Below, in pieces: positions 1-63,004 of a stretch of DNA of 63,004 nt. The notes beneath the pieces were generated by a model that saw nothing but the letters and a program-made list of their open reading frames with translations, was not told the DNA's origin and ran no database searches. This DNA comes from a virus, in the IMG/VR virus record IMGVR_UViG_3300024265_000049, positions 1-63,004 of that record; one strand, written 5' to 3'. The translations under genes were made by a program, and so were the position numbers. Every line of letters begins with the position of its first letter. Position 1 is the first letter of the stretch.

Positions 1-17
1 GAGCCGCTGGTCAAGCG
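1..17. other. Fold-back artefact at contig start
   Basis: These 17 bases are the exact reverse complement of 95-111. The following bases (from 15) match the contig end, so the first 14 bases have no counterpart there. This is what a chimeric fold-back read or an assembly tip produces; it is not likely to be real phage sequence. Confidence 0.7.
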
Positions 18-140
18 TCTCTAGGAGCCTGTAGCCGTAGCTCTCGAGTATCTTGCCGGCCATATCGGGAGCTGACTCACAGTCGACCTCGAGGCGCTTG
101 ACCAGCGGCTCGCCGACGGAAGCGTCTATTGCGATCAGAT
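15..140. repeat. End overlap, copy 1 (circular contig)
   Basis: 126 bp identical to 62879-63004. It lies inside one open reading frame that continues across both ends, so it marks either a circular assembly or a short terminal redundancy, not a biological repeat within the gene. Unit genome length is about 62,864 bp. Confidence 0.9.
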
Positions 141-795
141 CCGGATCGATAGCTGTCAGGAGCATGACACGTCTGGCCAGCTCGCCATGCGTAAGCCCAT
201 GGCCAACCTTGACCAGGTCGGACACTTGGGGCCGTACGTGCCTCGACAGGGATCCCTTGCCGGTCAGCTGCAAGGGATTGCCGAGCAAAGGGCGAGAGCT
301 TGCCCAAGAGCGAGCACCGGTAATCAGCGGGACCTTGAACAGGTCCCCATCAAAGTCGTACTCGACCAGGAAATCGATCTCACCGGTACCCGGAGGCGCA
401 AGCCCTTGGAGCTCTGTTTCCCACCCTGTCCAGGGCCTGCCGTTGTCTCCTACGCGGGAAGGCACTCCAAAGAACCACGCGATCCCTTCAAGGGCCATCT
501 CTACCGTAGGCAACCCGCCGTCATAGGGGTTCTCGCCGATGTAGTGGTCGGTACCGTTAAAACGGATGACGGGCCACGCCTGGCCAGGCTTAGCCGTTGG
601 GATACTGCCCCCGGCGTCAGCAGGCGGAGACAAGCCGAGGGCCGCAGACACGCCGGGCTGAGGCTCTATTTGGAGGAGCACTTCGTTGGGCGAACTCAAA
701 TCAAAAACATCAATAGACAAGAACACGGAAACAGACAGCGAAGGATCCTCCGCGGCAGGAGTGATACTCAGAAATATACTTGCCTGCTCGGTAAT
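15..795 (-). CDS. Large tail/baseplate protein, N-terminal part (continues at 61257-63004)
   Basis: The minus frame is open from about 861 to base 15 and, through the end overlap, continues in the same frame into 61257-63004, giving roughly 800 residues. An ATG does lie inside the overlap (63), but about 240 upstream codons are open and read as sensible protein (for example GYDFD-like acidic stretches and PLITGARSW), so it is not the start. No ATG is available near the 5' end. An ATT at 793-795 has a well-placed AGGAG; alternatives are TTG at 718-720 or 859-861. Position after the tape-measure group suggests a distal tail or baseplate hub protein; the family is not recognised. Confidence 0.7.
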
Positions 796-808
796 GGTCC
801 TGCTCCTG

Positions 809-817
809 TGATAAGAT
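809..817 (+). promoter_or_regulatory. Extended -10 promoter for 888-1586
   Basis: TG-a-TAAGAT with no clear -35 box. The same TGTGATAAGAT string precedes the plus gene at 18953. A GC-rich hairpin (GGGCGGG... with CCCTGCCC, plus an internal GGAGT/ACTCTCC stem) follows in the leader. Inferred from sequence only. Confidence 0.45.
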
Positions 818-887
818 GTCTGGGCGGGCCGGAGTCTTGAACTCTCCAGCCCTGCCCCCAAACCATGCGCTGAAAGGAGCGACAGGA

Positions 888-1586
888 ATGGCTGACAAGA
901 GGCACTGTATCAGAATCGCAGCCCTGTTCGTTCAAGAGCGAAGCGCCTACACCGACCTTCCCGGAGTAGAAGCGTGGGGCGAAGCGCAAGATGCGCGAAC
1001 TTATCAAGGCCCTTGGCCTGTTGTAGCCCACCCTCCGTGCGCCAGGTGGGGAAGATACTGGAACGGCGGGCCGAGTGCTCGAAAGAAGCAACTACTAGGA
1101 GACGATGGCGGTTGTTTCGAGTCCGCATTGCTTTCTGTTCATATGTACGGAGGGGTACTCGAGCACCCTGCCGATTCTCTTGCATGGACGTGGTTCGGAA
1201 TCGAAAAACCACCAAGGTGCGGAGGTTGGATAAGGTGCAAAAACTACGCATGGACCTGCTGCGTGGAACAAGGACACTATGGACATATGGCCAGAAAAGC
1301 AACCTGGCTCTATATTTCTGGAATAATTGAACCGCCAGAACTTATCTGGGGGCCAGCTATGCACGCTCGTCGACTCAAGCCATCATACAAGACCGAAAAA
1401 GAATACCGCAGAGCAGTAAAAACAGGATCGTGCCAGAGGCTATCTAAACGGCAAAGGGCTTGCACTCCGGTCCCATTCAGAAATTTGTTGATTTCATTAG
1501 CGCGAAACACTCAGGCTCTCGACAAGGGTCGCCCTGTCTTTCTCCCCGCTCAATCCGCCGGAAGATGGCCTAGTCCTGCGTTATAG
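888..1586 (+). CDS. PPC-motif protein resembling C5-cytosine DNA methyltransferases
   Basis: 232 residues, started at the ATG behind AAAGGAGCGACAGGA. The motif VVAHPPCARWG resembles the PPC catalytic loop of C5-cytosine methyltransferases. A later GGVLEHPADS resembles their ENV/ENP motif, and GHYGHMARKATWLY looks like a conserved family block. No clear SAM-binding FxGxG is visible, so enzymatic activity is an inference; it may be a divergent or inactive relative. It reads against the surrounding minus-strand tail genes with its own promoter and leader, as a moron gene does. The leader is homologous to that of 9533-9766. Confidence 0.6.
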   Translation: MADKRHCIRIAALFVQERSAYTDLPGVEAWGEAQDARTYQGPWPVVAHPPCARWGRYWNGGPSARKKQLLGDDGGCFESALLSVHMYGGVLEHPADSLAWTWFGIEKPPRCGGWIRCKNYAWTCCVEQGHYGHMARKATWLYISGIIEPPELIWGPAMHARRLKPSYKTEKEYRRAVKTGSCQRLSKRQRACTPVPFRNLLISLARNTQALDKGRPVFLPAQSAGRWPSPAL

Positions 1587-1650
1587 TCGGCAGACGGCGC
1601 CGACCGTTACCCGGCCCCGACCACCTAACCGGCCACAGAAAGGAACTCTC

Positions 1651-1869
1651 ATGGCCAGCCAAAATGATTCTAGCAGATCCGAATCCACAGAATACGCTTG
1701 CCTGCGGGTGGAAAATGGTATAACTCATTGCAGCTCAGATGCAAAATCCACAAAGTGCGGGTTCCCTGTTATGCGGGAATTCGACATTCTGTGGACATCT
1801 ATACAGATCGGAGCCCGTTGTATTCGCTGCCATCAACTCACGCATCCGCCTCATAATCCCTCAAAATAG
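1651..1869 (+). CDS. Small Cys-containing protein, unknown
   Basis: 72 residues behind AGAAAGGAACTCTC-ATG. It has Cys-rich C-terminal half (CGF... ARCIRCHQLTH), compatible with a small zinc site. A TATAGT -10-like box overlaps the stop codon of the upstream plus gene, and a GC-rich leader follows. The 3' end overlaps the convergent tail gene ending at 1838. Second member of this plus-strand moron pair. Function unknown. Confidence 0.6.
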   Translation: MASQNDSSRSESTEYACLRVENGITHCSSDAKSTKCGFPVMREFDILWTSIQIGARCIRCHQLTHPPHNPSK

Positions 1870-2572
1870 GTCGCTCAATATACTCGATCTCGTCCCGGAG
1901 ATCATTGAAATCAACAGTCTCACGGTCGACCGAAACGATCTCAACCGTCACCAGCCCGTAATACCTGACCAGAAGCGAGCCCCCCACGTCGCCGCTCAAG
2001 TCTCCGGTAACGAGCTCGCCTACATCGTCAGTGGAAGAGATTTGGATCTCGTCGCTGCCAGCAGGGACTCCACTGACTATAGTGAGGGTCGCAGCTCCTG
2101 GGTGATTTGTCGGCTCCGTCGTTGCTGTCACGACCCCCGAGGCATCTCTGATTTCAACCTTAGGCACGACATGCAAGGCGCGGACTCCGGTACTCCCTGA
2201 GATCAGGTGTGCAAGGCTCCACGTTGTCCTGGCCGTGCTCCTGATAGACCACGACTCGACCCGAGGCTCCGGTAGCCACAGTCGGGGCAAACCCTGCTGC
2301 TGCACAAGCCTGAGCCCTGAGACGTGCTCAAAATCGGTCTCACTGACGTACGGCTGAAACGACAGAACCCGCGTGGGATAGTCTGAAGCTCCCGTACTCG
2401 CCTTCGGGCTAGCCCCCCCGCTTTGGGGAGTAAATCCAGCAGGAGCTGCTACCCCGGCAAAGGTACCCGGCAAGGTGCCTGAGCCTGCCCGTAGCTCTCC
2501 GGCTGTGCCGATCTCGCGACCAGCTAGCCAAACCTTGTGCTTATGGACATCGGCCCACTGGGAAACACCCAT
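1838..2572 (-). CDS. Tail-associated protein, unknown
   Basis: 244 residues. No family recognised. Rich in beta-type sequence, Gly and Ser in the first 80 residues, with no signal peptide. Its start overlaps the stop of 2572-2820, and it lies two genes after the tape measure, where distal tail proteins usually sit, so a distal-tail role is inferred from position. Confidence 0.7.
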   Translation of the reverse strand: MGVSQWADVHKHKVWLAGREIGTAGELRAGSGTLPGTFAGVAAPAGFTPQSGGASPKASTGASDYPTRVLSFQPYVSETDFEHVSGLRLVQQQGLPRLWLPEPRVESWSIRSTARTTWSLAHLISGSTGVRALHVVPKVEIRDASGVVTATTEPTNHPGAATLTIVSGVPAGSDEIQISSTDDVGELVTGDLSGDVGGSLLVRYYGLVTVEIVSVDRETVDFNDLRDEIEYIERPILRDYEADA

Positions 2573-2820
2573 TACGCAACCCTCGGTCCCGATTTGAACA
2601 AATCCATCAAAAACGGATCCGCCTTACCTGCGCCTATTTTGTCGATCTTGCGACCAAGCCCCTGTAGATCACCTCGCATGCGCCGTAGATCGCCCGTAGA
2701 CGGTCCTCTCGCGGCAGTCTGACTGCCACCTACACGCACACCTGTCAGCCTGGATAAGCTGCGGCTCGCCTCTCCGGCCTTGCGGATTACGACGTCAAGC
2801 TGGGATCCTATCGTTGCCAT
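2572..2820 (-). CDS. Small protein after tape measure
   Basis: 82 residues, basic and partly helical (repeated R/L-rich segments, LRRMRGDLQGLGRKIDKI). It begins 17 bp after the tape-measure stop and overlaps the next gene by one base. Probably a tail-tip accessory protein; no family recognised. Confidence 0.65.
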   Translation of the reverse strand: MATIGSQLDVVIRKAGEASRSLSRLTGVRVGGSQTAARGPSTGDLRRMRGDLQGLGRKIDKIGAGKADPFLMDLFKSGPRVA

Positions 2821-2837
2821 GGGCTCATCCTATCAAT

Positions 2838-5800
2838 CTACAGAGTCCGTTCCGCCTGTTCTCTCAACTGCACAAGCTTTTGAAAAACTTCCTCGATTTT
2901 GGCCAACAGGGAATCCAGGGCTCCGCTGACCTCTTTGATTCCGTTTTTGGCGGCTTCGACCAGAGCAGGAATCAGTTCCGTCATCTCGGTAATTTTGACG
3001 CTGATACTGTCGATTTTTGTTTCGACCTTGCCTAGTCCGCCTTCCAGATCTCGAAGTATTCCAAGGGTCTTACCCTTGATCTCTTCGCCAAGAGCCTGGA
3101 GCCGCTTGATCAAATCCTGAAGACTGCCATCGTCTCCAGCAAGCTCCTTAGCCTGTTTTGCGGTTTCTGTCAGCTGAGTTGCTATGTCCTTGATTGCACT
3201 GGCAGACCTTTGGATTCCTTCAGCGACTTCTTTTTCCCCAAGCTTGGCCACGGCGTCGACCAGCTTCTTGACTTCGGCTTCTTTTTCAGCTACTTCAAGG
3301 ACACCCTCGAGAGCTTCCTTGAGCTTAGCAGGACCTTCGGATTCTGAGGATTTGACAATTGCGTCTATATTTTCTTGAAGTTTCTCGAAGTTGCCAGTTT
3401 CTACCGCCGTTGCCAAGGTAGCAAGGATCTCTTCAAGGGTAGTCTTGAAAGGCGGAAGCTTTTCCCCGAGGGTCGAAACGCTGTCAGATATAGCGCCTAT
3501 CGGTTCGGCGACTGCGCCGATAGCCGTACCCGCCTCGGCCAGCCCCGGAACGGCCTCGGCAACGGCAGTGCCGAGCTCCTTAATTCCTTCCCCGGCCTCG
3601 GGAGCTTTGGTGGCTATCTTCCCAACGCCAGCAGCAGTTTTGTTCGACTCCTTGGCAAGAGCCCCAACCCCTTCAGCTGCCTTCTTGGCCCCTTCGCCGA
3701 GATTCGTGAGCTTCTTGACCCCATCCGCCGTCTCGATGATTTTTATTGATTTGGATGTTTTTCTGGTTGAATCGCTCAGGCTGTCTGCGCTGTCCGCAGC
3801 CTTGTCCGATGCGGTAGTCCATGAAAAAATGAGATCGATTCCGTCGTCTATCTCCCCGTCGAGAGCCGCAACCCCTTCGGCTGCCTCTTCCGCCCCAGTG
3901 CCTAAATTGGTGAAACTCTTGACCCCTTTGTCAGTTTCGAAAGATTCGATCGAAGCAGACGCGTCGTCAAGCGCCTCGCTAGTATTGCTTGCCTTGCTGG
4001 CCGTTTCGTCCAGTGTCCGATTGTAGTCTAGAATTTTGCCGGCAGACGTTTGCCCTGTTTCTCCTGTTTTTTCGAACGCTTTGTCAAGTTCTCCGAGAAG
4101 ATCAGCGAGCTCGAACGCTTGAACGCCCCCGCGCTCTCTCAGGCGTTCGAGCTCGGTGACAATCAGCCCGACATTGTTTCGCGCCGTGGCGCTAAGGTTG
4201 TCGAACTCAGACCCGCCCTTGATGATCTTATTTGCCAACTCGTCCAGTTCTTGGCCAACCTGTCCCGTAACATCTTCTACAACCGCCAGTCCAGCAGCCG
4301 CTTGCCGCGAGACAGCATCCGTTTCGGCGAGCGCTTGATTTGCCCCAAAAATAGCGTTTATATCGTCTTGCACGGGATCGCTAAGGCCAAGCCCGCCGGC
4401 CGCATCCTCTTGGATCCGATTCACCAGATCGCGAACGTCTGACAGCTGATCCCGGACCCCTTCTACCCCGGTTGCGCTTACCCCGATCTCTGCGCCCGCC
4501 CCTCTCTCGCTTTCGGCAAGCAGAGCTCTGCGTTTTGCAGCAAAATCCCCGAGCTCTTTTAGTTGTTCCTTGTTTGAGTCCTTCAGATTGTCCAGAAATC
4601 TTTTTTGCGCAGCATTCGCTAAGTCTTCCCGTTCAGCCTGCTCCTTTCTAAGCAAAGCCTTTCGTTCTGCCGCTGCCGCTTCTTCGGCTGCTAATTGATC
4701 TTCAAGCCCTCTTTTTTGCCGGTCTTCGATCCTTTGCAGGATCTTTTCTACTGCGCCGTCAGCGTCTTCTAGAACCTTAATGGAAAGCCCGGTTACCTTA
4801 CTGATCGCAGCAAAAAGAGTTTCCGAGCCCTTGATGTAGCCAATAAGAAACCGGTCAAACGTATTGGCTGCCAGGTCCCACAACTTGATCCAGTCCCCGG
4901 TAACGAACCCCACAAGAGCCCGGGTCAGATCTTGCAACTGATCAGAAATTATCTTGAATGCTCCGGAAACGCTCCCGGCTACCGATTTCCCGCTGATCTC
5001 CAGTTGGTCAAAAAGCTTGAGCCATTCTTCAAGCTCAGGGATCATGTTCTCGCCGATTTCTCGGCCAGTTTCGAAAATCCCATTCTGCACTCTTTGAAGT
5101 GTTGACCTGAAGTCCGCGGCATTCTTGAGCACTGCCGGGCCAAACAATTTGGGCAGCTCAGCTGCCAGTACAATCGTCGCCTCTTTGGCCGGGATCAAGC
5201 CCTTCTTCTGGAGTTCAAAGAGCCTCTCAGTAGTAATTCCCAGGCCCCGTGCAAGAGCTTCGGTGACGCCGGGCAGAACCTCCATGATAATCTTGAGATC
5301 CTGCATCTCAAATTTGTTCTTTGCTAGACCTTGCTCTACTTGCCTGAGTGCCCGATTCAACTCTTCTTGAGTCCGGCCCGCACCCGTAGCGGCAACTGAA
5401 AAACCTTCAACGATTGCCTCTGACTCTTTGAGAGTCAGGCCCATGCGCAAAGCGGTATTGATGAATTTTGCGGTCGATTCCTCAAGCCCCTGGAGATCAG
5501 CCCCCAATGCTTTAGCCCTGGCCCGGACCCGTTCTAGAACTTCGTCGGCTCCAACGCCATCAATGGCGTCCAGGGCGTTCTCGAGACGTTTCAGGTCGTT
5601 AGCGGCCCTGACGGCAGCTCCGCCAAGCTCCGCAACTTTCCGGACCACTATTGCGGCAAAGAATCCGGTAACGGCCGTCCGCAAGCCCTGGAAAGTGCTG
5701 GTCAGTTTCGAGAACTTAGAAGGGGAAGCGTCCTGGGAAAACTTCTTGAATTCCGTCCTGGCTCGCCGAGTGGCCCGCTCTACGTCCTTGAGCTCTTTCT

Positions 5801-6191
5801 CGGTCGCATTCAGCGCCCGCGGAGCACGTTTTCCGAATTCGAGCATGGCGCGGCCAGCTCGGTCCACCTCTGCCCTAAGCCGCTGTGTCGACTTAGCGGC
5901 CGGATCAAAATCGATTCGCTTTGACGCCTTCCCCAGTGCTCTTGCCGCCCGGGTAAACTCCTTTTCAAGACGGTCGCCTTCCTTGGTGAGCTCTTTGACG
6001 TCTCGAGTTGTTTCGTCAAGCTCCTTTTGAGCCCTGTCAAGCCCCTCGGTGTCAAGCTTGAGATCTTGCTTTTCAAGATCGCTAATAGCCGAATCCAAGT
6101 CACGAACCCCAGACCCCAGCTTGGCAACTTTGCTGAGCTCCGCCCCGGCAAGCTCAACGATCAGCTTCAGGACGGCCGTAGCATCAGCCAT
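2838..6191 (-). CDS. Tail tape measure protein
   Basis: 1117 residues, the longest gene. Almost entirely helical and coiled-coil, rich in Ala, Glu, Lys and Leu. About residues 150-420 resemble the conserved tape-measure core, including a hydrophobic AVTGFFAAIVVRKVAELGG segment and helical blocks around GVTEALARGLGIT. Near residues 750-900 there are near-repeats (KKLTNLGEGAKKAAEGVGAL versus KSFTNLGTGAEEAAEGVAAL). The protein sets tail length inside the tail tube and is ejected during DNA entry. At about 1.5 angstrom per residue the tail would be roughly 160-170 nm. No frameshifted chaperone pair is seen upstream. Confidence 0.9.
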   Translation of the reverse strand: MADATAVLKLIVELAGAELSKVAKLGSGVRDLDSAISDLEKQDLKLDTEGLDRAQKELDETTRDVKELTKEGDRLEKEFTRAARALGKASKRIDFDPAAKSTQRLRAEVDRAGRAMLEFGKRAPRALNATEKELKDVERATRRARTEFKKFSQDASPSKFSKLTSTFQGLRTAVTGFFAAIVVRKVAELGGAAVRAANDLKRLENALDAIDGVGADEVLERVRARAKALGADLQGLEESTAKFINTALRMGLTLKESEAIVEGFSVAATGAGRTQEELNRALRQVEQGLAKNKFEMQDLKIIMEVLPGVTEALARGLGITTERLFELQKKGLIPAKEATIVLAAELPKLFGPAVLKNAADFRSTLQRVQNGIFETGREIGENMIPELEEWLKLFDQLEISGKSVAGSVSGAFKIISDQLQDLTRALVGFVTGDWIKLWDLAANTFDRFLIGYIKGSETLFAAISKVTGLSIKVLEDADGAVEKILQRIEDRQKRGLEDQLAAEEAAAAERKALLRKEQAEREDLANAAQKRFLDNLKDSNKEQLKELGDFAAKRRALLAESERGAGAEIGVSATGVEGVRDQLSDVRDLVNRIQEDAAGGLGLSDPVQDDINAIFGANQALAETDAVSRQAAAGLAVVEDVTGQVGQELDELANKIIKGGSEFDNLSATARNNVGLIVTELERLRERGGVQAFELADLLGELDKAFEKTGETGQTSAGKILDYNRTLDETASKASNTSEALDDASASIESFETDKGVKSFTNLGTGAEEAAEGVAALDGEIDDGIDLIFSWTTASDKAADSADSLSDSTRKTSKSIKIIETADGVKKLTNLGEGAKKAAEGVGALAKESNKTAAGVGKIATKAPEAGEGIKELGTAVAEAVPGLAEAGTAIGAVAEPIGAISDSVSTLGEKLPPFKTTLEEILATLATAVETGNFEKLQENIDAIVKSSESEGPAKLKEALEGVLEVAEKEAEVKKLVDAVAKLGEKEVAEGIQRSASAIKDIATQLTETAKQAKELAGDDGSLQDLIKRLQALGEEIKGKTLGILRDLEGGLGKVETKIDSISVKITEMTELIPALVEAAKNGIKEVSGALDSLLAKIEEVFQKLVQLREQAERTL

Positions 6192-6303
6192 CAGAGCTCC
6201 CTACAGGCCCCATGCTGGCCGATCGGCCCAGACGCACCTTATGACCCGTCTCGCTAGAGATCGACCCTGGGGTGCCTGTGGGCGCTGTGGGCATATGAAA
6301 ATA

Positions 6304-6346
6304 GCCCCGGAGCAAACCCTGGAACGGTGGACAGGGACTCCGGGGC
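6304..6346 (-). terminator. Stem-loop between tail tube and tape measure
   Basis: 9-bp stem (GCCCCGGAG / CTCCGGGGC) enclosing a CCCTG/CAGGG stem. On the minus strand it is followed by TATTTTC. Likely a partial terminator or mRNA-stability element that lowers tape-measure expression relative to the tube. Confidence 0.5.
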
Positions 6347-6373
6347 CGTGAGGAGATGATTGAGCCCTGCTTC

Positions 6374-7825
6374 CTATGCTTCCTGGTCTGCTACCGCTGC
6401 TATCACGTCAATTTCCACGCCAGCATCGGCGATCGACGCGTCAGGATGCGAGGCAAGCGCCAGAGTTGCACTGTCGTCCGTTGCCCCGCCGGTGAACGTT
6501 TTGAGCGTCGACCCGTCGCTATGCCTGAGATTCGGCGCTGTGATCGTGACCGAATATGTAGCCGGCGAAGTGCCACTGTCGATAACAACCTTAGAGTCGA
6601 TCGTCGTGACAAGGCTGACCTTGGCGTTTTTCGGGATACCGAACTGGAGCCGATCGCTGATCCACTTGCGGGCAAGGCCAATCTCGAGCGATGGATTGCC
6701 GGACCCGAAAAACGCTTGAGACATCGCCCGGCAAATGCCCGGAGGCACCATTTGAGCATCACTGGTCAACGTCAAGTCAAGACTTTCCAGGGTTGGCGTT
6801 TCAACGCCGTCGACAGTCAGGCAAAAGTTGACCGAAACCAAGTCCGGCTCTGTCGTGGGGACTGGCGCCCATGTCGCCGCGAGAGTATTAGACACGACGT
6901 CAAGGTCTGCCCAGCCGGTGCCCGTTTCGTCCACCACGGCCACTTCAATTGGCGCGCCACCTGTTGCCAGTCCGATTGGTTCACCTGTTACATCGTCTAT
7001 CACCTCGGACCATCTAGGCTGTCCGCCTTCGCCGGTCTCGAGACCGCAGGTCACGGTGAAGGTAAAGGACCCTACAAACGTCGGAGTTGACCCGATTTCA
7101 GCCTGGAACGTCAAGACCTTGGGGTCAGCAAGCGTACCAGCGCCGGTTGGAGCACCGATCTGCTTGAGGTTCAATTGCTGTTCAGCAGCAGCTGGAACGA
7201 TTTCCGCCAAGGACTGCAAGCCTCTGGCAATTGGTACCACTGCCGGAGTACCGGTATCGATGGCCCAGATGCCTTCGTATTCACTGTAGTTGAGCGGAAG
7301 AATATTCCACAATGAATTGACCACGGCGTTGGCCGCAACGTTCAGGACCCAGCTTTGTACCTTAGCCGGACCCCATCTGTGGACATTAGAACCCGAAGAA
7401 TTGAAATAGAACCACAGGGCTCTGAGGGTTGCGGCATCGATCCAATTGACGTCCGTCTGAGTATTGCTGATCCGGTGGCGGTACGCCAAGCTCCCGAGAA
7501 GCTGCTCAGGCGTTGCCGCGCCACCCAAAAGCGAGGTCAATAAGTTCAGCTCCCAGATACTGGGCCGCAGCGGGTGCTGCAAAGGCCAGGGGCCGGTGCC
7601 GATAGCCCCCGGAAGAGTTTCAGGGGTCCAGCCTTGGCCGGCGATATTGCCGTCAAGCGAAACTCGCCCAACGGTGGGAGTAGGGCCAAGGTTCGAAAAC
7701 CCCGAAGGCGTCGGGTACCGAAACCCAACAGCCGCGTCCTCCGTCCTGATATCGCCTGCTTCACTGAGCGCAAAACGGATCTTGGCCAGTGACGGCCGGA
7801 ACTCTTCGGATCCTAGTCCACTCAT
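6374..7825 (-). CDS. Probable major tail tube protein
   Basis: 483 residues, beta-rich and acidic, with a Thr/Val-rich C-terminal third resembling an appended Ig-like domain (VSLVTTIDSKVV..., TYSVTITAPNL). It is immediately upstream of the tape measure and followed by a partial terminator, the usual place for the abundant tube subunit. It is long for a tube protein, so a tube fused to decorating domains is the best reading. Assigned by context, not by family match. Confidence 0.6.
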   Translation of the reverse strand: MSGLGSEEFRPSLAKIRFALSEAGDIRTEDAAVGFRYPTPSGFSNLGPTPTVGRVSLDGNIAGQGWTPETLPGAIGTGPWPLQHPLRPSIWELNLLTSLLGGAATPEQLLGSLAYRHRISNTQTDVNWIDAATLRALWFYFNSSGSNVHRWGPAKVQSWVLNVAANAVVNSLWNILPLNYSEYEGIWAIDTGTPAVVPIARGLQSLAEIVPAAAEQQLNLKQIGAPTGAGTLADPKVLTFQAEIGSTPTFVGSFTFTVTCGLETGEGGQPRWSEVIDDVTGEPIGLATGGAPIEVAVVDETGTGWADLDVVSNTLAATWAPVPTTEPDLVSVNFCLTVDGVETPTLESLDLTLTSDAQMVPPGICRAMSQAFFGSGNPSLEIGLARKWISDRLQFGIPKNAKVSLVTTIDSKVVIDSGTSPATYSVTITAPNLRHSDGSTLKTFTGGATDDSATLALASHPDASIADAGVEIDVIAAVADQEA

Positions 7826-7857
7826 TTGTCTCTCCTATCGAAAGCTTCAGACCTGGA

Positions 7858-8388
7858 TTATGCCGCCGCAAGCTCGGCAAGGCGACTTCGCTGTTTGTCC
7901 CTCGCCTTGGCTTTGTGCACCGCCGTCTCTTCGGCAGACCTGGCCAATTGCGCAATAGCCTCGGCGTCTGTGATTACCTCGACAGGGCAGCTTCTGGACT
8001 CGAGCACTTTGCGTTGATCGCCGGTCACCTTGACCAAACGGCCGAAAGCGGTAATTTCCCCGATACCTTCTACGATGGCCGTTGCCCCCTGTCCTTTCGA
8101 ACGCCGCACCCAGAGCTCGCCGCCCTGAAGAGGAGGGTTCGCGACGTATCGGACAGGCCCTGGAGTCACGACACCGTCGCTATCAATGGTATGGCCCGCG
8201 CCCAAAGACTTGAGCACGCCGCCGGAAAGCAGTCTGGTAACTTCACTGACAAGTTCTTTGCCGCTCAGGCCAAGTCCGGTTTTGAGGTCCTTGGCAAAAA
8301 GTATCTTGCCTTTGGACGCAGCCGCAAGCAGAAAACCCGACGGATCGGCGGAAACGGCCTCAGGGCTCTTGGGTGGGGTCTTTGCCAT
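7858..8388 (-). CDS. Tail-region protein, unknown
   Basis: 176 residues with a basic helical C-terminus (HKAKARDKQRSRLAELAAA). Lies between tail completion genes and the tube. No recognised family; could be a small neck or tail accessory protein. Confidence 0.65.
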   Translation of the reverse strand: MAKTPPKSPEAVSADPSGFLLAAASKGKILFAKDLKTGLGLSGKELVSEVTRLLSGGVLKSLGAGHTIDSDGVVTPGPVRYVANPPLQGGELWVRRSKGQGATAIVEGIGEITAFGRLVKVTGDQRKVLESRSCPVEVITDAEAIAQLARSAEETAVHKAKARDKQRSRLAELAAA

Positions 8389-8401
8389 TGCTTGAATCTC
8401 C

Positions 8402-9034
8402 TCAGCAGGTTGTTCTCACCAGGCCGAAAACGGCACTCCAGGTTGCGGCTGACATCATACACGACGTGCCGTCAGAAAGCGAGACCTCTTGGACCTGATG
8501 ATCGGTCGGAAGGATCCCGTCTAGAATTCCATGCCTTGCGGTTGGTACGTTCAGGAGCCCGCCAAAGCCCGTAGGGAGGTCCGGCCAGGCCGTATACAAC
8601 GGAGAAGCATTGTCTCTCCAGACCAGGGTGGGGTTGCCTTCATGAGGCGTTCCGGCCGCGTCCTGCCCGCCTTCTACAGCAAGGCGAATCATAAAATCAA
8701 GGTCCAGGGCGGCGCCTTCAGCCTTGCCGGTCGCTCCAGCATCGGGAAGCAGCTCAACCTCCTCAGGCCACACAAAAGTCAGATTTAGCCTGAGTCCTTC
8801 GATGCCGCCGCTTACGTTGTCGCTGGTGCGGTCAAACCCCAGTGACCACCCGTAAATGTGCCAAGGAGCGCCGGAGAAGTTAGGCCCCGAGGTCTTGCGC
8901 ACTGCGTCTGCCTTGTCTTGGTGAAACCACTTTAAGACGGCCGCTTGGCGTATCGTCTCCATTAAGACGTCGAGAGCAGCCCCCGAGACCTGCTGAGGAG
9001 CTCCGCGAGCAGCTAAGGCTGAGACAGGCATCAC
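8402..9034 (-). CDS. Probable tail terminator / tail completion protein
   Basis: 210 residues, acidic, overlapping the previous gene by 4 bp (ATGA). Position between the gpG-like gene and the tube matches the tail terminator of siphoviruses. N-terminal helix (LDVLMETIRQAAVLKWF) and later beta sequence fit that fold, but the match is by context only. Confidence 0.55.
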   Translation of the reverse strand: MMPVSALAARGAPQQVSGAALDVLMETIRQAAVLKWFHQDKADAVRKTSGPNFSGAPWHIYGWSLGFDRTSDNVSGGIEGLRLNLTFVWPEEVELLPDAGATGKAEGAALDLDFMIRLAVEGGQDAAGTPHEGNPTLVWRDNASPLYTAWPDLPTGFGGLLNVPTARHGILDGILPTDHQVQEVSLSDGTSCMMSAATWSAVFGLVRTTC

Positions 9035-9306
9035 TCAGGCCCCGTCGTCGTTGGTCGACACTTGCGAATCAGCGGCAACTTAGCGCCGCCAGGAGTGCTC
9101 TCTTGCAGCTTCTTTCGAATCACTCCGGCCTCGAGCATTGGCCTTATCGTGTCCCATGGCTCGCCCTGTTTCCGGTGAAACCAGCCCGGGAGATCAAACT
9201 TGCTCTGCCCTTGACCTGGAAAGACATTGTACCAACGCCTGAATTTCAAGGCCCCGTAGAGCTTCCGTTGGAAGTCGGTCAAGGCTTTGCCGTTGAACTT
9301 GCTCAT
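9031..9306 (-). CDS. Small head-tail region protein
   Basis: 91 residues from the ATG at 9306 (MSKFNGKALTDFQRKLYGAL). The frame is open further to 9507, but that extension would run over the promoter and leader of the plus gene at 9533, so the internal ATG is preferred. It has Trp/Tyr-rich WYNVFPGQGQSKFDLPGWF and overlaps the downstream gene by 4 bp. Function unknown. Confidence 0.55.
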   Translation of the reverse strand: MSKFNGKALTDFQRKLYGALKFRRWYNVFPGQGQSKFDLPGWFHRKQGEPWDTIRPMLEAGVIRKKLQESTPGGAKLPLIRKCRPTTTGPE

Positions 9307-9453
9307 GGGAGATATTGCCCAGGCTGACCAGGGGCACAGACCGGCCGACCTGTAGGACTCCTGATCAGCCACTCGAGTAACCGCCAAGAGTTCCACCAAG
9401 AGGCGGCTAAGAGCGAGCGGGCGCAAAGGAGAGTACCACGAAACAAGGGGTTG

Positions 9454-9462
9454 TGCTAGACT
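9454..9462 (+). promoter_or_regulatory. Extended -10 promoter for 9533-10049
   Basis: TG-c-TAGACT, followed by a second CTAGACT at 9465-9471. The leader then forms a CTGGCC/GGCCAG hairpin. The leader end (CCCCAACCAT...AAGGAG) matches that of the plus gene at 888. Confidence 0.45.
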
Positions 9463-9532
9463 GTCTAGACTGGCCAGGACGGCTCTACGGTCCCGGCCAG
9501 TCCCCAACCATACACCCTAAGGAGGTGACAGG

Positions 9533-9766
9533 ATGGCTGACAAGACGAAGAATAGCACGGGTCATCGAGTCTGCACGAAATGCCCGACTCCCCACCCGGA
9601 GAACTGCGAAAGGTGCTTCGGGTTTGGGCTAGTCGATTCGGTTCCGATTGCAGCAAATCGCGCTTATGGCCCGTTACTTCCTGGCCGCAAGACATGCGAG
9701 ACGTGCCGGGGTTCGCAACCAGGACCACAAGGCGTCCACGCACTAAAGGAGCGACAGGATGGCTGA
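9533..9766 (+). CDS. Small zinc-ribbon protein (moron)
   Basis: 77 residues behind AAGGAGGTGACAGG-ATG. Cys pairs CTKC, CERC and CETC suggest one zinc site of the DnaJ/ribbon type or two half sites. The first six codons and RBS are nearly identical to those of 888 and 9759 (MAD start), showing a shared leader. Overlaps the next plus gene by 8 bp. Function unknown; nucleic-acid or protein binding is an inference. Confidence 0.7.
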   Translation: MADKTKNSTGHRVCTKCPTPHPENCERCFGFGLVDSVPIAANRAYGPLLPGRKTCETCRGSQPGPQGVHALKERQDG

Positions 9767-10049
9767 CAGAATCAAGGATAGTGCAAAACGTCCGCCTGTA
9801 CGAATGATCGTCGAGTGCCATGGAGCTGTCAGCAGGGCCGTTGCCCTGTCGCTAGTCGCCCGTGTCATCTCAGAAGGAAGGATTTCGGAAGGGTCGAACG
9901 GAAGCCAATACTGCCACATTACGGCATTTGAAGACGGAACGAAAGTCTATGCCACTAGAAACAAGGCGAGCGACCGTTTCACCGTATGGAAGCCAAGAAG
10001 TCTGGAACGCACTAAGCAGGCTGAAAATCAAGGAAAACAATCGCCTTAG
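9759..10049 (+). CDS. Small protein of moron pair, unknown
   Basis: 96 residues behind AAAGGAGCGACAGG-ATG. Compact alpha/beta-like sequence with a basic C-terminus (KPRSLERTKQ). Co-transcribed with 9533-9766 and convergent with, and overlapping, the minus gene ending at 10012. No family recognised. Confidence 0.65.
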   Translation: MADRIKDSAKRPPVRMIVECHGAVSRAVALSLVARVISEGRISEGSNGSQYCHITAFEDGTKVYATRNKASDRFTVWKPRSLERTKQAENQGKQSP

Positions 10050-10446
10050 TCCCATCCAGCATAGCCGGAGTGGCTCGCACTGCCCTCTCAGACAGCCGTA
10101 GACCAACCTGCAAGCGCTCTTCCGACAGCCACACGCCCGTAGCCCTGCCCAGACCTGCACGCATCACGGCGGGATCCCTGCGTGGCCTGATAAGCGCACC
10201 ACGGTGGTGCGCCAGAGCAATCACGTTGCTCTGTCTGATCCTCATTTCCCGAGGGCCGATCTCAGCAGGAGCGTTTGCCCATGCCCTGGCCACTCGACCG
10301 CCTGTGCCGCCCAGGGTAGTAGGCGCAGGGGTGAAAGTGCCGAACGGGTGAGCCCTGGGCCACGCAGGGATACCTCCCGCCTGAAACTGCTGGTCAACGC
10401 CCGCTCTCCAGACCTTCTCTACTTGCTTGCCAGTAGGGCCGGCCAA
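10012..10446 (-). CDS. gpG/HK97 gp10-like tail completion protein
   Basis: 144 residues from a TTG at 10446. The frame is open for about 35 further codons and these look native (FRFTRKGFQEYLNLTART), so the true start is probably upstream. No ATG, GTG or TTG exists there; an ATC at 10537-10539 lies behind CGGAG. A helix with V-xxx-WRAG, a QFQAGGIPAW motif and a Pro/Gly-rich middle resemble phage virion morphogenesis proteins that join head and tail. Position between connector and tail terminator genes agrees. Confidence 0.6.
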   Translation of the reverse strand: MAGPTGKQVEKVWRAGVDQQFQAGGIPAWPRAHPFGTFTPAPTTLGGTGGRVARAWANAPAEIGPREMRIRQSNVIALAHHRGALIRPRRDPAVMRAGLGRATGVWLSEERLQVGLRLSERAVRATPAMLDGTKAIVFLDFQPA

Positions 10447-10551
10447 GGGGCGCTTGAGCTTGTTTTCAGTTCGCGCAGTAAGGTTCAGGTACTCTTGAAA
10501 GCCCTTCCTGGTAAATCGGAACCGTAAGAGGGCAGCGATAGCCGACTCCGA

Positions 10552-10860
10552 TCAAACCTCTACCGGGTCAACAAAATCAGTCCTCAAGGGGAACTGAGTC
10601 CAGGCCAGCACCTCGCCGGTCACCTGGCACCAACCTCTCGCAATCTTCCGCCAAAAACAGCACGCCGTCCGATCGTAGACAGCTGTCTCCCACTTCCCGA
10701 AAGTCAACAGCCGCACCTTCTGCCGGTGTCCAGGCTCGGCATGTGTCCCGCCTTCGAAGTTTGCACGATCCTGCTTTTGGTCGCCCTTCCTCTTTGGGCT
10801 CTCGTCGTACACTGCCGGGCGCCAAGCCCTGGCCCACATTGATGGTGTTCTCATATTCAA
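10552..10860 (-). CDS. Head-tail adaptor/closure candidate
   Basis: 102 residues, started at TTG/ATG around 10860-10854, basic N-terminus then beta-type VRLLTFGKWETAVYDRTACC. Size and place (between connector and gpG-like gene) match the head-closure protein of siphoviruses. Overlaps the upstream gene by 4 bp. Confidence 0.5.
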   Translation of the reverse strand: MNMRTPSMWARAWRPAVYDESPKRKGDQKQDRANFEGGTHAEPGHRQKVRLLTFGKWETAVYDRTACCFWRKIARGWCQVTGEVLAWTQFPLRTDFVDPVEV

Positions 10861-11009
10861 GAAACCCGCTCAACTAGAACTGCCAGACATGCGCCCGCAA
10901 TGAGGCCAGAGACAAGTACTCGGGTGAGAGCATACCTAACTTCGGGCCTTGTTGTCGTTGCAAGAGCAAGGAACACCACAAAACCACAAAATAGAGCACC
11001 TTCGATCAT
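10857..11009 (-). CDS. Small two-helix membrane protein
   Basis: 50 residues from the ATG behind GAGGGGAAA. Two hydrophobic segments (ALFCGFVVFLALATTT and VLVSGLIAGACLAVLV) separated by a short basic turn. The start overlaps the stop of 11006-11227 as ATGA. Could be a minor holin-like or superinfection protein; no family recognised. Confidence 0.6.
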   Translation of the reverse strand: MIEGALFCGFVVFLALATTTRPEVRYALTRVLVSGLIAGACLAVLVERVS

Positions 11010-11227
11010 TTTCCCCTCACGCAAGGGTAGACGGCTTCCGGAAAGTACATTGCCTCTTCTGGCGCCCGAACGCCTACGGTTACCGGAACGAGAAAATCGT
11101 TCTGCTTGGAGCACATTTTGACCGCATCGCTTCTTGCTGGCCACAGTCCTATAAACTCCCACGAAGACGATTCAGCGTCAAGAGTTCGACCCACCAGCCA
11201 CAGGACTACCTTGGAGCTCACAAGCAC
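11006..11227 (-). CDS. Small protein in connector region
   Basis: 73 residues from GTG at 11227 (a second GTG follows two codons later). Overlaps both neighbours, so translation is probably coupled. One moderately hydrophobic N-terminus (VVLWLVG). Function unknown. Confidence 0.5.
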   Translation of the reverse strand: MLVSSKVVLWLVGRTLDAESSSWEFIGLWPARSDAVKMCSKQNDFLVPVTVGVRAPEEAMYFPEAVYPCVRGK

Positions 11228-12240
11228 GCCTTGATCAGCATGTGCCGAATCTTAGCCATCTGACCATGGTCGCACACTACGCCTCTGTTTTCGGCGTCGA
11301 TAAGTGCCACAAGCTTCCATGCTGCCTGTCTGGCAAGCTGCGGCAGCACCCTTGCCGCTCGAGTCGTCCAGATCAGCCCGTTGTCGTCCTCAGTAGCCCC
11401 AATCGTGGAGTCCCAAAGCGGCTCACTACCCGTGATTGTAGTTCCCGCCACGGTACATTCAAGAACAATTCCACCCCTTGATGAGTCCGCCTGGATACTT
11501 GCCCTCGAGGGAAGGACAAACGACCCTCGGTCATCGCCGTGAGCTGTAGACTGGCCCACGCCATAAGCCGTGTTCGACTGCCAGGTTTCTATGGCTGCCG
11601 CAGGCGGGTCCTGCCGTGGCCCATCAGGCAAGCTGCCCACCTGGCCAGGCATCAGGTAACCGGCCGTGAGAGACCCAGCAGCCCCCAAACCGGCGCTATT
11701 GCCGATCGTGTAGTCACTGGTCTCGAGGCCTGGTAAGGGGTCGGGTCGCACTCCGGATGAGAACTGGGTAGTCCAGCGCCACCCACGACGTCGGTAGAGC
11801 TCCTTGTGGCAGTTACTCCTGATTTGGTAAGTGTCCGCTTCGACCACTTGGTCGGTACCAGTCGAGAACGTATCGAGTCCGTGGAGCAGGGACACCTCGG
11901 GCACTTGGAGCCCCTCAGCGTCAGCTATTGGCGTCTCGACCGGAAACCGGGGCAGTACCAGCGCGGTGTCGCCAAATCCAGGAAGCCGGACAACGTACTC
12001 TTGCCGCCAAGGCTCGCGATCGCCTATGAGCTCCGAAATCCTCATGGCCACCTGATCAGCCAAGAACGCCGCGCTGATATCGTCAGGTGTCGAAGTCAGG
12101 CCAGGGACCAGCTTGACCTCGTCAGGGGTAATCGGCCGCTTGTCGACCGCGTAGGTGACGATATCGAGATCTAGGATCTCAGTTTCCCCGGCCATAAGAG
12201 AGGGGGCCATCTTGGCTGCCGATGTGGGACGCTTAGGCAT
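11218..12240 (-). CDS. Head-tail connector candidate
   Basis: 340 residues. Helical N-terminus with ISAAFLADQVAMRISELIG and a C-terminus of alternating helix (QLARQAAWKLVALIDAENRG), with a long Gly/Ser/Asp-rich insertion (about 170-290) that looks like a surface domain. First sizeable gene after capsid and accessory genes, so a gp6-type adaptor under the portal is likely. Larger than usual adaptors (about 100-200 residues). Confidence 0.5.
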   Translation of the reverse strand: MPKRPTSAAKMAPSLMAGETEILDLDIVTYAVDKRPITPDEVKLVPGLTSTPDDISAAFLADQVAMRISELIGDREPWRQEYVVRLPGFGDTALVLPRFPVETPIADAEGLQVPEVSLLHGLDTFSTGTDQVVEADTYQIRSNCHKELYRRRGWRWTTQFSSGVRPDPLPGLETSDYTIGNSAGLGAAGSLTAGYLMPGQVGSLPDGPRQDPPAAAIETWQSNTAYGVGQSTAHGDDRGSFVLPSRASIQADSSRGGIVLECTVAGTTITGSEPLWDSTIGATEDDNGLIWTTRAARVLPQLARQAAWKLVALIDAENRGVVCDHGQMAKIRHMLIKACL

Positions 12241-12241
12241 T

Positions 12242-12490
12242 TCAGGAACGGCCCAAGACAGCGAAGTCCACTATCCCAGCAGGGGCCTCCAGCTGAACCA
12301 GCTCTACTCGAGGAAGCATCTTCCCTCTGAGAAACCACCGAAGCTCTCCGAGATGTTGTCCCGGTATGGCCAAGCCGGACATAGCTGGGGCCTGTTCAAC
12401 CTCAGCCAGGAGCTGCCGCTGTTTAGCCCTCCCTGAAATCGCCAGTCCAGCTATCAGCCCGGCAATGAAACCTCTTCTAGTGCCCTTCAT
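12242..12490 (-). CDS. Small protein with N-terminal hydrophobic helix
   Basis: 82 residues from the ATG behind AAAAGGGGCATC (MKGTRRGFIAGLIAGLAI). A basic start plus a Gly/Ala/Leu helix suggests a membrane anchor or signal. Separated from the connector gene by one base. Unknown function. Confidence 0.55.
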   Translation of the reverse strand: MKGTRRGFIAGLIAGLAISGRAKQRQLLAEVEQAPAMSGLAIPGQHLGELRWFLRGKMLPRVELVQLEAPAGIVDFAVLGRS

Positions 12491-12767
12491 GATGCCCCTT
12501 TTGCGTATTAGGCTTCTGCTCTCCCGCACCATCGCTTTGGTCGATCCCCAGCTCCGGATCGTTCAGCGGCGAGACCAGGGCCGCAGCAAGCCTGAGAGCG
12601 TATGCCGCCTCGTCGACTTCGCTGGAGATCGACCGGCGCAAATCGCCAGAGACCGAGGCGAGAAGCAGGTCGAGAGCCATAGCGGTCTTGCGCATCGCGG
12701 CAGCAATGGCCTTGTCGATGTCGGTCTCTTCCCACCGCAAGGGTCCGCTGAGCTTCGCCCCCTCCAT
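12477..12767 (-). CDS. Small helical protein, unknown
   Basis: 96 residues behind AAAGGAAACCTCAT-ATG. Ala-rich amphipathic helices (AIAAAMRKTAMALDLLL, EAAYALRLAAALV) and a His-rich C-terminal tail. Overlaps the next gene by 14 bp. No family recognised. Confidence 0.6.
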   Translation of the reverse strand: MEGAKLSGPLRWEETDIDKAIAAAMRKTAMALDLLLASVSGDLRRSISSEVDEAAYALRLAAALVSPLNDPELGIDQSDGAGEQKPNTQKGHHEGH

Positions 12768-12833
12768 ATGAGGTTTCCTTTCGCGTAATGCCGGAACTGG
12801 GTCGCCCTGGCAGGGAGGAGCATAGCACAGAAC

Positions 12834-12870
12834 GCAAAAGACCCCCGGAACGGCCTATTCCAGAGGTCTT
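12834..12870 (-). terminator. Rho-independent terminator
   Basis: Stem AAGACC/GGTCTT with inner GGAA/TTCC, followed on the minus strand by TTTTGCG. It follows the small gene 12948-13148 and so would end or reduce transcription leaving the tRNA-Met region. Confidence 0.6.
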
Positions 12871-12947
12871 GGCAGTCTCCTTAGAGCTTTTGACGAAGGC
12901 TCAGAGAATGGGAGGTCGTCGCCGGGACCCCAATTGCCAGGAGCAGT

Positions 12948-13148
12948 CTACTCCGCTTCCTGCTCCTGGGGCAACCCCATCTTCGCCTCTTCGTCAATCT
13001 CGCTCTTCGGCAGGTCTTCGGAGCTTGCCCGGTCTTGATCCTTGCCCTCTTCTCGATCCCGGCTGAAGCACCCTCGACCTGCCTCAAAATCTGTGCCGTC
13101 AGCTGGCCTGAGAGCCCCTGTCTGGTACATGTGCCGAGCGCTACGCAT
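12948..13148 (-). CDS. Small acidic protein after tRNA
   Basis: 66 residues starting 20 bp after the tRNA 3' end, behind AGAGGACCCCCGTT. The C-terminal half is charged and acidic (SEDLPKSEIDEEAKMGLP), unlike a shadow frame. A competing frame at 12881-13087 is strongly basic and less convincing. Unknown function. Confidence 0.5.
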   Translation of the reverse strand: MRSARHMYQTGALRPADGTDFEAGRGCFSRDREEGKDQDRASSEDLPKSEIDEEAKMGLPQEQEAE

Positions 13149-13168
13149 AACGGGGGTCCTCTGGATAG

Positions 13169-13242
13169 TTGCGGGAACCGGATTCGAACCGATGCATACT
13201 GGGTTATGAGTCCAGCGCTCTACCAGACTGAGCTATCCCGCG
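13169..13242 (-). tRNA. tRNA-Met(CAT), initiator type
   Basis: 74-nt cloverleaf without encoded CCA. Acceptor CGCGGGA/TCCCGCA leaves C1 opposite A72, the hallmark of bacterial initiator tRNA. D-arm GCTC...GAGC, anticodon loop CTCATAA in a CTGG/CCAG stem with G29-C41 and G30-C40 (A31 opposite C39 replaces the third G-C pair), and T-arm ATCGG-TTCGAAT-CCGGT. Lies between two late genes, one base from the upstream stop codon, so it must be cut out of the late transcript. Confidence 0.9.
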
Positions 13243-13761
13243 TTACTTTTTGGCAGTCTTCCCCCGAGGCTTTCTTGCTTTTTTGGCGACAGGCTTCGCT
13301 TTTGTGGTAACCGGCTTATGCCCTTCCGCCATCTTCTCCAGGGCCACCCCAACACCGTCCTGGGACGCCGCTTCTCGGAACCCTCTGATTGCCTTTAGGC
13401 GAGGCCCTTCAAGATCCCTATCAACTTGGTAAAAGCTCCGAAGGGCAATGTCGGTCAATCGGTCTTTTCCAGGATTAAGCAATTGGCCAAAGTAGAAGAT
13501 TCCGCGAATGTGGAGCTGCTGCACGTCGAAGGCAGTAAGGCCATGGATCTTGTCCAGGTCGTCGGCACCTTCCACCCTGTCAAGGGCGACGAGGAACCGG
13601 GCGTGCCGGCCCTTGCTGAGTTCGCGTTCATACTCGCCGAAGCTTGCCCAATGAGGTTCGCCAATATTACGACTCCCGAACTGACGAGCCGTAATACATC
13701 GAACCTTCTGGCCATCATCCGAAATCGTAGCGCCCCGAGGGGCTTTGTGTTGATTCGTCAT
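13243..13761 (-). CDS. Capsid-region protein with basic tail
   Basis: 172 residues. Middle helical segment (FDVQQLHIRGIFYFGQLL) resembles a helix-hairpin-helix, then a Lys/Ala/Pro-rich basic tail (KPVAKKARKPRGKTAKK) like DNA-binding or head-interior tails. Sits between the capsid accessory gene and tRNA. Function unknown. Confidence 0.65.
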   Translation of the reverse strand: MTNQHKAPRGATISDDGQKVRCITARQFGSRNIGEPHWASFGEYERELSKGRHARFLVALDRVEGADDLDKIHGLTAFDVQQLHIRGIFYFGQLLNPGKDRLTDIALRSFYQVDRDLEGPRLKAIRGFREAASQDGVGVALEKMAEGHKPVTTKAKPVAKKARKPRGKTAKK

Positions 13762-13823
13762 GTCTACCCTGGGCTAGGCATCAAGCTGCCGAAAAGTCTT
13801 GCTAGGCAAGCTGCCAGAACTTC

Positions 13824-14444
13824 CTAGATGCCCCTGGGCGCGTAAGGCGGAACGTGTGAGGCGACGAAACCATAGACGGCAGAGATATCGGCCGTATCAA
13901 GGCTACCGGCAGAAAGATCAGCGGTGAACTTGACTCGGAAGAAATTGAGGCCGATCGAAGGGCGCACGCCAAAGCTCAGGCGCACGACCGTCAAGACGTC
14001 GGTCTCAGCTCCTGACGCAATTTTGACTGTGATATCGTCCTGGACGTTCGCCGTTACTCCGACCTCCTGGTCCTCTTTCGGGGTCAGCCCCAGCTCGACA
14101 ATGTCAACATTGAGCGGAACGGCCGGAACTATAGTCAGAGCAGCGGCGTCAGGGTCGCCGCTACTGTCGGGGGGGGCGGTTTCTATCTTGAGAGCCTTGA
14201 GCTTCAGATTCTCAGCATCGGCCAGCGTAGTCAAACAAATGACCATCAGCTCAAGGGCAAAAAGCTGTTCCCCTTCGGTACCATGGGCCGTCAAGCTTTC
14301 AGTGTTCAGGCCAGTCACAGACACCCATTCTCCGATGTGCTCCTGATTGTCGGTACCGGCAGCGGCTACGATCGCTTTTGTAGCAAGAGCAGGATAGATA
14401 CCATATCCGGCCTCGTGCGGAACTTTGGTCTTTGCAATGTTCAT
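13824..14444 (-). CDS. Capsid accessory/decoration candidate
   Basis: 206 residues, beta-rich, acidic, no Cys-rich or membrane part. Directly after the major capsid gene with a hairpin in the 135-bp gap, a common place for decoration or head-stabilising proteins. Assignment is positional. Confidence 0.5.
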   Translation of the reverse strand: MNIAKTKVPHEAGYGIYPALATKAIVAAAGTDNQEHIGEWVSVTGLNTESLTAHGTEGEQLFALELMVICLTTLADAENLKLKALKIETAPPDSSGDPDAAALTIVPAVPLNVDIVELGLTPKEDQEVGVTANVQDDITVKIASGAETDVLTVVRLSFGVRPSIGLNFFRVKFTADLSAGSLDTADISAVYGFVASHVPPYAPRGI

Positions 14445-14523
14445 TCGGTCATTCTCCTGCCCTTACGGGCTCTTTGGTTCTCGGCTTGCCTCATTCAGAC
14501 CCGGGAAGCTACCCCCGGAGTGA

Positions 14524-14552
14524 CAGCAGCCCCGAGGGGAACAAGGCTGCTG
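14524..14552. other. Hairpin after major capsid gene
   Basis: 8-bp stem CAGCAGCC/GGCTGCTG with a 13-nt loop in the gap between capsid and next gene. There is no U-tract on the minus strand, so it is more likely an RNA-stability or attenuating element than a full terminator. Nothing else is visible in 14445-14579. Confidence 0.4.
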
Positions 14553-14579
14553 TTTCGGCTCGAGAAGGGGAAATCGAGC

Positions 14580-16028
14580 TTAGGAACCAGAGGTTGCCTG
14601 TCCGATACCGCCCCAGTTGACGTCGTTCCAGATGAACCCAGCCTCTGCCCTGCGCATCTCGATGTCATGGTACGCCTCTAGGAGCATAGCTCCCGAGGAT
14701 CGCTCGAACAGATGATAGGAACCGCTTGACTGGGACGTGTCGGTCACGGAACCCTCGAGAGACGTCCGCACGTTAACCATTTGCTCCTCAGCAAACATGA
14801 CCTCCGCCATGTCCACCAGGATCAAGGTTGAACCTTTGCCGCCAGGATCCCCCGTAGTCGTAATGCGAGTCGTCCAAAATAACGGGATGCCGCCCAGGGT
14901 GCCGTTCCGCTCTACGGATGGCCAAGCAGGCGAGCCGTCATTCGTACGCTGCTCGGCAAAGAAATCGAAATCTCGCCAGCTCGTAAAGTAGACCAGTCGC
15001 TGGGGATCAATGGACGCGTCGGCAATGGCGGCCTTGCCAGTCCTGATATCAAGGACCACGTTGTTGATGCGTGTCGCGTTGCTATCAGCAGCAGCCAGCA
15101 CAACCGCAGTCTTGGCATGGTCGGCATCGATCAGCGTAGTCAAGCCCTTCGGGCGCGCTAGCGTACCGTCGCTGAGCAGTGCGGCTGAATCGATCGCAGC
15201 GGAAGCGCCAGCCAGCATGTCGTTCAGGATGAAAGCGTCCGTTACGACCGTAGACCTCTCCAATGCCCGGAGCGAGAAAATCACGATACCCTTGAGGATC
15301 TTTGCCACCAGGGCACGTTCCGCAAAGCTGACTCCCGTGCGATCAGGGACCGAGTCCTCGTTTTCGACGTAGGAGAAACTCGTCCCCTCGGTTTGCACCA
15401 GATAGGTAGCCTTGCCACCAGTAAGCGGTACCACAAGCGGAGAGGCTGCTAGAAACACAGTGCGCGGACGGAGGAATTCGACCAGTCCGTCGAGGAACAT
15501 GTCCGGAATGGTAATACCGATTCTCGAAACGCGATCAGAACGAAGCTGGTCATCAGCAAGCACGTTCTTTTCCAACGCTTGAGTAACCGGATGATCCTCG
15601 CCATGGAGCTTGACGGCAAACTGGAGCGGCGTCATGCCTCCGCCACTGGGGCTGCTTTTCTGGCTGAACGCCGCGAGCATGGCAACCCGAAAGCAGCATG
15701 CCGCATATTGCCCGGGAAACACTTCGCCAGAATGCCGATCAGCGAAACTGTAGCGTACTCGGCGCTGAATGGTCGGACGCACCGCTTCGGGAATACCGAT
15801 AGCGAATTGCTCAGCGCTCCAAAACTCGGGAACGTCGATCCGGCCGGCGTTGTTTCTCACCCGACTTTCAAACTCGGCCATCCTGGTGTCAATAGCTGCG
15901 ACCTGACCAGGAAGAGCGTTCAGGCCCGCCTCTTCCATGACCGAACTTAGAACCGTCTGCATGTCCTCGACACTGACGCCACCGCCGCCGCCACTTTCAC
16001 CGCACCGAAGATTCGTCTTGACTTTCAT
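14580..16028 (-). CDS. Major capsid protein, HK97 fold
   Basis: 482 residues. An N-terminal region of about 110-180 residues acts as the likely delta/scaffold domain. The rest follows the HK97 pattern: IPDMFLDGLVEFLRPRTVFL, then beta sequence with TEGTSFSYVENE, a long middle A-domain, and the C-terminal EAYHDIEMRRAEAGFIWNDV typical of this family. Preceded by an HK97-type protease gene 15 bp upstream, as expected for capsid maturation. Confidence 0.85.
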   Translation of the reverse strand: MKVKTNLRCGESGGGGGVSVEDMQTVLSSVMEEAGLNALPGQVAAIDTRMAEFESRVRNNAGRIDVPEFWSAEQFAIGIPEAVRPTIQRRVRYSFADRHSGEVFPGQYAACCFRVAMLAAFSQKSSPSGGGMTPLQFAVKLHGEDHPVTQALEKNVLADDQLRSDRVSRIGITIPDMFLDGLVEFLRPRTVFLAASPLVVPLTGGKATYLVQTEGTSFSYVENEDSVPDRTGVSFAERALVAKILKGIVIFSLRALERSTVVTDAFILNDMLAGASAAIDSAALLSDGTLARPKGLTTLIDADHAKTAVVLAAADSNATRINNVVLDIRTGKAAIADASIDPQRLVYFTSWRDFDFFAEQRTNDGSPAWPSVERNGTLGGIPLFWTTRITTTGDPGGKGSTLILVDMAEVMFAEEQMVNVRTSLEGSVTDTSQSSGSYHLFERSSGAMLLEAYHDIEMRRAEAGFIWNDVNWGGIGQATSGS

Positions 16029-16043
16029 TGTCCATGTCTCCTG

Positions 16044-17372
16044 CTAGTCAGGGATATCCAGGTGCCCCTGCCGTCTTTCTTTGTCGATTCGAAACGCTCT
16101 AAACTTGTCCGTCAATGCTGATCTGAACTCGCCAAGAGTAAAGCTCTCTGGACCCTCTTCGTCTGCCCTGTCGCTGTCGCTGTTCTCTTCGGGCGTCACT
16201 TCAGGAGCTGACTCAGGGTTCGCCTGGCCTTCCCTGACGAGCTCAAGCCTCATGATCCGCTCAAGCGCATCGGCCTCTTGTGCCAAACCTGCCGCGCGAG
16301 CTGCAACCAACAGGGTTTCGTCAGGATCTCCATCGTTGGTGGCAGCTGCGAACCGGCCCCAAGCTTCCGGATCGAGCCCTTCTGGACAGTCACCTTCAGC
16401 GCTTCTCAAAGTGTGAGCTATTTGCTGGTCACTGGCCAAGGTGCTCTCAGGCTCTTCCTTGCCGCCCGGCAGCTCCAGCGCATCGACCCCTTCGGCCCCG
16501 AGAGCCACCAACGCATTGGCATTGACCAGGCCGAGTTTTGAAGCAAGAGCCTCAAGCGTTGCAAACTCAACAACCCGCATCGGGTCCGCGTAGGCTGTCT
16601 CCATTTGTGCCGTGATCAAATTGCGCAACGGCTCAAGCTCTACAGCTCCATTGTCAACAGCCAAACGAACGGCGTCGGCGTGGCGAGGAACCGGCACAAA
16701 GGACAACTCTACCAGCTCATTCGGGTCCTCTTTGGAACCAAACGTTACTGTCGAGTCGTCGTCGTCAAACGTCACCTTACCGACCAGGAACCCGGGGGAA
16801 AACGCGTTCAACGCGCCAAAGCGATACAGCCCGAGGACGGTAGTCGCCAATGGGTTCACTTCGTCCGGGGCCAGCTCGGCAAACCCGATCAGGTTCGACG
16901 TCGGCCTAGTGTTCTGGTGCCCAGTAAACAACCACCGGGCGATGATCATGTCCGGGGTCGAGAACGATGTCCGGTGATTCCACGCTCCTACGGGATTTGA
17001 GGAGTTGAACTTATCCAGGTCCCACGCGTCATTGGGCACGACAATGTTTGAACGGTTAGGCGTCGCCAAGCTCCAGCGGGCTTTCATTACGCGATCGAAA
17101 TCTACGGCATTGTCACCGTTGATCTCTTTGGCGCGTTGCTCCAGTATAGGCCGGTCCTTTGGCTTGACCCCAAACTGAGTGGCCCCGAAGACGTCAGCAG
17201 TCACCAAAGCCCGGTCGTCAGTGTGCCGAGCGAAGATCTCACCCGCGTCGGTTTCAGGTTCGGCCCTGATTTCACTCAAAAGATCAAAGGACGCCTCTTC
17301 GCGGGAGTCCGTCCACCCGAGGAATTGACCACCCTGAGTCAAGTGTAAGCGCTGTAATCTCTTGAATTTCAT
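16044..17372 (-). CDS. Prohead maturation protease, HK97/S78-like
   Basis: 442 residues. N-terminal 250 residues carry the family pattern: GAWNHRTS with the likely catalytic His, then ELSFVPVPRHADA with the likely catalytic Ser. The 190-residue C-terminal part is acidic and helical (EEPES, PEENSDSDRADEEG), as in protease-scaffold fusions. It would cleave scaffold and capsid delta domains in the prohead. Start at the ATG overlapping the stop of a short upstream frame (CCATGA). Confidence 0.75.
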   Translation of the reverse strand: MKFKRLQRLHLTQGGQFLGWTDSREEASFDLLSEIRAEPETDAGEIFARHTDDRALVTADVFGATQFGVKPKDRPILEQRAKEINGDNAVDFDRVMKARWSLATPNRSNIVVPNDAWDLDKFNSSNPVGAWNHRTSFSTPDMIIARWLFTGHQNTRPTSNLIGFAELAPDEVNPLATTVLGLYRFGALNAFSPGFLVGKVTFDDDDSTVTFGSKEDPNELVELSFVPVPRHADAVRLAVDNGAVELEPLRNLITAQMETAYADPMRVVEFATLEALASKLGLVNANALVALGAEGVDALELPGGKEEPESTLASDQQIAHTLRSAEGDCPEGLDPEAWGRFAAATNDGDPDETLLVAARAAGLAQEADALERIMRLELVREGQANPESAPEVTPEENSDSDRADEEGPESFTLGEFRSALTDKFRAFRIDKERRQGHLDIPD

Positions 17373-17409
17373 GGCCGCCTCTGAAGGTAACAGAGACAGA
17401 TTAGGAAAG

Positions 17410-17496
17410 TCAACTCTTTTTCAATTCCAATCTCCATCGAGCTGAGACAAGCTCGGCGCCCATTTCCTGCACGTCCCGTCCGGCGACACGGATCAT
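17410..17496 (-). CDS. Tiny protein, coupled pair member
   Basis: 28 residues (MIRVAGRDVQEMGAELVSAR, then a basic end). Its ATG overlaps the stop of 17496-17627 as TGATG, the coupling used throughout this genome, which is the main reason to call it. Function unknown. Confidence 0.45.
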   Translation of the reverse strand: MIRVAGRDVQEMGAELVSARWRLELKKS

Positions 17497-17627
17497 CAAT
17501 CCACGGTCGGGGAGTCGCCAGCGGAGCAGGCGCCAATGCGGTCTCTGGCACGCTCCGCTTTCGTGGGTGCCCCTTGCTCTCGATCGAACTTGATCCTGGG
17601 CACTTGGGCCATTGGCGTCCGTCTCAT
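17496..17627 (-). CDS. Tiny basic protein upstream of protease
   Basis: 43 residues behind TGAGGGTTAACGC-ATG. Basic (RIKFDREQ, KAERARDR). Coupled through TGATG to the next tiny gene. Together they fill the gap between the pseudopilin and protease genes. Unknown function. Confidence 0.45.
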   Translation of the reverse strand: MRRTPMAQVPRIKFDREQGAPTKAERARDRIGACSAGDSPTVD

Positions 17628-17651
17628 GCGTTAACCCTCAAGGCATGGCAA

Positions 17652-18449
17652 TTACCTTGTTTCAGGGCAGCTCGGATCGCCAGGGCCAAGACAAACAACA
17701 GGCCCGGCATCGCCCCCGCCGCTCCCATCAAGGTTTGGATTAGGGCCTGGCGGAGAAATCAACACCCGCTGGACCGGTCCCATGCCAGGACCTACGAAAA
17801 GAAGGTCCACTTGGACGCACCCAGGGCACAGGTTTCCAGTCGTCTGAAGCAGGTACCCGCCAGGGTTCGGCTCAGGTAGCCCTGAAAGGCCCATATCGCC
17901 GTCCTGAGAGGGCCTGCGGCTTGACCCCTGGGTCGCTACCGAGCTAGGTCCGCGTCGATACAGGAGCTCCTGGGGGCCGCCACCGTTGGGATAGAGCTCC
18001 TGGAGAGTTGCGGGATAACCACCGAGCACAGCAAACCAGTCGTCAAGGTCGGCTTGAGCCCGCCTCATGTCGATCTCGTAGGTCACGAAATGAGCCTTCT
18101 CGATAGCGCACAGGCCGTAAGGGATACCGATACTGGCCAGAATCCCGATGATTGCGATTACGACCAGGAGTTCAACAAAGGCAAAGCCGGGTCCAACATG
18201 GACCGGATAGCCCAAAGAGGCCCACTGCCTCGCACGGTCATGCTCTCGGTAACGGATATGCTCATAGTCGAGTTTTTCGCGAAATCCCTGAGTCCTAAGG
18301 GACAGGCACCGGGCAGTAAGAAATTTCTGCCTTTTCCGGCAAACAGTGCGATTCTTGCAAGAATAGAGCCCTGTCCATCGCATATAGCGCCCAGCGCCCA
18401 CCCGGGCAAATGGCCCATTTTTGTCGTTACAGTTCCTACATCTCTTCAT
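17652..18449 (-). CDS. Type IV pseudopilin-like protein with Cys-rich N-terminal part
   Basis: 265 residues from the ATG behind GAGGAAGGGGCCGCG. Residues 1-40 hold a possible zinc site (CRNC, then C...C at 31 and 37). At residue 88 begins a canonical prepilin cleavage and assembly motif: G followed by FAFVELLVVIAIIGILASI, with Glu at +5. After the hydrophobic helix comes a pseudopilin-like globular part (AQADLDDWFAVLGGYPATL, Gly/Pro-rich) and a Pro/Gly C-terminus. The long part before the cleavage site is unusual; an internal TTG at the LGYPVHVGPG segment would give an ordinary short leader. Placed between portal and protease. Role in the phage is unknown. Confidence 0.65.
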   Translation of the reverse strand: MKRCRNCNDKNGPFARVGAGRYMRWTGLYSCKNRTVCRKRQKFLTARCLSLRTQGFREKLDYEHIRYREHDRARQWASLGYPVHVGPGFAFVELLVVIAIIGILASIGIPYGLCAIEKAHFVTYEIDMRRAQADLDDWFAVLGGYPATLQELYPNGGGPQELLYRRGPSSVATQGSSRRPSQDGDMGLSGLPEPNPGGYLLQTTGNLCPGCVQVDLLFVGPGMGPVQRVLISPPGPNPNLDGSGGGDAGPVVCLGPGDPSCPETR

Positions 18450-18609
18450 CGCGGCCCCTTCCTCGTTCCGTTCCCTTTCGAAGCTTCTTGCGCATCTTTG
18501 CAAATCTTGCCTGTTTTTCCAAGTGCTCTTTCTTGTGGGCAATACACCGAAATGGGCCAAGAGCAATGACCTTGCACCCATGCTCAATACACTCCCGGTG
18601 AATCCTCAT
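18436..18609 (-). CDS. Small Cys/His basic protein
   Basis: 57 residues (starts MRIHRECIEHGCKV, later FRCIAHKKEHL), with Cys and His spaced like a small zinc knuckle and a basic tail. Starts just after the truncated prepilin gene and overlaps the next start by 14 bp. Function unknown. Confidence 0.5.
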   Translation of the reverse strand: MRIHRECIEHGCKVIALGPFRCIAHKKEHLEKQARFAKMRKKLRKGTERGRGRDEEM

Positions 18610-18636
18610 CTCAACCCGTTGCCCCTGTCCATCGTG

Positions 18637-18861
18637 TCACCTGTTGCGGCATATCACGACCAGGAGTTCAATGAGCGAAAAGCCCAGATCTAACTTTTTT
18701 TCTCCACTCGACAAATCGCGAAGAAAGTCGCCAAGCCTCATAGCTGTTTCCCCAATGTCCTTTCCGACTTCCTCTAGCCGTTTCGGATCAGTTAGCCTGG
18801 GTTTCTTCACCTCAGATTCTGGCCAGCACGACACGCAATCACACCCTTCGTGATGTCTCAT
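18637..18861 (-). CDS. Cys-motif protein ending in a truncated prepilin signal
   Basis: 74 residues from the ATG behind AAAGGGGCTGAG. N-terminus GCDCVSC, a helical middle, then LGFSLIELLVVI and an immediate stop four codons later. The DNA around the pilin motif matches the neighbouring pseudopilin gene (shared ACGACCAGGAGTTCAA on the plus strand at both sites). It looks like a duplicated and truncated pilin gene, or a short membrane-anchored product. Confidence 0.5.
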   Translation of the reverse strand: MRHHEGCDCVSCWPESEVKKPRLTDPKRLEEVGKDIGETAMRLGDFLRDLSSGEKKLDLGFSLIELLVVICRNR

Positions 18862-18876
18862 CTCAGCCCCTTTCTG

Positions 18877-18885
18877 TGATAAGAT
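18877..18885 (+). promoter_or_regulatory. Extended -10 promoter for 18953-19270
   Basis: TG-a-TAAGAT, the same string as at 809-817, followed by a GC-rich leader with a CGGCA/TGCCG hairpin. No convincing -35. Confidence 0.45.
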
Positions 18886-18952
18886 CGGCAGGCACCGGCC
18901 GGGGTTGCCGCCCTGAGCCGGGCCTTTCCACCAACGCCCTGAGGAGACGTCA

Positions 18953-19270
18953 ATGTCCGAGACCCAGAGTAGCACAAAGACGTGCAGCCATTGCCAATTG
19001 GCGCACGACGCACCGGGCCGCTATTGCCGATCTTGCCACGCTGCCTATATGAGGAACTGGCGCAAAACCCACCCGCTGACACCCGAAGAAAAAAGAAAAG
19101 ACAGCTGTCGCTCCATGTCCTCGTACTACCTGAAAATCGGCAAACTGACCCGGACAGACTGCAAAGACTGCGATTCTCCCGATACCGAAATGCACCACCC
19201 TGACTACGGCCAGCCGCTTCTAGTCGTCTTCCTTTGTCGCCCCTGCCACCTTGCGCGACACGCGGCCTAA
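18953..19270 (+). CDS. HNH-like zinc protein (moron)
   Basis: 105 residues behind GAGGAGACGTCA-ATG. Two Cys pairs at the N-terminus (CSHC, CRSC) and a second set CKDC...EMHHPDYGQPL...CRPCHLARH, which is the beta-beta-alpha/zinc arrangement seen in small phage HNH-type proteins. It may be a nicking endonuclease or a DNA-binding zinc protein. Plus-strand gene inside the minus late operon, convergent with and abutting the portal gene end at 19271. Confidence 0.65.
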   Translation: MSETQSSTKTCSHCQLAHDAPGRYCRSCHAAYMRNWRKTHPLTPEEKRKDSCRSMSSYYLKIGKLTRTDCKDCDSPDTEMHHPDYGQPLLVVFLCRPCHLARHAA

Positions 19271-20899
19271 TCACCGACTCAGCCTCCGGTCAGCCAGCTG
19301 TCGATCGATTACCGCCAGTCGTTGATCCAGGTCGCCCATTCCACTTGTGAGCTTCCTCAAGCTCCTCGAGTCGAATCCGTTACCCTTCGCCGGCAACGCA
19401 CTGCCTGAGCCCGAGTTCCTATCGCCGTCGCCCCTGTCGCCTCCGGCGCTGGCTATGCGCAGCAAATCCTCATTCCCCGGGGCCAAGCTGTCAACAATGA
19501 TCCGTCCCCTTGGCACGACATGAGCACTTCCCGCCGCCTTGTCTTCGAGAGCCGGCCAGCCGCCAAGGGCCAAGATTTGATCATTGGTCAAAACCCAGGG
19601 AAACTTCTCGGCAACCCTCAGCTGGAACTCTCGGTCAGTATTGACGAACGGCAGGTGACGGACTACCAGTGTCGGGTCAAACTCGTGCCGGGCGAAATCC
19701 TGGAGAGTGATCTCAAAATCCAATACTAAAGGCGTCATGACCGTAGCAAGGAAAACGAACCGCTCCAGTTCCACACCGGACATCCCAAGCCCCGAATTAT
19801 CGTCATAGTTTGCCAGCATCGACGGAGGGATTCTCAGGTGTTGGCGAACAAATTCCCAAATGAACCGGGAATACTCCGAGGTCTTTGCAGGGTCGAACGG
19901 CTCGCCAAGCTTCTCGATTGCAAACGAATCCTTTACCGGCAACTGGCTGTCACTGTTTACCCTGTGAAAGGCCATACGAAAAAAACGGCCCAGCCCCCGG
20001 TGTTTGCGATCCATGTACCGTTCTTTTTCTATCGGGTCCTCTTCGCCCCTGTAGACCATCATCAGCGGCGGAGAGTTGTTGTTCCTGAAAAACGTTCCTA
20101 CCATGCGGGACATGAACTCAGACCCTTCGACCTCGTCGCCCAGGGCTTGTACGATCCCACGACCACGAGCATAGATATTTCGCGGATCAGGTCTGCTCCA
20201 CTCGAAGATTTCAGACGGATCAACCGGTCCAGCAAAGCCAGCAAGGCGATAGTTTGGGTCTTGCCCGGGTCTCGGAATGCTAATCACCTCAGTAGGTACC
20301 AACGTCAGCGCCTCATCGGGCATGGCACGCGGAGATGTCCTCCCCAGTCGCCAGAAGCTCTCGCCTACCGCGGCATAGTGAACCATCGTCATCCTGCGCA
20401 ATCGCCGGCCACTCCATCTCCTGATATTGCTGGTCAGGATCTTATTGAGGCTTCCGTTAGGGTCTTCAGGCACTAAGTCGCCAGACGCAATCAAGTCGTC
20501 AACAAGATCAAACCGCGTTTCTTTGGCGCCTCGCGGTCGATGAGGGCCACGGGGCAGGGAGCTGGCTGTCATAGCATTGGCAATCACCCCCTTGTTTCGC
20601 GGTCTATAGACTTGGAACGCAACCTCAGAGAATGCGTCGGCATAGACCCCTAAGGGGCCGTCCAGGTACGGAGAGTCCACCAGGAGCTCTAACCATTTGC
20701 GCTTAGACCTTGGCAGGTGCTGAGAAGCCATCGACGACAGCGACACCACCAGCTGCCGGAGAGCGTCCGATTCGGGTTCAGGAGACGCAAACTCGGCCCT
20801 GACGCGCTGAAGGAAACCGTCGTAACCCACGGGGCCGTTCCGGCGAGATGTCCCGCTAGAGCGGCTTGTAGGGCGTTTGAACCATGATCCAATGGACAT
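19271..20899 (-). CDS. Portal protein
   Basis: 542 residues. N-terminal DGPLGVYADAFSEV region, MVHYAAVGESFWRLGR, a central EWSRPDPRNIYARGRGIVQAL and a helical stretch with FVRQHLRIPPSMLANYDDNSG, all typical of HK97/SPP1-like portals. C-terminus is Gly/Asp-rich, then helical. Forms the dodecameric DNA gate at one capsid vertex. It is downstream of terminase with the lysis group in between, an unusual separation. Confidence 0.8.
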   Translation of the reverse strand: MSIGSWFKRPTSRSSGTSRRNGPVGYDGFLQRVRAEFASPEPESDALRQLVVSLSSMASQHLPRSKRKWLELLVDSPYLDGPLGVYADAFSEVAFQVYRPRNKGVIANAMTASSLPRGPHRPRGAKETRFDLVDDLIASGDLVPEDPNGSLNKILTSNIRRWSGRRLRRMTMVHYAAVGESFWRLGRTSPRAMPDEALTLVPTEVISIPRPGQDPNYRLAGFAGPVDPSEIFEWSRPDPRNIYARGRGIVQALGDEVEGSEFMSRMVGTFFRNNNSPPLMMVYRGEEDPIEKERYMDRKHRGLGRFFRMAFHRVNSDSQLPVKDSFAIEKLGEPFDPAKTSEYSRFIWEFVRQHLRIPPSMLANYDDNSGLGMSGVELERFVFLATVMTPLVLDFEITLQDFARHEFDPTLVVRHLPFVNTDREFQLRVAEKFPWVLTNDQILALGGWPALEDKAAGSAHVVPRGRIIVDSLAPGNEDLLRIASAGGDRGDGDRNSGSGSALPAKGNGFDSRSLRKLTSGMGDLDQRLAVIDRQLADRRLSR

Positions 20900-20975
20900 G
20901 GCGAGTTATGGTAGCACAGTTGCGCCGGAAGAGGACGGTTCGCCGCCTCTCTTCTTCTTTGTTGCTACCCCCTGG

Positions 20976-21284
20976 TCAATCTGCCGTGCAAAGGAATGTA
21001 TTGCTCTGCAGCTCGGCCTCGAGATTGCCGATGATTTCAGCGTCCACCTGGTGGGAATTGCCGGCAATCTCGCCCGCCAACCAGGACTGGATCGGGTCTT
21101 TGGTGATCCGACCTGCGATGGCGGCGAGGGCCGCTTCGCCCTGATGGCTGTCGAGCTCGGGCTCGCGGATTGCCGTCCAGGCTTCGAGTGCGGATGTTCC
21201 ACTGCTCAACCACTCGAAGGGGCTTGCTGCCGAGGCTTCGTTGATTGCGGTCGCTAGATCCACGGCTGCTTGTTCTGGCGTCAT
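20976..21284 (-). CDS. Small acidic protein upstream of portal
   Basis: 102 residues from the ATG behind TGGAGATACA. Ala/Glu/Ser-rich helices (EQAAVDLATAINEASAA, AALAAIAGRI). Overlaps the membrane-protein gene stop by 4 bp. Could be a small capsid-assembly or lysis accessory factor; unknown. Confidence 0.6.
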   Translation of the reverse strand: MTPEQAAVDLATAINEASAASPFEWLSSGTSALEAWTAIREPELDSHQGEAALAAIAGRITKDPIQSWLAGEIAGNSHQVDAEIIGNLEAELQSNTFLCTAD

Positions 21285-21832
21285 TGTATCTCCAGTCGTT
21301 GTATGAGCCGCCACAGCAAGATCAGCAGGGCGGGGAGTCCCCCGTAGCTCACGATGGCTACCGTGAAAACGTAAAGGGGCGAGATTGCACCTATAAGCGG
21401 CGCAAGGATCGTGACGCCGAAGACCACGATCCCGAACATCGACACGCGGCGAAAGGTCGCATTAGTGCTCTCCATGGCTGTAAATAGGCGGACAGAGAGA
21501 GCCGCCAGGATTCCCACCAATGTGACCCACTCAGCGACCATAGCCGCCAAGACTACGGCTCGAAGCCCTGGGGCCGCAAGGAGCAACGGGACCGACGAGA
21601 ACATCGAAGCTCCGATCAAGAAGGACCAGCCGAAGAGGCGGAAGAACATCCTGTGTTCGGCCCACAGCCGCCATCCGCCGGCGAGCATCACCAGCGCCAT
21701 CAAGGAGGGCAAGATATGGGGAACGCCACTGGAGTTCGCTCCCGCAAGGCACCCCGGATTCGAGAAGGCGAGAGTGAGGCCGGCCGCAGGTTTCACGCTA
21801 AGAGCCCACGCTCCGGAGACTGCCCATTTCAA
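21281..21832 (-). CDS. Multi-pass membrane protein, holin candidate
   Basis: 183 residues with about five hydrophobic segments (LPSLMALVMLAGG, GWSFLIGASMFSSVPLLL, VVLAAMVAEWVTLVGILAAL, MFGIVVFGVTILAPLIGAI, FTVAIVSYGGLPALLILL). Next to a second membrane gene and near two peptidoglycan hydrolases and a lipase, so a holin or lysis-membrane role is inferred. Size and topology are larger than most holins. Confidence 0.55.
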   Translation of the reverse strand: MKWAVSGAWALSVKPAAGLTLAFSNPGCLAGANSSGVPHILPSLMALVMLAGGWRLWAEHRMFFRLFGWSFLIGASMFSSVPLLLAAPGLRAVVLAAMVAEWVTLVGILAALSVRLFTAMESTNATFRRVSMFGIVVFGVTILAPLIGAISPLYVFTVAIVSYGGLPALLILLWRLIQRLEIQ

Positions 21833-22365
21833 AGCAATTTTAGGAGGTAGGGCCAGAGCTCACGCCCTCCGGCAAAAAGCAGGGCACAGATCGCAAGTCG
21901 CCGATTCGACTGAGCCTTGGCCGTCGTTTCCCGAAGCCGGAGGTCCAGCTCCTTCTGCTCCTGGCGGTATTCATACAGCTTTTCTTTGACCGTGTAATTC
22001 ACCGTAGGCACGCCATTGAGAGCCGTGGCCTGCTCGGCGGCGCTTATTCGTTCGGAGCGCTCGACGGATCGACGACGCCATGTAGTATAGGTGATGCCGA
22101 ATCCGAAACCCGCACCGCCGATCACCATGAAATACACCCACCCGTCGACCACAACCTGATTCCAGCCGAAGAACTCTGGGTGAGAATGTGGGCGAGCGAT
22201 CGGCATTGGCCCGGCCGGCCCGCTCAATGCCGGCGCCCAGGCGGCGACCAAGGCCAGCGCGATTGCCCATCTGGGCCACAGCGTTCGAACCCTCTTCCAG
22301 GTCATCGACGAAAGGGTAAACCATTGTGCCCATCGGGTCAAGCTAACCTCTCGGAAAAACTTCAC
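21829..22365 (-). CDS. Membrane protein with coiled coil, lysis candidate
   Basis: 178 residues. Segment WAIALALVAAWAPAL near residue 35 and a second one (YFMVIGGAGFGFGIT) near 80, then a charged helical region (VKEKLYEYRQEQKELDLRLRETTAKA) and a weak C-terminal hydrophobic helix. Coupled by ATGA to the next membrane gene. Topology would fit a spanin-like or holin-accessory role, but no lipobox or family match is seen. Confidence 0.5.
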   Translation of the reverse strand: MKFFREVSLTRWAQWFTLSSMTWKRVRTLWPRWAIALALVAAWAPALSGPAGPMPIARPHSHPEFFGWNQVVVDGWVYFMVIGGAGFGFGITYTTWRRRSVERSERISAAEQATALNGVPTVNYTVKEKLYEYRQEQKELDLRLRETTAKAQSNRRLAICALLFAGGRELWPYLLKLL

Positions 22366-22708
22366 TCACGCTTAACAGTCTGCACTTCTCGACAAAAGCA
22401 TCCTCAGCCAAAACCTGATAATCCCACGCGTGAGCATCTCTAGGGGTAGGCGCTTCCCCGCTCTTGCATCCGTCGAGACCGAGAAAGGCGGCTTGTGAAT
22501 GATTTGGACGAAAGGCGATGGGCGACAGTACGCCGAGCTCCACAAGTTTCAGGCAAGCATCGGAGCAGTCGGCGGGTTCTGGCCTCCGCGTGTTCTCTTG
22601 GACGCAGTTTTGCAGTCGGAGGCCATGGAGAACGTTACCCTTCCACAAAAGGTCCCATATCCCCGGGAACCCATGCGCTATCACGAGGAGTCCTTCTTCA
22701 TGCCTCAT
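22343..22708 (-). CDS. Unknown protein between amidase and membrane genes
   Basis: 121 residues, several Cys (NCVQE, DCSDAC, GCKSG, KCRLL). Overlaps the downstream start by 23 bp. RBS GAAGGTG at a slightly long distance. No recognised family. Confidence 0.5.
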   Translation of the reverse strand: MRHEEGLLVIAHGFPGIWDLLWKGNVLHGLRLQNCVQENTRRPEPADCSDACLKLVELGVLSPIAFRPNHSQAAFLGLDGCKSGEAPTPRDAHAWDYQVLAEDAFVEKCRLLSVSEVFPRG

Positions 22709-22739
22709 GTGTCATGTGTCACCTTCAACCACCCGGGCA

Positions 22740-23408
22740 CTACCGGCGAGATAGCGGCAGCCCAGTTGCGCCTAGATGTTCAAGAACAGAAAAGCAGCAA
22801 TCATAGAGCGCCCATAGAGCAGCAGGATAATCGCCAATATGAATCTCTGGCCCAGCTTCCATCAAAGACTGTACAGCTTCATCAATCGGCGAATCAGTCG
22901 GCGAATCAGTCGGTAAAACATCTGCCCGCACAGAATCTAGTAAGCGGTAGAGCTGGTCACCCGGACATGCGGTCGTCCTGTGGTCGCGGTGCCCCGAAAT
23001 CAGCAATGACTGAATCGAATAGTGAATCGCGCACCACCGACAGAGTTTGACCAGAGCAGCTAACTGGTCTTTGTCAACATGATCGTGGCCCTCTTGGAAA
23101 TTGCCGAGCAAGCAAATACCAATGCGTCTCGAGTCAGCACCTGAAGAATACGAACCGATCGCCGGCAAACCGTCAACCTCGGGACGGCCTTCGCAGATCT
23201 CACCAACTTCGGTTATCAGAAAGTTGTAGCCGACATCGACCCACCCCCAACTCTGGTGATCAATCTGAATCTGCTGTACCGCACCGGAAGACCTCCTGAA
23301 AGGGTCTGCCGAATGGTGGACAATGACACCTTCGGGGGAATGCATCTGAGTAAAACGACCGTTAGGCGGCTTAGCGCCCCACTCGGCACGTTTGATGACT
23401 TTGATCAT
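22740..23408 (-). CDS. N-acetylmuramoyl-L-alanine amidase (PGRP/Amidase_2)
   Basis: 222 residues. Cuts the amide bond between MurNAc and the stem peptide. Zinc ligands visible as His31 in VIVHHSA, His140 in SGHRD and Cys148 in TTACPG; WGWVDVGYNFLI and RRIGICLLGNF are standard family blocks. C-terminal 60 residues include a TDSP repeat linker and a helical tail. Follows an endolysin gene, so the phage has two murein hydrolases. Confidence 0.9.
   Translation of the reverse strand: MIKVIKRAEWGAKPPNGRFTQMHSPEGVIVHHSADPFRRSSGAVQQIQIDHQSWGWVDVGYNFLITEVGEICEGRPEVDGLPAIGSYSSGADSRRIGICLLGNFQEGHDHVDKDQLAALVKLCRWCAIHYSIQSLLISGHRDHRTTACPGDQLYRLLDSVRADVLPTDSPTDSPIDEAVQSLMEAGPEIHIGDYPAALWALYDCCFSVLEHLGATGLPLSRR
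22884..22913. repeat. 12-bp tandem repeat in amidase linker
   Basis: About 2.5 units of AATCAGTCGGCG, encoding the repeated T-D-S-P linker of the amidase. A likely slippage site giving variable linker length. Confidence 0.7.
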
Positions 23409-23452
23409 TTACTCCTTCTCCAGAAATGCCGCTACCATAAGGAGTCCTTCCA

Positions 23453-24253
23453 TCACAGCGCCACCACTTCGCCAACGGCATATTCCCGATCAGACCATTC
23501 TACGAGGACCGCTTCTTTTTCCCGGCGCCTCATGAGACCGTCGAGATTCTTGCCGATCCACAGGCGCCTCATCTCTCGAATGGCAGCTGCGATCTCCGTG
23601 CGTGCAAGCGTTTGAAGAATCCTGCCGGCCGACAGTCGCCTACACGACTCACGGATCTGCCTCATCTCCCGACGTCGCTCCCCGCTCATCGACGTGCCGC
23701 GATTGTATACCAGGCTGAGAAGCGCTCCCTGTGCGTCGGCGGACAGGTGCTCGACGCCGGGGAAGGCTCGGCGCGTCTTCTTAGCATAGTCCGGGAGGGT
23801 GCGCCGGTAGAAGACCTCGCGGGCCGCTTCGAGAGGGATCTCGACATCCCTGAGCAGCCTCGTTGTCCGGAGCCACGTTTCGGCAGCGCCGCCGGTAAGT
23901 CCCGCACAGTCCAGGAGCTCCTCGAGCTCCCACGGCGCGATATACTGCTTCCAGACGGCTTCGATCCGCTGCTTCTGTTTCTGGTGACCGAGATCATAGC
24001 CGATGCCGACCGTCACGCCCGAAGCGCCGCCAGGCCAACCCGGTGCCGTCAACTCGCGCCGATAGTGGGCAGCGCTGCCGATCTCGAACCGCACGATCGC
24101 GGAGATGCTCTTCCGGGACACCAACAGGCTCGACAGGCTCGATGGCACTTCTAGGCCGGCAGCTGTCTCAAACGCTGTCAAAGTGGCCGGCCCAAGGATG
24201 CCGTCTGGCCGAAGGCCATAGTGACCCTGTAGCCGCTTGAGGCGAGTCATCAT
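23453..24253 (-). CDS. Endolysin: peptidoglycan-binding plus lysozyme-like domain
   Basis: 266 residues. Residues 1-35 look like a PG_binding_1 repeat (RLQGHYGLRPDGILGPAT). The catalytic part starts near 50 with IVRFEIGSAAHY (likely catalytic Glu57) and GVTVGIGYDLGH (Asp88), then LLSLVYNRGTSMSGERRREM, as in phage lysozymes of the pesticin/SPN1S type. It would hydrolyse the glycan strand. Its start overlaps the lipase stop. Confidence 0.8.
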   Translation of the reverse strand: MMTRLKRLQGHYGLRPDGILGPATLTAFETAAGLEVPSSLSSLLVSRKSISAIVRFEIGSAAHYRRELTAPGWPGGASGVTVGIGYDLGHQKQKQRIEAVWKQYIAPWELEELLDCAGLTGGAAETWLRTTRLLRDVEIPLEAAREVFYRRTLPDYAKKTRRAFPGVEHLSADAQGALLSLVYNRGTSMSGERRREMRQIRESCRRLSAGRILQTLARTEIAAAIREMRRLWIGKNLDGLMRRREKEAVLVEWSDREYAVGEVVAL

Positions 24254-25281
24254 CAGACCAGAGACCCTTCAAGGTAAAGCCGTTCAAGCTTCGCCATCAC
24301 TCCCCTGCCCAAGTGAGCCCCTACGCGTCCCCTGCCCCTCTTCCACAGCCGAGTCAACAGCCTAGAAACCGGGCGCCAACCCGGAAGATTATGGCGATAG
24401 GGCGGCTTATTGAGGTTGTACTTTGCGACCGCATTCTTGCCGGTATAGACCGTATCCTCACCAGCCACCAGCAACACACCCCCGTGCTTTGCCCATGGCG
24501 GCATATCGGTGATCAGGTCTTGGTAGCCTCGAGAGGTGTTCATGAAGGTGTAGGAGCTCAGGCCATGTGCGACCCCCTGGGTCAGTTGCCACTGCCACGC
24601 CTGACCCGCCCTGTTCCAGAGCTTTGCGGGCTCATATCCAATGACCAGGTCAGGATAAACCGACTCGGTGTAGATCAGCCTTGCGGCCGCCATATGCGCA
24701 AGATCCGCCCCCATTGAGTGGCCGAAAAGAAACAGCTTCCAGCCTCTGGCCTGCAATTCCGCCGCTTGCATAATTACAGGCCACAGTTTATTGACCGGCC
24801 CCTGAAATCCCCAGCCGCACCTGACACCTTTAGGAAGGCAATCGGTGATCACGCTGCCGCTAGCGCCACGCTGCCGGCGCGGTCCTGCGAGATCCGAGTC
24901 CTTGTCTTTCCATTTTCGGAGCACTCCGGCCCTCATGTCGGTGCGAATCCAGTCACGCCAGAACTCACGGCCCTGAGACCCACGAAACGCCATCGCAGCG
25001 GTTCTAGTGCTGGCATGCAGGGCCAAGTACGCTTGAGCCCCAGCGCCCGGAGAGTGGAGATCGGCGACCCATCCAGAAGGCGCTAGCTCCTTCTGGATCT
25101 CCGGCTCTGTCTTGTACGACAGGCGAGCGTGGGCCATGCCGGCTACCAAGTGGGCAGCAGGGTAACCGCCTGACACCGGGGAATGCTTATAGTGCTCCAA
25201 GTGCCGAGGGTTGAGCCAGTCAATTGAGCCGGTCATCTCGCTGATCGTCGGCCCACCTCTCTTCGCTTCAACCTCTACCAC
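24253..25281 (-). CDS. Class-3-type lipase/esterase
   Basis: 342 residues, alpha/beta hydrolase. GHSMG at 187-191 gives the nucleophile Ser189 and MAFRGS at 98-103 is the lipase_3 oxyanion block. LVIGYEPAKLWNRAG resembles the GxPxxGN region and HNLPGW probably holds the catalytic His, with an Asp nearby (LITDMP). Basic C-terminus. Directly upstream of the endolysin and amidase genes, so it probably attacks a lipid layer during lysis. A role like mycolate esterase LysB or an outer-membrane lipase is inferred from context. Confidence 0.75.
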   Translation of the reverse strand: MVEVEAKRGGPTISEMTGSIDWLNPRHLEHYKHSPVSGGYPAAHLVAGMAHARLSYKTEPEIQKELAPSGWVADLHSPGAGAQAYLALHASTRTAAMAFRGSQGREFWRDWIRTDMRAGVLRKWKDKDSDLAGPRRQRGASGSVITDCLPKGVRCGWGFQGPVNKLWPVIMQAAELQARGWKLFLFGHSMGADLAHMAAARLIYTESVYPDLVIGYEPAKLWNRAGQAWQWQLTQGVAHGLSSYTFMNTSRGYQDLITDMPPWAKHGGVLLVAGEDTVYTGKNAVAKYNLNKPPYRHNLPGWRPVSRLLTRLWKRGRGRVGAHLGRGVMAKLERLYLEGSLV

Positions 25282-25607
25282 TTCGAGACCTCCTCTAAAC
25301 TATCCTTCGGCAACGGCTGAACAATGTAACCAAGTCGCTCAAGACGCTTTGCCGCCTTTTCATCGCGATCGCAGTCGATCTGTAGCGCGCGGGCAATATC
25401 GACCTTTTCGGGTGTCCAGTCGTCGGCATGGAAACTCATACCCTCAGCGTCATCTCGGTAGTCCCACACTCCGCCAAACTTGACGCCTTCTTCGTCAATG
25501 ATAACCTCTAGCGCCATCCCGAGAGGATGGAAATAGAGCCGATTAACATCCGCGAGATACCCCTGATCGCGGAACTCCTTGGGGGAGAGGCGTTTGATTT
25601 CGCTCAT
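25275..25607 (-). CDS. Conserved phage protein with HPLGMALEV motif
   Basis: 110 residues from the ATG behind GGCAGGA. NRLYFHPLGMALEVIIDEEG...GVWDYRDDAEGM is a pattern seen in hypothetical proteins of many phages; the rest is acidic and helical. The frame is open upstream but that part is a shadow of the next gene. Function unknown. Confidence 0.7.
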   Translation of the reverse strand: MSEIKRLSPKEFRDQGYLADVNRLYFHPLGMALEVIIDEEGVKFGGVWDYRDDAEGMSFHADDWTPEKVDIARALQIDCDRDEKAAKRLERLGYIVQPLPKDSLEEVSKW

Positions 25608-26347
25608 TCCTGCCCCGCCTTGCCCCTGTTCAACCTCTCCGCCTTCAGCTGCCGTTCTTCCCTGTCCGCTCGGGCAGTGGTCCATGCCTGATACCGCCCT
25701 GTAAGCCTCAGAGAGTCGATCTGACGGCTTTGGACCTTGGACCGACTCCAGCACCCCTCGATCAATCCCCAGCCGACACAAAGGCCACCTGACTCCACCT
25801 TGGGAGGTTTTCGGCCCCACTCGTACTTGGTCTGGATCGTCACCGGCCACGGGCCAGCCGGGATATCAGTCCCGAAGATTACCGCAGACCCGCGGTCCTC
25901 TTCGATCACCTTGAGACCCCCCAGCGTGGGCACCGCCACAATTGCAGTACGGCGCCAAGCCTCGGCCCCGAGGAACGGCTTGAACCGGCCGCCTGTGGGC
26001 AGATAGTACTGAGCCCCAACAGCGGCGCCGGTAAAATCGACGCTGGGGATCTCCTCGGATCGTGTCTCGCCCTTGCCGATAGCCGCGTTGGCTGTCCAAT
26101 ACAGTCCCCTTGCCGGGCTCGGGACTCGCAAAAAAAGGCCGGCAAACTCGATCTTCCTGACGTCCCCGTCGCTTGTCCCTGCTCCCACAAAGACCCCGGC
26201 GGCAACTCCAGGCAGTTCCTCGCCGTCACAGGCTCGCGGAAAAAGGAACAAGGACAGCCCAGCTATAACGCCCACAACGGCCATCCAGCCCACTGTGGCC
26301 CAAATCTGCCGCCCAACCGCCCGAAGCTCAAACCCGAAAGTGCTCAT
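25604..26347 (-). CDS. Membrane-anchored beta-rich protein
   Basis: 247 residues. N-terminal segment MAVVGVIAGLSLFLF is a signal anchor, followed by alternating beta strands with aromatic ends (VDFTGAAVGAQYYLP, RFKPFLGAEAWRR, VTIQTKYEWGRK) resembling a small barrel, and a charged helical tail. An envelope-located protein is likely, perhaps in lysis or host-surface change. Confidence 0.55.
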   Translation of the reverse strand: MSTFGFELRAVGRQIWATVGWMAVVGVIAGLSLFLFPRACDGEELPGVAAGVFVGAGTSDGDVRKIEFAGLFLRVPSPARGLYWTANAAIGKGETRSEEIPSVDFTGAAVGAQYYLPTGGRFKPFLGAEAWRRTAIVAVPTLGGLKVIEEDRGSAVIFGTDIPAGPWPVTIQTKYEWGRKPPKVESGGLCVGWGLIEGCWSRSKVQSRQIDSLRLTGRYQAWTTARADREERQLKAERLNRGKAGQE

Positions 26348-26901
26348 AGCCCGATTCTGCCTTCGAAGACCATTGCGCCGAACTCCATCGCGTCATTCAC
26401 GGAGAGCAAGCCGGAAAGCACCGCATTTTCTCCGAACGGGTCAGCTCGCAAAGACTTGCGAAATCTTTGCTCATCAGCACGCGCCACAAACCCAAGGCGC
26501 ACGGCAACAGCCGCAACATCGGCAGCACTGACAACTGGAATTGAATAAGACTCACTCGCCACTATGACGCCCTGATCGTCCCGCAATTCCTGGTTGACTA
26601 TATATGTCCCAAATCCGCCCCCGGTAACGTCAACAATTGCCTGAGCGCCAATCGAAACAAGGCGCGAAGCCTGGAACGCCGAGCCAATCGGGGAAAACTC
26701 AAACCGCACCCCGTTTTCGACCACCACGCTCTGTGGATCGCTCGACTGGTCTTGGCAAAAGATGCTCAAAACACCGGCACCATTTTGGCCGCAAGTGGCC
26801 GTAGCCGTAGCAGTTCCCGACCGGGGAGAAGTAGGCGAGTCGCACCCTGGCACCACTAGCAGCAATGCAAAAATCAGCGCCATCTTGAATCCGTCAAACA
26901 T
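26344..26901 (-). CDS. Lipoprotein
   Basis: 185 residues from the ATG behind AAGGAGAGACTG. Signal MALIFALLLVVPGC with lipobox ending VPGC, then a Ser/Thr-rich linker and a beta-rich domain (SVVVENGVRFEFSP, GTYIVNQELRDDQGVIV). Probably anchored in the host envelope; may act in superinfection exclusion or lysis. Overlaps the next gene by 4 bp. Confidence 0.7.
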   Translation of the reverse strand: MFDGFKMALIFALLLVVPGCDSPTSPRSGTATATATCGQNGAGVLSIFCQDQSSDPQSVVVENGVRFEFSPIGSAFQASRLVSIGAQAIVDVTGGGFGTYIVNQELRDDQGVIVASESYSIPVVSAADVAAVAVRLGFVARADEQRFRKSLRADPFGENAVLSGLLSVNDAMEFGAMVFEGRIGL

Positions 26902-26942
26902 CAGTCTCTCCTTGGTTTCCTGGAATTGTCTATCGTCAAGAT

Positions 26943-27314
26943 CTATCTCACGTATCCTGTACGAATCCCGCTGCCGTCTTTTGGCTCTAGCCTGATTTTC
27001 ACCCGCTTGCCGGGCACTATCTTCGCGAGCTTTTCCCCTTTTTTGAGCGCCTTGAAAGAGAACGCCAGGGGACCTTCGCATGAACCTGGATCAACCCTGA
27101 AAGCTTCCCAGGAAACAATTCTTGTGACGTTACCGACAAGGCCGGGAACGGTAGAACACTTGGCAAAACCCGTGCCAGTGCGAGGCAGGTTCAGCGCGTT
27201 AGCCACTCCCTTGACCGCCGACTGGCTCGTGTCAACGATCGCACGATTGATTGCGCATCCTGGAAGAAGCAGGGCGAACACCAGTAGAGCTACGCAGATA
27301 AAGCTATTCCTCAC
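26943..27314 (-). CDS. Lipoprotein
   Basis: 123 residues from GTG behind AAAGGAGAAGGAC. Signal FICVALLVFALLLPGC with lipobox LPGC, then a basic globular part with two further Cys and KKGEKLAKIVPGKRVKIRL. Second envelope lipoprotein in the same transcript. No family recognised. Confidence 0.65.
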   Translation of the reverse strand: MRNSFICVALLVFALLLPGCAINRAIVDTSQSAVKGVANALNLPRTGTGFAKCSTVPGLVGNVTRIVSWEAFRVDPGSCEGPLAFSFKALKKGEKLAKIVPGKRVKIRLEPKDGSGIRTGYVR

Positions 27315-27579
27315 GTCCTTCTCCTTTTGTCGATTCCAGAATGAAATCACGCACTCGGTCACGGGCCAGCCCGTCCGTTGGCAGTTCGAGGTAGGCCAGG
27401 ATCTTTTCCGCTTTGGTCACGGCTTCCGCCTCCCTGGTCTTGAGCAATACGTCCACAGCCCTGGCTATCACGGCCGAGTCCGATACGCCTCCATGAGCTC
27501 GGCCGTAGGCCCTGACAGCCGACCACTGGGCAAGGCTCAGGCCAATGGATTTTCTTTGAATGTGTTCTTTTGCCGCCAT
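27304..27579 (-). CDS. Small helical protein, ribbon-helix-helix-like
   Basis: 91 residues from the ATG behind AAGGATGGAAACCC. RKSIGLSLAQWSAVRAYGRA followed by SDSAVIARAVDVLL resembles the strand-helix-helix of small DNA-binding regulators. The C-terminal half is charged helix. Compare 42055-42348, which has a similar layout. Confidence 0.5.
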   Translation of the reverse strand: MAAKEHIQRKSIGLSLAQWSAVRAYGRAHGGVSDSAVIARAVDVLLKTREAEAVTKAEKILAYLELPTDGLARDRVRDFILESTKGEGREE

Positions 27580-27612
27580 GGGTTTCCATCCTTGCACCAT
27601 TGTGGGTCAGTG

Positions 27613-27828
27613 TCAAGAAGATTCTTCTCGGGACTCTTCAAAAGGAGATGTTTCGGCTATCCACTCCTCAAGCCCTGGTGGCCCATGAAGCGGAGACCTC
27701 ACCTCGCGGTCGTAGCACTCGCCATCTTCCGTTGAATGTTGCCGACAAATCGCCGCGCCGCACCGGCGACAATCATTCTCTGCCTTAGCGTCACAATAGA
27801 AGCACGCACTTTCCACAGACCCCGGCAT
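27613..27828 (-). CDS. Small zinc protein (B-box-like)
   Basis: 71 residues. CFYCDAKAENDCRRCGAAIC...H...C has the Cys/His order of a double zinc binuclear or B-box fold. ATG overlaps the upstream stop as TGATG. Function unknown. Confidence 0.6.
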   Translation of the reverse strand: MPGSVESACFYCDAKAENDCRRCGAAICRQHSTEDGECYDREVRSPLHGPPGLEEWIAETSPFEESREESS

Positions 27829-27977
27829 CACTTCGCCTGCGCTTTTGCTGCTATAGCCTGAGCACGGCCGGAATCGAGTTCTCTGATCGCGTCCAGTGCT
27901 TTGTGTAGCTTCACGATCTCAGCAGCATGATGCCTAACGGTGATCACCTCCAGCAACGCCTGATTCGCGGGGGTCAT
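27828..27977 (-). CDS. Small helical protein after terminase
   Basis: 49 residues behind AAAGGAGACCTGGGA. Amphipathic helices with RHHAAEIVKLHKALDAIREL. Starts within the terminase stop (ATGA). Unknown. Confidence 0.55.
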   Translation of the reverse strand: MTPANQALLEVITVRHHAAEIVKLHKALDAIRELDSGRAQAIAAKAQAK

Positions 27978-30067
27978 TCCCAGGTCTCCTTTGGTGGTCT
28001 TGCTGAAGCGCACTTTATCGACGCCGCACGGTCCGGCGATCTTCCCAAAATCTTCTTGATTTCCTTGGTTGGCGCAAGCATCATGACGTCAATCTTGCTC
28101 CCTCGAGCGGATCCCCGTGGAGCTGCCGTTTCTTTGATCTCGGGCACCCCCAGGGCTATCAAGTCTTCATGCGCCTTCTGGTCTCGGCACATGACCACCA
28201 AGCCAAGGGCTATAGCGTCGGCCAGGTCAAAGGCGTACATAGACCGGGCGTTAGCCGCTGCCCGATCCTGGCCTGGCAAAGGCAGTAACGGTGCCGCCCC
28301 AAACTGAATCCACCGCACTGTGCAGCCCATCGCCTTGAGGCTCGATCCGACGCCATGGCCCCCGCCAAGGTCCACTTGATAGACAGGGCTCTTCCCCCAC
28401 CTGGTCACCAGTTCCTCGGCCGCTTTAGCGCCCTTGTCGTCCACTGAGAGGGAATAGGGCTCGCCGATAATCGCGGGGACGCCGGGAAATTTAGTGCCGA
28501 TTAGCCCATCTTGTAAATTTACACTTCGGGCTAACTTCAGGGAGCTCCCGCCCGGATCGGACGATGCGGAAACTCCCTGCGTCAAATGCGCGTTGCCTTC
28601 CAGGTCGCCCAACGTGCTTTCCACACCAGGTTTTTCTCTGCTCGGCTGATGGTTCATCACCTCCTTTTTCCAAGATTCAGAATCCATGCTGAACTGCATC
28701 ATCAGCACTCGCGCTCCGTCTTGCAAACTGTCTCCATCCTGCTCCCTCGCCTGCCATGCCAGCTCAAGCAAGTCCCGAGGGCTCAGGCCCCACCAGGGAG
28801 TGCCGATCATCTCGTCCCCACCCTCGGCGTAGGCAGCGTCTACCCCCACCACTCGAGGAGCTCCTTCGGCATCGGGCACTCTCAACCGGAGCTCTACCGC
28901 TTTGCCCAGCATATAGGCGCCGAAGAGCGACCGCGGATCGATCGGAGGCCAACCGCCCACGATCACCCCGTATGCCTTGCCGGTAAGCGGTCGAATCACC
29001 AGCACCTCGACAGCAGGGTGCCCAGGGTGCCCGTCCTCTCGAGGCCCCAGGACGTCCTCTAAGCCACTTGGGGGCAGCGCGTACAGGAAGTCGCCGGCCT
29101 CCGGCTTAGGCCGGCAGAAGCCCTCTGGTGGCTTCTCGGCGCTATCCCAGTGCTTCCCGCGAATCTCAAAGTTCCGCTGGTCCCTAAGGTCAGCCTCTAC
29201 CACCACATGAGAAACCGCTCCCGGGATGACCTCTCGCCGTTGCTGAATGTTCTCGTGAGCCTGGAGTCCCTCAACCTTTGACTCTCCAAGGCCGAACCCA
29301 ATCCGGCCAACTGCCGAGCTGTAGACCGTTCGCCACCTGACCACCTGAGACAGATGATGTCCAAGCCCGGTAGCTGATGTCGGGTTTGTTGACCCGACAG
29401 CTCGATTATCCGCCCCCCTGAGCCTGCCCTTGAGAGCCTCAATCACGGCCGGCGAAATCGCCTTGACCTCTTCCAACCACGCCACCATGTTCGAATGGTG
29501 CGCCCCTAAGACATGGTGAGACACCTCATCAGCTCCTGCCGTAACAGGAGCCGTAATTCTCCGCATGTACCAACGGCCTTCGATCGGCTGCCAGTTAACC
29601 GACTTCGTCGAATGCCTGCCCCAACCTGGCAGCAAATGGCCTCGGTCCCTTGCCCTCTCCCCAAGCTCCAAGAAGTGTTTCTGGTACGCTTCGAGCCCAG
29701 CGTCTCCGGTAGCCGCCACGATCAGAATTACACATCCCCTGGGCCTGCCGTCCTCTTCAATCGCTGACCCGGCAGCATCAAACGTCCAGCCCAGCACCAT
29801 AGCCGCAAGGGCAGCGGACTTGCCCGTTGCATTTGCGCCTACTGCCAGGAGCTGAGTCGATTCAAGGTAAGCCTGAATCAGTCGTGTCTGGTCCCTGGCC
29901 AAAGTCCACCCGAACACCCTGCGGATATACCTCTCCGGGTCGCCTGCGGCGTAGAGTTCACGAGCCCGCTCCCTGTGCTGATCATCGGCTACGGAATCAG
30001 GCCGCAGCTCCCTGGCAGCCTGGGACATGAGGCCCGCCGAGGAGCGCCTAAATCTCGCTTTCGTCAC
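27974..30067 (-). CDS. Terminase large subunit
   Basis: 697 residues from GTG. ATPase: GANATGKSA (Walker A, residues 77-85), MVAWLEEV (Walker B with catalytic Glu) and SNPTSATGLGH-like coupling region. Nuclease: GVDAAYAEGGDEM as the first acidic motif, later VYQVDLGGGHGVG and DLADAIALGL as further acidic motifs. Cuts concatemers and pumps DNA through the portal. Longer than many terminases, with an insertion at about 470-530. Confidence 0.9.
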   Translation of the reverse strand: MTKARFRRSSAGLMSQAARELRPDSVADDQHRERARELYAAGDPERYIRRVFGWTLARDQTRLIQAYLESTQLLAVGANATGKSAALAAMVLGWTFDAAGSAIEEDGRPRGCVILIVAATGDAGLEAYQKHFLELGERARDRGHLLPGWGRHSTKSVNWQPIEGRWYMRRITAPVTAGADEVSHHVLGAHHSNMVAWLEEVKAISPAVIEALKGRLRGADNRAVGSTNPTSATGLGHHLSQVVRWRTVYSSAVGRIGFGLGESKVEGLQAHENIQQRREVIPGAVSHVVVEADLRDQRNFEIRGKHWDSAEKPPEGFCRPKPEAGDFLYALPPSGLEDVLGPREDGHPGHPAVEVLVIRPLTGKAYGVIVGGWPPIDPRSLFGAYMLGKAVELRLRVPDAEGAPRVVGVDAAYAEGGDEMIGTPWWGLSPRDLLELAWQAREQDGDSLQDGARVLMMQFSMDSESWKKEVMNHQPSREKPGVESTLGDLEGNAHLTQGVSASSDPGGSSLKLARSVNLQDGLIGTKFPGVPAIIGEPYSLSVDDKGAKAAEELVTRWGKSPVYQVDLGGGHGVGSSLKAMGCTVRWIQFGAAPLLPLPGQDRAAANARSMYAFDLADAIALGLVVMCRDQKAHEDLIALGVPEIKETAAPRGSARGSKIDVMMLAPTKEIKKILGRSPDRAASIKCASARPPKETWE

Positions 30068-30291
30068 GGCTCGTTCTTCGGTGTCGGCCCTGGACCAGTC
30101 GCTGAATCATACGTGTCAAAAAAAAACGGTTCGCAGCACCCGCCATGGTCCGAGAGACGAACGCACAAGGCCGACAAGCCTGAGATTTCGCCCCGAATTG
30201 GTTTGCCGCACAAGTCGCCAAGCTCGCGGCCGCCCGGCTCGCCGGATGGATTCCTCGCCTCTTCCACGGCTTCGTCCTGTACTACCGCCAT
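30064..30291 (-). CDS. Small Cys-containing protein before terminase
   Basis: 75 residues from the ATG behind GAAGGGAGACGAGA. LCGKPI, ALCVRL and GGCCEPFFFDTYD suggest a small beta fold with metal or disulfide. Overlaps the terminase start by 4 bp. The 176 bp upstream (30292-30467) show no clear gene. Confidence 0.55.
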   Translation of the reverse strand: MAVVQDEAVEEARNPSGEPGGRELGDLCGKPIRGEISGLSALCVRLSDHGGCCEPFFFDTYDSATGPGPTPKNEP

Positions 30292-30467
30292 TCTCGTCTC
30301 CCTTCGTTTGAAACAACCCCGCTCCTGAGTGAGCCCAGGTCTGGTCACGGGATCCCCTGTTTGCTCCCCTTGCCCTGCTCTTGCTGTGCACACCGGGCCG
30401 ACACAGGACGAATGCCAGGAAAGCCATTTGCGAGGCCACGATACCCCACTTAAAGGATGCGGGCCCG

Positions 30468-30839
30468 TTAGTTTTTCTTGGCTTTCGCCCCGGAGACGAT
30501 CTCGCATGCCGACTCGAGGGCAGCTCTAACCTTCTTCGGACTGAGGCCGTAGACTTTCGCCAGCCCCTCAAGGTGAGCTTGGCGCGCCTCTTCGGCATCA
30601 ACAGCTTCCTGAGCTTCTCGAAGCTCCTGGCCAGCTGCGGCAGCCGCAGCCAAAGCGTCTTCTACCTTGTTGCCAACCCATCCTGGAAAGTCTGGCCGAT
30701 CATGGACAGCCTGAAGAGCGAGACCGGCTAAGCAGTCCTCTCGCTCTTGCTCGGTCACTCCGAAATCTGCTGCCTTGAACACCAGAGACACCTTGTGTTG
30801 TACGTCTGACCCCAACGGGCTTGGTTTTCTTCCTGCCAT
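30468..30839 (-). CDS. Small helical protein, possible packaging factor
   Basis: 123 residues. Ala/Glu helix in the middle, then LEGLAKVYGLSPKKVRAAL, which looks like a helix-turn-helix, and a Lys-rich end. Close to the large terminase, so it could be the DNA-recognition (small) subunit; 33740-34390 is the stronger candidate. Confidence 0.5.
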   Translation of the reverse strand: MAGRKPSPLGSDVQHKVSLVFKAADFGVTEQEREDCLAGLALQAVHDRPDFPGWVGNKVEDALAAAAAAGQELREAQEAVDAEEARQAHLEGLAKVYGLSPKKVRAALESACEIVSGAKAKKN

Positions 30840-30842
30840 TTA

Positions 30843-31100
30843 TCAATCCCCTTCCTTGGTTGTGGTCGACTCGCGGACCGCCGACACGTTTCTTACCCGC
30901 GCCGCCCCCGGGATGAACACACGATCGAACTGGACGCCATTACGGGTCAGCAGGTCACAAACCCGATCCTTGGTGTCTGCCCCGTTCTCGAAGGCTTGCC
31001 GCTGGATCTCGGGCAAGTCGGCCGGAATTAAGTCGTGAAGGCGCGCCCAGTCACCGGGCGAGGTGTATCCCATGGCCCTAAAGTCAAAGTTTTCGTTCAT
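30843..31100 (-). CDS. Small protein at start of late operon
   Basis: 85 residues from the ATG behind AAGGAGAAAAACCCA. Acidic, helical first half and FDRVFIPGAARVRNVSAVRE at the end. First protein gene after the tRNA-like elements and promoter at 31.3 kb. Unknown. Confidence 0.6.
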   Translation of the reverse strand: MNENFDFRAMGYTSPGDWARLHDLIPADLPEIQRQAFENGADTKDRVCDLLTRNGVQFDRVFIPGAARVRNVSAVRESTTTKEGD

Positions 31101-31131
31101 TGGGTTTTTCTCCTTAGCTCCAGCCATGACA

Positions 31132-31208
31132 TGGTGGGGCGCCCGGGACTCGAACCCGGACGAAACGCATAAGGATGCGCGTCCTCTTTCCATTTGGGAT
31201 AACGCCCC
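31132..31208 (-). tRNA. tRNA-like gene with 6-nt anticodon loop (Arg-CCT or Lys-CTT uncertain)
   Basis: 77 nt with encoded CCA. Acceptor GGGGCGT/GCGCCCC, D-arm TCC...GGA with the usual GG in the loop, T-arm CCGGG-TTCGAGT-CCCGG. The anticodon stem pairs as GCGCA/TGCGT, leaving a 6-nt loop TCCTTA instead of 7 nt, so anticodon CCT or CTT cannot be settled. The stem can even close further to a CCTT tetraloop. Either a frameshift-type tRNA, a tRNA-like RNA, or one base lost in sequencing (an extra T would give tRNA-Arg CCT). Confidence 0.65.
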
Positions 31209-31217
31209 ATTGAAGCG

Positions 31218-31297
31218 CCCGCGGGAACCGGCCGGCAATCGAGACCCGGACTTGAACCGGGGCACCTAAGTAACGACCCACTCGCCAGCCAAGGAAG
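31218..31297 (-). other. Degenerate tRNA-like element
   Basis: A perfect T-arm CCCGG-TTCAAGT-CCGGG lies at 31240-31257 and a weak anticodon-like stem (GAGTG/TACTT, 6-nt loop) upstream of it, but no acceptor stem can be formed. It lies between the late promoter and the tRNA at 31132. Best read as a decayed tRNA or a leader that mimics one. Confidence 0.4.
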
Positions 31298-31326
31298 ACT
31301 CTACCGCACCACTGTGGTGCAGTCAA
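31298..31326 (-). promoter_or_regulatory. Sigma70-type promoter with spacer palindrome (late operon)
   Basis: Minus strand TTGACT, 17-nt spacer, TAGAGT. The spacer holds GCACCAC-A-GTGGTGC, a 15-bp palindrome ideally placed for a repressor. It lies between the terminator at 31340 and the tRNA elements, so it probably starts the terminase-to-tail transcript. Same architecture as the promoters at 42399, 48158, 49781 and 55989. Confidence 0.65.
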
Positions 31327-31339
31327 CCCCCTCAGGCAC

Positions 31340-31368
31340 AAAAAGGACCCGAGAGCTTGCTCGGGTCC
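31340..31368 (-). terminator. Strong rho-independent terminator
   Basis: 9-bp perfect stem GGACCCGAG/CTCGGGTCC with a 6-nt loop, followed on the minus strand by TTTTT. Ends the operon that finishes with gene 31407-31823 and insulates the promoter just downstream. Confidence 0.85.
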
Positions 31369-31406
31369 GTAGAGTGATGAAGGAAACCCGCTGCTGTCGC
31401 CCAGGA

Positions 31407-31823
31407 CTATGCCACAAACTCCAGCTGGTCGCGCTTCCTGACAAGGTCGGCCAGCACCCTCTCTAAGTTCCATCCCCCGAAGGGTGCTGTCGTGGCGGTT
31501 CCGTTTTCTGCGTCCGGCGAGCCCTCCGATTCTTCAACCTCGTCGGTGCGATACGACGCACAGTTGGCCGAAGCTCCGTTGTTGTGGTTGCCGATGGGGT
31601 CCAAGACTTCGCGCTGGATTCTCTCCGCCTGTTCAGCTGTTCCGAACCACGAATTGATATGCCACACTATAGGGCTCGGACTACCCACCTTGCTTAGCTC
31701 TACAGTCATAGAGTCGCCAGCGTTAGGATCAGACTCTAATGCCCTTGCGTTTGCATTGTACTGGCCCCTTGGATCAGAACCGGTGACCCTGGTCAGTGAC
31801 CATGTTTGCACGTCACCGCTCAT
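31407..31823 (-). CDS. Unknown protein, last gene before terminator
   Basis: 138 residues from the ATG that overlaps the upstream stop (ATGA). Mostly beta with SPIVWHINSWFGTAEQAERI in the middle and an acidic linker. Co-transcribed with a lectin-like gene, so it may be a virion surface protein. No family recognised. Confidence 0.55.
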   Translation of the reverse strand: MSGDVQTWSLTRVTGSDPRGQYNANARALESDPNAGDSMTVELSKVGSPSPIVWHINSWFGTAEQAERIQREVLDPIGNHNNGASANCASYRTDEVEESEGSPDAENGTATTAPFGGWNLERVLADLVRKRDQLEFVA

Positions 31824-32521
31824 GACTGATCCTTCATCCAATTATACAGCCCTTCGATCTGGGCTCGGCTGTGGTCTTCGTTATAGACAACATCGTGGGA
31901 CATATCAACAGCCGCCGCCGCCGATGTGCCCATAATGGCGAAGTCGTCAGCCGCACCGAGCGTTAAGGTCCAGGTGGCGGAGGTCGTCCATAAACCACCA
32001 TCTATTCGTTGCTCAAGAGCTGTCCCCGCTCCCCCATAACGCCACTGGTACACAAAGAATTCATCTGTTGCTTTTCCGTGGGCAGTCGTTAGCAGTACCG
32101 TGGAGCCATTTCTAGCGCTCACGGTAGTGGCGTCTATTCGAAAATTCAAAGGAGGGGAGCCAATCCTATGAGCCGCCTGCCACTGCCTGTTCAGAGCAGT
32201 CTTTCCATTGTAGGCTATTCTTGCGGAACCGCTACACCCAGCGTTTGAAAAAACAGTGTCGGCGCCGCTGCCTATCGCCATTCTGTCATCGACAGCGTCG
32301 CTGCTGACGGCAGTTGCAATCAACTGAGGTCTATTGGCTTCCACGTTGGCAGTAAGGTTTGACAACAATCCCAGATTGGTCCAAGGGTTCACGCCACCGA
32401 CGTCCAGGATGGCGTTTTCGCGGCGCAAATCCACCGTGAGGCCCGACAGGAAGCTTGGGATTGTGCCCCCGTCGCCCTCATTGCCGGCAGCAACATTAAG
32501 CAAAAACCAAGACGAGCTCAT
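31820..32521 (-). CDS. Lectin/LamG-like protein
   Basis: 233 residues, beta-rich. RIDGGLWTTSATWTLTLGAA and the ADDFAIMG block resemble concanavalin-type jelly-roll domains found in phage surface or fibre proteins. C-terminal SRAQIEGLYNWMKDQS fits the end of such domains. Probably carbohydrate binding on virion or host; inferred from sequence character. Confidence 0.5.
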   Translation of the reverse strand: MSSSWFLLNVAAGNEGDGGTIPSFLSGLTVDLRRENAILDVGGVNPWTNLGLLSNLTANVEANRPQLIATAVSSDAVDDRMAIGSGADTVFSNAGCSGSARIAYNGKTALNRQWQAAHRIGSPPLNFRIDATTVSARNGSTVLLTTAHGKATDEFFVYQWRYGGAGTALEQRIDGGLWTTSATWTLTLGAADDFAIMGTSAAAAVDMSHDVVYNEDHSRAQIEGLYNWMKDQS

Positions 32522-32530
32522 AGTCCTGCT

Positions 32531-32887
32531 CTATGAGTCCACGCCTAGCCGTCTGAGGCCCACCTTGACCTCGAAACCGGCCACTGGCGTATTATCCAGT
32601 TCAAGTTCGCAATAGGTAAGGGCCGCAAGCGACATAGCTTCGCCATTATCAATGATCGGATTGATAGCGTCTGCCACGACAACCAGCACCAGTCCCGCGC
32701 GAACGGCTTTCATGGTGTCGTCTCTTGACAGGCCGGATCTCACCGTAACCGAGGTTCCTGACAATGCCGGCATGTCAAACGCGTAGTTTGCCGACCGGTG
32801 AAGACTTTGGATGTCGCTCGTTGGCCCGGTACCGTCCCAGGCGAACGTTACGTGCGTTCGCGCGTCTATGTCGTCTTGGAGTGCCAT
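32531..32887 (-). CDS. Small beta-rich protein, unknown
   Basis: 118 residues behind AGGGGGTAAGTAGCT. N-terminal DIDARTHVTFAWDGTG, later hydrophobic AVRAGLVLVVVADAINPII. Situated with the lectin-like gene; possible small structural protein. Confidence 0.55.
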   Translation of the reverse strand: MALQDDIDARTHVTFAWDGTGPTSDIQSLHRSANYAFDMPALSGTSVTVRSGLSRDDTMKAVRAGLVLVVVADAINPIIDNGEAMSLAALTYCELELDNTPVAGFEVKVGLRRLGVDS

Positions 32888-32893
32888 AGCTAC

Positions 32894-33196
32894 TTACCCC
32901 CTGCCTGAGTAGAGATAACGCCCTGAGCAATGCCCAGCGGGCGTGCAAGGGGTATCTGAGTGGCGCATCGTTGGGCTCATGGCAGGGAAGTGTAACAGAT
33001 GTAGGTAAGCAGAGGGAAGAGTGAAGAAAATTCGAAGAATCCCTGATTGGGGGTTGACAGCGCTAGCAAGGCAGGCTTCGCCGGACATCTTGCGCAGCCG
33101 CTTCGAAAGCTTGTCACTAGCAACCCACTCATTAAGTAGGCGGTTTCGGTTAAGGAGCTCTTCCATACAGCGCGTCGCTGGCGTACTAATGCTCAT
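32894..33196 (-). CDS. Small protein, C-terminus uncertain
   Basis: 100 residues from the ATG that overlaps the stop region of the Mom-like gene. The first half is native-looking (MEELLNRNRLLNEWVASDKL, basic helix), while the last 40 residues look low-quality, so the gene may be decaying or have a missed frameshift. Confidence 0.4.
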   Translation of the reverse strand: MSISTPATRCMEELLNRNRLLNEWVASDKLSKRLRKMSGEACLASAVNPQSGILRIFFTLPSAYLHLLHFPAMSPTMRHSDTPCTPAGHCSGRYLYSGRG

Positions 33197-33743
33197 CGTT
33201 GTTGTCCCGACTTTCCTTCGACTGCCCATGATTCACGGATCTTTCCAGATCGAACGTCCACAGAGTCTTGGCGCCGCCTGATTTCTTGCTAGCCCTGTTT
33301 GTCCACGTACCCCCGCCGGTAGATCCTTTCATAACGGAATGCTTGCGCCAGCCGGCGAGTTGGTAGATTTTTCCTCCACCAGGGCCGTGCTCTCGCAAGG
33401 AACAATAAGACACGGCAATCTCCGCAGGCCAATATGGCCACAGCGTGGCCCCGATAGATTGCCACAGCCGCAGACAGGCTACTGTGGCCCAGGGGTAGTC
33501 GGGGTGGCGAACCAAGCGCGACAGCTCTACAACTTCCTTTCGTGGGCGGCCAGCACTGGTACTGCCAACGGTTGACGCTGAGACAGCAACTGCGACGATT
33601 CCCAGGCCATCGGCCTCAAGGGCAAAGTCTTGCCGCCCAAAGGGACGTCGGTTGGAGCCAAGATAGTGGCCCCATTGTTCAAGAAGGCCATCGGCCACCT
33701 TAGGTTTGATTAGGCCAAAAACAGCAAGGGGGACCGTCCTCAA
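33186..33743 (-). CDS. Mom-like GNAT DNA-modification protein
   Basis: 185 residues from a TTG overlapping the upstream stop (CCTTGAGG). Conserved blocks: NRRPFGRQDFALEADGL, VAVAVSAST, EVVELSRLVRHPDYPWAT, WPAEIAVSY and GGKIYQLAGWRKH. The last two correspond to the core of the GNAT fold in phage Mu Mom, which converts adenine to N6-(carbamoylmethyl)adenine against restriction. Co-transcribed with a terminase-small-type gene. Assignment to Mom rather than general GNAT is based on the VSY...G-IY-xxGW pattern. Confidence 0.65.
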   Translation of the reverse strand: MRTVPLAVFGLIKPKVADGLLEQWGHYLGSNRRPFGRQDFALEADGLGIVAVAVSASTVGSTSAGRPRKEVVELSRLVRHPDYPWATVACLRLWQSIGATLWPYWPAEIAVSYCSLREHGPGGGKIYQLAGWRKHSVMKGSTGGGTWTNRASKKSGGAKTLWTFDLERSVNHGQSKESRDNNDEH

Positions 33744-34390
33744 GGCTCTACCTTCCCTTCGATTGCCCGCAAGTCCTTGACCTCCTTTGCCGGTGGAGCC
33801 ACCCCGTCTGCTTCGCACGCTGCCACCTCGAGAGCGTAAAGTAACGCGTGTGCCTCTTTGGTCGGCAAGGTATCCAGAATCACCCGCCGATACAGCGCGT
33901 TGGCCTCCTCGAGCTGCCGCATCGACGCATCGTAAACCGCCAGCTCCCTAGGGGCGTCAAGGCCGTGCAAAGACGCCTTACGCTCCGAGATAGTTACCGC
34001 CGTCCTGATAGCTACCGGACTTGCTTCCCGGCCCCCCCGACCGCACGTCAGGCAAGGCTCGTGAGTCCTTAGCTGAGGCTCTAGAGCGGCCAGGTTCCTT
34101 TCTAGGCGTGCGTCCTCCAGTTGACGCATGCTTTCAGCTAAGCGCTTGTCCGCCGGATAGTTCTTGGCGAGCTCCTTCTTGACCCAGGTATGAACCGTTC
34201 CGGGGGTGTACGGCCTACCGGCATACAAGCCAGTAGTGCGCAGAGGCAGTGCCTTGCAGATTTCGGTATACACCATTCCCTCAACGCGCATCTTGAACGC
34301 CTTGCGATGGAGATCTATAGCCGCTTCCGGGTTACTCCCGGAAGCACTTTGTACTGCGGCGTTCGGCATTCGATTTTCTACGTTTTCCAA
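33740..34390 (-). CDS. Terminase small subunit candidate (HTH)
   Basis: 216 residues. LHRKAFKMRVEGMVYTEICKAL...YTPGTVHTWVKKELAKNYP is a helix-turn-helix of the type at the start of small terminases. CLTCGRGG is a small Cys pair, and the C-terminal half is long helix (RQLEEANALYRRVIL), as needed for ring assembly. TTG at 34390 or ATG at 34369 could start it. Separated from the large subunit by 3.6 kb, which is unusual. Confidence 0.55.
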   Translation of the reverse strand: MENVENRMPNAAVQSASGSNPEAAIDLHRKAFKMRVEGMVYTEICKALPLRTTGLYAGRPYTPGTVHTWVKKELAKNYPADKRLAESMRQLEDARLERNLAALEPQLRTHEPCLTCGRGGREASPVAIRTAVTISERKASLHGLDAPRELAVYDASMRQLEEANALYRRVILDTLPTKEAHALLYALEVAACEADGVAPPAKEVKDLRAIEGKVEP

Positions 34391-34411
34391 TTAAGCAAGA
34401 GAAGACTTGCG

Positions 34412-34672
34412 TTATTTATCCGCAACGCCCTGTGAGTCTGCGAAAGTTTCGCTAACCCTGAGCTCAAGGCCCTCTCCTTGCTCCTTAGGAGGATCAGGTA
34501 ATTCAAAAACGCACTTATGCAGCCTGTATAAGTCAGTCTCCAGGGCCTCAATTGACGAACCCGCAGAATCGCCATCAGCCAAGTTCCCCCGGTGAGCCGC
34601 ACTCCACCCCGCCAAATTCCAATTCCCTGCACGGTCCATGGCCAGCCACGCCGTTCCTGTCTTCTTGCTCAT
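34412..34672 (-). CDS. Small unknown protein
   Basis: 86 residues behind GAGGAGAAGAAGCC-ATG. MSKKTGTAWLAMDRAGNWNL and a C-terminal acidic stretch. ATGA overlap with the upstream gene. No family recognised. Confidence 0.6.
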   Translation of the reverse strand: MSKKTGTAWLAMDRAGNWNLAGWSAAHRGNLADGDSAGSSIEALETDLYRLHKCVFELPDPPKEQGEGLELRVSETFADSQGVADK

Positions 34673-34881
34673 GGCTTCTTCTCCTCTGTCGCCTCGCCGG
34701 CACTGCCTCCGCCGTACTGGCCCAGGCCCAACACCCACCGCAAAACACTGACGCGAGCGGTTAGCTCCGTCTGGATAAGGGCCAGGGGGGCATTGACCAG
34801 GACGAACGCAGGCTCGTAGTGTAAGCGTTCATCGGCTGCAATGTGCGACACCATGTCTCTGATTTGCTGTTCGCTTTTCAT
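34669..34881 (-). CDS. Small unknown protein
   Basis: 70 residues. Acid-helical start (SEQQIRDMVSHIAADERLHY), hydrophobic helical middle (LALIQTELTARVSVLRWVLGL). This pattern appears in small conserved phage proteins near replication genes. Overlaps both neighbours by 4 bp. Confidence 0.6.
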   Translation of the reverse strand: MKSEQQIRDMVSHIAADERLHYEPAFVLVNAPLALIQTELTARVSVLRWVLGLGQYGGGSAGEATEEKKP

Positions 34882-35201
34882 GGTGTGCCCGAGTGCGAAA
34901 GTAGCCGACTATTCCGACTTGTCAAACTCATGCCATCTCCCTTCTTCAGTTTCACCAGTCTGACGCTAAGCCGCAATCGACCATGCCTGATCCCCTCTAC
35001 TTCCGCGCACGCTATCCCCAACATACCAGCGTAGGACTCCAGACTCTCGATATTGACCCGCTGGCAGGTCTCTTCAATGCGGCGTATGGTCACATGAGAC
35101 AGCTTCGTGAGCTCGGATGCATGTACGCGGTTATGGCACCCAACGAGAACGCGGAGCGCCTCGAACCGCTGGACAGGGGTTACTTCGCGATCGATCGTCA
35201 T
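34878..35201 (-). CDS. HTH (Xre/Cro-type) regulator
   Basis: 107 residues. VHASELTKLSHVTIRRIEE...INESLESYAGMLGI-type arrangement (actual: VNIESLESYAGMLGIACAEV) gives helix-turn-helix plus the family helix 4-5 seen in Cro/C1 proteins, with a basic C-terminal tail. The only classical repressor-like protein in the genome, so it is the best candidate to bind the palindromes in the minus-strand promoters. Confidence 0.7.
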   Translation of the reverse strand: MTIDREVTPVQRFEALRVLVGCHNRVHASELTKLSHVTIRRIEETCQRVNIESLESYAGMLGIACAEVEGIRHGRLRLSVRLVKLKKGDGMSLTSRNSRLLSHSGTP

Positions 35202-35500
35202 CAGTCCTGGCCCTGACTCCCCAGGGACCGAAGGCCCGGGGGCTCAACGCCATCGCTACTGCCGAGCAGAAGATGATCCAGGCGCTTCTTGACGCATTGC
35301 ATTTTTGCCCAATCAACGAGAATCGACACTGCCACGTCCTTCGACAGTTGCTCGGCCTCGTCGGCGGTAAGGTCCGAGAACAAAACCCAGTCCGGCCCCT
35401 CTCCGGGGTTCTTGCTCCTGATCATACTGAGGTTTAGGGGAACCCTCTTCATCGGTCCGCCGGGGACATAGCCACACACCTGAACTGTGAATCTTCTCAT
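35201..35500 (-). CDS. Small unknown protein
   Basis: 99 residues from the ATG behind AGGAAGGAGCTGGAGCC. Beta N-terminus (MRRFTVQVCGYVPGG) and helical DLTADEAEQLSKDVAVSIL. One-base overlap (TGATG) with the regulator downstream. Unknown. Confidence 0.6.
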   Translation of the reverse strand: MRRFTVQVCGYVPGGPMKRVPLNLSMIRSKNPGEGPDWVLFSDLTADEAEQLSKDVAVSILVDWAKMQCVKKRLDHLLLGSSDGVEPPGLRSLGSQGQD

Positions 35501-36078
35501 GGCTCCAGCTCCTTCCTGTACTTGGCCAACCACCAGCGCAGGACAACGGCAACCGACTTATCAAGGTCTTCGCGAGAGAGAGGAGCTCTCAGTAACCCTC
35601 GAGTATGGAGAACGTCGACGGCGTTCGTGAGCGTACGGCAGACGTAATAGCGGGGAGCAAAGGAATCTTCGAAGAAAGATTCGATAACCGTCCGCTTCTT
35701 CGCGTCAGGCTCTTCAAGGTCTAAGTATCCCGTCCACCCGTCAACAAACTTGGCTGCCCACTGCTTCTGCGCTGGAGACTGAACGTTCTTGCCCCACTTC
35801 AACTCTATCGCCGTTGCGGGAGGCCCCGCGAATATCCAGTCGCCTACCCCAGGCTTCACACCTACCCATCTGAGCCTGCCCGCCTCCGCCCTGGAAGCAC
35901 GCTCGTTCGGCACATGGAACCCTGCTCCACGTAGCTCTACTTCCGGCAAGTCCAGCCAGTAATTGAGCGCCGCAGACAAGTGGTCTTCGTGATTCTCACG
36001 CACCTTGCGGACCGCCGTGGACTTAGTGTCTTCGCGGGACGCCGCCAGGGCATGCTTGCCGAGGTTCTCGAGAAGCAT
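35497..36078 (-). CDS. VRR-NUC-type nuclease
   Basis: 193 residues. The PD-(D/E)xK motif set of VRR-NUC enzymes is visible: GVKPGVGDWIF (Asp), AIELKWG (Glu-x-Lys) and SPAQKQWAAKF (Gln-xxx-Trp). These phage nucleases cut branched or flapped DNA in replication and recombination. It lies in the replication operon. N-terminal 50 residues are helical and charged. Confidence 0.75.
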   Translation of the reverse strand: MLLENLGKHALAASREDTKSTAVRKVRENHEDHLSAALNYWLDLPEVELRGAGFHVPNERASRAEAGRLRWVGVKPGVGDWIFAGPPATAIELKWGKNVQSPAQKQWAAKFVDGWTGYLDLEEPDAKKRTVIESFFEDSFAPRYYVCRTLTNAVDVLHTRGLLRAPLSREDLDKSVAVVLRWWLAKYRKELEP

Positions 36079-36082
36079 AGCG

Positions 36083-36328
36083 TCAGTCCGACACTACCCG
36101 GCGAGTCTTCGATGGCTCAGCACCGATTTGCCGAATAAGCTCCTTGCACTTCCTGGCCAGGGACAGGTAATAGCCCTGAGAGCATTTGGTTGTATTTGGC
36201 TTGGCCATCGACTCACAATGCCACCTGAACTGATCCAACAGCTCGGGAACGCCATCGAGCGAACTCAGCAGGTCTTCGAGCTCATCCGCTTTGCGCCTCG
36301 CGGCATCTGCCCGTTCCTTTAAACTCAC
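36083..36328 (-). CDS. Small helical protein
   Basis: 81 residues from GTG behind GAAAGGGGAAGAGC. Charged helix ERADAARRKADELEDLLSSL and a Cys/Tyr-rich C-terminal part. The 184-bp gap upstream holds a long stem-loop. Unknown function. Confidence 0.6.
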   Translation of the reverse strand: MSLKERADAARRKADELEDLLSSLDGVPELLDQFRWHCESMAKPNTTKCSQGYYLSLARKCKELIRQIGAEPSKTRRVVSD

Positions 36329-36355
36329 GCTCTTCCCCTTTCTTCTGCTAACCAA

Positions 36356-36435
36356 GTGGCGACCGGCACTCACCCGGCGAAAGCACCTCAGCACCGGAGG
36401 GGTTGCTGGTGATCACGCACGGAACCGGTCGCCAC
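36356..36435. other. 80-nt closed stem-loop upstream of 36328 gene
   Basis: 11-bp perfect inverted repeat GTGGCGACCGG/CCGGTCGCCAC closing a 58-nt interior that has its own CAGCA/TGCTG hairpin and a GTGATCAC palindrome. No U-tract follows on either strand. Located 28 bp before the GTG of 36083-36328. Perhaps a structured leader or processing site; the rest of 36329-36511 shows no gene. Confidence 0.5.
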
Positions 36436-36511
36436 CTGTAATCAGTATCTCTAAACAGTGGCCCGTGGCCACTGGAGCTATCCTGTCAGATCTTGAAACC
36501 GAAGTCAAGCC

Positions 36512-37234
36512 TCACCCGCTTACTTCCCGAAGGAACGTGTGAATAGATCCCGGCACCCTGGCAGGACCCGCTTGGAGCGCAGTCTTGCGCTCAATCGACA
36601 GAATCGTAGCCCTATCGAAAACAGCCTTGACGCCTGCCACAGTGGCCAAGGAATCGCTGCCTGCCTCGAGCAGTCTTATTATCTCAGATGCGGTATATAC
36701 CACGCCCTCGACGCGCTTCTTGGAATTGTCCGACACCAGGGAATAGCCCTCTCCCGCGTCAAGGACTCCGCCCGCAACCCTGGTCGCCAGCCCGGCCCAA
36801 GAAAAGTCACTTACCGGCATTGATCCGACCTCGAGCGCCGCCATAGCCCTCCAGGCTCCGTACCTGCCGCACACCAACCGAGACCGCGCTGAAACCTTAC
36901 CTTTAACGGTAATCAACTCGACAAAAGCAGTGCGGTCACGATTGTAGACCGCCCGAATCGGCTCAGGCCAGGACTCGAAGCGCTCCTCGACCTGTTTTTT
37001 GGTCCACTTCTCGATCTGCAACCAGGGAGGGCACTTGACAAGCCAATAGTGCAACAGCCCCGCAGGAGTGGCCCCTGACCGACGCAGATTATTTCGGAAA
37101 TGGAGCGGTCGCCCTCGCGCGAGCCATGCCCCTAGCGGAGAGGGGAATACGGCGCGCTCTTCAGGAGCGATCTGCTCTAACGGCACCTGGGCTGTAAGAG
37201 CTTGATTGAATTGTTCGACAGGAGAGATCACCAC
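36512..37234 (-). CDS. Replication-module protein, unknown
   Basis: 240 residues from GTG, overlapping the primase stop by 7 bp. Helical with WLQIEKWTKKQVEERFESWP; C-terminal half repeats helix-strand units. No family recognised. Conserved-looking placement after the primase-helicase suggests a loader or accessory factor. Confidence 0.6.
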   Translation of the reverse strand: MVISPVEQFNQALTAQVPLEQIAPEERAVFPSPLGAWLARGRPLHFRNNLRRSGATPAGLLHYWLVKCPPWLQIEKWTKKQVEERFESWPEPIRAVYNRDRTAFVELITVKGKVSARSRLVCGRYGAWRAMAALEVGSMPVSDFSWAGLATRVAGGVLDAGEGYSLVSDNSKKRVEGVVYTASEIIRLLEAGSDSLATVAGVKAVFDRATILSIERKTALQAGPARVPGSIHTFLREVSG

Positions 37235-39336
37235 ATCATCACCTGCTCTTCTTCCTCGGCTTTGCTCGGCGCAAACAATAATGGGCCTCCAGGACCGGGA
37301 CGCTCCGTTAGCCGCAGCTCTATCTTTGCCCCGTAAAAATAGCTCATTGACTTGACACCATCGACAACCTCGACCGCTTTAGCCGCCGGAACCCCTACGT
37401 CTCCGCGACCCCTGAAGAGCTTCTCCAACACTTGCACGGCTTGACGAAGCGAACCGACGCCGGTATTAGTCTTGCCCGTCGCGGCTTGGTCAGCTGTCAC
37501 GTCAACAGTGCCGAGCCAGCGGAAAGAGCCCGCACGACGCACAGCCTCTATCTCCTCCTTGGACAATTCGTCGACCTGCTGAGGCGAGAGCTCGAACATG
37601 TCGCCGGTTATTTGGTATATCAGGGACGCCGCGTTCGCCGCGTTCGTTACCTTGGCTTGACTTATTATTGCCAACCTGACTCCGGGGCGATTGTCTTCCG
37701 CCGGCATTACGGTCAAAACGCTCCTAGCTGACCCACTCCATACCACGGACCCAAATACGGCATCCAGGGCTGAATCCTTACCTCCTTTCGAACTCCATCC
37801 GACAAGAACAACAGCGGAACCATATGGAATCCCCAGGTCGCAAATCGGTTCAAGTATCGGAGCGACCACGTCCTGGTCATTCATCGAACCGGCGCCAGGT
37901 GGCCAAAACCTAGAGATTGGGTCGAAAAAAATCATCGACGGGCGGACCGCTTCGACGACTTTGCGCAAGTGCTCCAGGTCGGCAAACGTCACCCGGTTTT
38001 CGCGCGTATTGTAGACCACTAGTTTCGACAAGTCTCCGCCGCACACCATAAGGCGTGGCGCTAGCGTATCCTCTAACTCGTCTTCGCCAGAAAACACCAG
38101 AACCCGGCCACTCCCTAAATCACTACGCTCAGCATCGCAATTCTCCAGCACTTTGCCCCGCGTAATAGCTGCTGACAGAGCCATCAAAAAAAACGACTTA
38201 CCGAGACCGGCCTTGCCACATACCAAGGTCAACTTGCCGGCAGGCAGCAACGGATGCATGAGATATTTGATCGGCTTCATCTTGACCTTATCGCCCCATT
38301 GGAGCAGCCTCTTAATTTCGCCAGCCGTGGGCATTGGGATCGTGTTAAGCGATACCCCCGCCTTTGCCGCCTCGTTGAACGCCGGCAGAAATCCCTCAGC
38401 ACCCCTAGCCCTAAGCATAGCCGCCGGGTCCTTCTCTGGCAGCTCTATCACCCTGACAGGCACGGTCCGGCCAAGGGTCGGCAAGTGCTTTGCGAAATGC
38501 TGGCAGAACTTCAGCCCACTATCACCCTTCGCAGGATCAGAATTGCCAGGCTCGCGAATCAGATACAGCCGCTCGAACCCTTGAACATGCTCAGCCCTCA
38601 GTACCGTCTCCACAGCTCCCGTCCCGGGTATTCCTACGACCGGCAAGTCCTGGGACCTCAAGGCGGCAAAATCGGTTTCCCCCTCCACAAAAATCAGAGA
38701 TGGTCTCGGCCTGGCCCGGTACTCGTCTAACAGCCACTCGCCATAGAGCTGCAAGGATACGCCGCACCTCTCGGAAACATACTTCGGGGCACCTTCAAGG
38801 GATGCTCTGATTTTGGCAAACGTCTCCATCGCCGGCCAGTCGCACCCCTCGAGCTCTATAGCCCCTTTTTCCCCTTTCTCCGCTTGCCGATAATACGGCA
38901 CCCGGCAGCCCTCGACCATGTACGTAGTGCCGTCCTTCTTCTCGCACTTATAGAATCCTTCGGTCCAGCCAAGGGCCCGCAAGTGATCTGTCGCCACTCC
39001 TGACTTTGCCGCGATCTGCTCCAGAGTCGGTTTGTCGAACCCCGTTTTCTCACCCACTGAATCTCCTTTCTGGCGTCGGCCGCCTGAGTATCTGCCACTC
39101 GGTATCCTTGCTGCCTCGAAGAATGCCCCCTCAGGCAGCCGTAGAGCCGCTGTGATCGATTTAAAGTCGCACCCTCTTGCCCAACACCTGACCAGCACCT
39201 TGTCGCCCCTCAGGTCCACTGAGAGACTTCTATCGTCTCCCCTGTGGACTGGGCAACGGGCCTTGTGCTGCTGCCCACTGCCCTTGGGGTCACACCCAGA
39301 CCCTTTGAGGGCTTCTATGACGTCGCGATAGGACAT
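37228..39336 (-). CDS. Primase-helicase (zinc finger, Toprim, RecA-like ATPase)
   Basis: 702 residues. CHC2-type zinc site C28, H31, C51, C56. Toprim block FVEGETDFAAL at 216-226 with a later DSGLKF region. A RecA-fold (RepA/AAA_25) helicase begins near 360 with Walker A CGKAGLGKS (373-381) and Walker B MIFFDPIS. It would prime and unwind DNA at the fork. The phage lacks its own polymerase, so the partner is presumably the host enzyme. A 72-bp piece of the zinc-finger region is repeated at 39689-39760. Confidence 0.85.
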   Translation of the reverse strand: MSYRDVIEALKGSGCDPKGSGQQHKARCPVHRGDDRSLSVDLRGDKVLVRCWARGCDFKSITAALRLPEGAFFEAARIPSGRYSGGRRQKGDSVGEKTGFDKPTLEQIAAKSGVATDHLRALGWTEGFYKCEKKDGTTYMVEGCRVPYYRQAEKGEKGAIELEGCDWPAMETFAKIRASLEGAPKYVSERCGVSLQLYGEWLLDEYRARPRPSLIFVEGETDFAALRSQDLPVVGIPGTGAVETVLRAEHVQGFERLYLIREPGNSDPAKGDSGLKFCQHFAKHLPTLGRTVPVRVIELPEKDPAAMLRARGAEGFLPAFNEAAKAGVSLNTIPMPTAGEIKRLLQWGDKVKMKPIKYLMHPLLPAGKLTLVCGKAGLGKSFFLMALSAAITRGKVLENCDAERSDLGSGRVLVFSGEDELEDTLAPRLMVCGGDLSKLVVYNTRENRVTFADLEHLRKVVEAVRPSMIFFDPISRFWPPGAGSMNDQDVVAPILEPICDLGIPYGSAVVLVGWSSKGGKDSALDAVFGSVVWSGSARSVLTVMPAEDNRPGVRLAIISQAKVTNAANAASLIYQITGDMFELSPQQVDELSKEEIEAVRRAGSFRWLGTVDVTADQAATGKTNTGVGSLRQAVQVLEKLFRGRGDVGVPAAKAVEVVDGVKSMSYFYGAKIELRLTERPGPGGPLLFAPSKAEEEEQVMMW
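39153..39224. repeat. 72-bp repeat, copy inside primase gene
   Basis: Matches 39689-39760 with one mismatch. Encodes the second half of the primase zinc finger. The other copy lies outside any primase gene. Confidence 0.85.
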
Positions 39337-39557
39337 CGCAGTCGGGACAAGATCAGAAGCTCACCAAGCCTCGTGCGGTATGTCCTGGCGGGCCAAGAAT
39401 AATACAAAACAGCAACACCGCTAGGCCAAGGAAATATCTTGCTTCGGCCGAAGAGCTGATCAAACAACCGACAAAGCCATCCGCCCATTCTGCGACCGAC
39501 CAAGCGCTCCCTGTCTTCCACACTCAAAGCCGTAAGATCAACAGTCAAGTTCACCAC
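39315..39557 (-). CDS. Small protein overlapping primase start
   Basis: 80 residues from GTG behind GAAAGGGGGTATC. Leu-rich helix SVEDRERLVGRRM, Trp/Phe-rich middle (WLCRLFDQLFGRSKIFPW). Overlaps the primase start by 22 bp. Unknown; could be a membrane-associated small protein. Confidence 0.55.
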   Translation of the reverse strand: MVNLTVDLTALSVEDRERLVGRRMGGWLCRLFDQLFGRSKIFPWPSGVAVLYYSWPARTYRTRLGELLILSRLRCPIATS

Positions 39558-39568
39558 GATACCCCCTT

Positions 39569-39676
39569 TCAGTCTCCGAAATGCCCCTGGCTGACCAGGT
39601 AGCAAATCCACGAAATTGCCGCTATGTCAATCCACGGAGCAAGATTGGTCGTCAAGTTGTTGAACTTGTCTCTCAC
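39569..39676 (-). CDS. 35-residue membrane peptide
   Basis: Starts at GTG behind AAGGGGGAAATTT (MRDKFNNLTTNLAPWIDIAA, then ISWICYLVSQGHFGD). A single hydrophobic helix with a charged N-terminus. Its Shine-Dalgarno sits at the edge of the 72-bp primase repeat, so the repeat was inserted right upstream. Too short for routine gene finders. Confidence 0.55.
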   Translation of the reverse strand: MRDKFNNLTTNLAPWIDIAAISWICYLVSQGHFGD

Positions 39677-39688
39677 AAATTTCCCCCT

Positions 39689-39760
39689 TGATCGATTTAA
39701 AGTCGCGCCCTCTTGCCCAACACCTGACCAGCACCTTGTCGCCCCTCAGGTCCACTGAGA
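39689..39760 (-). pseudogene. Primase zinc-finger fragment
   Basis: 72-bp copy of the primase segment SVDLRGDKVLVRCWARG..., in the original frame. The single base difference changes the fourth zinc ligand Cys to Arg (RGCDF becomes RGRDF). A chimeric 52-codon frame (39627-39785) runs through it from an ATG directly after the upstream stop, but its second half is the out-of-frame reading of the 35-residue membrane peptide. Best read as a recombination scar. Confidence 0.6.
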
Positions 39761-39785
39761 TTTCAAACGGCAGGACCTGCGCCAT

Positions 39786-40310
39786 TCACTTCGCATGCCC
39801 GTCCAGATCGGCCTGATTGAGTAACAGCTTAATTGCAGACTGGACAGCACCCTTGTCTTCGGCGAGCGTCTTGCAAGCGATCTTGGCCATCTCCCAGGCA
39901 AGAGACGCGTCCTCTTCCCTGGCCTTGAGCTCCGCAATGACCATTTCGGCCTTGAGCTTCCGGGGAGCTGCCGGACCGCCATCTGGCTGAGCTCTGATTG
40001 CTGCTGCATATGCCCTGATTCTAGCAGCTTTGTAGCGCCGGTAGCGATCGCAACAACCGGCAGCGAAAGATAACGCATCCTCAGAACTAAGTAAGCACTG
40101 CCTCAGCTGATAACGCAAGCCTTCGACGGACCCAAGATCGACATTTGACCCGCCAAAGTCTTCGCCAAACCTCCGTCGCGGAGCCCATTCTCCAATCGGC
40201 TCCCAACTGCCGTCAAGGGCAACCGACCCCTTTACCACTTCGCCAGTAGAAGGGTCGACCCACTCCTTGACGGGCTCAAACGACAAACTAACTTCAGGCT
40301 TGGCCGGCAT
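39786..40310 (-). CDS. Replication-module protein, unknown
   Basis: 174 residues from the ATG at 40310. Beta start with SLSFEPVKEWVDPSTGEVVKG, then long helices (RYRRYKAARIRAYAAAIRAQ, KAEMVIAELKAREEDASLAW). Resembles a small single-strand or annealing accessory factor by layout only. Confidence 0.55.
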   Translation of the reverse strand: MPAKPEVSLSFEPVKEWVDPSTGEVVKGSVALDGSWEPIGEWAPRRRFGEDFGGSNVDLGSVEGLRYQLRQCLLSSEDALSFAAGCCDRYRRYKAARIRAYAAAIRAQPDGGPAAPRKLKAEMVIAELKAREEDASLAWEMAKIACKTLAEDKGAVQSAIKLLLNQADLDGHAK

Positions 40311-40515
40311 CGGCCTTTGCCCCGGGCACGTATTCAGCGCCCACAATAAACGCATCGGCCGTGCCCCATGGATCACCAGTCTTAGCCCGCAACCGATCAC
40401 CGAGTTCCGCAGGACACTCAAGGTCAACAGTTTCGAAACGGGTAGTATCTTGCCAGGTCTCCTCGCTTGTTTGGCGAGTGCCGGGAACCTTGAGTATCAG
40501 TCGAATTCGCGCCAT
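40294..40515 (-). CDS. Small unknown protein
   Basis: 73 residues. Beta-type MARIRLILKVPGTRQTSEE, then GDPWGTADAFIVGAEYVP. ATG overlaps the upstream stop as TGATG. Unknown. Confidence 0.55.
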   Translation of the reverse strand: MARIRLILKVPGTRQTSEETWQDTTRFETVDLECPAELGDRLRAKTGDPWGTADAFIVGAEYVPGAKADAGQA

Positions 40516-41213
40516 CACGACCCCTTCCTGTGCTTCGCCATGAATCTCTTGTTCCCTACCCCCAACTTCGCCACCGGCCCCGCTTTGAGCTTGTCAATAG
40601 ACGACCGGTCGTAGTGGTTCCACCACTCTTCAGGACCGAGAATCTTCTTCGCCTTGCCGGCCAGAAAGGCGTTCTTCGACATGGTTGATTCTACTATGTC
40701 CCGGAACACCTCTCGAACCCGCTCAGCCGCCTCGGGATTATTTAACACCGCTTCCAGTACCACTCCGTAAGCTCTCACGTCCCACAGAGCAAGACCCAGC
40801 GCCGAAACGTCCTTAACCAAAGGATCTCCTGGCGACCGGTCGGGCCAAAAGTACTTCTCCGGACCCGCGTCAAGCTCCCGGACCCCGCCCTCGTTTTTGG
40901 CAAACCACTCGAGTACCGATCCGGCCAGCACTTTACGCGCATGGCCAGCGGCTCTGCCGATCTCCTCGACCAGAAGAGCAGCCTGAGTGGCCTGCTCCGA
41001 CGTGGCAGTGACCGGATCAAGCTCCTCAGCCAGCTGGTCAAAACGATCTCGAAGCGCAACCAAAGCCCCGGCCGCACTCTTGCGCGCGGCCGGGAAGTCG
41101 TTGGAAGCAGACCTCCTTGAGATGTCCCCCGGAGCCTCCCATTGTTCGCCGAATTTCGGAATCGGCATAGCGGCACCAACAAACGTACCCGGAAATCTTT
41201 CATCGTCCTGCAT
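40515..41213 (-). CDS. Helical protein next to SSB, unknown
   Basis: 232 residues from the ATG behind GAAAGGGGAAACT. Two long helical regions (ALVALRDRFDQLAEEL, EEIGRAAGHARKVLAG) and a basic C-terminus KHRKGS. Lies between the SSB-like gene and small genes, suggesting a DNA-metabolism role. No family recognised. Confidence 0.6.
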   Translation of the reverse strand: MQDDERFPGTFVGAAMPIPKFGEQWEAPGDISRRSASNDFPAARKSAAGALVALRDRFDQLAEELDPVTATSEQATQAALLVEEIGRAAGHARKVLAGSVLEWFAKNEGGVRELDAGPEKYFWPDRSPGDPLVKDVSALGLALWDVRAYGVVLEAVLNNPEAAERVREVFRDIVESTMSKNAFLAGKAKKILGPEEWWNHYDRSSIDKLKAGPVAKLGVGNKRFMAKHRKGS

Positions 41214-41244
41214 AGTTTCCCCTTTCTCGTTCCTAAACAGCAAG

Positions 41245-42024
41245 TCAAAAAGGAATCGAATCGTCATCTTCCGGCTCGTCGGGAAATTGCCCGACACTTG
41301 ACGGCTGCTGACTACTAGAACCCTGCTGCTGTTCGTCTGACTTCTTACGGTCGTTGTACTTGACGTAAGACTCTGGCACCCCATAAGACCTCGCCTTATC
41401 GTCGGCCGGCCTTAGCCCTGGTAGCCACGCGGCCTGCATCGCAAGATGCTCCTTGTATTCTTTCGACCCGGGGAGTGCCTTGTTCTCAGGCGCATAGGGG
41501 GGCGCCAACTCAGCATACGTCTTGCCAGATTTCTTCAACGAATGAACAACCCTGAGCAGACAGGATGCGCCAATCGGAATTCCCGGCTTTTTCTTGAATT
41601 GCTTCTTGAGCTTCTTTTCCTTCAAGCTCGGATTCCAATCTTCCGGCCCTGTTCCCAGTTCACGACCCAAGATGAAACCAGCAGACCGCTCAGGAGTCAC
41701 CACCTTGCCAAGCCAAGTGGCCATCAACTTCTCATAGGTGCTCTGCCATTTCGGGTCTTCATTGTGCGAGAAATTAAAGTTGTTTATCCACCACTTCACC
41801 TCCATCGGCTCTCCCTCACGCTCCTCGGCTTCGGAACCAAGTAGACACTCAGGAAGAACGAAAATAGCCAACGCCGTAGGCTTCGGCTTGTCACCAGGCT
41901 TGAACGGCGTACTCATTCCCATATCTAGCGCCTCCGCCAGAACCGCCCTGTGGACCCCTTCTGGCGGCCGGAACGCCGATCCGTCTCCGTCTGACCCCGT
42001 ATTCGCCGTCGATTTAGCTGGCAT
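41245..42024 (-). CDS. Single-stranded DNA-binding protein candidate
   Basis: 259 residues. The C-terminus is a Gln/Ser linker and an acidic tip ending EDDDSIPF, closely like the DDDIPF tip of bacterial SSB that recruits repair and replication proteins. The N-terminal 190 residues look like a beta-barrel domain with many aromatic and Lys residues (WWINNFNF, KKLKKQFKKKPG) but not a typical OB sequence. First large gene of the replication operon. Confidence 0.6.
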   Translation of the reverse strand: MPAKSTANTGSDGDGSAFRPPEGVHRAVLAEALDMGMSTPFKPGDKPKPTALAIFVLPECLLGSEAEEREGEPMEVKWWINNFNFSHNEDPKWQSTYEKLMATWLGKVVTPERSAGFILGRELGTGPEDWNPSLKEKKLKKQFKKKPGIPIGASCLLRVVHSLKKSGKTYAELAPPYAPENKALPGSKEYKEHLAMQAAWLPGLRPADDKARSYGVPESYVKYNDRKKSDEQQQGSSSQQPSSVGQFPDEPEDDDSIPF

Positions 42025-42054
42025 CTTTTTTCCCCTTCTGGTTGATTTCTAATC

Positions 42055-42348
42055 TCAGGATTCCGTCCCATCGCCGTCAGCTACCTGGCGATTTTCGCCC
42101 TCTTCGTCTCGCCCCTTATGCGAGAAAACCCGCACACCGCACGGTTCCGCTGTCTTGCCCTCTCGCCTTGGTCTCAGCCTGCCGTCAGGGCCCAGGCGCT
42201 CCCCTTTGTCAGCCCACTGGTCTACCGCTTCCGCCAGGCATTCCTGCAATGGCCTCAACTGTTTCGCGGCATACTCGCGTAGTTTCGTGTACTGCTTCCA
42301 CGGAAGCGTTAGACCCCCTTGTACCTTCTTCTCTTTGACCGCCGCCAT
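42055..42348 (-). CDS. Ribbon-helix-helix-like small protein
   Basis: 97 residues from the ATG behind GAGGAAAGGGGCGGCAGAAA. KVQGGLTLPWKQYTKLREYAA then PLQECLAEAVDQW is a strand-helix-helix pattern, followed by a basic, acidic-ending tail. First gene after the promoter at 42399, so it may autoregulate this operon. Confidence 0.55.
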   Translation of the reverse strand: MAAVKEKKVQGGLTLPWKQYTKLREYAAKQLRPLQECLAEAVDQWADKGERLGPDGRLRPRREGKTAEPCGVRVFSHKGRDEEGENRQVADGDGTES

Positions 42349-42398
42349 TTTCTGCCGCCCCTTTCCTCGGATTTGCCCTTGCGCCAACTCCTAGGACC

Positions 42399-42427
42399 AT
42401 AGTAGTATCACGGTACTAGGAAGTCAA
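42399..42427 (-). promoter_or_regulatory. Sigma70-type promoter of replication operon
   Basis: Minus strand TTGACT, 17-nt spacer, TACTAT, preceded by GGGG as in the sister promoters. The spacer carries AGTA-N6-TACT. Drives 42348 downward (SSB, primase). The plus-strand helicase operon starts 90 bp away on the other side. Confidence 0.65.
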
Positions 42428-42514
42428 CCCCTTCCTGGGAAAACCTCAAACCGGCCACAGGCGCCCGTCCCGACGTCAAACGGCCATCACGCACAGGGGC
42501 AAGGAGAGATCAGC

Positions 42515-42673
42515 ATGAAGTCATTCTCTGAGATCAAGCAGGAAATCGAACGCCGCCGAGACGAAGCCTGGATACGGTCCCTAAACACCAAGAAGACGCG
42601 TTTGGTACAGAGGCTCGCTCTGGCTCGACACGACGAAATGACCCGACTTCTTGAGTGGCTGGGAAACGCATAA
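42515..42673 (+). CDS. Small basic helical protein before helicase
   Basis: 52 residues (MKSFSEIKQEIERRRDEAWI, then KKTRLVQRLALARHDEM) behind AAGGAGAGATCAGC-ATG. Strongly charged helices. Its stop overlaps the helicase start as TAATG, indicating coupling. Possibly a helicase partner. Too short for routine gene finding. Confidence 0.7.
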   Translation: MKSFSEIKQEIERRRDEAWIRSLNTKKTRLVQRLALARHDEMTRLLEWLGNA

Positions 42674-44850
42674 TGGAGTCCAAGGGTTCTGGAAGGGCAA
42701 AGACAGCGATAGAGTGGGGGCGACAATTCCAGGTTCAGGAAGCCACCGTTGGGCGCCCGGAAATCGGTCCCGGCCTCATCGAGTGGATCGCCCAGGCTCC
42801 GGGAGTTGGCAAAGTCACTGCAAAGGGCATCGTCAAACACTTCGGCGACATGGAAATCGAAGAACTTCTCGAGACGATCAAAGACCCTGCCCGTCTCGAA
42901 GAAATTGACGGTATCGGACCCGCAAAGGCCAAAGCCGTAGCCAGGGGATCCAGGAAACGAAGCGAGCGGGACCAGCTGACTATGGACTTGCGAGACAAAC
43001 ACGTCCCGCTGGCAGCCGTGGCGAGGGTTTTGAGGAAGTTCGGAGACGATGCCTCCGAAGTAGTCCGGCGATACCCCTACGGCCTACTTGACGTCAGGGG
43101 CATAGGATTCGCGACAGCGGACAAGATCGCCCTGGCTTCCGGCTTTGTGTCGTACGGTTCATTTCAACGGATACAGGCCGGGGTTGTCGAAACACTGAAC
43201 CAAGCAGCTGGCAGGGGCCACGCCTATCTGCCAATCAAAATCCTACTCAATGGCGACAAGGACAGGGGACTCAAAGGAGCAACCAGACTCCTGAAGCTCA
43301 AAGAGGCGACCATTGGCGGCTATCTGCGGAAAATCGTGAACTCCGGGAAGATCCACATCGACGGAAACAGTGTTTATCTAGACAAGAACAATCGTGAAGA
43401 ATCGGTGGTCTCGATACGGCTATCTGCCCTTTCGAAGGTTAAGGTCGCCACAATTGAAGCCGGCGCACTTCCGGGCCAGCTGATGACAATCACATCAAAC
43501 GAGACCGCCGTCACTCTCAGTCACGACCAGAACTACGCAGTGACCACCTCTTGCCACCAGCCGGTCATAGTGGTCACTGGAGGCCCAGGGGTCGGCAAAA
43601 CGGCCATAACTCAGGCAATCGTTAAAACATGGCATCGAGCCGGACTGAACATCGAACTGTGTGCACCCACGGGCAAAGCTGCAAAGCAGCTCGAAAAAGC
43701 CACCGGCTGCGAAGCAAAAACAATTCACCGGCTCCTCGAATATGGGCCGCAGGGCTTTGCCCGTTCCCGACAATTCCGCCTATCCTGCCAGGCCCTTGTC
43801 GTTGACGAGTCCAGCATGCTTACCACTAGCATGGCAGCGCGATTGCTGGATGCTATTCCTCTTGGTTGTAGGATAGTGATCGTTGGCGACCAGGATCAAC
43901 TTCCAAGCATCGGATACGGAGCGGTACTTCGAGACATCATAAAATCCGAGAAAATACCAGTAATTCGACTAAATAAAGTCTTCAGGCAATCCGCCGGGTC
44001 GCGGATCGTGACAAACGCGCACCGATTTATCAACGGGAAACCACTCGAGTACCCTGGTCACGGAGAAAATTCCGATTTCTGGATCCACAGAAAAAACACC
44101 TCTGCCGGGATTCTCGAAGCTCTCGACGGTTTCCTAACTCGCCATATCCCTGAAAGGTTTGGCCTTGACCCACTCAAGGACGTCATGGTCCTGACCCCGC
44201 TAAATGGTACCGAGCTCGGAACCGTTGCTTTGAACTTACGTCTCCAAAGCCTGCTAAATCCAGATGGCCAGAAGGTGGGAAACTGGCCTATCCGAGTAGG
44301 AGACAGAGTTATGCAGGTGAGAAACAACTACGCCCTCAAAACTTTCAATGGCGACGTCGGGGCAGTCTTGTCATGGGATCAGCGGAAGAAGGAGGCGTGG
44401 CTACAGTTCGAAAACAGGGACATCCTTTACACAAAAGAGCACCTGGAAGGGCTCCTCCCTGCCTACGCGTGCACAGTCCACAAGGCACAAGGAGGCGGGT
44501 TTCCAGCCGTAATAATGATCGTTCACGATGAACACAAATGGCACCTGAAGAGAAGCCTAGTCTATACCGGAATGACCAGGGCCGAAAAACTACTTGTCCT
44601 CATAGGGCAGTCGGCAACACTGACCTATGCCAGTGGCAATCTGAGAGACGCAAACCGTTTCACCGGCCTCGCCGAAAAATTACTTCACCCGCCATCGGAA
44701 CTTCCGGAACTCAACAGAGCCGAAATGATCAAATCTAAGCTATACACTTGCGACGCCTGCCAGCGCTCTTTCGCAAGCGACAGCCCGCAAATCTTCGAAT
44801 GCCCCGAGTGCGGAGAATCCGACCAAATCAGAGAACTTGGGAACGAGTAG
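42673..44850 (+). CDS. RecD2-like SF1 DNA helicase with C-terminal zinc ribbon
   Basis: 725 residues. Residues 35-160 contain helix-hairpin-helix repeats (APGVGKVTAKGIVKHFG, IDGIGPAKAKAV, VRGIGFATADKIAL), the N-terminal domain of RecD2/YrrC. Then Walker A TGGPGVGKT (302-310), DES motif II at 378-380, GDQDQLPS motif III, TVHKAQGG motif V and YTGMTRAEKLLVL motif VI. The last 40 residues add CDAC...CPECGE, a zinc ribbon not usual in RecD2. A 5'-3' helicase for replication or recombination. Start chosen by the TAATG overlap. Confidence 0.9.
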   Translation: MESKGSGRAKTAIEWGRQFQVQEATVGRPEIGPGLIEWIAQAPGVGKVTAKGIVKHFGDMEIEELLETIKDPARLEEIDGIGPAKAKAVARGSRKRSERDQLTMDLRDKHVPLAAVARVLRKFGDDASEVVRRYPYGLLDVRGIGFATADKIALASGFVSYGSFQRIQAGVVETLNQAAGRGHAYLPIKILLNGDKDRGLKGATRLLKLKEATIGGYLRKIVNSGKIHIDGNSVYLDKNNREESVVSIRLSALSKVKVATIEAGALPGQLMTITSNETAVTLSHDQNYAVTTSCHQPVIVVTGGPGVGKTAITQAIVKTWHRAGLNIELCAPTGKAAKQLEKATGCEAKTIHRLLEYGPQGFARSRQFRLSCQALVVDESSMLTTSMAARLLDAIPLGCRIVIVGDQDQLPSIGYGAVLRDIIKSEKIPVIRLNKVFRQSAGSRIVTNAHRFINGKPLEYPGHGENSDFWIHRKNTSAGILEALDGFLTRHIPERFGLDPLKDVMVLTPLNGTELGTVALNLRLQSLLNPDGQKVGNWPIRVGDRVMQVRNNYALKTFNGDVGAVLSWDQRKKEAWLQFENRDILYTKEHLEGLLPAYACTVHKAQGGGFPAVIMIVHDEHKWHLKRSLVYTGMTRAEKLLVLIGQSATLTYASGNLRDANRFTGLAEKLLHPPSELPELNRAEMIKSKLYTCDACQRSFASDSPQIFECPECGESDQIRELGNE

Positions 44851-44975
44851 TTCAGGTGCCTCGATGGTCCAATCATCGTACCTTGCTCCCAGGGTGTAAT
44901 CACCGGCCCTGGCTGCTTGAGTCGTCGCATGGTCCCCGGTACGGCCACGAAACGGCAAATTCGCGAGGCCGAATC

Positions 44976-45386
44976 ATGGTGACTTTGGGCAAATCACATC
45001 GTTACTCCAACGCCAGCGGCCGGCAGTATCGTAGTCGCCTGGTCATGTCCTACGGCCTGGAGCGGACCTTAGTAGGCGGTCACGTAACGGCACAACATTA
45101 CGCCGAACACGTCGACCACATAAACGGCCTCGTAGACGATGACCGATCGGAAAATCTACGGCTCCTAGGAGCAAGTATTCACGGCCAAAACCACGCCCTT
45201 GCCACAATCGACACCAAATGGCGAGACTTCGAAGGCCGTTTCATCGAACACGATCCCGACGAGTACGCTATTAACCGCTTCGGTCCTATCGTCAGCTTTC
45301 GTGACATCCCAGACATGGGCGGCCCGCGAACTCGCACCCTTGCCGAAGCCTCCAGAAGACCCCTGGACGCAAAAAATCTCCGGTAG
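44976..45386 (+). CDS. HNH endonuclease
   Basis: 136 residues from the ATG at 44976. YAEHVDHINGLVDDDRSENLRLL (split here as EHVDHINGLVDDDR + SENLRLL) is the HNH_3-type motif seen in phage homing-type nucleases, followed by HGQNHA. N-terminal GKSHRYSNASGRQYRSRLVM is basic. Downstream of the helicase and ends in a terminator stem. The 125-bp gap before it has no firm gene. Confidence 0.75.
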   Translation: MVTLGKSHRYSNASGRQYRSRLVMSYGLERTLVGGHVTAQHYAEHVDHINGLVDDDRSENLRLLGASIHGQNHALATIDTKWRDFEGRFIEHDPDEYAINRFGPIVSFRDIPDMGGPRTRTLAEASRRPLDAKNLR

Positions 45387-45413
45387 ACTACGCACAACAG
45401 CCTACCGGAGATT
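45371..45413 (-). terminator. Terminator between convergent operons
   Basis: 12-bp perfect stem AATCTCCGGTAG/CTACCGGAGATT with a 15-nt loop. The minus strand continues TTTTTTGCG, so it ends the minus operon finishing at 45434. It also overlaps the stop codon of the plus HNH gene, so it may stabilise both mRNAs. Confidence 0.8.
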
Positions 45414-45433
45414 CTGCCGGCCCACGAGACCAA

Positions 45434-45973
45434 CTACAGGCCGCAAGAGGGCAGCTCAAGCTGTCTCCCGTCTAACCCTGGTAAGGGCGGAGGCACAACA
45501 AAGTGCCACTTGGGGTTCTTTTGCCCTCTCGCCTGAGGTCTTCCCAGGCACAGAGACCTTGCCCTCTCAGGGGAGACGCGGTCATCTCCCCGCGGCTTCC
45601 GCCTTAGAATTTTATCAATAGCCGACGCCTTCATCCCGTAGCCTCTGGCAAGATCCTTCAACACGTTGCCTGGCCGGCCAGAACTTGCCGGCAGCAAGGG
45701 CAGCGCCTGGATCTCCTTGATAATTGCGGCATTTTTCGGCACAACGCCCCGAGTCTTACGGACACGCGTCTGCCATTTCTGACTCGACGCCAAATGGACC
45801 CGGCTCTTCTCCAGCACCCACAGCCAGTCTTTACTCTGGAGCTCTGCCTCCCTGGATAGCCATAACATCATCGGAAGGATACTGCTCTCAATTTTCCGAT
45901 CGAGAGCGGTATTGTCCTCGATCCATGTCCGAATTGCCTTGACCTGGAACTCGAGCTTCTCGCAAGGCGTCAT
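45434..45973 (-). CDS. Putative DNA-binding protein
   Basis: 179 residues. N-terminal helices, then LKDLARGYGMKASAIDKILRR, a plausible helix-turn-helix, and a Pro-rich C-terminus. Last gene of the 48.1-45.4 kb minus operon. Unknown. Confidence 0.5.
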   Translation of the reverse strand: MTPCEKLEFQVKAIRTWIEDNTALDRKIESSILPMMLWLSREAELQSKDWLWVLEKSRVHLASSQKWQTRVRKTRGVVPKNAAIIKEIQALPLLPASSGRPGNVLKDLARGYGMKASAIDKILRRKPRGDDRVSPERARSLCLGRPQARGQKNPKWHFVVPPPLPGLDGRQLELPSCGL

Positions 45974-46263
45974 CAGCTTGCCGCCTTGGCCAAAACAAAA
46001 CAGCTCAACGACTGGGCCAACCCCCGGACACTGCCCGGCACAACCCAGACTCGCCGCATCAAACCATGGTCAAAAAATAACTGCGAGAAAATACAAATTT
46101 GTTCGAATTCAGGCTCATAGAAAACAGTATGAGAGTCAGAACTCACATACTCAAACTCCGTAGGCGCTAACCGCAAAACCACCGCTGTAGGCGCCTTGCC
46201 CAAATCGGCCCACCCTAGAAGTACTCCCCTCTCGTCTCGAACCTGTCTCCCGGTTGCATACAT
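45973..46263 (-). CDS. Small unknown protein
   Basis: 96 residues, beta-rich first half (GVLLGWADLGKAPTAVVLRL), hydrophobic end (SLSCFVLAKAAS). One-base overlap with both neighbours. Unknown. Confidence 0.55.
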   Translation of the reverse strand: MYATGRQVRDERGVLLGWADLGKAPTAVVLRLAPTEFEYVSSDSHTVFYEPEFEQICIFSQLFFDHGLMRRVWVVPGSVRGLAQSLSCFVLAKAAS

Positions 46264-46901
46264 CAGTTTGCCGCCTTCCCGGCACAGATCGGACCCAAAC
46301 CTCGAGTAATACTCTCCGGATCTGTCAAGCTCCTACCGCACCGCCCACAGGTTCCCTGATGCCAGAACTGCACACCTTCAGGCAGCGACTTGCCGCTTAT
46401 CAAAGAACACCACAGCCACAGGAAGGCACGCGCAGAGACCGCCCCGGAGCCTATCTTCGACTTCTTACCTAGGTAGTAGTGCCACCTTGCCGAACGCGCT
46501 CTATGACCCCCGTACGCCTTCCATAAAGGGAAGGGGGGGGGCAATATAGCAGAAGCGCCGTAAACCCGCTCCGCCCCACGGTCGAAAATAGTGCCGAAGT
46601 AGGTATAGTCCCCCTCGTTGTACGGTCCGGTCAACACTGACACGAACCGCCTTCGGCCTTCCCCGGCTGCCACTGGCCCTCGAGCTGTCTCGACTTGATA
46701 AGTCTGGTGCCGATCGGTCGATGCGTTGTGCAAAGTGAACCTGATTTTCCGGCCTGGGCGCTCAGCCGAAACGATGTAGGCCAGTTGGTCGACAGGGCTC
46801 GTTATCTTGCCGCCTCCGAGCTCTACGATGTCCAGGCCAATGTCCCCGGGCTCGAATGTGGAACCGTGACCAGTTTGCTGCCATGAGTAAGGTAAACCCA
46901 T
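46263..46901 (-). CDS. DUF6011-like zinc protein
   Basis: 212 residues from the ATG after AGGATGTGAAGGC. The C-terminus GTCGRCGRSLTDPESITRGL...GPICAGK is the DUF6011 pattern (treble-clef zinc site) common in phage and actinobacterial accessory proteins. N-terminal 130 residues are beta-rich. A run of nine G at 46533-46541 (plus strand) encodes its Pro stretch and is a likely indel hotspot. Confidence 0.65.
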   Translation of the reverse strand: MGLPYSWQQTGHGSTFEPGDIGLDIVELGGGKITSPVDQLAYIVSAERPGRKIRFTLHNASTDRHQTYQVETARGPVAAGEGRRRFVSVLTGPYNEGDYTYFGTIFDRGAERVYGASAILPPPFPLWKAYGGHRARSARWHYYLGKKSKIGSGAVSARAFLWLWCSLISGKSLPEGVQFWHQGTCGRCGRSLTDPESITRGLGPICAGKAAN

Positions 46902-46905
46902 GCCT

Positions 46906-47301
46906 TCACATCCTTTCTGGGCCGTCCGGTCCGTGATCAACTCTGGTCAACGGCGGCCCAGGATAGACCGTCGTCATAGTGAATTCCGACGCATTGATAA
47001 CAAGCTGGCTTTGACGAGCTCTCAATTGCAGGCACCAGGTCACCGGCAACCCCAGAAACGACATGCCGACATGCAACTCGGGGACCAGAAGTGTTCCGTC
47101 CGCTTTCCTGCCATCGCGAAGACACTCGAAATCGCGGAGGCAAAGTTCCCAATGGCCATCCCCGAGACTCCCGCCGACAGCCCCGAGCTCCAAAACGGCC
47201 TTTGACTGCACCTCGCGAAGAGAATTCAAGAGCTCAAGATGCACGTCCTTGTCAGCCATCCAGTCCTCTTTGGTGCCCCGTTCGTAGCTCACAAAACTCA
47301 T
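46906..47301 (-). CDS. Unknown protein
   Basis: 131 residues from the ATG overlapping the upstream stop (ATGA, RBS GAAGGTGAGGTGGC). Mixed alpha/beta with GDGHWELCLRDFECLRDG and a C-terminal beta part. No family recognised. Confidence 0.55.
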   Translation of the reverse strand: MSFVSYERGTKEDWMADKDVHLELLNSLREVQSKAVLELGAVGGSLGDGHWELCLRDFECLRDGRKADGTLLVPELHVGMSFLGLPVTWCLQLRARQSQLVINASEFTMTTVYPGPPLTRVDHGPDGPERM

Positions 47302-47609
47302 GCCACCTCACCTTCTTCCTTAGTCTCGGTCTTGCTGAAGATCTTGTCTACCCGATCAAGAATCAACATGCCACGAGACCGCAAAGCACCGTCCTTCGGC
47401 AACTTGAACAACACAAAGTCAGGCGCTCCTGCTTCTGAAGTGTGGTGCGTGCTGGCCTTCGTCAGTTCACGGAGATCCCGCAATGCCGAGAGGGCAGTGC
47501 GAAGCTCAGATTTGAGCTCTCGAGCTTCCTTGATCGCCTTACGTTCCTGGGCTGCCGCGACCTCAGGCATCGACGGGCCATCTAACACTGTTTCTGAATT
47601 GACACTCAT
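47298..47609 (-). CDS. Small coiled-coil protein
   Basis: 103 residues. Charged helix AAAQERKAIKEARELKSELR, then APDFVLFKLPKDGALRSRGM. Part of the coupled small-gene operon. Unknown. Confidence 0.55.
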   Translation of the reverse strand: MSVNSETVLDGPSMPEVAAAQERKAIKEARELKSELRTALSALRDLRELTKASTHHTSEAGAPDFVLFKLPKDGALRSRGMLILDRVDKIFSKTETKEEGEVA

Positions 47610-47788
47610 GCCGTTTCCCCTTCCCTACTGCCGGCCACCGTCAGGCGAAATACGACACCCGTGCCCAACGCCTCGGTAATCTGCAATTCCAGGTCTCGAG
47701 CATCAACCTTGCCGAGCGCTTGCTCCAGATCGTCCCTGTCAACCGGATCTACCGTTTCCAGAATCAACGCCCAGATCTTGTTCCCCAT
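47606..47788 (-). CDS. Small alpha/beta protein
   Basis: 60 residues (MGNKIWALILETVDPVDRDD, then beta VVFRLTVAG). Acidic and compact; this size and character are typical of phage inhibitors, but function is unknown. Overlaps neighbours. Confidence 0.6.
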   Translation of the reverse strand: MGNKIWALILETVDPVDRDDLEQALGKVDARDLELQITEALGTGVVFRLTVAGSREGETA

Positions 47789-48108
47789 ACCGTCGCCCCT
47801 TCTCTGTAATAGCCCGGGGCCATCTCGAGGCCCTTGGCTTGCCGTTCTCTTGCCAGGTCACCATGGCCTAGCAACGAATTCATCAGCCGACCTACCGACC
47901 GGCCACACTGTTCAGCTGCCAAGAGTAGGCCAAGCACCCAAGAGTTGAAGTGCTTCCCGCGGGATACCTTGCCGTGCTTCTGATTCTGCCACTTGACCAC
48001 CAGCCAACCGCCTTCGCCGTCCCGATCGGGCTCGAAGGCCCACGCCTTGACGGCACTGGAGCCCTGGACCTGATGAATAAGCCGGCCGGCGTTTTTGGTG
48101 ATGTCCAT
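47764..48108 (-). CDS. Unknown protein, first gene after promoter P1
   Basis: 114 residues from the ATG behind AAAAGGACCAAG. GGWLVVKWQNQKHGKVSRGKHF looks like a basic nucleic-acid-binding or beta domain. Follows the promoter at 48158 directly. Unknown. Confidence 0.6.
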   Translation of the reverse strand: MDITKNAGRLIHQVQGSSAVKAWAFEPDRDGEGGWLVVKWQNQKHGKVSRGKHFNSWVLGLLLAAEQCGRSVGRLMNSLLGHGDLARERQAKGLEMAPGYYREGATVWGTRSGR

Positions 48109-48157
48109 CTTGGTCCTTTTTCGGTTGGTTTCGACCGGTCCCCCCGGCCACAAAAGA

Positions 48158-48186
48158 AGAGTACTGCACTCTTGGGGAGTTGTCAA
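48158..48186 (-). promoter_or_regulatory. Sigma70-type promoter P1
   Basis: Minus strand TTGACA, 17-nt spacer, TACTCT; spacer has ACTC-N5-GAGT. About 45 bp around it are homologous to the promoter at 49781 (shared CCACGATTAGGGGTTGACA). The -35 box overlaps the stop codon of gene 48183-48353. Confidence 0.75.
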
Positions 48187-48353
48187 CCCCTAATCGTGGA
48201 TTTCTCGGACTTTCTCGTGACCTCTCCAGTTCCAGTACGTTTCATCGCCTTGCCGCACCAGATGCAGTCCATGCTCACTAAAAGTTTAGCCGTCACGGCA
48301 TAGATCCCCGTGTCGCCGCACTCGCACCTAAAAAACACAGCCCGTTTTTTCAC
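48183..48353 (-). CDS. Small zinc-ribbon protein
   Basis: 56 residues from a GTG overlapping the upstream stop (GTGA). CEC...CIWC gives a four-Cys ribbon; Lys-rich ends. Its last codons (STIRG-stop) are formed by the conserved DNA of promoter P1. Unknown function; missed by size filters. Confidence 0.6.
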   Translation of the reverse strand: MKKRAVFFRCECGDTGIYAVTAKLLVSMDCIWCGKAMKRTGTGEVTRKSEKSTIRG

Positions 48354-48787
48354 CGCACACCCCCTAACAGTTCAGCCGCCTCGCGCGCCGTGGACACGTT
48401 TGTCGATGTCACATCATCGCCAACCCAAATCCCAAACCTGCCACACGCACGCCGATAGGCGATAATCTCGCCATCGTTGTCCATTAGCACCTTGCCGACC
48501 CCGAGAGCCGTCAGCGCCACCTCAAAAGCATTGGTAGCTCTCCAAGCTTCCATCTCCTGACGGTCGGCTTGCGTAGGTCGGTGCCCCTGAGACTCCCTGA
48601 GAGCTACCTGCCAAGCCTTCGGCCCTATCTCAGCAATGAGCTCCCCTTCGTTCAGGCTTAGGTAGGCTTCTTGCGTCTCGTCCCTGAACTTGGCATCCCG
48701 CTCAGTCTCGCCGGACTTCTCGGGCCAAATGCCAGACTTCCGGCACCTGGCCTCGAACGTAGTAAGAAAATCGTCTGCTGTGGCCAT
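48350..48787 (-). CDS. Unknown protein, parent of duplicated fragment
   Basis: 145 residues starting MATADDFLTTFEARCRKSGI. Helical first half; C-terminal part beta-alpha with Cys-Gly-Arg. The first 48 codons are duplicated at the start of 48909-49451. Function unknown. Confidence 0.65.
   Translation of the reverse strand: MATADDFLTTFEARCRKSGIWPEKSGETERDAKFRDETQEAYLSLNEGELIAEIGPKAWQVALRESQGHRPTQADRQEMEAWRATNAFEVALTALGVGKVLMDNDGEIIAYRRACGRFGIWVGDDVTSTNVSTAREAAELLGGVR
48660..48787. repeat. Duplicated 5' gene segment, copy 1
   Basis: About 128 bp with roughly 90% identity to 49325-49451; the last 85 bp before the ATG side are nearly identical. Encodes the N-terminal 43 residues of both genes. 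Confidence 0.8.
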
Positions 48788-48819
48788 GGTCTCGAGCTCC
48801 TCTCTTCATTGGTTGAGTG

Positions 48820-48909
48820 TCAGTTGTAACGGACGAGCTTGTCGAGCTCTACCGGGATGCGCGGGCAGATCCTGACAACCCCGGCGAGGGTGGCGGGAGA
48901 GTAGGGCAT
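48820..48909 (-). CDS. 29-residue protein, coupled
   Basis: MPYSPATLAGVVRICPRIPV followed by ELDKLVRYN. ATG overlaps the previous stop as TGATG. Possibly a small regulatory or toxin-like peptide; called mainly on coupling. Confidence 0.4.
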   Translation of the reverse strand: MPYSPATLAGVVRICPRIPVELDKLVRYN

Positions 48910-49451
48910 CAGGCGGCCTCTTCGAGGTCGACCAGCAGGTTCTGAAGGATGGCGACATCCGACTCGTCGTTGGTCCAGAAGATCCCTTTGCCGAGATCGA
49001 CCCAGCCGAGGCGCTCGAGGCGGTCCCGAGTGATCGGCGCTGACATCCGGCCGTCGACCCAAAGAGTCCAGACGGTCAGGATCCCATTCCTCATGTAGAG
49101 GCTGAGCTTGGCGGTTCCGACTTGTCGATTCTCGAAGATTGGCATCTGTGCTGGAGAAGCGGAGGGCAGCGCCCGAAGCTGCTCGAGGCGGTAAGCGTTC
49201 CAGTTTTTGTCCGTGAAGTGTCTAGTGCCGGCCATGTCTTTTTTCCTCGGGTTGGTGGTCTTCGGCCCGCTCAACCGACCCCGGCGGGTCGGCTCAGCGG
49301 GCCGGAGCCCTTCATTCAAATTCAGGTAAGCTTCTTGCGTCTCGTCCCTGAGCTTGGCATTCTGCTTTGTCTCACCGGCCTTCTCGGGCCAAATGCCAGA
49401 CTTCCGGCACCTGGCCTCGAACGTAGTAAGAAAATCGTCTGCTGTGGCCAT
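48909..49451 (-). CDS. Chimeric gene: duplicated N-terminus fused to a second gene
   Basis: 180 residues if read from MATADDF. Residues 1-43 repeat the start of 48350-48787. A GC-rich hairpin (49265-49302) encodes a Pro/Arg/Gly linker, and from MAGTRHFTDKNWNAYRLEQL a different protein begins with its own GAGGAAAAAAGAC Shine-Dalgarno. The second part is about 110 residues with LSLYMRNGILTVWTLWVDG. Either a true fusion or two starts on one transcript. Confidence 0.6.
   Translation of the reverse strand: MATADDFLTTFEARCRKSGIWPEKAGETKQNAKLRDETQEAYLNLNEGLRPAEPTRRGRLSGPKTTNPRKKDMAGTRHFTDKNWNAYRLEQLRALPSASPAQMPIFENRQVGTAKLSLYMRNGILTVWTLWVDGRMSAPITRDRLERLGWVDLGKGIFWTNDESDVAILQNLLVDLEEAA
49265..49302. 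other. Two-part hairpin inside chimeric gene
   Basis: GCCCGCT/AGCGGGC plus CCGACCC/GGGTCGG with a CGGC loop. Looks like one of the intergenic hairpins of this operon caught inside the fused frame, marking the junction of the duplication. Confidence 0.5.
49325..49451. repeat. Duplicated 5' gene segment, copy 2
   Basis: Partner of 48660-48787. Divergence is higher at the end far from the ATG. Confidence 0.8.
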
Positions 49452-49495
49452 GATCTCGGGTTCCTTCTCTTCGTTGGTTAACTGGCCCGTCCGCT

Positions 49496-49732
49496 CTACC
49501 ATGGCTTGCAGATCCCCGGGACGGTCCCTTTTGCGACCTCGTTTGCAAGCGTCCGGACCGGCCAGTCAGTGTGTATCTCGAGCCAGTCGGAGCTAGCGGT
49601 CAGGAGGTAAGCCGCGATCTTGTCGCAAGCGACGCGAGCGGGATGATCAGCGGGGGCGCCGGCTACCATCTCTTGCAAGGTTGCGAGCTCGGTTGTCATC
49701 CGGTCGCGAATAGCGGTGTTGGTAGCGTTCAT
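49496..49732 (-). CDS. Small helical protein
   Basis: 78 residues from the ATG after ACGGAGATCAAGAC. RDRMTTELATLQEMVAGA and ARVACDKIAAYLL helices. First gene after promoter P2. Unknown. Confidence 0.55.
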   Translation of the reverse strand: MNATNTAIRDRMTTELATLQEMVAGAPADHPARVACDKIAAYLLTASSDWLEIHTDWPVRTLANEVAKGTVPGICKPW

Positions 49733-49780
49733 GTCTTGATCTCCGTTTTGGTTTTGGCGTCGCGCCCGATTGCTAAATAC

Positions 49781-49809
49781 AGTGTATCGCACTCTTGGAG
49801 TACTGTCAA
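49781..49809 (-). promoter_or_regulatory. Sigma70-type promoter P2
   Basis: Minus strand TTGACA, 17-nt spacer, TACACT; spacer has ACTC-CAA-GAGT. Homologous to P1 at 48158 over about 45 bp. Overlaps the 3' end of 49806-50213. Confidence 0.75.
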
Positions 49810-50213
49810 CCCCTAATCGTGGAATCAGTCAAGGTTTCTCGCCTGGCCCTCAGCTGCTTCACCTTATCCATCGCCTGATACGCACGAAAAGACGGGCTGT
49901 CAATCTCCCTCATCCCGTGATCACAAGCTTCTCGAGCAGATTCAAAAACCTCCACTTCGTGCTCCGGCACAGCACCAACTCGGGAAATTCGCAAAGCCAA
50001 GAGCGCAAACTCCCCTCCTCTGGAAGAGTGGCAAGTAGCCCACCCGCTGCAACACTGATCAGGACCCGCATGGCACATAAACAGCGCAGCCAGTTGACTG
50101 TGCGTCTCGCCATCGTAGTCCAGAAGCTTTGCGTACTCGCTCGCATCCCACACTCCCGAGGCAACGTCTTTGCGGTAAGGGCAGGTGGCGCAAGGCCGTG
50201 GTCTGATTTTCAC
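49806..50213 (-). CDS. DUF6283-like Cys-rich protein
   Basis: 135 residues. CATCPYRKDVASGVWDASEY is the signature of the DUF6283 family in phages and actinobacteria, followed by MCHAGPDQCCSGW, likely metal ligands. C-terminus ends STIRG, formed by promoter P2 DNA. Function unknown. Start overlaps 50210-50560 by 4 bp. Confidence 0.7.
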   Translation of the reverse strand: MKIRPRPCATCPYRKDVASGVWDASEYAKLLDYDGETHSQLAALFMCHAGPDQCCSGWATCHSSRGGEFALLALRISRVGAVPEHEVEVFESAREACDHGMREIDSPSFRAYQAMDKVKQLRARRETLTDSTIRG

Positions 50214-50560
50214 TCCCCAGCCCCCAAGCCCACTCCATTGCGCGGCAGGAACCGACCCGCCCCGGGCTCGCCGGCTGGCACACGGCCATAGGGGTACGGC
50301 TGGACCCGGAGCCGGTTGGACTCGCGGAAATAAGTGTCCGCCATCCCGTGCAACGCCGCCCCGAACTTGCCTCCATTGCGCTCCCTGACCCGCCTCAGCA
50401 GCGCCTCAGCCTCGGCCAAGACATTGACAGTCCTGCGGCACAGACTCACCGGCTCGCCGCTCTCAGGCTGGCAATACACCCGCGGAGGACCGGGAGTGCC
50501 TACCGGCAACTGGGGAACGTCCATCCCGCAGGTCAAGCAAGCAAACTGCAAACTTTCCAT
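50210..50560 (-). CDS. Small Cys protein, unknown
   Basis: 116 residues behind GAAAGGAGATTCGTC-ATG. N-terminal CLTC and later CQPE...CRRT could bind zinc. Helical VLAEAEALLRRVRER and Gly/Pro-rich end. Unknown. Confidence 0.6.
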   Translation of the reverse strand: MESLQFACLTCGMDVPQLPVGTPGPPRVYCQPESGEPVSLCRRTVNVLAEAEALLRRVRERNGGKFGAALHGMADTYFRESNRLRVQPYPYGRVPAGEPGAGRFLPRNGVGLGAGE

Positions 50561-50623
50561 GACGAATCTCCTTTCAGGTCGATTACCTTAGAACCTATTC
50601 GCCGCCGTGACGCGACCCCTTGC

Positions 50624-51211
50624 CTAGCCTACCCCTTGGCGTCTTATCGCGCTGAGGGGGCCTAAGGGCCCCAGGGCTACTGCCAGCGCTTCGGCCATGG
50701 CTGGCCCCAGTTCATGGCCAGATCCCATTCCGGCAGGCTTGCCCTCCCAGTGGCACAGAACGAACCACGACATGGCAGCTATCGACACCTCGACCCGGAC
50801 CCCCTTGTCGTAAGCCGCTGCCATCACCTCAAGCGCCCAGGAGTCAGTAGGCTCCGGATACAGGGCGAAGACCAAGTGACTCAGCTTGTCCTTGATCTGA
50901 TCGACAAACGACCGACACTCTTCCTCAGTCTTCCGAACAGTCCAGAACGGCACCCCCTCGAGAGTCCGGCCGCCACACTGCCAAGCCTTCGGGGCAATGC
51001 CGAGGGCCTGGCAGACCATTGCCACCTTGTCGCCATAGTCCTTGGTCAACTGGAAGCGACCCCCACAGGTAGGACATGTTCCGCGCCTGATCGCGAGATA
51101 CATATCCACCTCGGCCCTTGCTAATCTCAGAGTGCCGCCCTCAGCATCCCGGCAAGCCTTGATTGCCCTGGTCTTCTCTCCCCTGTCTGCCAACTCCTTC
51201 CAGTACTCCAT
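50624..51211 (-). CDS. Zinc-ribbon protein with L7/L12-like start
   Basis: 195 residues behind AAAGGAGGCAACG. The N-terminus TRAIKACRDAEGGTLRLARAE resembles the ribosomal L7/L12 C-terminal motif found in some small phage proteins. CPTCGGRF and a distant Cys may bind zinc. The C-terminal part (DSWALEVMAAAYDKGVRVEV) is a separate domain. Function unknown. Confidence 0.6.
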   Translation of the reverse strand: MEYWKELADRGEKTRAIKACRDAEGGTLRLARAEVDMYLAIRRGTCPTCGGRFQLTKDYGDKVAMVCQALGIAPKAWQCGGRTLEGVPFWTVRKTEEECRSFVDQIKDKLSHLVFALYPEPTDSWALEVMAAAYDKGVRVEVSIAAMSWFVLCHWEGKPAGMGSGHELGPAMAEALAVALGPLGPLSAIRRQGVG

Positions 51212-51229
51212 CGTTGCCTCCTTTCCTGT

Positions 51230-51337
51230 TTACCCGGCCATGAATCCCGCTTCCCTGAACCTCGCCTCGACCGGGCACGGTTCGCCCGCCTCGTGCAAAT
51301 CAGCCGCCGTCCCGTGATAATTCCAGGCACCCAGCAT
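51230..51337 (-). CDS. 35-residue protein
   Basis: MLGAWNYHGTAADLHEAGEP, then CPVEARFREAGFMAG. Open between an ATG at 51337 and TAA, native-looking composition, but the Shine-Dalgarno is weak. Lies between the structured RNA region and 50624-51211. Confidence 0.4.
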   Translation of the reverse strand: MLGAWNYHGTAADLHEAGEPCPVEARFREAGFMAG

Positions 51338-51432
51338 CCCCGACTGTAGGCCCAAGTGAGGGTCTTTCAGCCTTCCAGTGATCCTCCAGCGACTCAGCCC
51401 CTATCTCTGAGCCTCGCTTGTCCTTTCCCGTA

Positions 51433-52500
51433 GCCCGCCAGGGTGGGCATGAAAACGCACCTACAGTTTTTTGGCCTGGACGTCGCTGGTCGCTACCGTG
51501 GGATCACATACCCACTCGTTGCCAGGAAATCGGAGCGTTACTCCCGACCGGGTCTTTCTAGCGTGGAGACACGCGCCGAGCACCGCAGGCTTGACGACTT
51601 GAAATACCCTTGAGATTTCAGGAGTCAGGGACAATCAACACTCCGTTTGCGGCAATTGGGCTGTAGCTCTGAAGCGCAGAAGAGGACTCTTGGAGGTGTG
51701 CTACTACGCCAAAAGCTCCAACGGTCAGCTTGGGAATCATCGGGGGTGCCGCGATCGGCATTCTTAACGAGCCTCGGTCACTCGCCCACCAACTCAAACC
51801 CGCAGTTCCTTTCGTACTGTGCGGGCAAACCCTTGCTTGCGCTACTTTCTTTCTTGGGGTCACGGGCTATCGCTAGATTGACTCTGCCCCCGGTGGAACT
51901 TCACCCGTTTCCGGGCTAAGAAGGGCCGGGTTTGTACTTGGCCAGTGTCGCTCGCTGCGGCCGTCCAGATTTCGCGCTCCGTGTCGCTACGCCGCAACAA
52001 ACTCTACACCGGGCACTTGCGGATGTCTCCGCAAGGTCGCTCCACAGGCGTCTATTCCTGCTTGAGGCGGGCATTTCCTCCACGCCTGCGCGACTGTCAA
52101 GGCGGCTGGTTGCTCCGGATCACCTGCGCAGGCATCCGGATAATACGACTCGCTACTCCTTAGAGGATGGCTGCTTCCAAGCCAACCTTCCCCCAAGGGT
52201 CCACTACTGCGCTTCAAAGATCTGCTCTCAAGAGCTTCATGATCATGGAGCTCTTGAGTCTTTCCAGGGTTCCACGCTACTTGTCAGCTGCGGGGCTATC
52301 GGCAAGGTGCCTTCCTCCCGTCCTCCATGGACGGCGCTGCACAAGTAGTGTGGAACCCTGGCCTATGACCGCTCCCTGTCTACCGCGTCGCCTACTACCG
52401 CCTAGCTAGCCAAGCGTCAGCCGCGCGAGACTGTGGCCTTCCCTGGGGTCTCCAGGGCACAGGGGACGCGCAAGCCGGACAGCTGGCGAGCTGCGGCAGG
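51433..52500 (+). ncRNA. Large structured non-coding RNA (GOLLD/ROOL-like size class, unassigned)
   Basis: No convincing gene over more than 1 kb but dense helices. Seen: 51433-51438/51443-51448; GCGTG-GAGA-CACGC at 51561-51574; 51596-51605/51615-51626 with a 2-nt bulge; TGCCG/CGGCA at 51747-51760; CCCGCA/TGCGGG at 51799-51825; CTTGCGGA/TCCGCAAG at 52016-52035; 52045-52051/52082-52088; TCCGGAT/ATCCGGA at 52114-52140; 52227-52240/52245-52258; a 21-bp helix 52264-52284/52341-52361; 52441-52446/52452-52457; 52474-52497. Five non-Watson-Crick positions are G-U on the plus strand but A-C on the minus, and a GNRA loop also favours plus. Against this, the minus strand of 51799-51825 forms a sarcin-ricin-like AGUA-C-GAAA-G-GAA loop. 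Strand is therefore provisional; ends are approximate. Confidence 0.65.
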
Positions 52501-52584
52501 AGCAAGTGACTTAGTGACATAGGAAACGGTCATCAAAAGCAGTCTACCGGGACAGAGCCCCTCGAGTCAAGGACCAAAAGCAAA

Positions 52585-52611
52585 CGGCCCCAGATTGCAG
52601 GTCCAGGGCCG
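52585..52611 (-). terminator. Possible terminator
   Basis: Stem CGGCCC/GGGCCG with a 15-nt loop, followed on the minus strand by TTTGCTTTT. Would end the minus operon after 52688 and protect the structured RNA region from read-through. Confidence 0.45.
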
Positions 52612-52687
52612 ATTGGGATGATCGCCTAGCCATGTCACCGGCCAGAAGAATTCTATTCTGGCACAGACGGCGGGGCGGTGTCAAGGG

Positions 52688-52933
52688 CTACCCGCCTCCG
52701 ACGTGTTCAGTTGCACTATCGCACGGATTTCGCGGTGCACGAGCAACCCACTCTGCCCCATCGTACACAGCAGGGAAATACACCCACTTAGCACTCCATG
52801 CAGTGAACGGCTTCCCCTCCTGGATTCCGAACCCGTCGTCAAACTCCGTTTCAAGCTCTTCCTTTGACAGGGTGCATTTCAAGATCTTATCGCCACTTGC
52901 GGCGAACTCAATCCTCTCTTTCCAAGTAGCCAT
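52688..52933 (-). CDS. Small unknown protein
   Basis: 81 residues behind GAAAGGGGAAGGTACG. Acid-helical TLSKEELETEFDDGFGIQEG, then AWSAKWVYFPAVYDGAEWV. Last gene of the P4 operon before the terminator. Unknown. Confidence 0.6.
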   Translation of the reverse strand: MATWKERIEFAASGDKILKCTLSKEELETEFDDGFGIQEGKPFTAWSAKWVYFPAVYDGAEWVARAPRNPCDSATEHVGGG

Positions 52934-53037
52934 CGTACCTTCCCCTTTCGTTTGTTTACCCACACAGGCGCCCGTAGCGCCCCTGTGCTCGTCGATCTCC
53001 TGTGCCCCGCTGCCAGAGTAGGACACGCTTGTGAAGT

Positions 53038-53631
53038 CTAACCAGCGGCCTGCTGCGGCTTCTCGGGCGGTTCGGGCTCTACTTGGCCCAAGTCGTCGGG
53101 AATCACGATCTGTCCGACCACAAACGCCAGGTCTCTCGCCCTTTCCGCATCCGCCTCCTCGCGGCCCAAAAACCGCCTGCATGCCACCTTTTCGAGTAGC
53201 TTGCGGGCAGCTGCAACGCCGAGGGCGAAGCCACGTCTTTCCGCTACGCCAATTTGCGTGAAACTCTCTTTCATCGTTTCTCCTTGTTGGTTATCTACCG
53301 TTTCAAGGCGCCGCCGTGGGTTAACGGCTCGCATGCGCCGAGCGCCACCCGCTTCGATCGCTACCGTTTTGTTATCAATGATTCCCTTGGTCAGCATCTC
53401 GGCAGCAGTGGCCAGCCATTTCGCGTCGTTCTCGGGCATGTCCTCCTCGTCAAGGGCGAGGTGAACCACGGTATAGACCATGGCTGGCAGTTCGCTTCGT
53501 TCTCTCATGCCAAAAATTCGCCGTGCCGCTGCTACACGCCCAAGCGCTTGCGCGAACGCAAGGCCGCCAGGGCCTTTGCATTCCACCTTCCCTCCCTCTG
53601 GGGTATTCACTGCCTCTATCCGCATCTTCAT
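53038..53631 (-). CDS. Unknown protein, possibly two starts
   Basis: 197 residues from the ATG behind GGAGACAGC. An internal ATG near residue 119 (MKESFTQIGVAERRGFALGV) has its own strong AAGGAGAAACG, so a shorter second product of about 80 residues is likely. N-terminal part is helical with a Gly/Pro start. No family recognised. Confidence 0.55.
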   Translation of the reverse strand: MKMRIEAVNTPEGGKVECKGPGGLAFAQALGRVAAARRIFGMRERSELPAMVYTVVHLALDEEDMPENDAKWLATAAEMLTKGIIDNKTVAIEAGGARRMRAVNPRRRLETVDNQQGETMKESFTQIGVAERRGFALGVAAARKLLEKVACRRFLGREEADAERARDLAFVVGQIVIPDDLGQVEPEPPEKPQQAAG

Positions 53632-53760
53632 TGCTGTCTCCTTCTGGCAAAGCACCTGCCAGCCCCTTCCGGGCTACCCCTGGCGCGGACGCCATAGAGC
53701 TGACAAGTGGTGTGACTTACGGTAGACTCGACGGCTACTACAGCGACCGACGCGGAAAAA

Positions 53761-54129
53761 TCATTCGATGCCGAGATGTGATTCAAGATCGCTGAGCAAC
53801 TGGTCGGTCGGAAAGATGCCGATTGGCCGATCATCGAGCGTCAGCGTTCCGCTATGAGCGTCCACGGGGCTCGGCTTCTCCTCTATCCACCGGCGCTCGA
53901 GCAGGATCCGATAGCCGGCCGGGTTGTCGCCAAGGCCACCGCCAGTGACCTTCCCAAGTTTCTTACTCTTGAAGCTGAAGGCTGCGCCGTGCTTCTCGTA
54001 GTTGACGGCGCAAGCGCGCAACGTCTGGAAAACCATGGCTTCGGCCTCGGTCTTGCCGGCGAACTCGCACAGAACAAAGCTGTCCGGCATCGCGGCGTTG
54101 ATTCTTTCGATTCGGTCGATCGTTTCCAT
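53761..54129 (-). CDS. Unknown protein
   Basis: 122 residues from the ATG behind GGGAGATGAC. Helical EAEAMVFQTLRACAVNYEKHG, basic SFKSKKLGK, acidic C-terminus. Preceded by a repeated hairpin. Unknown. Confidence 0.6.
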   Translation of the reverse strand: METIDRIERINAAMPDSFVLCEFAGKTEAEAMVFQTLRACAVNYEKHGAAFSFKSKKLGKVTGGGLGDNPAGYRILLERRWIEEKPSPVDAHSGTLTLDDRPIGIFPTDQLLSDLESHLGIE

Positions 54130-54139
54130 GTCATCTCCC

Positions 54140-54163
54140 GTTGTGCGCCCCGTGGCGCGGTTG
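54140..54163. repeat. 24-bp intergenic hairpin repeat, copy 1
   Basis: Identical to 54775-54798; contains GCGCC-CCGT-GGCGC. Both copies sit just before an ATG on the minus strand (genes 54129 and 54764). Likely an mRNA processing or stability element. Confidence 0.7.
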
Positions 54164-54164
54164 C

Positions 54165-54764
54165 TCAGTCCCAGTAGGCCGAGGTGTCCTGAAAGTCGGG
54201 CCGGTTCTCTTCCAGCCATTCAACGCAAGCTGCGCGTTCTGGGCTGTGATGCCCTGGATCGACCTTCACCTCGAAAGCGACGACGTCATTAGCTCCGACC
54301 ACGCGGCCGATCTGCGACTTCTCTTTGTCCGCCAGGTAGTTGTCCGTGTAGCCGCCCTCGGGCTCGGTCTCGATTCGATAGTAGGCGACCGGACGCATAT
54401 GGGCCGACCGGTCGTAGAACGCCGCTTTGTAGAAGATCGAGGCGCGCAGTCTACCAAGCTCGTCCAACAAGTCGGAGTGCATGGCGTGGCCTGTGGCCCG
54501 CTTCTCCCACCCTTCAGGCAACTCGACGTAGGCGAACAAGTCGTCAGCTTCGCCGAGGAACGCAATTCCCATCGCTTCGAAGGCCGCTCGAGGGCGCGCG
54601 TCTTTTGGCAGCGTGAGGCTTTCGACCAATGCCTTCTGGCCCGCTGCTTCCTGACGCTCGATCCCGCCGGGAGAGGAAGCGACTAGAAAATTCTCCATAT
54701 CGTCTCGGGCTAGCGCTCCGACAGCTGCGGCGTTCATGCCGGCCGTGTCGATCTTGTTCATCAT
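54165..54764 (-). CDS. Unknown protein
   Basis: 199 residues behind CGGAGAACCGATG. Alpha/beta; ASIFYKAAFYDRSAHMRPVA and YTDNYLADKEKSQIGRVVGA stand out. C-terminal Asp/Glu-rich. No family recognised; in the early accessory operon, so a host-takeover or counter-defence role is possible. Confidence 0.6.
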   Translation of the reverse strand: MMNKIDTAGMNAAAVGALARDDMENFLVASSPGGIERQEAAGQKALVESLTLPKDARPRAAFEAMGIAFLGEADDLFAYVELPEGWEKRATGHAMHSDLLDELGRLRASIFYKAAFYDRSAHMRPVAYYRIETEPEGGYTDNYLADKEKSQIGRVVGANDVVAFEVKVDPGHHSPERAACVEWLEENRPDFQDTSAYWD

Positions 54765-54774
54765 CGGTTCTCCG

Positions 54775-54798
54775 GTTGTGCGCCCCGTGGCGCGGTTG
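54775..54798. repeat. 24-bp intergenic hairpin repeat, copy 2
   Basis: Identical to 54140-54163 and placed the same way before the ATG of 54165-54764. Confidence 0.7.
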
Positions 54799-54811
54799 AT
54801 GTGATTCTGTA

Positions 54812-54920
54812 CCCTTCGGCAATACCTGCCGCGCGGTGATGGGACGAAGACGGGTCGTATCCTTGGGGGTCCTGGCGGGCTAGCAGCGGGATATGGGACG
54901 CGGCAGGTATTGCCGAAGGG
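54812..54920. other. 109-nt stem-loop with 22-bp inverted repeat
   Basis: CCCTTCGGCAATACCTGCCG (first 20 of 22 bases) pairs perfectly with 54899-54920. The 65-nt interior is G-rich and shows no gene. It is not followed by a U-tract on either strand. Could be an RNA processing/retention structure, a MITE-like insertion with 22-bp terminal repeats, or a replication signal. Confidence 0.75.
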
Positions 54921-54955
54921 CAGCTTGGGGGTCGGGGGTCCAGCGGGTCAAACTC

Positions 54956-55096
54956 TTAGTCTGTCAAAGGCAATTCGGGCATTTGGACCCATCCATCGTC
55001 TGACCACTTCCAGACTTCTCCGGTATTAGTCAGCACAAAAACTACCGCCCCGGTTGTCCCCCAGAAAGCCTTGATTTCTGTGATTTTACGGTCCAC
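54956..55096 (-). CDS. Small 46-residue protein
   Basis: GTG behind GAAGGGGGATTCC. Single compact beta domain (KITEIKAFWGTTGAVVFVLT, then EVWKWSDDGWVQMPELP), a good candidate for a small inhibitor or SH3-like protein. Missed by size filters. Function unknown. Confidence 0.6.
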   Translation of the reverse strand: MDRKITEIKAFWGTTGAVVFVLTNTGEVWKWSDDGWVQMPELPLTD

Positions 55097-55130
55097 GGAA
55101 TCCCCCTTCTTTTGTCTTCGGTTACGAGCA

Positions 55131-55172
55131 GCCGACCGGCGGATCCAGTCGGCTCATCGAGCCCGAAGGCTC
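55131..55172. other. Paired intergenic hairpins
   Basis: GCCGAC/GTCGGC (55131-55153) and GAGCC-CGAA-GGCTC (55159-55172); on the minus strand the second is a C-UUCG-G tetraloop hairpin. They sit between genes 55221 and 54956 in the operon, part of the recurring hairpin pattern. Nothing else is seen in 55097-55220. Confidence 0.5.
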
Positions 55173-55220
55173 TAGCGAGAGGAAGAAGGCGAGGCCGGCC
55201 GTGTGGCCCGCCTGCTCAGT

Positions 55221-55373
55221 TCAGGGCATCGTCGCTTCCATCTCCCTCATGTAACGCTCTCCGGCAGTCTCCATCGATTCCGGCAAGTTGATGTAGCCGG
55301 TACCGGTGAAAGCCATTCGACGGCCGTTGATGACGTCGACGGAATAGTGGCGGTCGTTGAAGAATACAATCAT
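55221..55373 (-). CDS. Small 50-residue protein
   Basis: ATG behind AAGGAGATAAGCAT (MIVFFNDRHYSVDVINGRRM). Beta strands then a helix; compact acidic end. Unknown, possible small inhibitor. Confidence 0.6.
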   Translation of the reverse strand: MIVFFNDRHYSVDVINGRRMAFTGTGYINLPESMETAGERYMREMEATMP

Positions 55374-55445
55374 ATGCTTATCTCCTTGAGCAGGACCGGA
55401 GTAATTCCGGCCCCGTCTCCTTCCTCTCGTCGCAAGAGGGAAGCG

Positions 55446-55461
55446 GCAGGGCGACCCCTGC
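55446..55461. other. Intergenic hairpin
   Basis: GCAGGG/CCCTGC with a 4-nt loop in the 104-bp gap between genes 55478 and 55373. Same pattern as other gaps of this operon. Confidence 0.4.
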
Positions 55462-55477
55462 GGGCGCCTCGTCGATC

Positions 55478-55741
55478 CTAGGAACACAATAGATGCGGGC
55501 TGAGCGCTGGCGGTGTGAAGCAGCCGAGCGAACCTGCCGAGTCCTTGACCTTGACCGCCGGAACGATCGTCTCATCGCCGTTTCCGGTTCTGAAACGGGC
55601 GAACCCTACGGAGCCTTTCTGGTAGGCCGCGATGACGGTTCCAGTGATCAGCTTGCCGCTGAAGTGTAGGACGCGTTCGTGAACGCTGCCCACTGTTACG
55701 GTGTAGCTGCCGAGGCCGAGGTCTGAAAGTGTGATGATCAT
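55478..55741 (-). CDS. Small beta-rich protein, first ATG gene of operon
   Basis: 87 residues from the ATG behind AGGAGATCACTC. LGLGSYTVTVGSVHERVLHF and GTVIAAYQKGSVGFARFRTG suggest a small barrel. The 250-nt leader upstream also holds an 81-codon frame from TTG (55738-55983) that ends by ATGA overlap and might be translated. Unknown. Confidence 0.6.
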   Translation of the reverse strand: MIITLSDLGLGSYTVTVGSVHERVLHFSGKLITGTVIAAYQKGSVGFARFRTGNGDETIVPAVKVKDSAGSLGCFTPPALSPHLLCS

Positions 55742-55988
55742 GAGTGATCTCCTGAAACGGCCGAGCGGATGTATTCCGCCCTCCCGCTTCCCTCTTGCTC
55801 CGGTCTCGTGACCGGCCCTACTGAGCCCTGGCAACTGCTCTCGTTCGCCTTCGGTGTCACCCGTTGGCCGGCTTGGCTGCCTCGCCTTTCGTCCCGTGTC
55901 TCGCCGCGTCTGGAGCTGCCAGCGATCAGGGTCTGATTTTCAAAGAGGTTGCCGGCTGGGTTTTGCGTGCGCCCCGTCGACAAGAAGC

Positions 55989-56017
55989 AGTGTATGCGAG
56001 GGCTAGTCGGAAGTCAA
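55989..56017 (-). promoter_or_regulatory. Sigma70-type promoter P4
   Basis: Minus strand TTGACT, 17-nt spacer, TACACT. Drives the 55.7-52.7 kb operon. Faces the regulatory region of the plus operon at 56156. Confidence 0.65.
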
Positions 56018-56056
56018 CCAGAATCTGACTATGCGGAGACATTGGCCAAACCTGGA

Positions 56057-56094
56057 TCTAGTTTTGTCTATATGCAACTAGACCTTGACTAGAC
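56057..56094 (+). promoter_or_regulatory. Operator-like repeats before RHH gene
   Basis: TCTAGTT-N12-AACTAGA inverted repeat (56057-56082) and ACTAGAC direct repeat at 56077-56083 and 56088-56094, 11 bp apart (one helical turn). Such spacing suits a ribbon-helix-helix repressor, here possibly the product of 56156-56404 acting on itself and on P4. Confidence 0.5.
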
Positions 56095-56155
56095 AGTGCG
56101 AGACGGCAAAGAATGACCGAGGCGCACAGAAAACGCGCCCCATGAAAGGAGCCAA

Positions 56156-56404
56156 ATGGCCCACCTGACAATCGGACCAGTTGAAGACAAGCTGAAAGAA
56201 CGCCTCGAGAGAACGGCTCTGTTGATCAACCGGTCGGTTTCGTGGTACGTGCGTGTCGCCCTGGACAAACAGACAGCGGCAGACCTCGACATAGAGCCGC
56301 TGGGCGTCCATGTCGTGTCTGTTGGCATGTACTCCCAACGCAAGGAACAGCACCGCATAGAGGCCGAGGCCAACAGCATCGCCGTAGACACGGAGAAGCC
56401 ATGA
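56156..56404 (+). CDS. Ribbon-helix-helix regulator
   Basis: 82 residues behind GAAAGGAGCCAA-ATG. AHLTIGPVEDKLKERLERTA then SVSWYVRVALDKQ is the strand-helix-helix of Arc/CopG-like regulators; the tail is acidic. First gene of a plus operon with repeat elements upstream, so autoregulation is likely. Confidence 0.65.
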   Translation: MAHLTIGPVEDKLKERLERTALLINRSVSWYVRVALDKQTAADLDIEPLGVHVVSVGMYSQRKEQHRIEAEANSIAVDTEKP

Positions 56405-56610
56405 ATTACCTTGTCTGCTACCTGCTGATACTTCTCGTGTATCGAGTCTGGAACGCTGGAACTCGGCCGGCTCACGAAGAGTGCCAGCAATGCGGTCTTT
56501 GGATCGGGGACCCGCCACACGGAGAGCCTCGGATTTGTCCTGTATGCGAAACGCCGATGCTCGCAGCCGGATCAACCCTGAGGCAGACTTGGGACTGGAG
56601 AAAGCTTTGA
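56401..56610 (+). CDS. Membrane-anchored zinc ribbon protein
   Basis: 69 residues. N-terminal helix NYLVCYLLILLVYRVW anchors it; CQQC...CPVC is a zinc ribbon. ATGA overlap with the upstream gene. Unknown function; position suggests early expression. Confidence 0.65.
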   Translation: MNYLVCYLLILLVYRVWNAGTRPAHEECQQCGLWIGDPPHGEPRICPVCETPMLAAGSTLRQTWDWRKL

Positions 56611-56613
56611 CCG

Positions 56614-56910
56614 ATGGCCAAATTTGAAGAAATAGCCCGGGCTCTCTCCACCTCGCCATTGTGGATCCTGTGTCGCCCTGAAGCGTACGGCGTGACCTGG
56701 CAATGGTCCACCGAACGCGACACTCCCGAATGGGCGAAGAAATCCCAGTGGAAACAGCGGACCTACACGTGCAGGATTTTCATAATTCTCATCGGCCGCA
56801 AGGCCATCATTCGCCTAGACAGTTGCCCGTGGATCGCCACTCGAAACATGAACAGCACCAACAAACACGCACTTGAGGTCATTGCCGACCCGGAAGGAGC
56901 GTTCAGGTAA
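56614..56910 (+). CDS. Small unknown protein
   Basis: 98 residues. Trp-rich start (SPLWILCRPEAYGVTWQW), hydrophobic RIFIILIGRKAII and a basic middle. One base overlap with the next gene. Unknown. Confidence 0.6.
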   Translation: MAKFEEIARALSTSPLWILCRPEAYGVTWQWSTERDTPEWAKKSQWKQRTYTCRIFIILIGRKAIIRLDSCPWIATRNMNSTNKHALEVIADPEGAFR

Positions 56911-57347
56911 TGGAAATATCCTGGCCGTGGCTCTCGCTTATGACCTGGAAATGGGGCGGGATTTGGTTTCGGGTTCCACGCAACGGCCCTGGCTTATGGT
57001 TCACTACCTACAAGGCGTTGCCTGAAACCTTCAGCGAACGCAACGGCTGCGATCGAGTGTTCCGGCTTGGTAATTGGGCAAGATGGAAACTCCTGGCCCC
57101 TTATCGGCCACCATCACGGACACCTCAGAAGCTGCTCACTGACGGCAACGTACAGCACGAAGGCGTCCGTTACCGGATCTTTAAAGGCTCAATGGAATGG
57201 AACCCGACCCGTCACGGTTCTCCCCGTTGCGGATACGACTGGTGGCCACTGGGGTGGCAGCAAGTCGTATGGTCGGAGCGGCACCGGGAGATGGTCCTGC
57301 CGTTCTTTCACGCTAGGACTACTGAGGCACCAGTGCACCCCTACTGA
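56910..57347 (+). CDS. Trp-rich unknown protein
   Basis: 145 residues with about 14 Trp (WPWLSLMTWKWGGIWFRVP, DWWPLGWQQVVWSERHREMV). Looks like a compact beta protein; similar Trp-rich proteins occur in phages near tail genes but function is unknown. Ends convergent with 57341-58273. Confidence 0.6.
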   Translation: MEISWPWLSLMTWKWGGIWFRVPRNGPGLWFTTYKALPETFSERNGCDRVFRLGNWARWKLLAPYRPPSRTPQKLLTDGNVQHEGVRYRIFKGSMEWNPTRHGSPRCGYDWWPLGWQQVVWSERHREMVLPFFHARTTEAPVHPY

Positions 57348-57355
57348 GGCACCAG
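57319..57355. repeat. 15-bp direct repeat at convergent gene ends
   Basis: CTACTGAGGCACCAG at 57319-57333 and 57341-57355, covering the last codons of both convergent genes. A sign of past recombination at this boundary. Confidence 0.65.
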
Positions 57356-58273
57356 AGTAGCCAACACGGTGCCGTGAGCAATGGTATTGTTCGTCGTAGT
57401 GACAGCTCGGGCAATTAAGCCTTCGCCAGACGCCCCAGCAACTATGATATTGAGCGACGGCCTATCCCAACTCCACTCTTTCCCATTGGCTACCTCGTGA
57501 TTCGGAGTCATGTCCGAAAGGGACGATGCACCAGGGGCAGCTGGCAATGGTTCGCCAGCAGGAACATAAGTCCACCCCAAGGCACTATGCTTCAGAATTT
57601 GCAGGTCGAATCCTGAGTCGTTGGCGCCCCCGAACGCCTGAGCCGCCAGGCTAGTCAAGGTGAAATCAGTAGCCCCTCGGTCGTACCACGTTGCTAACCC
57701 GAAATTCATCAGCAAGTCTGGCCCCGAAAGTTGGGAGATCGTAAGTTCGCCGTTCCACCGTTTCAAAGTTGAATAGTAGGTACCAGCTGCCGCGGCATCG
57801 CTGACTATCAGGTCCTCGGTATCTGCCGGAGTGCTGACTGCTCCAAGTATTGATGTACCCGTGACTCGAACAGTCGTATCGCCACCGCCAGCCCCTGCCG
57901 CTTGTACCAGAAAGAAACGCGAGCCGTGAGCGACGTTTGCACTCCCAAAATTGACACTCGGGTTAAAGTCATTGTCGGACAATCCGAACTCGTATGATCC
58001 GATAATGAAGGTCGTTCCACTGCTACCAGTTACAATTCCTACAGCCAGGCTGTCGTGAGTAACCGAGCCGCCGTGTAGGCTCCAGGTATCGGTGGCTGTG
58101 CAGATGGCCGCCGGGTCAGGCGCACCCAAGAGTACGTAAACTTCGCCAACGGTGCATTCCGCAGGAAGCACAGTGCCCCTGCGGTGAGATTTGCCGGCCG
58201 CGTAAATCAGGCCACTGCAAACTGCAAGAACGGCAATGAGTCCGCCAACTATTGATTTTCTGCGTTTAGTCAT
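57341..58273 (-). CDS. Secreted/anchored fibre-like protein
   Basis: 310 residues from the ATG at 58273. Signal or anchor segment KSIVGGLIAVLAVCSGLIYAA, then a long beta- and Gly/Ser/Thr-rich part typical of tail-fibre or surface adhesin proteins. Last gene of the minus tail transcript. The N-terminal signal is unusual for a fibre; it may act at the host surface. Confidence 0.55.
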   Translation of the reverse strand: MTKRRKSIVGGLIAVLAVCSGLIYAAGKSHRRGTVLPAECTVGEVYVLLGAPDPAAICTATDTWSLHGGSVTHDSLAVGIVTGSSGTTFIIGSYEFGLSDNDFNPSVNFGSANVAHGSRFFLVQAAGAGGGDTTVRVTGTSILGAVSTPADTEDLIVSDAAAAGTYYSTLKRWNGELTISQLSGPDLLMNFGLATWYDRGATDFTLTSLAAQAFGGANDSGFDLQILKHSALGWTYVPAGEPLPAAPGASSLSDMTPNHEVANGKEWSWDRPSLNIIVAGASGEGLIARAVTTTNNTIAHGTVLATLVPQ

Positions 58274-58310
58274 AATTGAGTCACCTATCTGCAATCGTGT
58301 GGATATCGAA

Positions 58311-59858
58311 TCAGGCTATGTCCGTGCCGACTGAAACATCTAGCCAGTCGGGCGCCGTACCGGGAGACAAAGTCGAGGACACGGTAAATACCAGGCCCGA
58401 CAAGGGAGGGATTTCCAGTATCTCAGGAAACCCTACGGCCAGCCTTGAAGTCGCGTCCCAATCATACCCGGGAAGGACCCCTGACGGAAAAATACTGGTC
58501 AAGGTCCCGTCCCCTTCCTCTATTTCCACCTCTATTTCAACCCTTCCCGAGGTTGGTGTAGGAGTAAATCCAGACGGCAAAACGGGAACAAATAGCGCCA
58601 TCTTGTCCGGTCTAATAAACGCCGTTCGGGTCGATAGGTTGGGGACGCCCGCAGTATCGCCATCGCTTGCCGCAATGAAAACATGAATCAGCGGCTTACC
58701 AGCCTCCCATGGCCTATGATCCGTCCGGTCAGTCTCTACGCTTCCAGCTATGACAATCTCGGCTATTCTAAGAGATCCCACTTGGGGAGTCGAACCATCT
58801 GCCGTGTCGTCCACTGACCCGTCAGGCAGCACCCAAACCGTGTGAGTTCCGTCACCTGGAAAGGAACCACTGTTCTCGGTCTTGTTAGTATTGAGCCTTG
58901 CGTGAGCAATTGCCGCGACCCCTACCGGAGCAACGGTGTAGTCCAGTCCCGAAGTCACGACATCGAAGAACTTCGGAGTCGCATCCACAAGCTCGGTATG
59001 CTGCGGCGCAAGAGCATCAGCGTCAGCAAAGCGAATGCCCCAGCCCGTGGCGATCGAGCCTTCAGGTGCTACGTCGAAGTCGACAGGAAACACCGGAGTG
59101 CCGGTTACCTTGTCGGATTTTGAAACCAGCCGGCCGGTTGCAGTGAGAACTGTCCGGAATCCGTAGGCTTCGCCAGCTATCAGCGCCGAGGCTGACTTGT
59201 CCAGATTGTCCAGTATTTCGTCGCCGAACGATGCCCCACCGAGCTCCTGGAAAGGCTTGCCGGCCGTATACCAACTGTAGAGCGGCCAGCGAAGCGTAGA
59301 GCCTGCGCCAGTACCCGAAACTGAGATTGCCGCGTCACGGGACAGCACGGCCGTTCCTACGCCTTGCACTACGCCGCGAAGGATCCCCGGGGTATGTGCC
59401 CAGATGCCACCTGGAAGGGCTTGGGTGCGCTGGAAATCCCAGCCTATTTTCAAATCTACCCCGACCTCTTGCGCACCAGCGGGCAAATTCACCCTGACGT
59501 TCATCAGATGCTTGGAATCTGTCGGCAAATCTGGAAGAGATATAGGTACCCCTGTACCTACCGAATTCCATCCCGCAAGCTCGGGGATATCAGGAAACTG
59601 GACCTGAAGCGCAAGAGAATCGAGAATCCCTATTCCTTCTGTCAGCCACTGGCCGCCAGTTGCAGATAGGCGAGCCTGGACAGTTCCTACAATGTTGAAC
59701 GCCGTATCTACAGCCGTGGGTCCAGTTTTCTCAAATCCATTATGCAAGCTCCGTACCGATGCGGCCGTAGGAGTTCCGGGAACAACAGTGCCCAGGTCAA
59801 GGAAAGCCGTCACCAGAGTGTCGGTTTCGTCTCGAATCTCAAGAAGTGGATCTGGCAA
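58311..59858 (-). CDS. Tail fibre/baseplate protein
   Basis: 515 residues from TTG behind CAGGAGAGTCAAA. Beta-rich with many Gly, Pro, Thr; HTVWVLPDGSVDDTADGSTP and VGSLRIAEIVIAG resemble receptor-binding upper-baseplate proteins. Follows the large tail proteins. No exact family recognised. Confidence 0.55.
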   Translation of the reverse strand: MPDPLLEIRDETDTLVTAFLDLGTVVPGTPTAASVRSLHNGFEKTGPTAVDTAFNIVGTVQARLSATGGQWLTEGIGILDSLALQVQFPDIPELAGWNSVGTGVPISLPDLPTDSKHLMNVRVNLPAGAQEVGVDLKIGWDFQRTQALPGGIWAHTPGILRGVVQGVGTAVLSRDAAISVSGTGAGSTLRWPLYSWYTAGKPFQELGGASFGDEILDNLDKSASALIAGEAYGFRTVLTATGRLVSKSDKVTGTPVFPVDFDVAPEGSIATGWGIRFADADALAPQHTELVDATPKFFDVVTSGLDYTVAPVGVAAIAHARLNTNKTENSGSFPGDGTHTVWVLPDGSVDDTADGSTPQVGSLRIAEIVIAGSVETDRTDHRPWEAGKPLIHVFIAASDGDTAGVPNLSTRTAFIRPDKMALFVPVLPSGFTPTPTSGRVEIEVEIEEGDGTLTSIFPSGVLPGYDWDATSRLAVGFPEILEIPPLSGLVFTVSSTLSPGTAPDWLDVSVGTDIA

Positions 59859-59876
59859 TTTGACTCTCCTGTGCTT

Positions 59877-61220
59877 TCAAGCAGCCCGCAAGTCTGCCAC
59901 GACCATGTCCGCATCGAAGGCTACGTCCTCTACCTCTGTGAATGACGCATCGGCCCACGACGTCGCCGTCAGCGGAATTTCGACAAAACCAGAGGTGCCG
60001 TTTTCCGACCCTGACGTCGGCCCCGGCGTGGTCCACACGGGGAACCCGGTGATCGCCGAGCGGCCGAGGTTCCATCCGTAGCCAGCCGCAGAGAGGCCAA
60101 ACCACCTCTGGAAATACACCTCTCCCTCGGAAAGTCCAAAGTCGGTCCACCCACTGGCGGCCAAGTCCACTGCCCCTGTCGTCGTAAAGATCTTGATATC
60201 TCGCACCGGGGACGTCGACGCACCCCCGACAGTCCAATATTTGCCGTCCGCAAGCCCAATGGAGTAAGGGTGATTTATGTGATTCGGCCGGCCTGGGAAA
60301 TCGGAGATAAAGTTATCGCTGAAGCCACCACTGTAGACAATCCGATGGAATGTCGTGCTGTTTACCGGCATTACTGCATCCAGGGCAAAGAACTCTGCGC
60401 CGAAGTCAATCTGGCCAATAAAGGTCTCGTCGACGGCAATCGTCTGGCTCGAGAGGTCGCCGGGGAACGTAACGACCTGCGTACGCGTCCTGAGCTCGTA
60501 CGAAACCATCATCCAGAGTTTGCTGTCGAAGTAGTCCCAGCCGACCAACCGCTCGCCGCCGGTTCCCGGCACGAAGCCAGGATCGAAAAGGCGAGAAGTC
60601 GACACCCCTGTGTCGATGTTAATCACGTTCATCGTGTAAATGTCGGGAGCGACCGACGTGTCCTCCATCGCAATCATGATGGACCCGTCAGGAAGTCCGG
60701 GGATTCCCGTGACAGCCCGGGCGCGAAGCAGCGCGCGTCGGCCAGTATCGCCACCCCCGGCAGCGCCAGAACTATGGCCCTCAATCACCACTCCGGTATG
60801 CAACGTTTCGATATGCTTACCATCGCCGCTGAACGATGCAACGTCCACCGTCAAAGTGCCGGCAACGCGAGTGATCATCCTAATCGCAATGAGTGGGGCC
60901 TTAGCCGCCGCTGGCGACGCCGCAGGAATCACGCTCTCCTGGCTCTCAGAGCCCGCTCTACGGCCTTGGATACTTGCCTCTATGGCCAGGGAGCTCCTGC
61001 CGCCCTGTGGCCTTAGAACGGACACAGAGGACCCGGGAGTAGACGAGGACCCGGGAGTCGAGGTAGACACCAGCAATGGGTTGCCGCAGGTCTCGGAGAG
61101 AACAACCTCCCGCTTGTTTCCCACGGGGCGAAGGACCCGGCCCCGGGCTACGCGCTCGTTCAGGGCCATCTGCCGCTGAATGCCCGTTCTCAGGATAGTT
61201 GATGGCCTCATGCGATTCAT
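59877..61220 (-). CDS. Tail tip/fibre protein
   Basis: 447 residues. The N-terminal 110 residues are low-complexity and basic with an STPGS repeat; the rest resembles a beta-propeller-like surface protein (YDSKLWMMVSYELRTRTQVV-type strands with W/Y/G pairs). Likely distal tail or host recognition. Starts 37 bp from the previous stop. Confidence 0.5.
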   Translation of the reverse strand: MNRMRPSTILRTGIQRQMALNERVARGRVLRPVGNKREVVLSETCGNPLLVSTSTPGSSSTPGSSVSVLRPQGGRSSLAIEASIQGRRAGSESQESVIPAASPAAAKAPLIAIRMITRVAGTLTVDVASFSGDGKHIETLHTGVVIEGHSSGAAGGGDTGRRALLRARAVTGIPGLPDGSIMIAMEDTSVAPDIYTMNVINIDTGVSTSRLFDPGFVPGTGGERLVGWDYFDSKLWMMVSYELRTRTQVVTFPGDLSSQTIAVDETFIGQIDFGAEFFALDAVMPVNSTTFHRIVYSGGFSDNFISDFPGRPNHINHPYSIGLADGKYWTVGGASTSPVRDIKIFTTTGAVDLAASGWTDFGLSEGEVYFQRWFGLSAAGYGWNLGRSAITGFPVWTTPGPTSGSENGTSGFVEIPLTATSWADASFTEVEDVAFDADMVVADLRAA

Positions 61221-61256
61221 GGGGAAGAGTATAGCACGGGCCGGAAATTTCCTTAT

Positions 61257-63004
61257 TCAAATCGCCGTCCCTAACTTGATCAGCAATCGCGTAGCCCGTT
61301 GCAACGTCCCAGAATCGTCCCTCTCGTCTACGTGCTCAAGTTCCTCGATCCAGGCGTTTGACGGGAACGGATAGGCATCCGGGTCAATGCCCAGCTCTAC
61401 CGACTCGAGTCTGACTGGATCCAGCACCGCCAGCAGGGCATTCAGCGGCACCGTCAAGGGTACATCAGCAGCTACCAACCGTCGCAACTCAATCTGCGCA
61501 AGCCGATCAGCCTGAGCGGCCGTCTCGACTCCGAAGTCGAAACGAATCGAATCGGTCCATGGTGGCACTACCAGCCCGTCAGGCAAGCACGCAATTCCGC
61601 GAATCTCGATCACGTTTTTCTCAAACTCAGACTCTTCGTTGCAGACTTGAGCAATCGGGAGATGGCTGGTTAATCCTGTTTTAGTAACGGTTGGAAATGG
61701 CTTACCCTCTCCGTTGACTGAGGACATGATTTCCGTATGAGTACCGCCACCCTCGGCGATAAACGGTCTCCGCACCGTCAGAATCGCACGGCCAAACAAG
61801 GACTCCGTCGACGATTCGGTACCATCCCTGTATTGATAATCGTCTCCGTCTGGACGCTCAAAACCGAGATCAGTTTCGACGCGCAAAGTCTCGAAACCTC
61901 CCGACCGGTCATCGGATGTCGGTGTTTCGATATCCAGCAAGCTGATCAGCGTAGTCTGAAAACTCAACCATTCAAGTCTGACAAATTCAACCCCCCAACG
62001 GGCCATGCCGCCAGGCGGGGAAAACACAACCTCAGGGCCGACAATTACACCATCCGGCTCGCCTGGTCCTATCCATAGCTGGTCATCGCCCAGGATCGGC
62101 AGTCCTCCTCCCCTGGTCAACGTGTTGGAGATCACAAAGGCCGCTGTCCAGTCAGGGGGGGAAGTCAAGTCCTGCCGCCATGCTGCCTCGAGCATTCCCC
62201 AACCGCCTTGGCCCTTTTGAATCTTTGCCAGTCGCCCAGTCTTGCCGATTGGCATGGTCAAGTCTTGCCCAGGGTCGGGAGGCCCAAGAGGTGCAAATTC
62301 CGAATCCCTGAAATGCTCCTCTCGGGCATATTCGACGACTACAAAGCGAGGGCTTAGCCATTGGAAAACAGGAGCAGTGTCGTCTTTAGATGGAATCGAT
62401 TCAGTGAAGAAGTAGCCAAACGCTCGGTAACCGCTGAAGGGTAGTCCGTCGAGCGACCCTACGGCCGTCCGATATCTCCACGCTTCGGGATTGTGGAATT
62501 GCCAAACGAATCTCTCTGTAACCTGAGGGCAGCCTAAATAGAACGACTCACGGACAATGATCCGCTCGATCACCTGCTCCACTTCCTGTGGAGCAGGTGC
62601 GGTTACTACATTGATGTCCCCTCCGCCGTCCTGGAACCAGCCGGCGACTGGCACAGTAAAGAAGTCCACCGTTTCGGATTCGACCCTTTCTCGCACTGTC
62701 CAGGCGTCGGACAAGTCGGGAATAATCGGCCGATCTCCTTCGATCGCCAGGCACTGTGGTGTGGTTTCCCAGTCTGTAGCAACCTCGACCCCCGCAACGT
62801 CTACCCTGTCGACCCTAATAGTGACTACGGGCTCCAGGTGTACCGGGGCAGCGTGCCGAGCTGTGATTTCCCCTGAACGCGTCTCTAGGAGCCTGTAGCC
62901 GTAGCTCTCGAGTATCTTGCCGGCCATATCGGGAGCTGACTCACAGTCGACCTCGAGGCGCTTGACCAGCGGCTCGCCGACGGAAGCGTCTATTGCGATC
63001 AGAT
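61257..63004 (-). CDS. Large tail/baseplate protein, C-terminal part (continues at 15-795)
   Basis: Second half (about 556 residues counted to the ATG inside the end overlap) of the roughly 800-residue protein. Beta-rich with VSPNGEGKPFPTV-type turns and a C-terminal segment with LTVPLNALLAVLDPVRLESV. Place after tape-measure-associated genes and before fibre genes suggests the central baseplate hub. Only the 5' part lies at the contig start. Confidence 0.7.
   Translation of the reverse strand, partial: LIAIDASVGEPLVKRLEVDCESAPDMAGKILESYGYRLLETRSGEITARHAAPVHLEPVVTIRVDRVDVAGVEVATDWETTPQCLAIEGDRPIIPDLSDAWTVRERVESETVDFFTVPVAGWFQDGGGDINVVTAPAPQEVEQVIERIIVRESFYLGCPQVTERFVWQFHNPEAWRYRTAVGSLDGLPFSGYRAFGYFFTESIPSKDDTAPVFQWLSPRFVVVEYAREEHFRDSEFAPLGPPDPGQDLTMPIGKTGRLAKIQKGQGGWGMLEAAWRQDLTSPPDWTAAFVISNTLTRGGGLPILGDDQLWIGPGEPDGVIVGPEVVFSPPGGMARWGVEFVRLEWLSFQTTLISLLDIETPTSDDRSGGFETLRVETDLGFERPDGDDYQYRDGTESSTESLFGRAILTVRRPFIAEGGGTHTEIMSSVNGEGKPFPTVTKTGLTSHLPIAQVCNEESEFEKNVIEIRGIACLPDGLVVPPWTDSIRFDFGVETAAQADRLAQIELRRLVAADVPLTVPLNALLAVLDPVRLESVELGIDPDAYPFPSNAWIEELEHVDERDDSGTLQRATRLLIKLGTAI
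62879..63004. repeat. End overlap, copy 2 (circular contig)
   Basis: Identical to 15-140. Confidence 0.9.

Follow-up and report, generated by a model that had tools for sequence, protein, structure and literature searches.

The window—i.e. the whole stretch of 63,004 bases analyzed here—is one virus record (IMGVR_UViG_3300024265_000049). An identical 126-bp direct repeat stands at both ends (15-140 = 62879-63004), which suggests that the genome is probably complete and was assembled circularly. Its genes include those of a tailed phage (tape measure, major head protein, head protease, portal, and lysis, all from PHROGs), along with a primase/helicase and a RecD2-like helicase. The latter (42655-44850, plus strand; phrog_4412, 1.7e-123) is among the few long plus-strand genes, and the nonstructural part also holds direct repeats at 48644-48814/49308-49479 (172 bp, 89.5%) and 39153-39224/39689-39760 (72 bp, 98.6%).

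The sole confident tRNA gene of the window is complement(13169..13242). It is placed within a head-tail module transcribed from the same strand, between the major head protein upstream (14580..16028, minus strand; PHROGs phrog_617, 3.1e-25) and the tail tape measure protein at the downstream end of the module (2838..6191, minus strand; PHROGs phrog_2335, 2.6e-22). Immediately upstream, a 172-aa ORF (13243..13761, minus strand) has no PHROGs match, and its TAA stop directly abuts C1 of the tRNA (13242). No sigma-70-like promoter was found near the tRNA in 12500-14600; this, together with the abutting stop codon, points to a polycistronic late transcript as the probable precursor of the tRNA.

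A second tRNA-like sequence lies at 31132-31208 (minus strand), with a perfect T-arm, a seven-pair acceptor stem, and an encoded CCA. Its anticodon loop has 6 nt, its D-arm is poor, and it scores 28.3 bits to the tRNA family (cut-off 29). Candidate identities include a degenerate tRNA, a tRNA-like RNA, or an attachment core.

Searches against named phages gave no match to the window DNA or to one large protein, and no close relative; the primase/helicase protein search also found no relative, and that with the major head protein returned only one, a near-identical contig. The record IMGVR_UViG_3300028610_002326 carries the identical tRNA and differs from the window at 1 position over 21,446 bases. 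Given this second assembly, a sequencing error in the tRNA is unlikely, provided the two assemblies derive from different samples.

Anatomy and classification of the tRNA

Both programs used for detection agree with the earlier note that a tRNA with anticodon CAT is present: ARAGORN reports tRNA-Met(cat) at complement(13168..13242), and Rfam RF00005 matches 13169-13242 on the minus strand with 60.6 bits (gathering score 29; E=1.2e-10 for the whole window). Positions 1-73 of the tRNA occupy 13169..13242. Read 5' to 3' on the minus strand, the gene consists of the 5' acceptor strand CGCGGGA (13236..13242; C1, G2, C3, G4), TA, the D-arm GCTC-AGTCTGGTA-GAGC (13217..13233), G, the anticodon arm CTGGA-CTCATAA-CCCAG (13199..13215, with the anticodon CAT at 13206-13208), the variable loop TATGC, ATCGG TTCGAAT CCGGT, and the 3' acceptor strand TCCCGCA (13170..13176, last base A72), followed by A73 (13169) and C. 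The CCA end is not encoded, and CTA follows the tRNA instead. The predicted folding has a z of -1.5, compared with -1.1 for E. coli tRNA-fMet in the same test.

Several features are those of an initiator. The C1/A72 mismatch claimed earlier can be read directly: C1 at 13242 stands opposite A72 at 13170 with no Watson-Crick 1-72 pair, and C1-G72 is excluded. The acceptor pairs G2-C71, C3-G70, and G4-C69 are all present, the anticodon CAU sits in the CUCAUAA loop expected of initiators, and the D-loop AGTCTGGTA is a loop found in bacterial initiators. The count of two anticodon-stem G-C pairs out of three was also exact, with G29-C41 and G30-C40 present. At the third position A31 stands opposite C39 (13211/13203), a mismatch that interrupts the run of three consecutive G-C pairs (29-41, 30-40, and 31-39). 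The D-stem is of the elongator type (C11-G24, U12-A23, and C13-G22) and lacks the purine 11-pyrimidine 24 pair (A11-U24). The minus strand, the elongator D-stem, the missing CCA, and the position of C1 directly after TAA all come in addition to what the earlier note had described.

These features bear on separate steps of initiation. Formylation is governed by 1xA72 with 2:71, 3:70, and 11:24 (PMC7949028); A11-U24 assists it, and the absence of this pair here counts against an initiator reading. On the ribosome, 16S A1339/G1338 reach 30-40 and 29-41 but leave 31-39 untouched, and translation drops 20-fold when G30-C40 is swapped (PMC11497404). As such, the initiator-type label of the earlier note stands for the acceptor end and for the two 16S-contacted stem pairs, and does not stand for the D-stem or for the unpaired 31·39.

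We built a simple position-specific score from 21 cellular initiators, 35 phage mismatch tRNAs, and elongator-type sets. Controls separate clearly: E. coli fMet scores 104.6 bits as initiator vs 33.5 as elongator, while E. coli Met (-26.0 vs 50.3) and Ile2 (-26.5 vs 59.2) show the reverse. The window tRNA scores 52.8 bits as cellular initiator, 51.6 as phage mismatch tRNA, and 43.3 as elongator. Its parts diverge: the acceptor favors the initiator (25.1 vs -6.1 for elongator) and the D-stem the elongator (8.8 vs -6.5 for initiator), and, once positions 1-3/70-72 are excluded, the remainder scores 49.5 as elongator vs 41.7 as initiator. On these scores, the window tRNA is a chimera of an initiator acceptor on an elongator D-stem and not a standard initiator.

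The tRNAs closest to that of the window come from phages. Across 60 fixed positions, those of Rhizobium phages V1VFA-S and B1VFA share 53 with the window tRNA, X66 shares 52, and Xanthomonas phage RiverRider 51, compared with 45 for E. coli fMet, 39 for elongator Met, and 35 for Ile2. Of the two features expected of an elongator or Ile2 tRNA, the pyrimidine 11-purine 24 pair is present, and a Watson-Crick or G·U 1-72 pair is absent. The window tRNA belongs to a grouping that we define here as phage CAU tRNAs with a 1·72 mismatch, G2-C71/C3-G70, and G30-C40. We file it as a variant among phage-encoded initiator-type tRNAs because it lacks two features of the cellular family—i.e. the three G-C pairs and purine 11-pyrimidine 24.

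Known tRNAs share different parts of this build. The T5 tRNA-fMet (AY543070, 32428-32505; GenBank annotation "initiator tRNA fMet") is likewise a phage CAU tRNA with an unpaired 1·72 (U·U in T5), a GCGGG acceptor, and G30-C40, and it too falls short of three G-C pairs (A29-U41 and U31·G39). However, T5 keeps A11-U24, encodes CCA, and carries the gene among many other tRNAs, whereas the window has C1·A72, C11-G24, A31·C39, no CCA, and the sole confident tRNA of its phage. The tRNAs of V1VFA-S, B1VFA, X66, and RiverRider resemble the window in C1·A72, the GCGGG acceptor, pyrimidine 11-purine 24, G29-C41, and G30-C40, but have A31-U39, an encoded CCA, and other tRNAs adjoining, and are annotated simply as tRNA-Met. 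E. coli metZWV tRNA-fMet has the same C1·A72, G2-C71, C3-G70, G4-C69, G29-C41, G30-C40, and CUCAUAA loop and a similar D-loop; it differs in the R11-Y24 D-stem and in G31-C39. In the laboratory, as cited in PMC7949028 and PMC11231383, transplanting C1xA72 and the three G-C pairs makes elongator tRNA-Met initiate; compared with that construct, the window tRNA is natural, viral, and has two of the three G-C pairs.

Initiator-type tRNAs across viral contigs

Searching IMG/VR with the anticodon loop and the T-arm as the sole fixed elements, which leaves positions 1 and 72 free, we obtained at least 102 unique CAT tRNAs on at least 75 contigs. In 37 of the 102 matches listed, positions 1 and 72 form a genuine mismatch, namely C·A (12), U·U (11), A·A (4), or another combination. 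G2-C71/C3-G70 is present in 34/37 of these compared with 16/65 other viral CAT tRNAs (p=1.6e-11), and G30-C40 in 35/37 compared with 32/65 (p=1.1e-6), again among the matches listed. After clustering these matches at 75% identity, the p-values become 2.9e-6 and 8.5e-5, respectively. Within the 37 mismatch tRNAs among the matches listed, entropy is 0.36 bit at 30-40 and 1.7-2.5 bits at 27-43, 28-42, 29-41, and 31-39.

Because of this enrichment and the low entropy at 30-40, the phage mismatch group is marked by the formylation end and by the pair gripped by A1339. The joint retention of the 1·72 mismatch, G2-C71/C3-G70, and G30-C40, which is seen repeatedly in unrelated phages, fits selection for formylation and P-site gripping, and not drift. 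Other parts vary: all three G-C pairs occur in just 8/37 phage mismatch tRNAs, and CCA is absent from 14/37, both among the matches listed. An unpaired 31·39 occurs in 0/37 among the matches listed, a zero that is inexact because ARAGORN may miss some. We find no overall link between a 1·72 mismatch and being the sole tRNA of a record (7/37 vs 8/50 records, among the matches listed).

Cultured phages with C1·A72 tRNAs further include those of Rhizobium, Xanthomonas, Stenotrophomonas, Erythrobacter, Variovorax, and Streptococcus. Besides T5, a Stenotrophomonas phage has an initiator tRNA annotated in its record. The earlier note's remark that initiator tRNAs are rare in phages is therefore not supported: given the T5 and Stenotrophomonas annotations, the cultured carriers, and the mismatch in roughly one in three CAT tRNAs from IMG/VR (among the matches listed), individual phage initiator tRNAs are already on record and as a kind they are not rare. 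The literature searched, from which most subscription papers were absent, yielded no survey of initiator-type tRNAs in phages. Erythrobacter phage vB_EliS_R6L (65.7 kb) carries an unannotated C1·A72 tRNA(CAT) at 401-477, between its terminase and portal genes.

A second pattern, with acceptor positions 2-7 and the elongator D-stem fixed and positions 1/72 free, defines the chimeric class. On viral contigs it yields 20 unique parsed tRNAs, of which 15 are mismatched at 1·72; within this pattern-selected class (n=20), one has A31·C39 and one A31·G39. The chimeric form also occurs in cultured Rhizobium and Xanthomonas phages. The exact pattern with C1 and the elongator D-stem has no match in the genomes of 84,980 prokaryote species. 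Dropping C1 from this pattern gives prokaryote genes with G1 in 96/97 parsed cases, 92 of them G1·U72, among the matches listed, with three outliers among these matches (G·A in 2, U-A in 1). Given these two results, the C1 chimeric form looks viral within the limits of the exact pattern.

The chimeric tRNA is the sole tRNA in 10/13 records of this class compared with 15/87 other records (p=3e-5), where the class is pattern-selected and many records are fragments. The two G·A outliers, tRNA(CAT) genes on prokaryote contigs (L258 and L291), have G1·A72 with an elongator D-stem, and L291 lies near a Mu-like prophage I protein. The Rhizobium beringeri plasmid pRlX6 (119 kb, NZ_CP140813.1) carries an unannotated tRNA at 63453-63527, near a ParA gene, that is identical to that of Rhizobium phage V1VFA-S; this plasmid is possibly a phage-plasmid.

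Proposed function and competing explanations

We propose that the phage encodes here a working initiator-type tRNA with a chimeric build, a reading to which we give a probability of roughly 0.6. The tRNA would be transcribed together with the late head-tail genes and excised by RNase P and 3' nucleases, after which the host would add CCA. Host MetRS would charge it, host Fmt would formylate it owing to its acceptor end, and IF2 would use it in the P-site, such that the phage tRNA would supplement or replace host tRNA-fMet while structural protein is started in bulk. It would then be a naturally occurring equivalent of the elongator tRNA-Met that C1xA72 and anticodon-stem G-C pairs convert into an initiator in the laboratory. 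Plausible reasons for carriage are a larger initiator pool in the late burst, or the replacement of host tRNA-fMet cut by a toxin (e.g. VapC). More speculatively, the phage tRNA may survive host nucleases that cut tRNA-fMet, since its anticodon stem departs from the nearly invariant host one.

The A31·C39 mismatch is the weak point of the initiator reading, because 4-bp anticodon stems are rare in initiators (82/50,849 bacterial tRNA-fMet, i.e. 0.2%, vs 27.3% of elongator tRNA-Met; PMC13092985) and none of the 37 phage mismatch tRNAs among the matches listed is unpaired there; reduced activity, elongator use, or decay would all be compatible with it. Elongator use would mean a tRNA-Met, or an Ile2 tRNA after C34 lysidine, that has a weakened acceptor end and reads internal AUG/AUA, with the 1·72 mismatch being incidental. 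The stem frequencies fit such a tRNA, as do the elongator scores of the D-stem and of the body outside the acceptor end, and, with poor formylation, canonical tRNA-fMet itself can elongate (PMC7949028). One might even speculate, under the superwobble idea of PMC13092985, that a 4-bp stem allows AUA reading. An incidental mismatch, however, is not expected to cluster as strongly with G2-C71/C3-G70 and G30-C40 as it does in viral CAT tRNAs (among the matches listed), cellular elongator matches to the chimeric-class pattern are almost all G1 (96/97 parsed, among the matches listed), and the window tRNA is closer to E. coli fMet than to elongator Met or Ile2. We thus consider elongator use unlikely.

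Decay would make the gene a recently acquired initiator-type tRNA under relaxed constraint, of which A31·C39, the loss of CCA, and the unusual TATGC variable loop would be signs. Close relatives do have A31-U39 and an encoded CCA, an unpaired 31·39 is absent from the phage mismatch tRNAs among the matches listed, and the predicted folding is modest, though E. coli fMet scores no better. Yet all remaining stems are intact, the Rfam score is 60.6 bits, the gene is identical in a second assembly, and more than a third of phage mismatch tRNAs among the matches listed (14/37) also lack CCA. The mismatch itself may be a retained pair, as A+·C is isosteric with the G·U wobble. Decay therefore appears rather improbable to us.

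The altered 31·39 could also be the point of the gene. As a special case of the functional initiator-type reading, the tRNA might escape a VapC-type cut at the base of the anticodon stem and still initiate. VapCs of several bacteria, including an alphaproteobacterium, cut initiator and not elongator tRNA-Met, with a sequence- and stem-loop-specific cut between anticodon stem and loop (PMC8522696), and phage initiator-type tRNAs keep G30-C40 while varying the adjoining pairs (among the matches listed). Such variation could nonetheless be neutral, and one survey finds that phages facing anticodon-targeting VapC generally avoid encoding tRNA-fMet (PMC10264068), which leaves nuclease resistance as a doubtful addition.

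Integration into tRNA genes is frequent among temperate phages, and several of the viral matches to an initiator pattern are canonical genes of bacterial initiators that probably mark the borders of prophages; the gene could accordingly be a host remnant at an attachment site. We reject this origin as highly improbable: the gene is complete and surrounded by head-tail genes, the phage genome has a 126-bp repeat at its ends, no integrase family occurs among 67 proteins, and no prokaryote in the 84,980 species matches the exact C1 and elongator D-stem pattern.

Beyond this genome, we tentatively suggest, at somewhat less than even odds, that tailed phages commonly carry divergent initiator-type tRNAs that follow a simpler rule—i.e. 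an open 1·72, G2-C71/C3-G70, and G30-C40, with the rest free, including the use of an elongator D-stem. The window tRNA would then be a near-minimal chimera that either draws initiation toward phage mRNAs or persists when host tRNA-fMet is attacked.

Most of what is known about the requirements for a bacterial initiator tRNA comes from mutants of a single E. coli molecule. A set of viral tRNAs in which just the 1·72 mismatch, two acceptor pairs, and G30-C40 are retained offers an independent evolutionary answer to the same problem, as well as a source of ready-made test molecules. The window tRNA belongs to a larger and little-described population of start-type tRNAs that bacterial viruses carry quite often. 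A start tRNA that is the sole confident tRNA of its phage is not explicable by rare-codon supplementation, and why a phage with a single confident tRNA chooses a start tRNA becomes a directly testable question.
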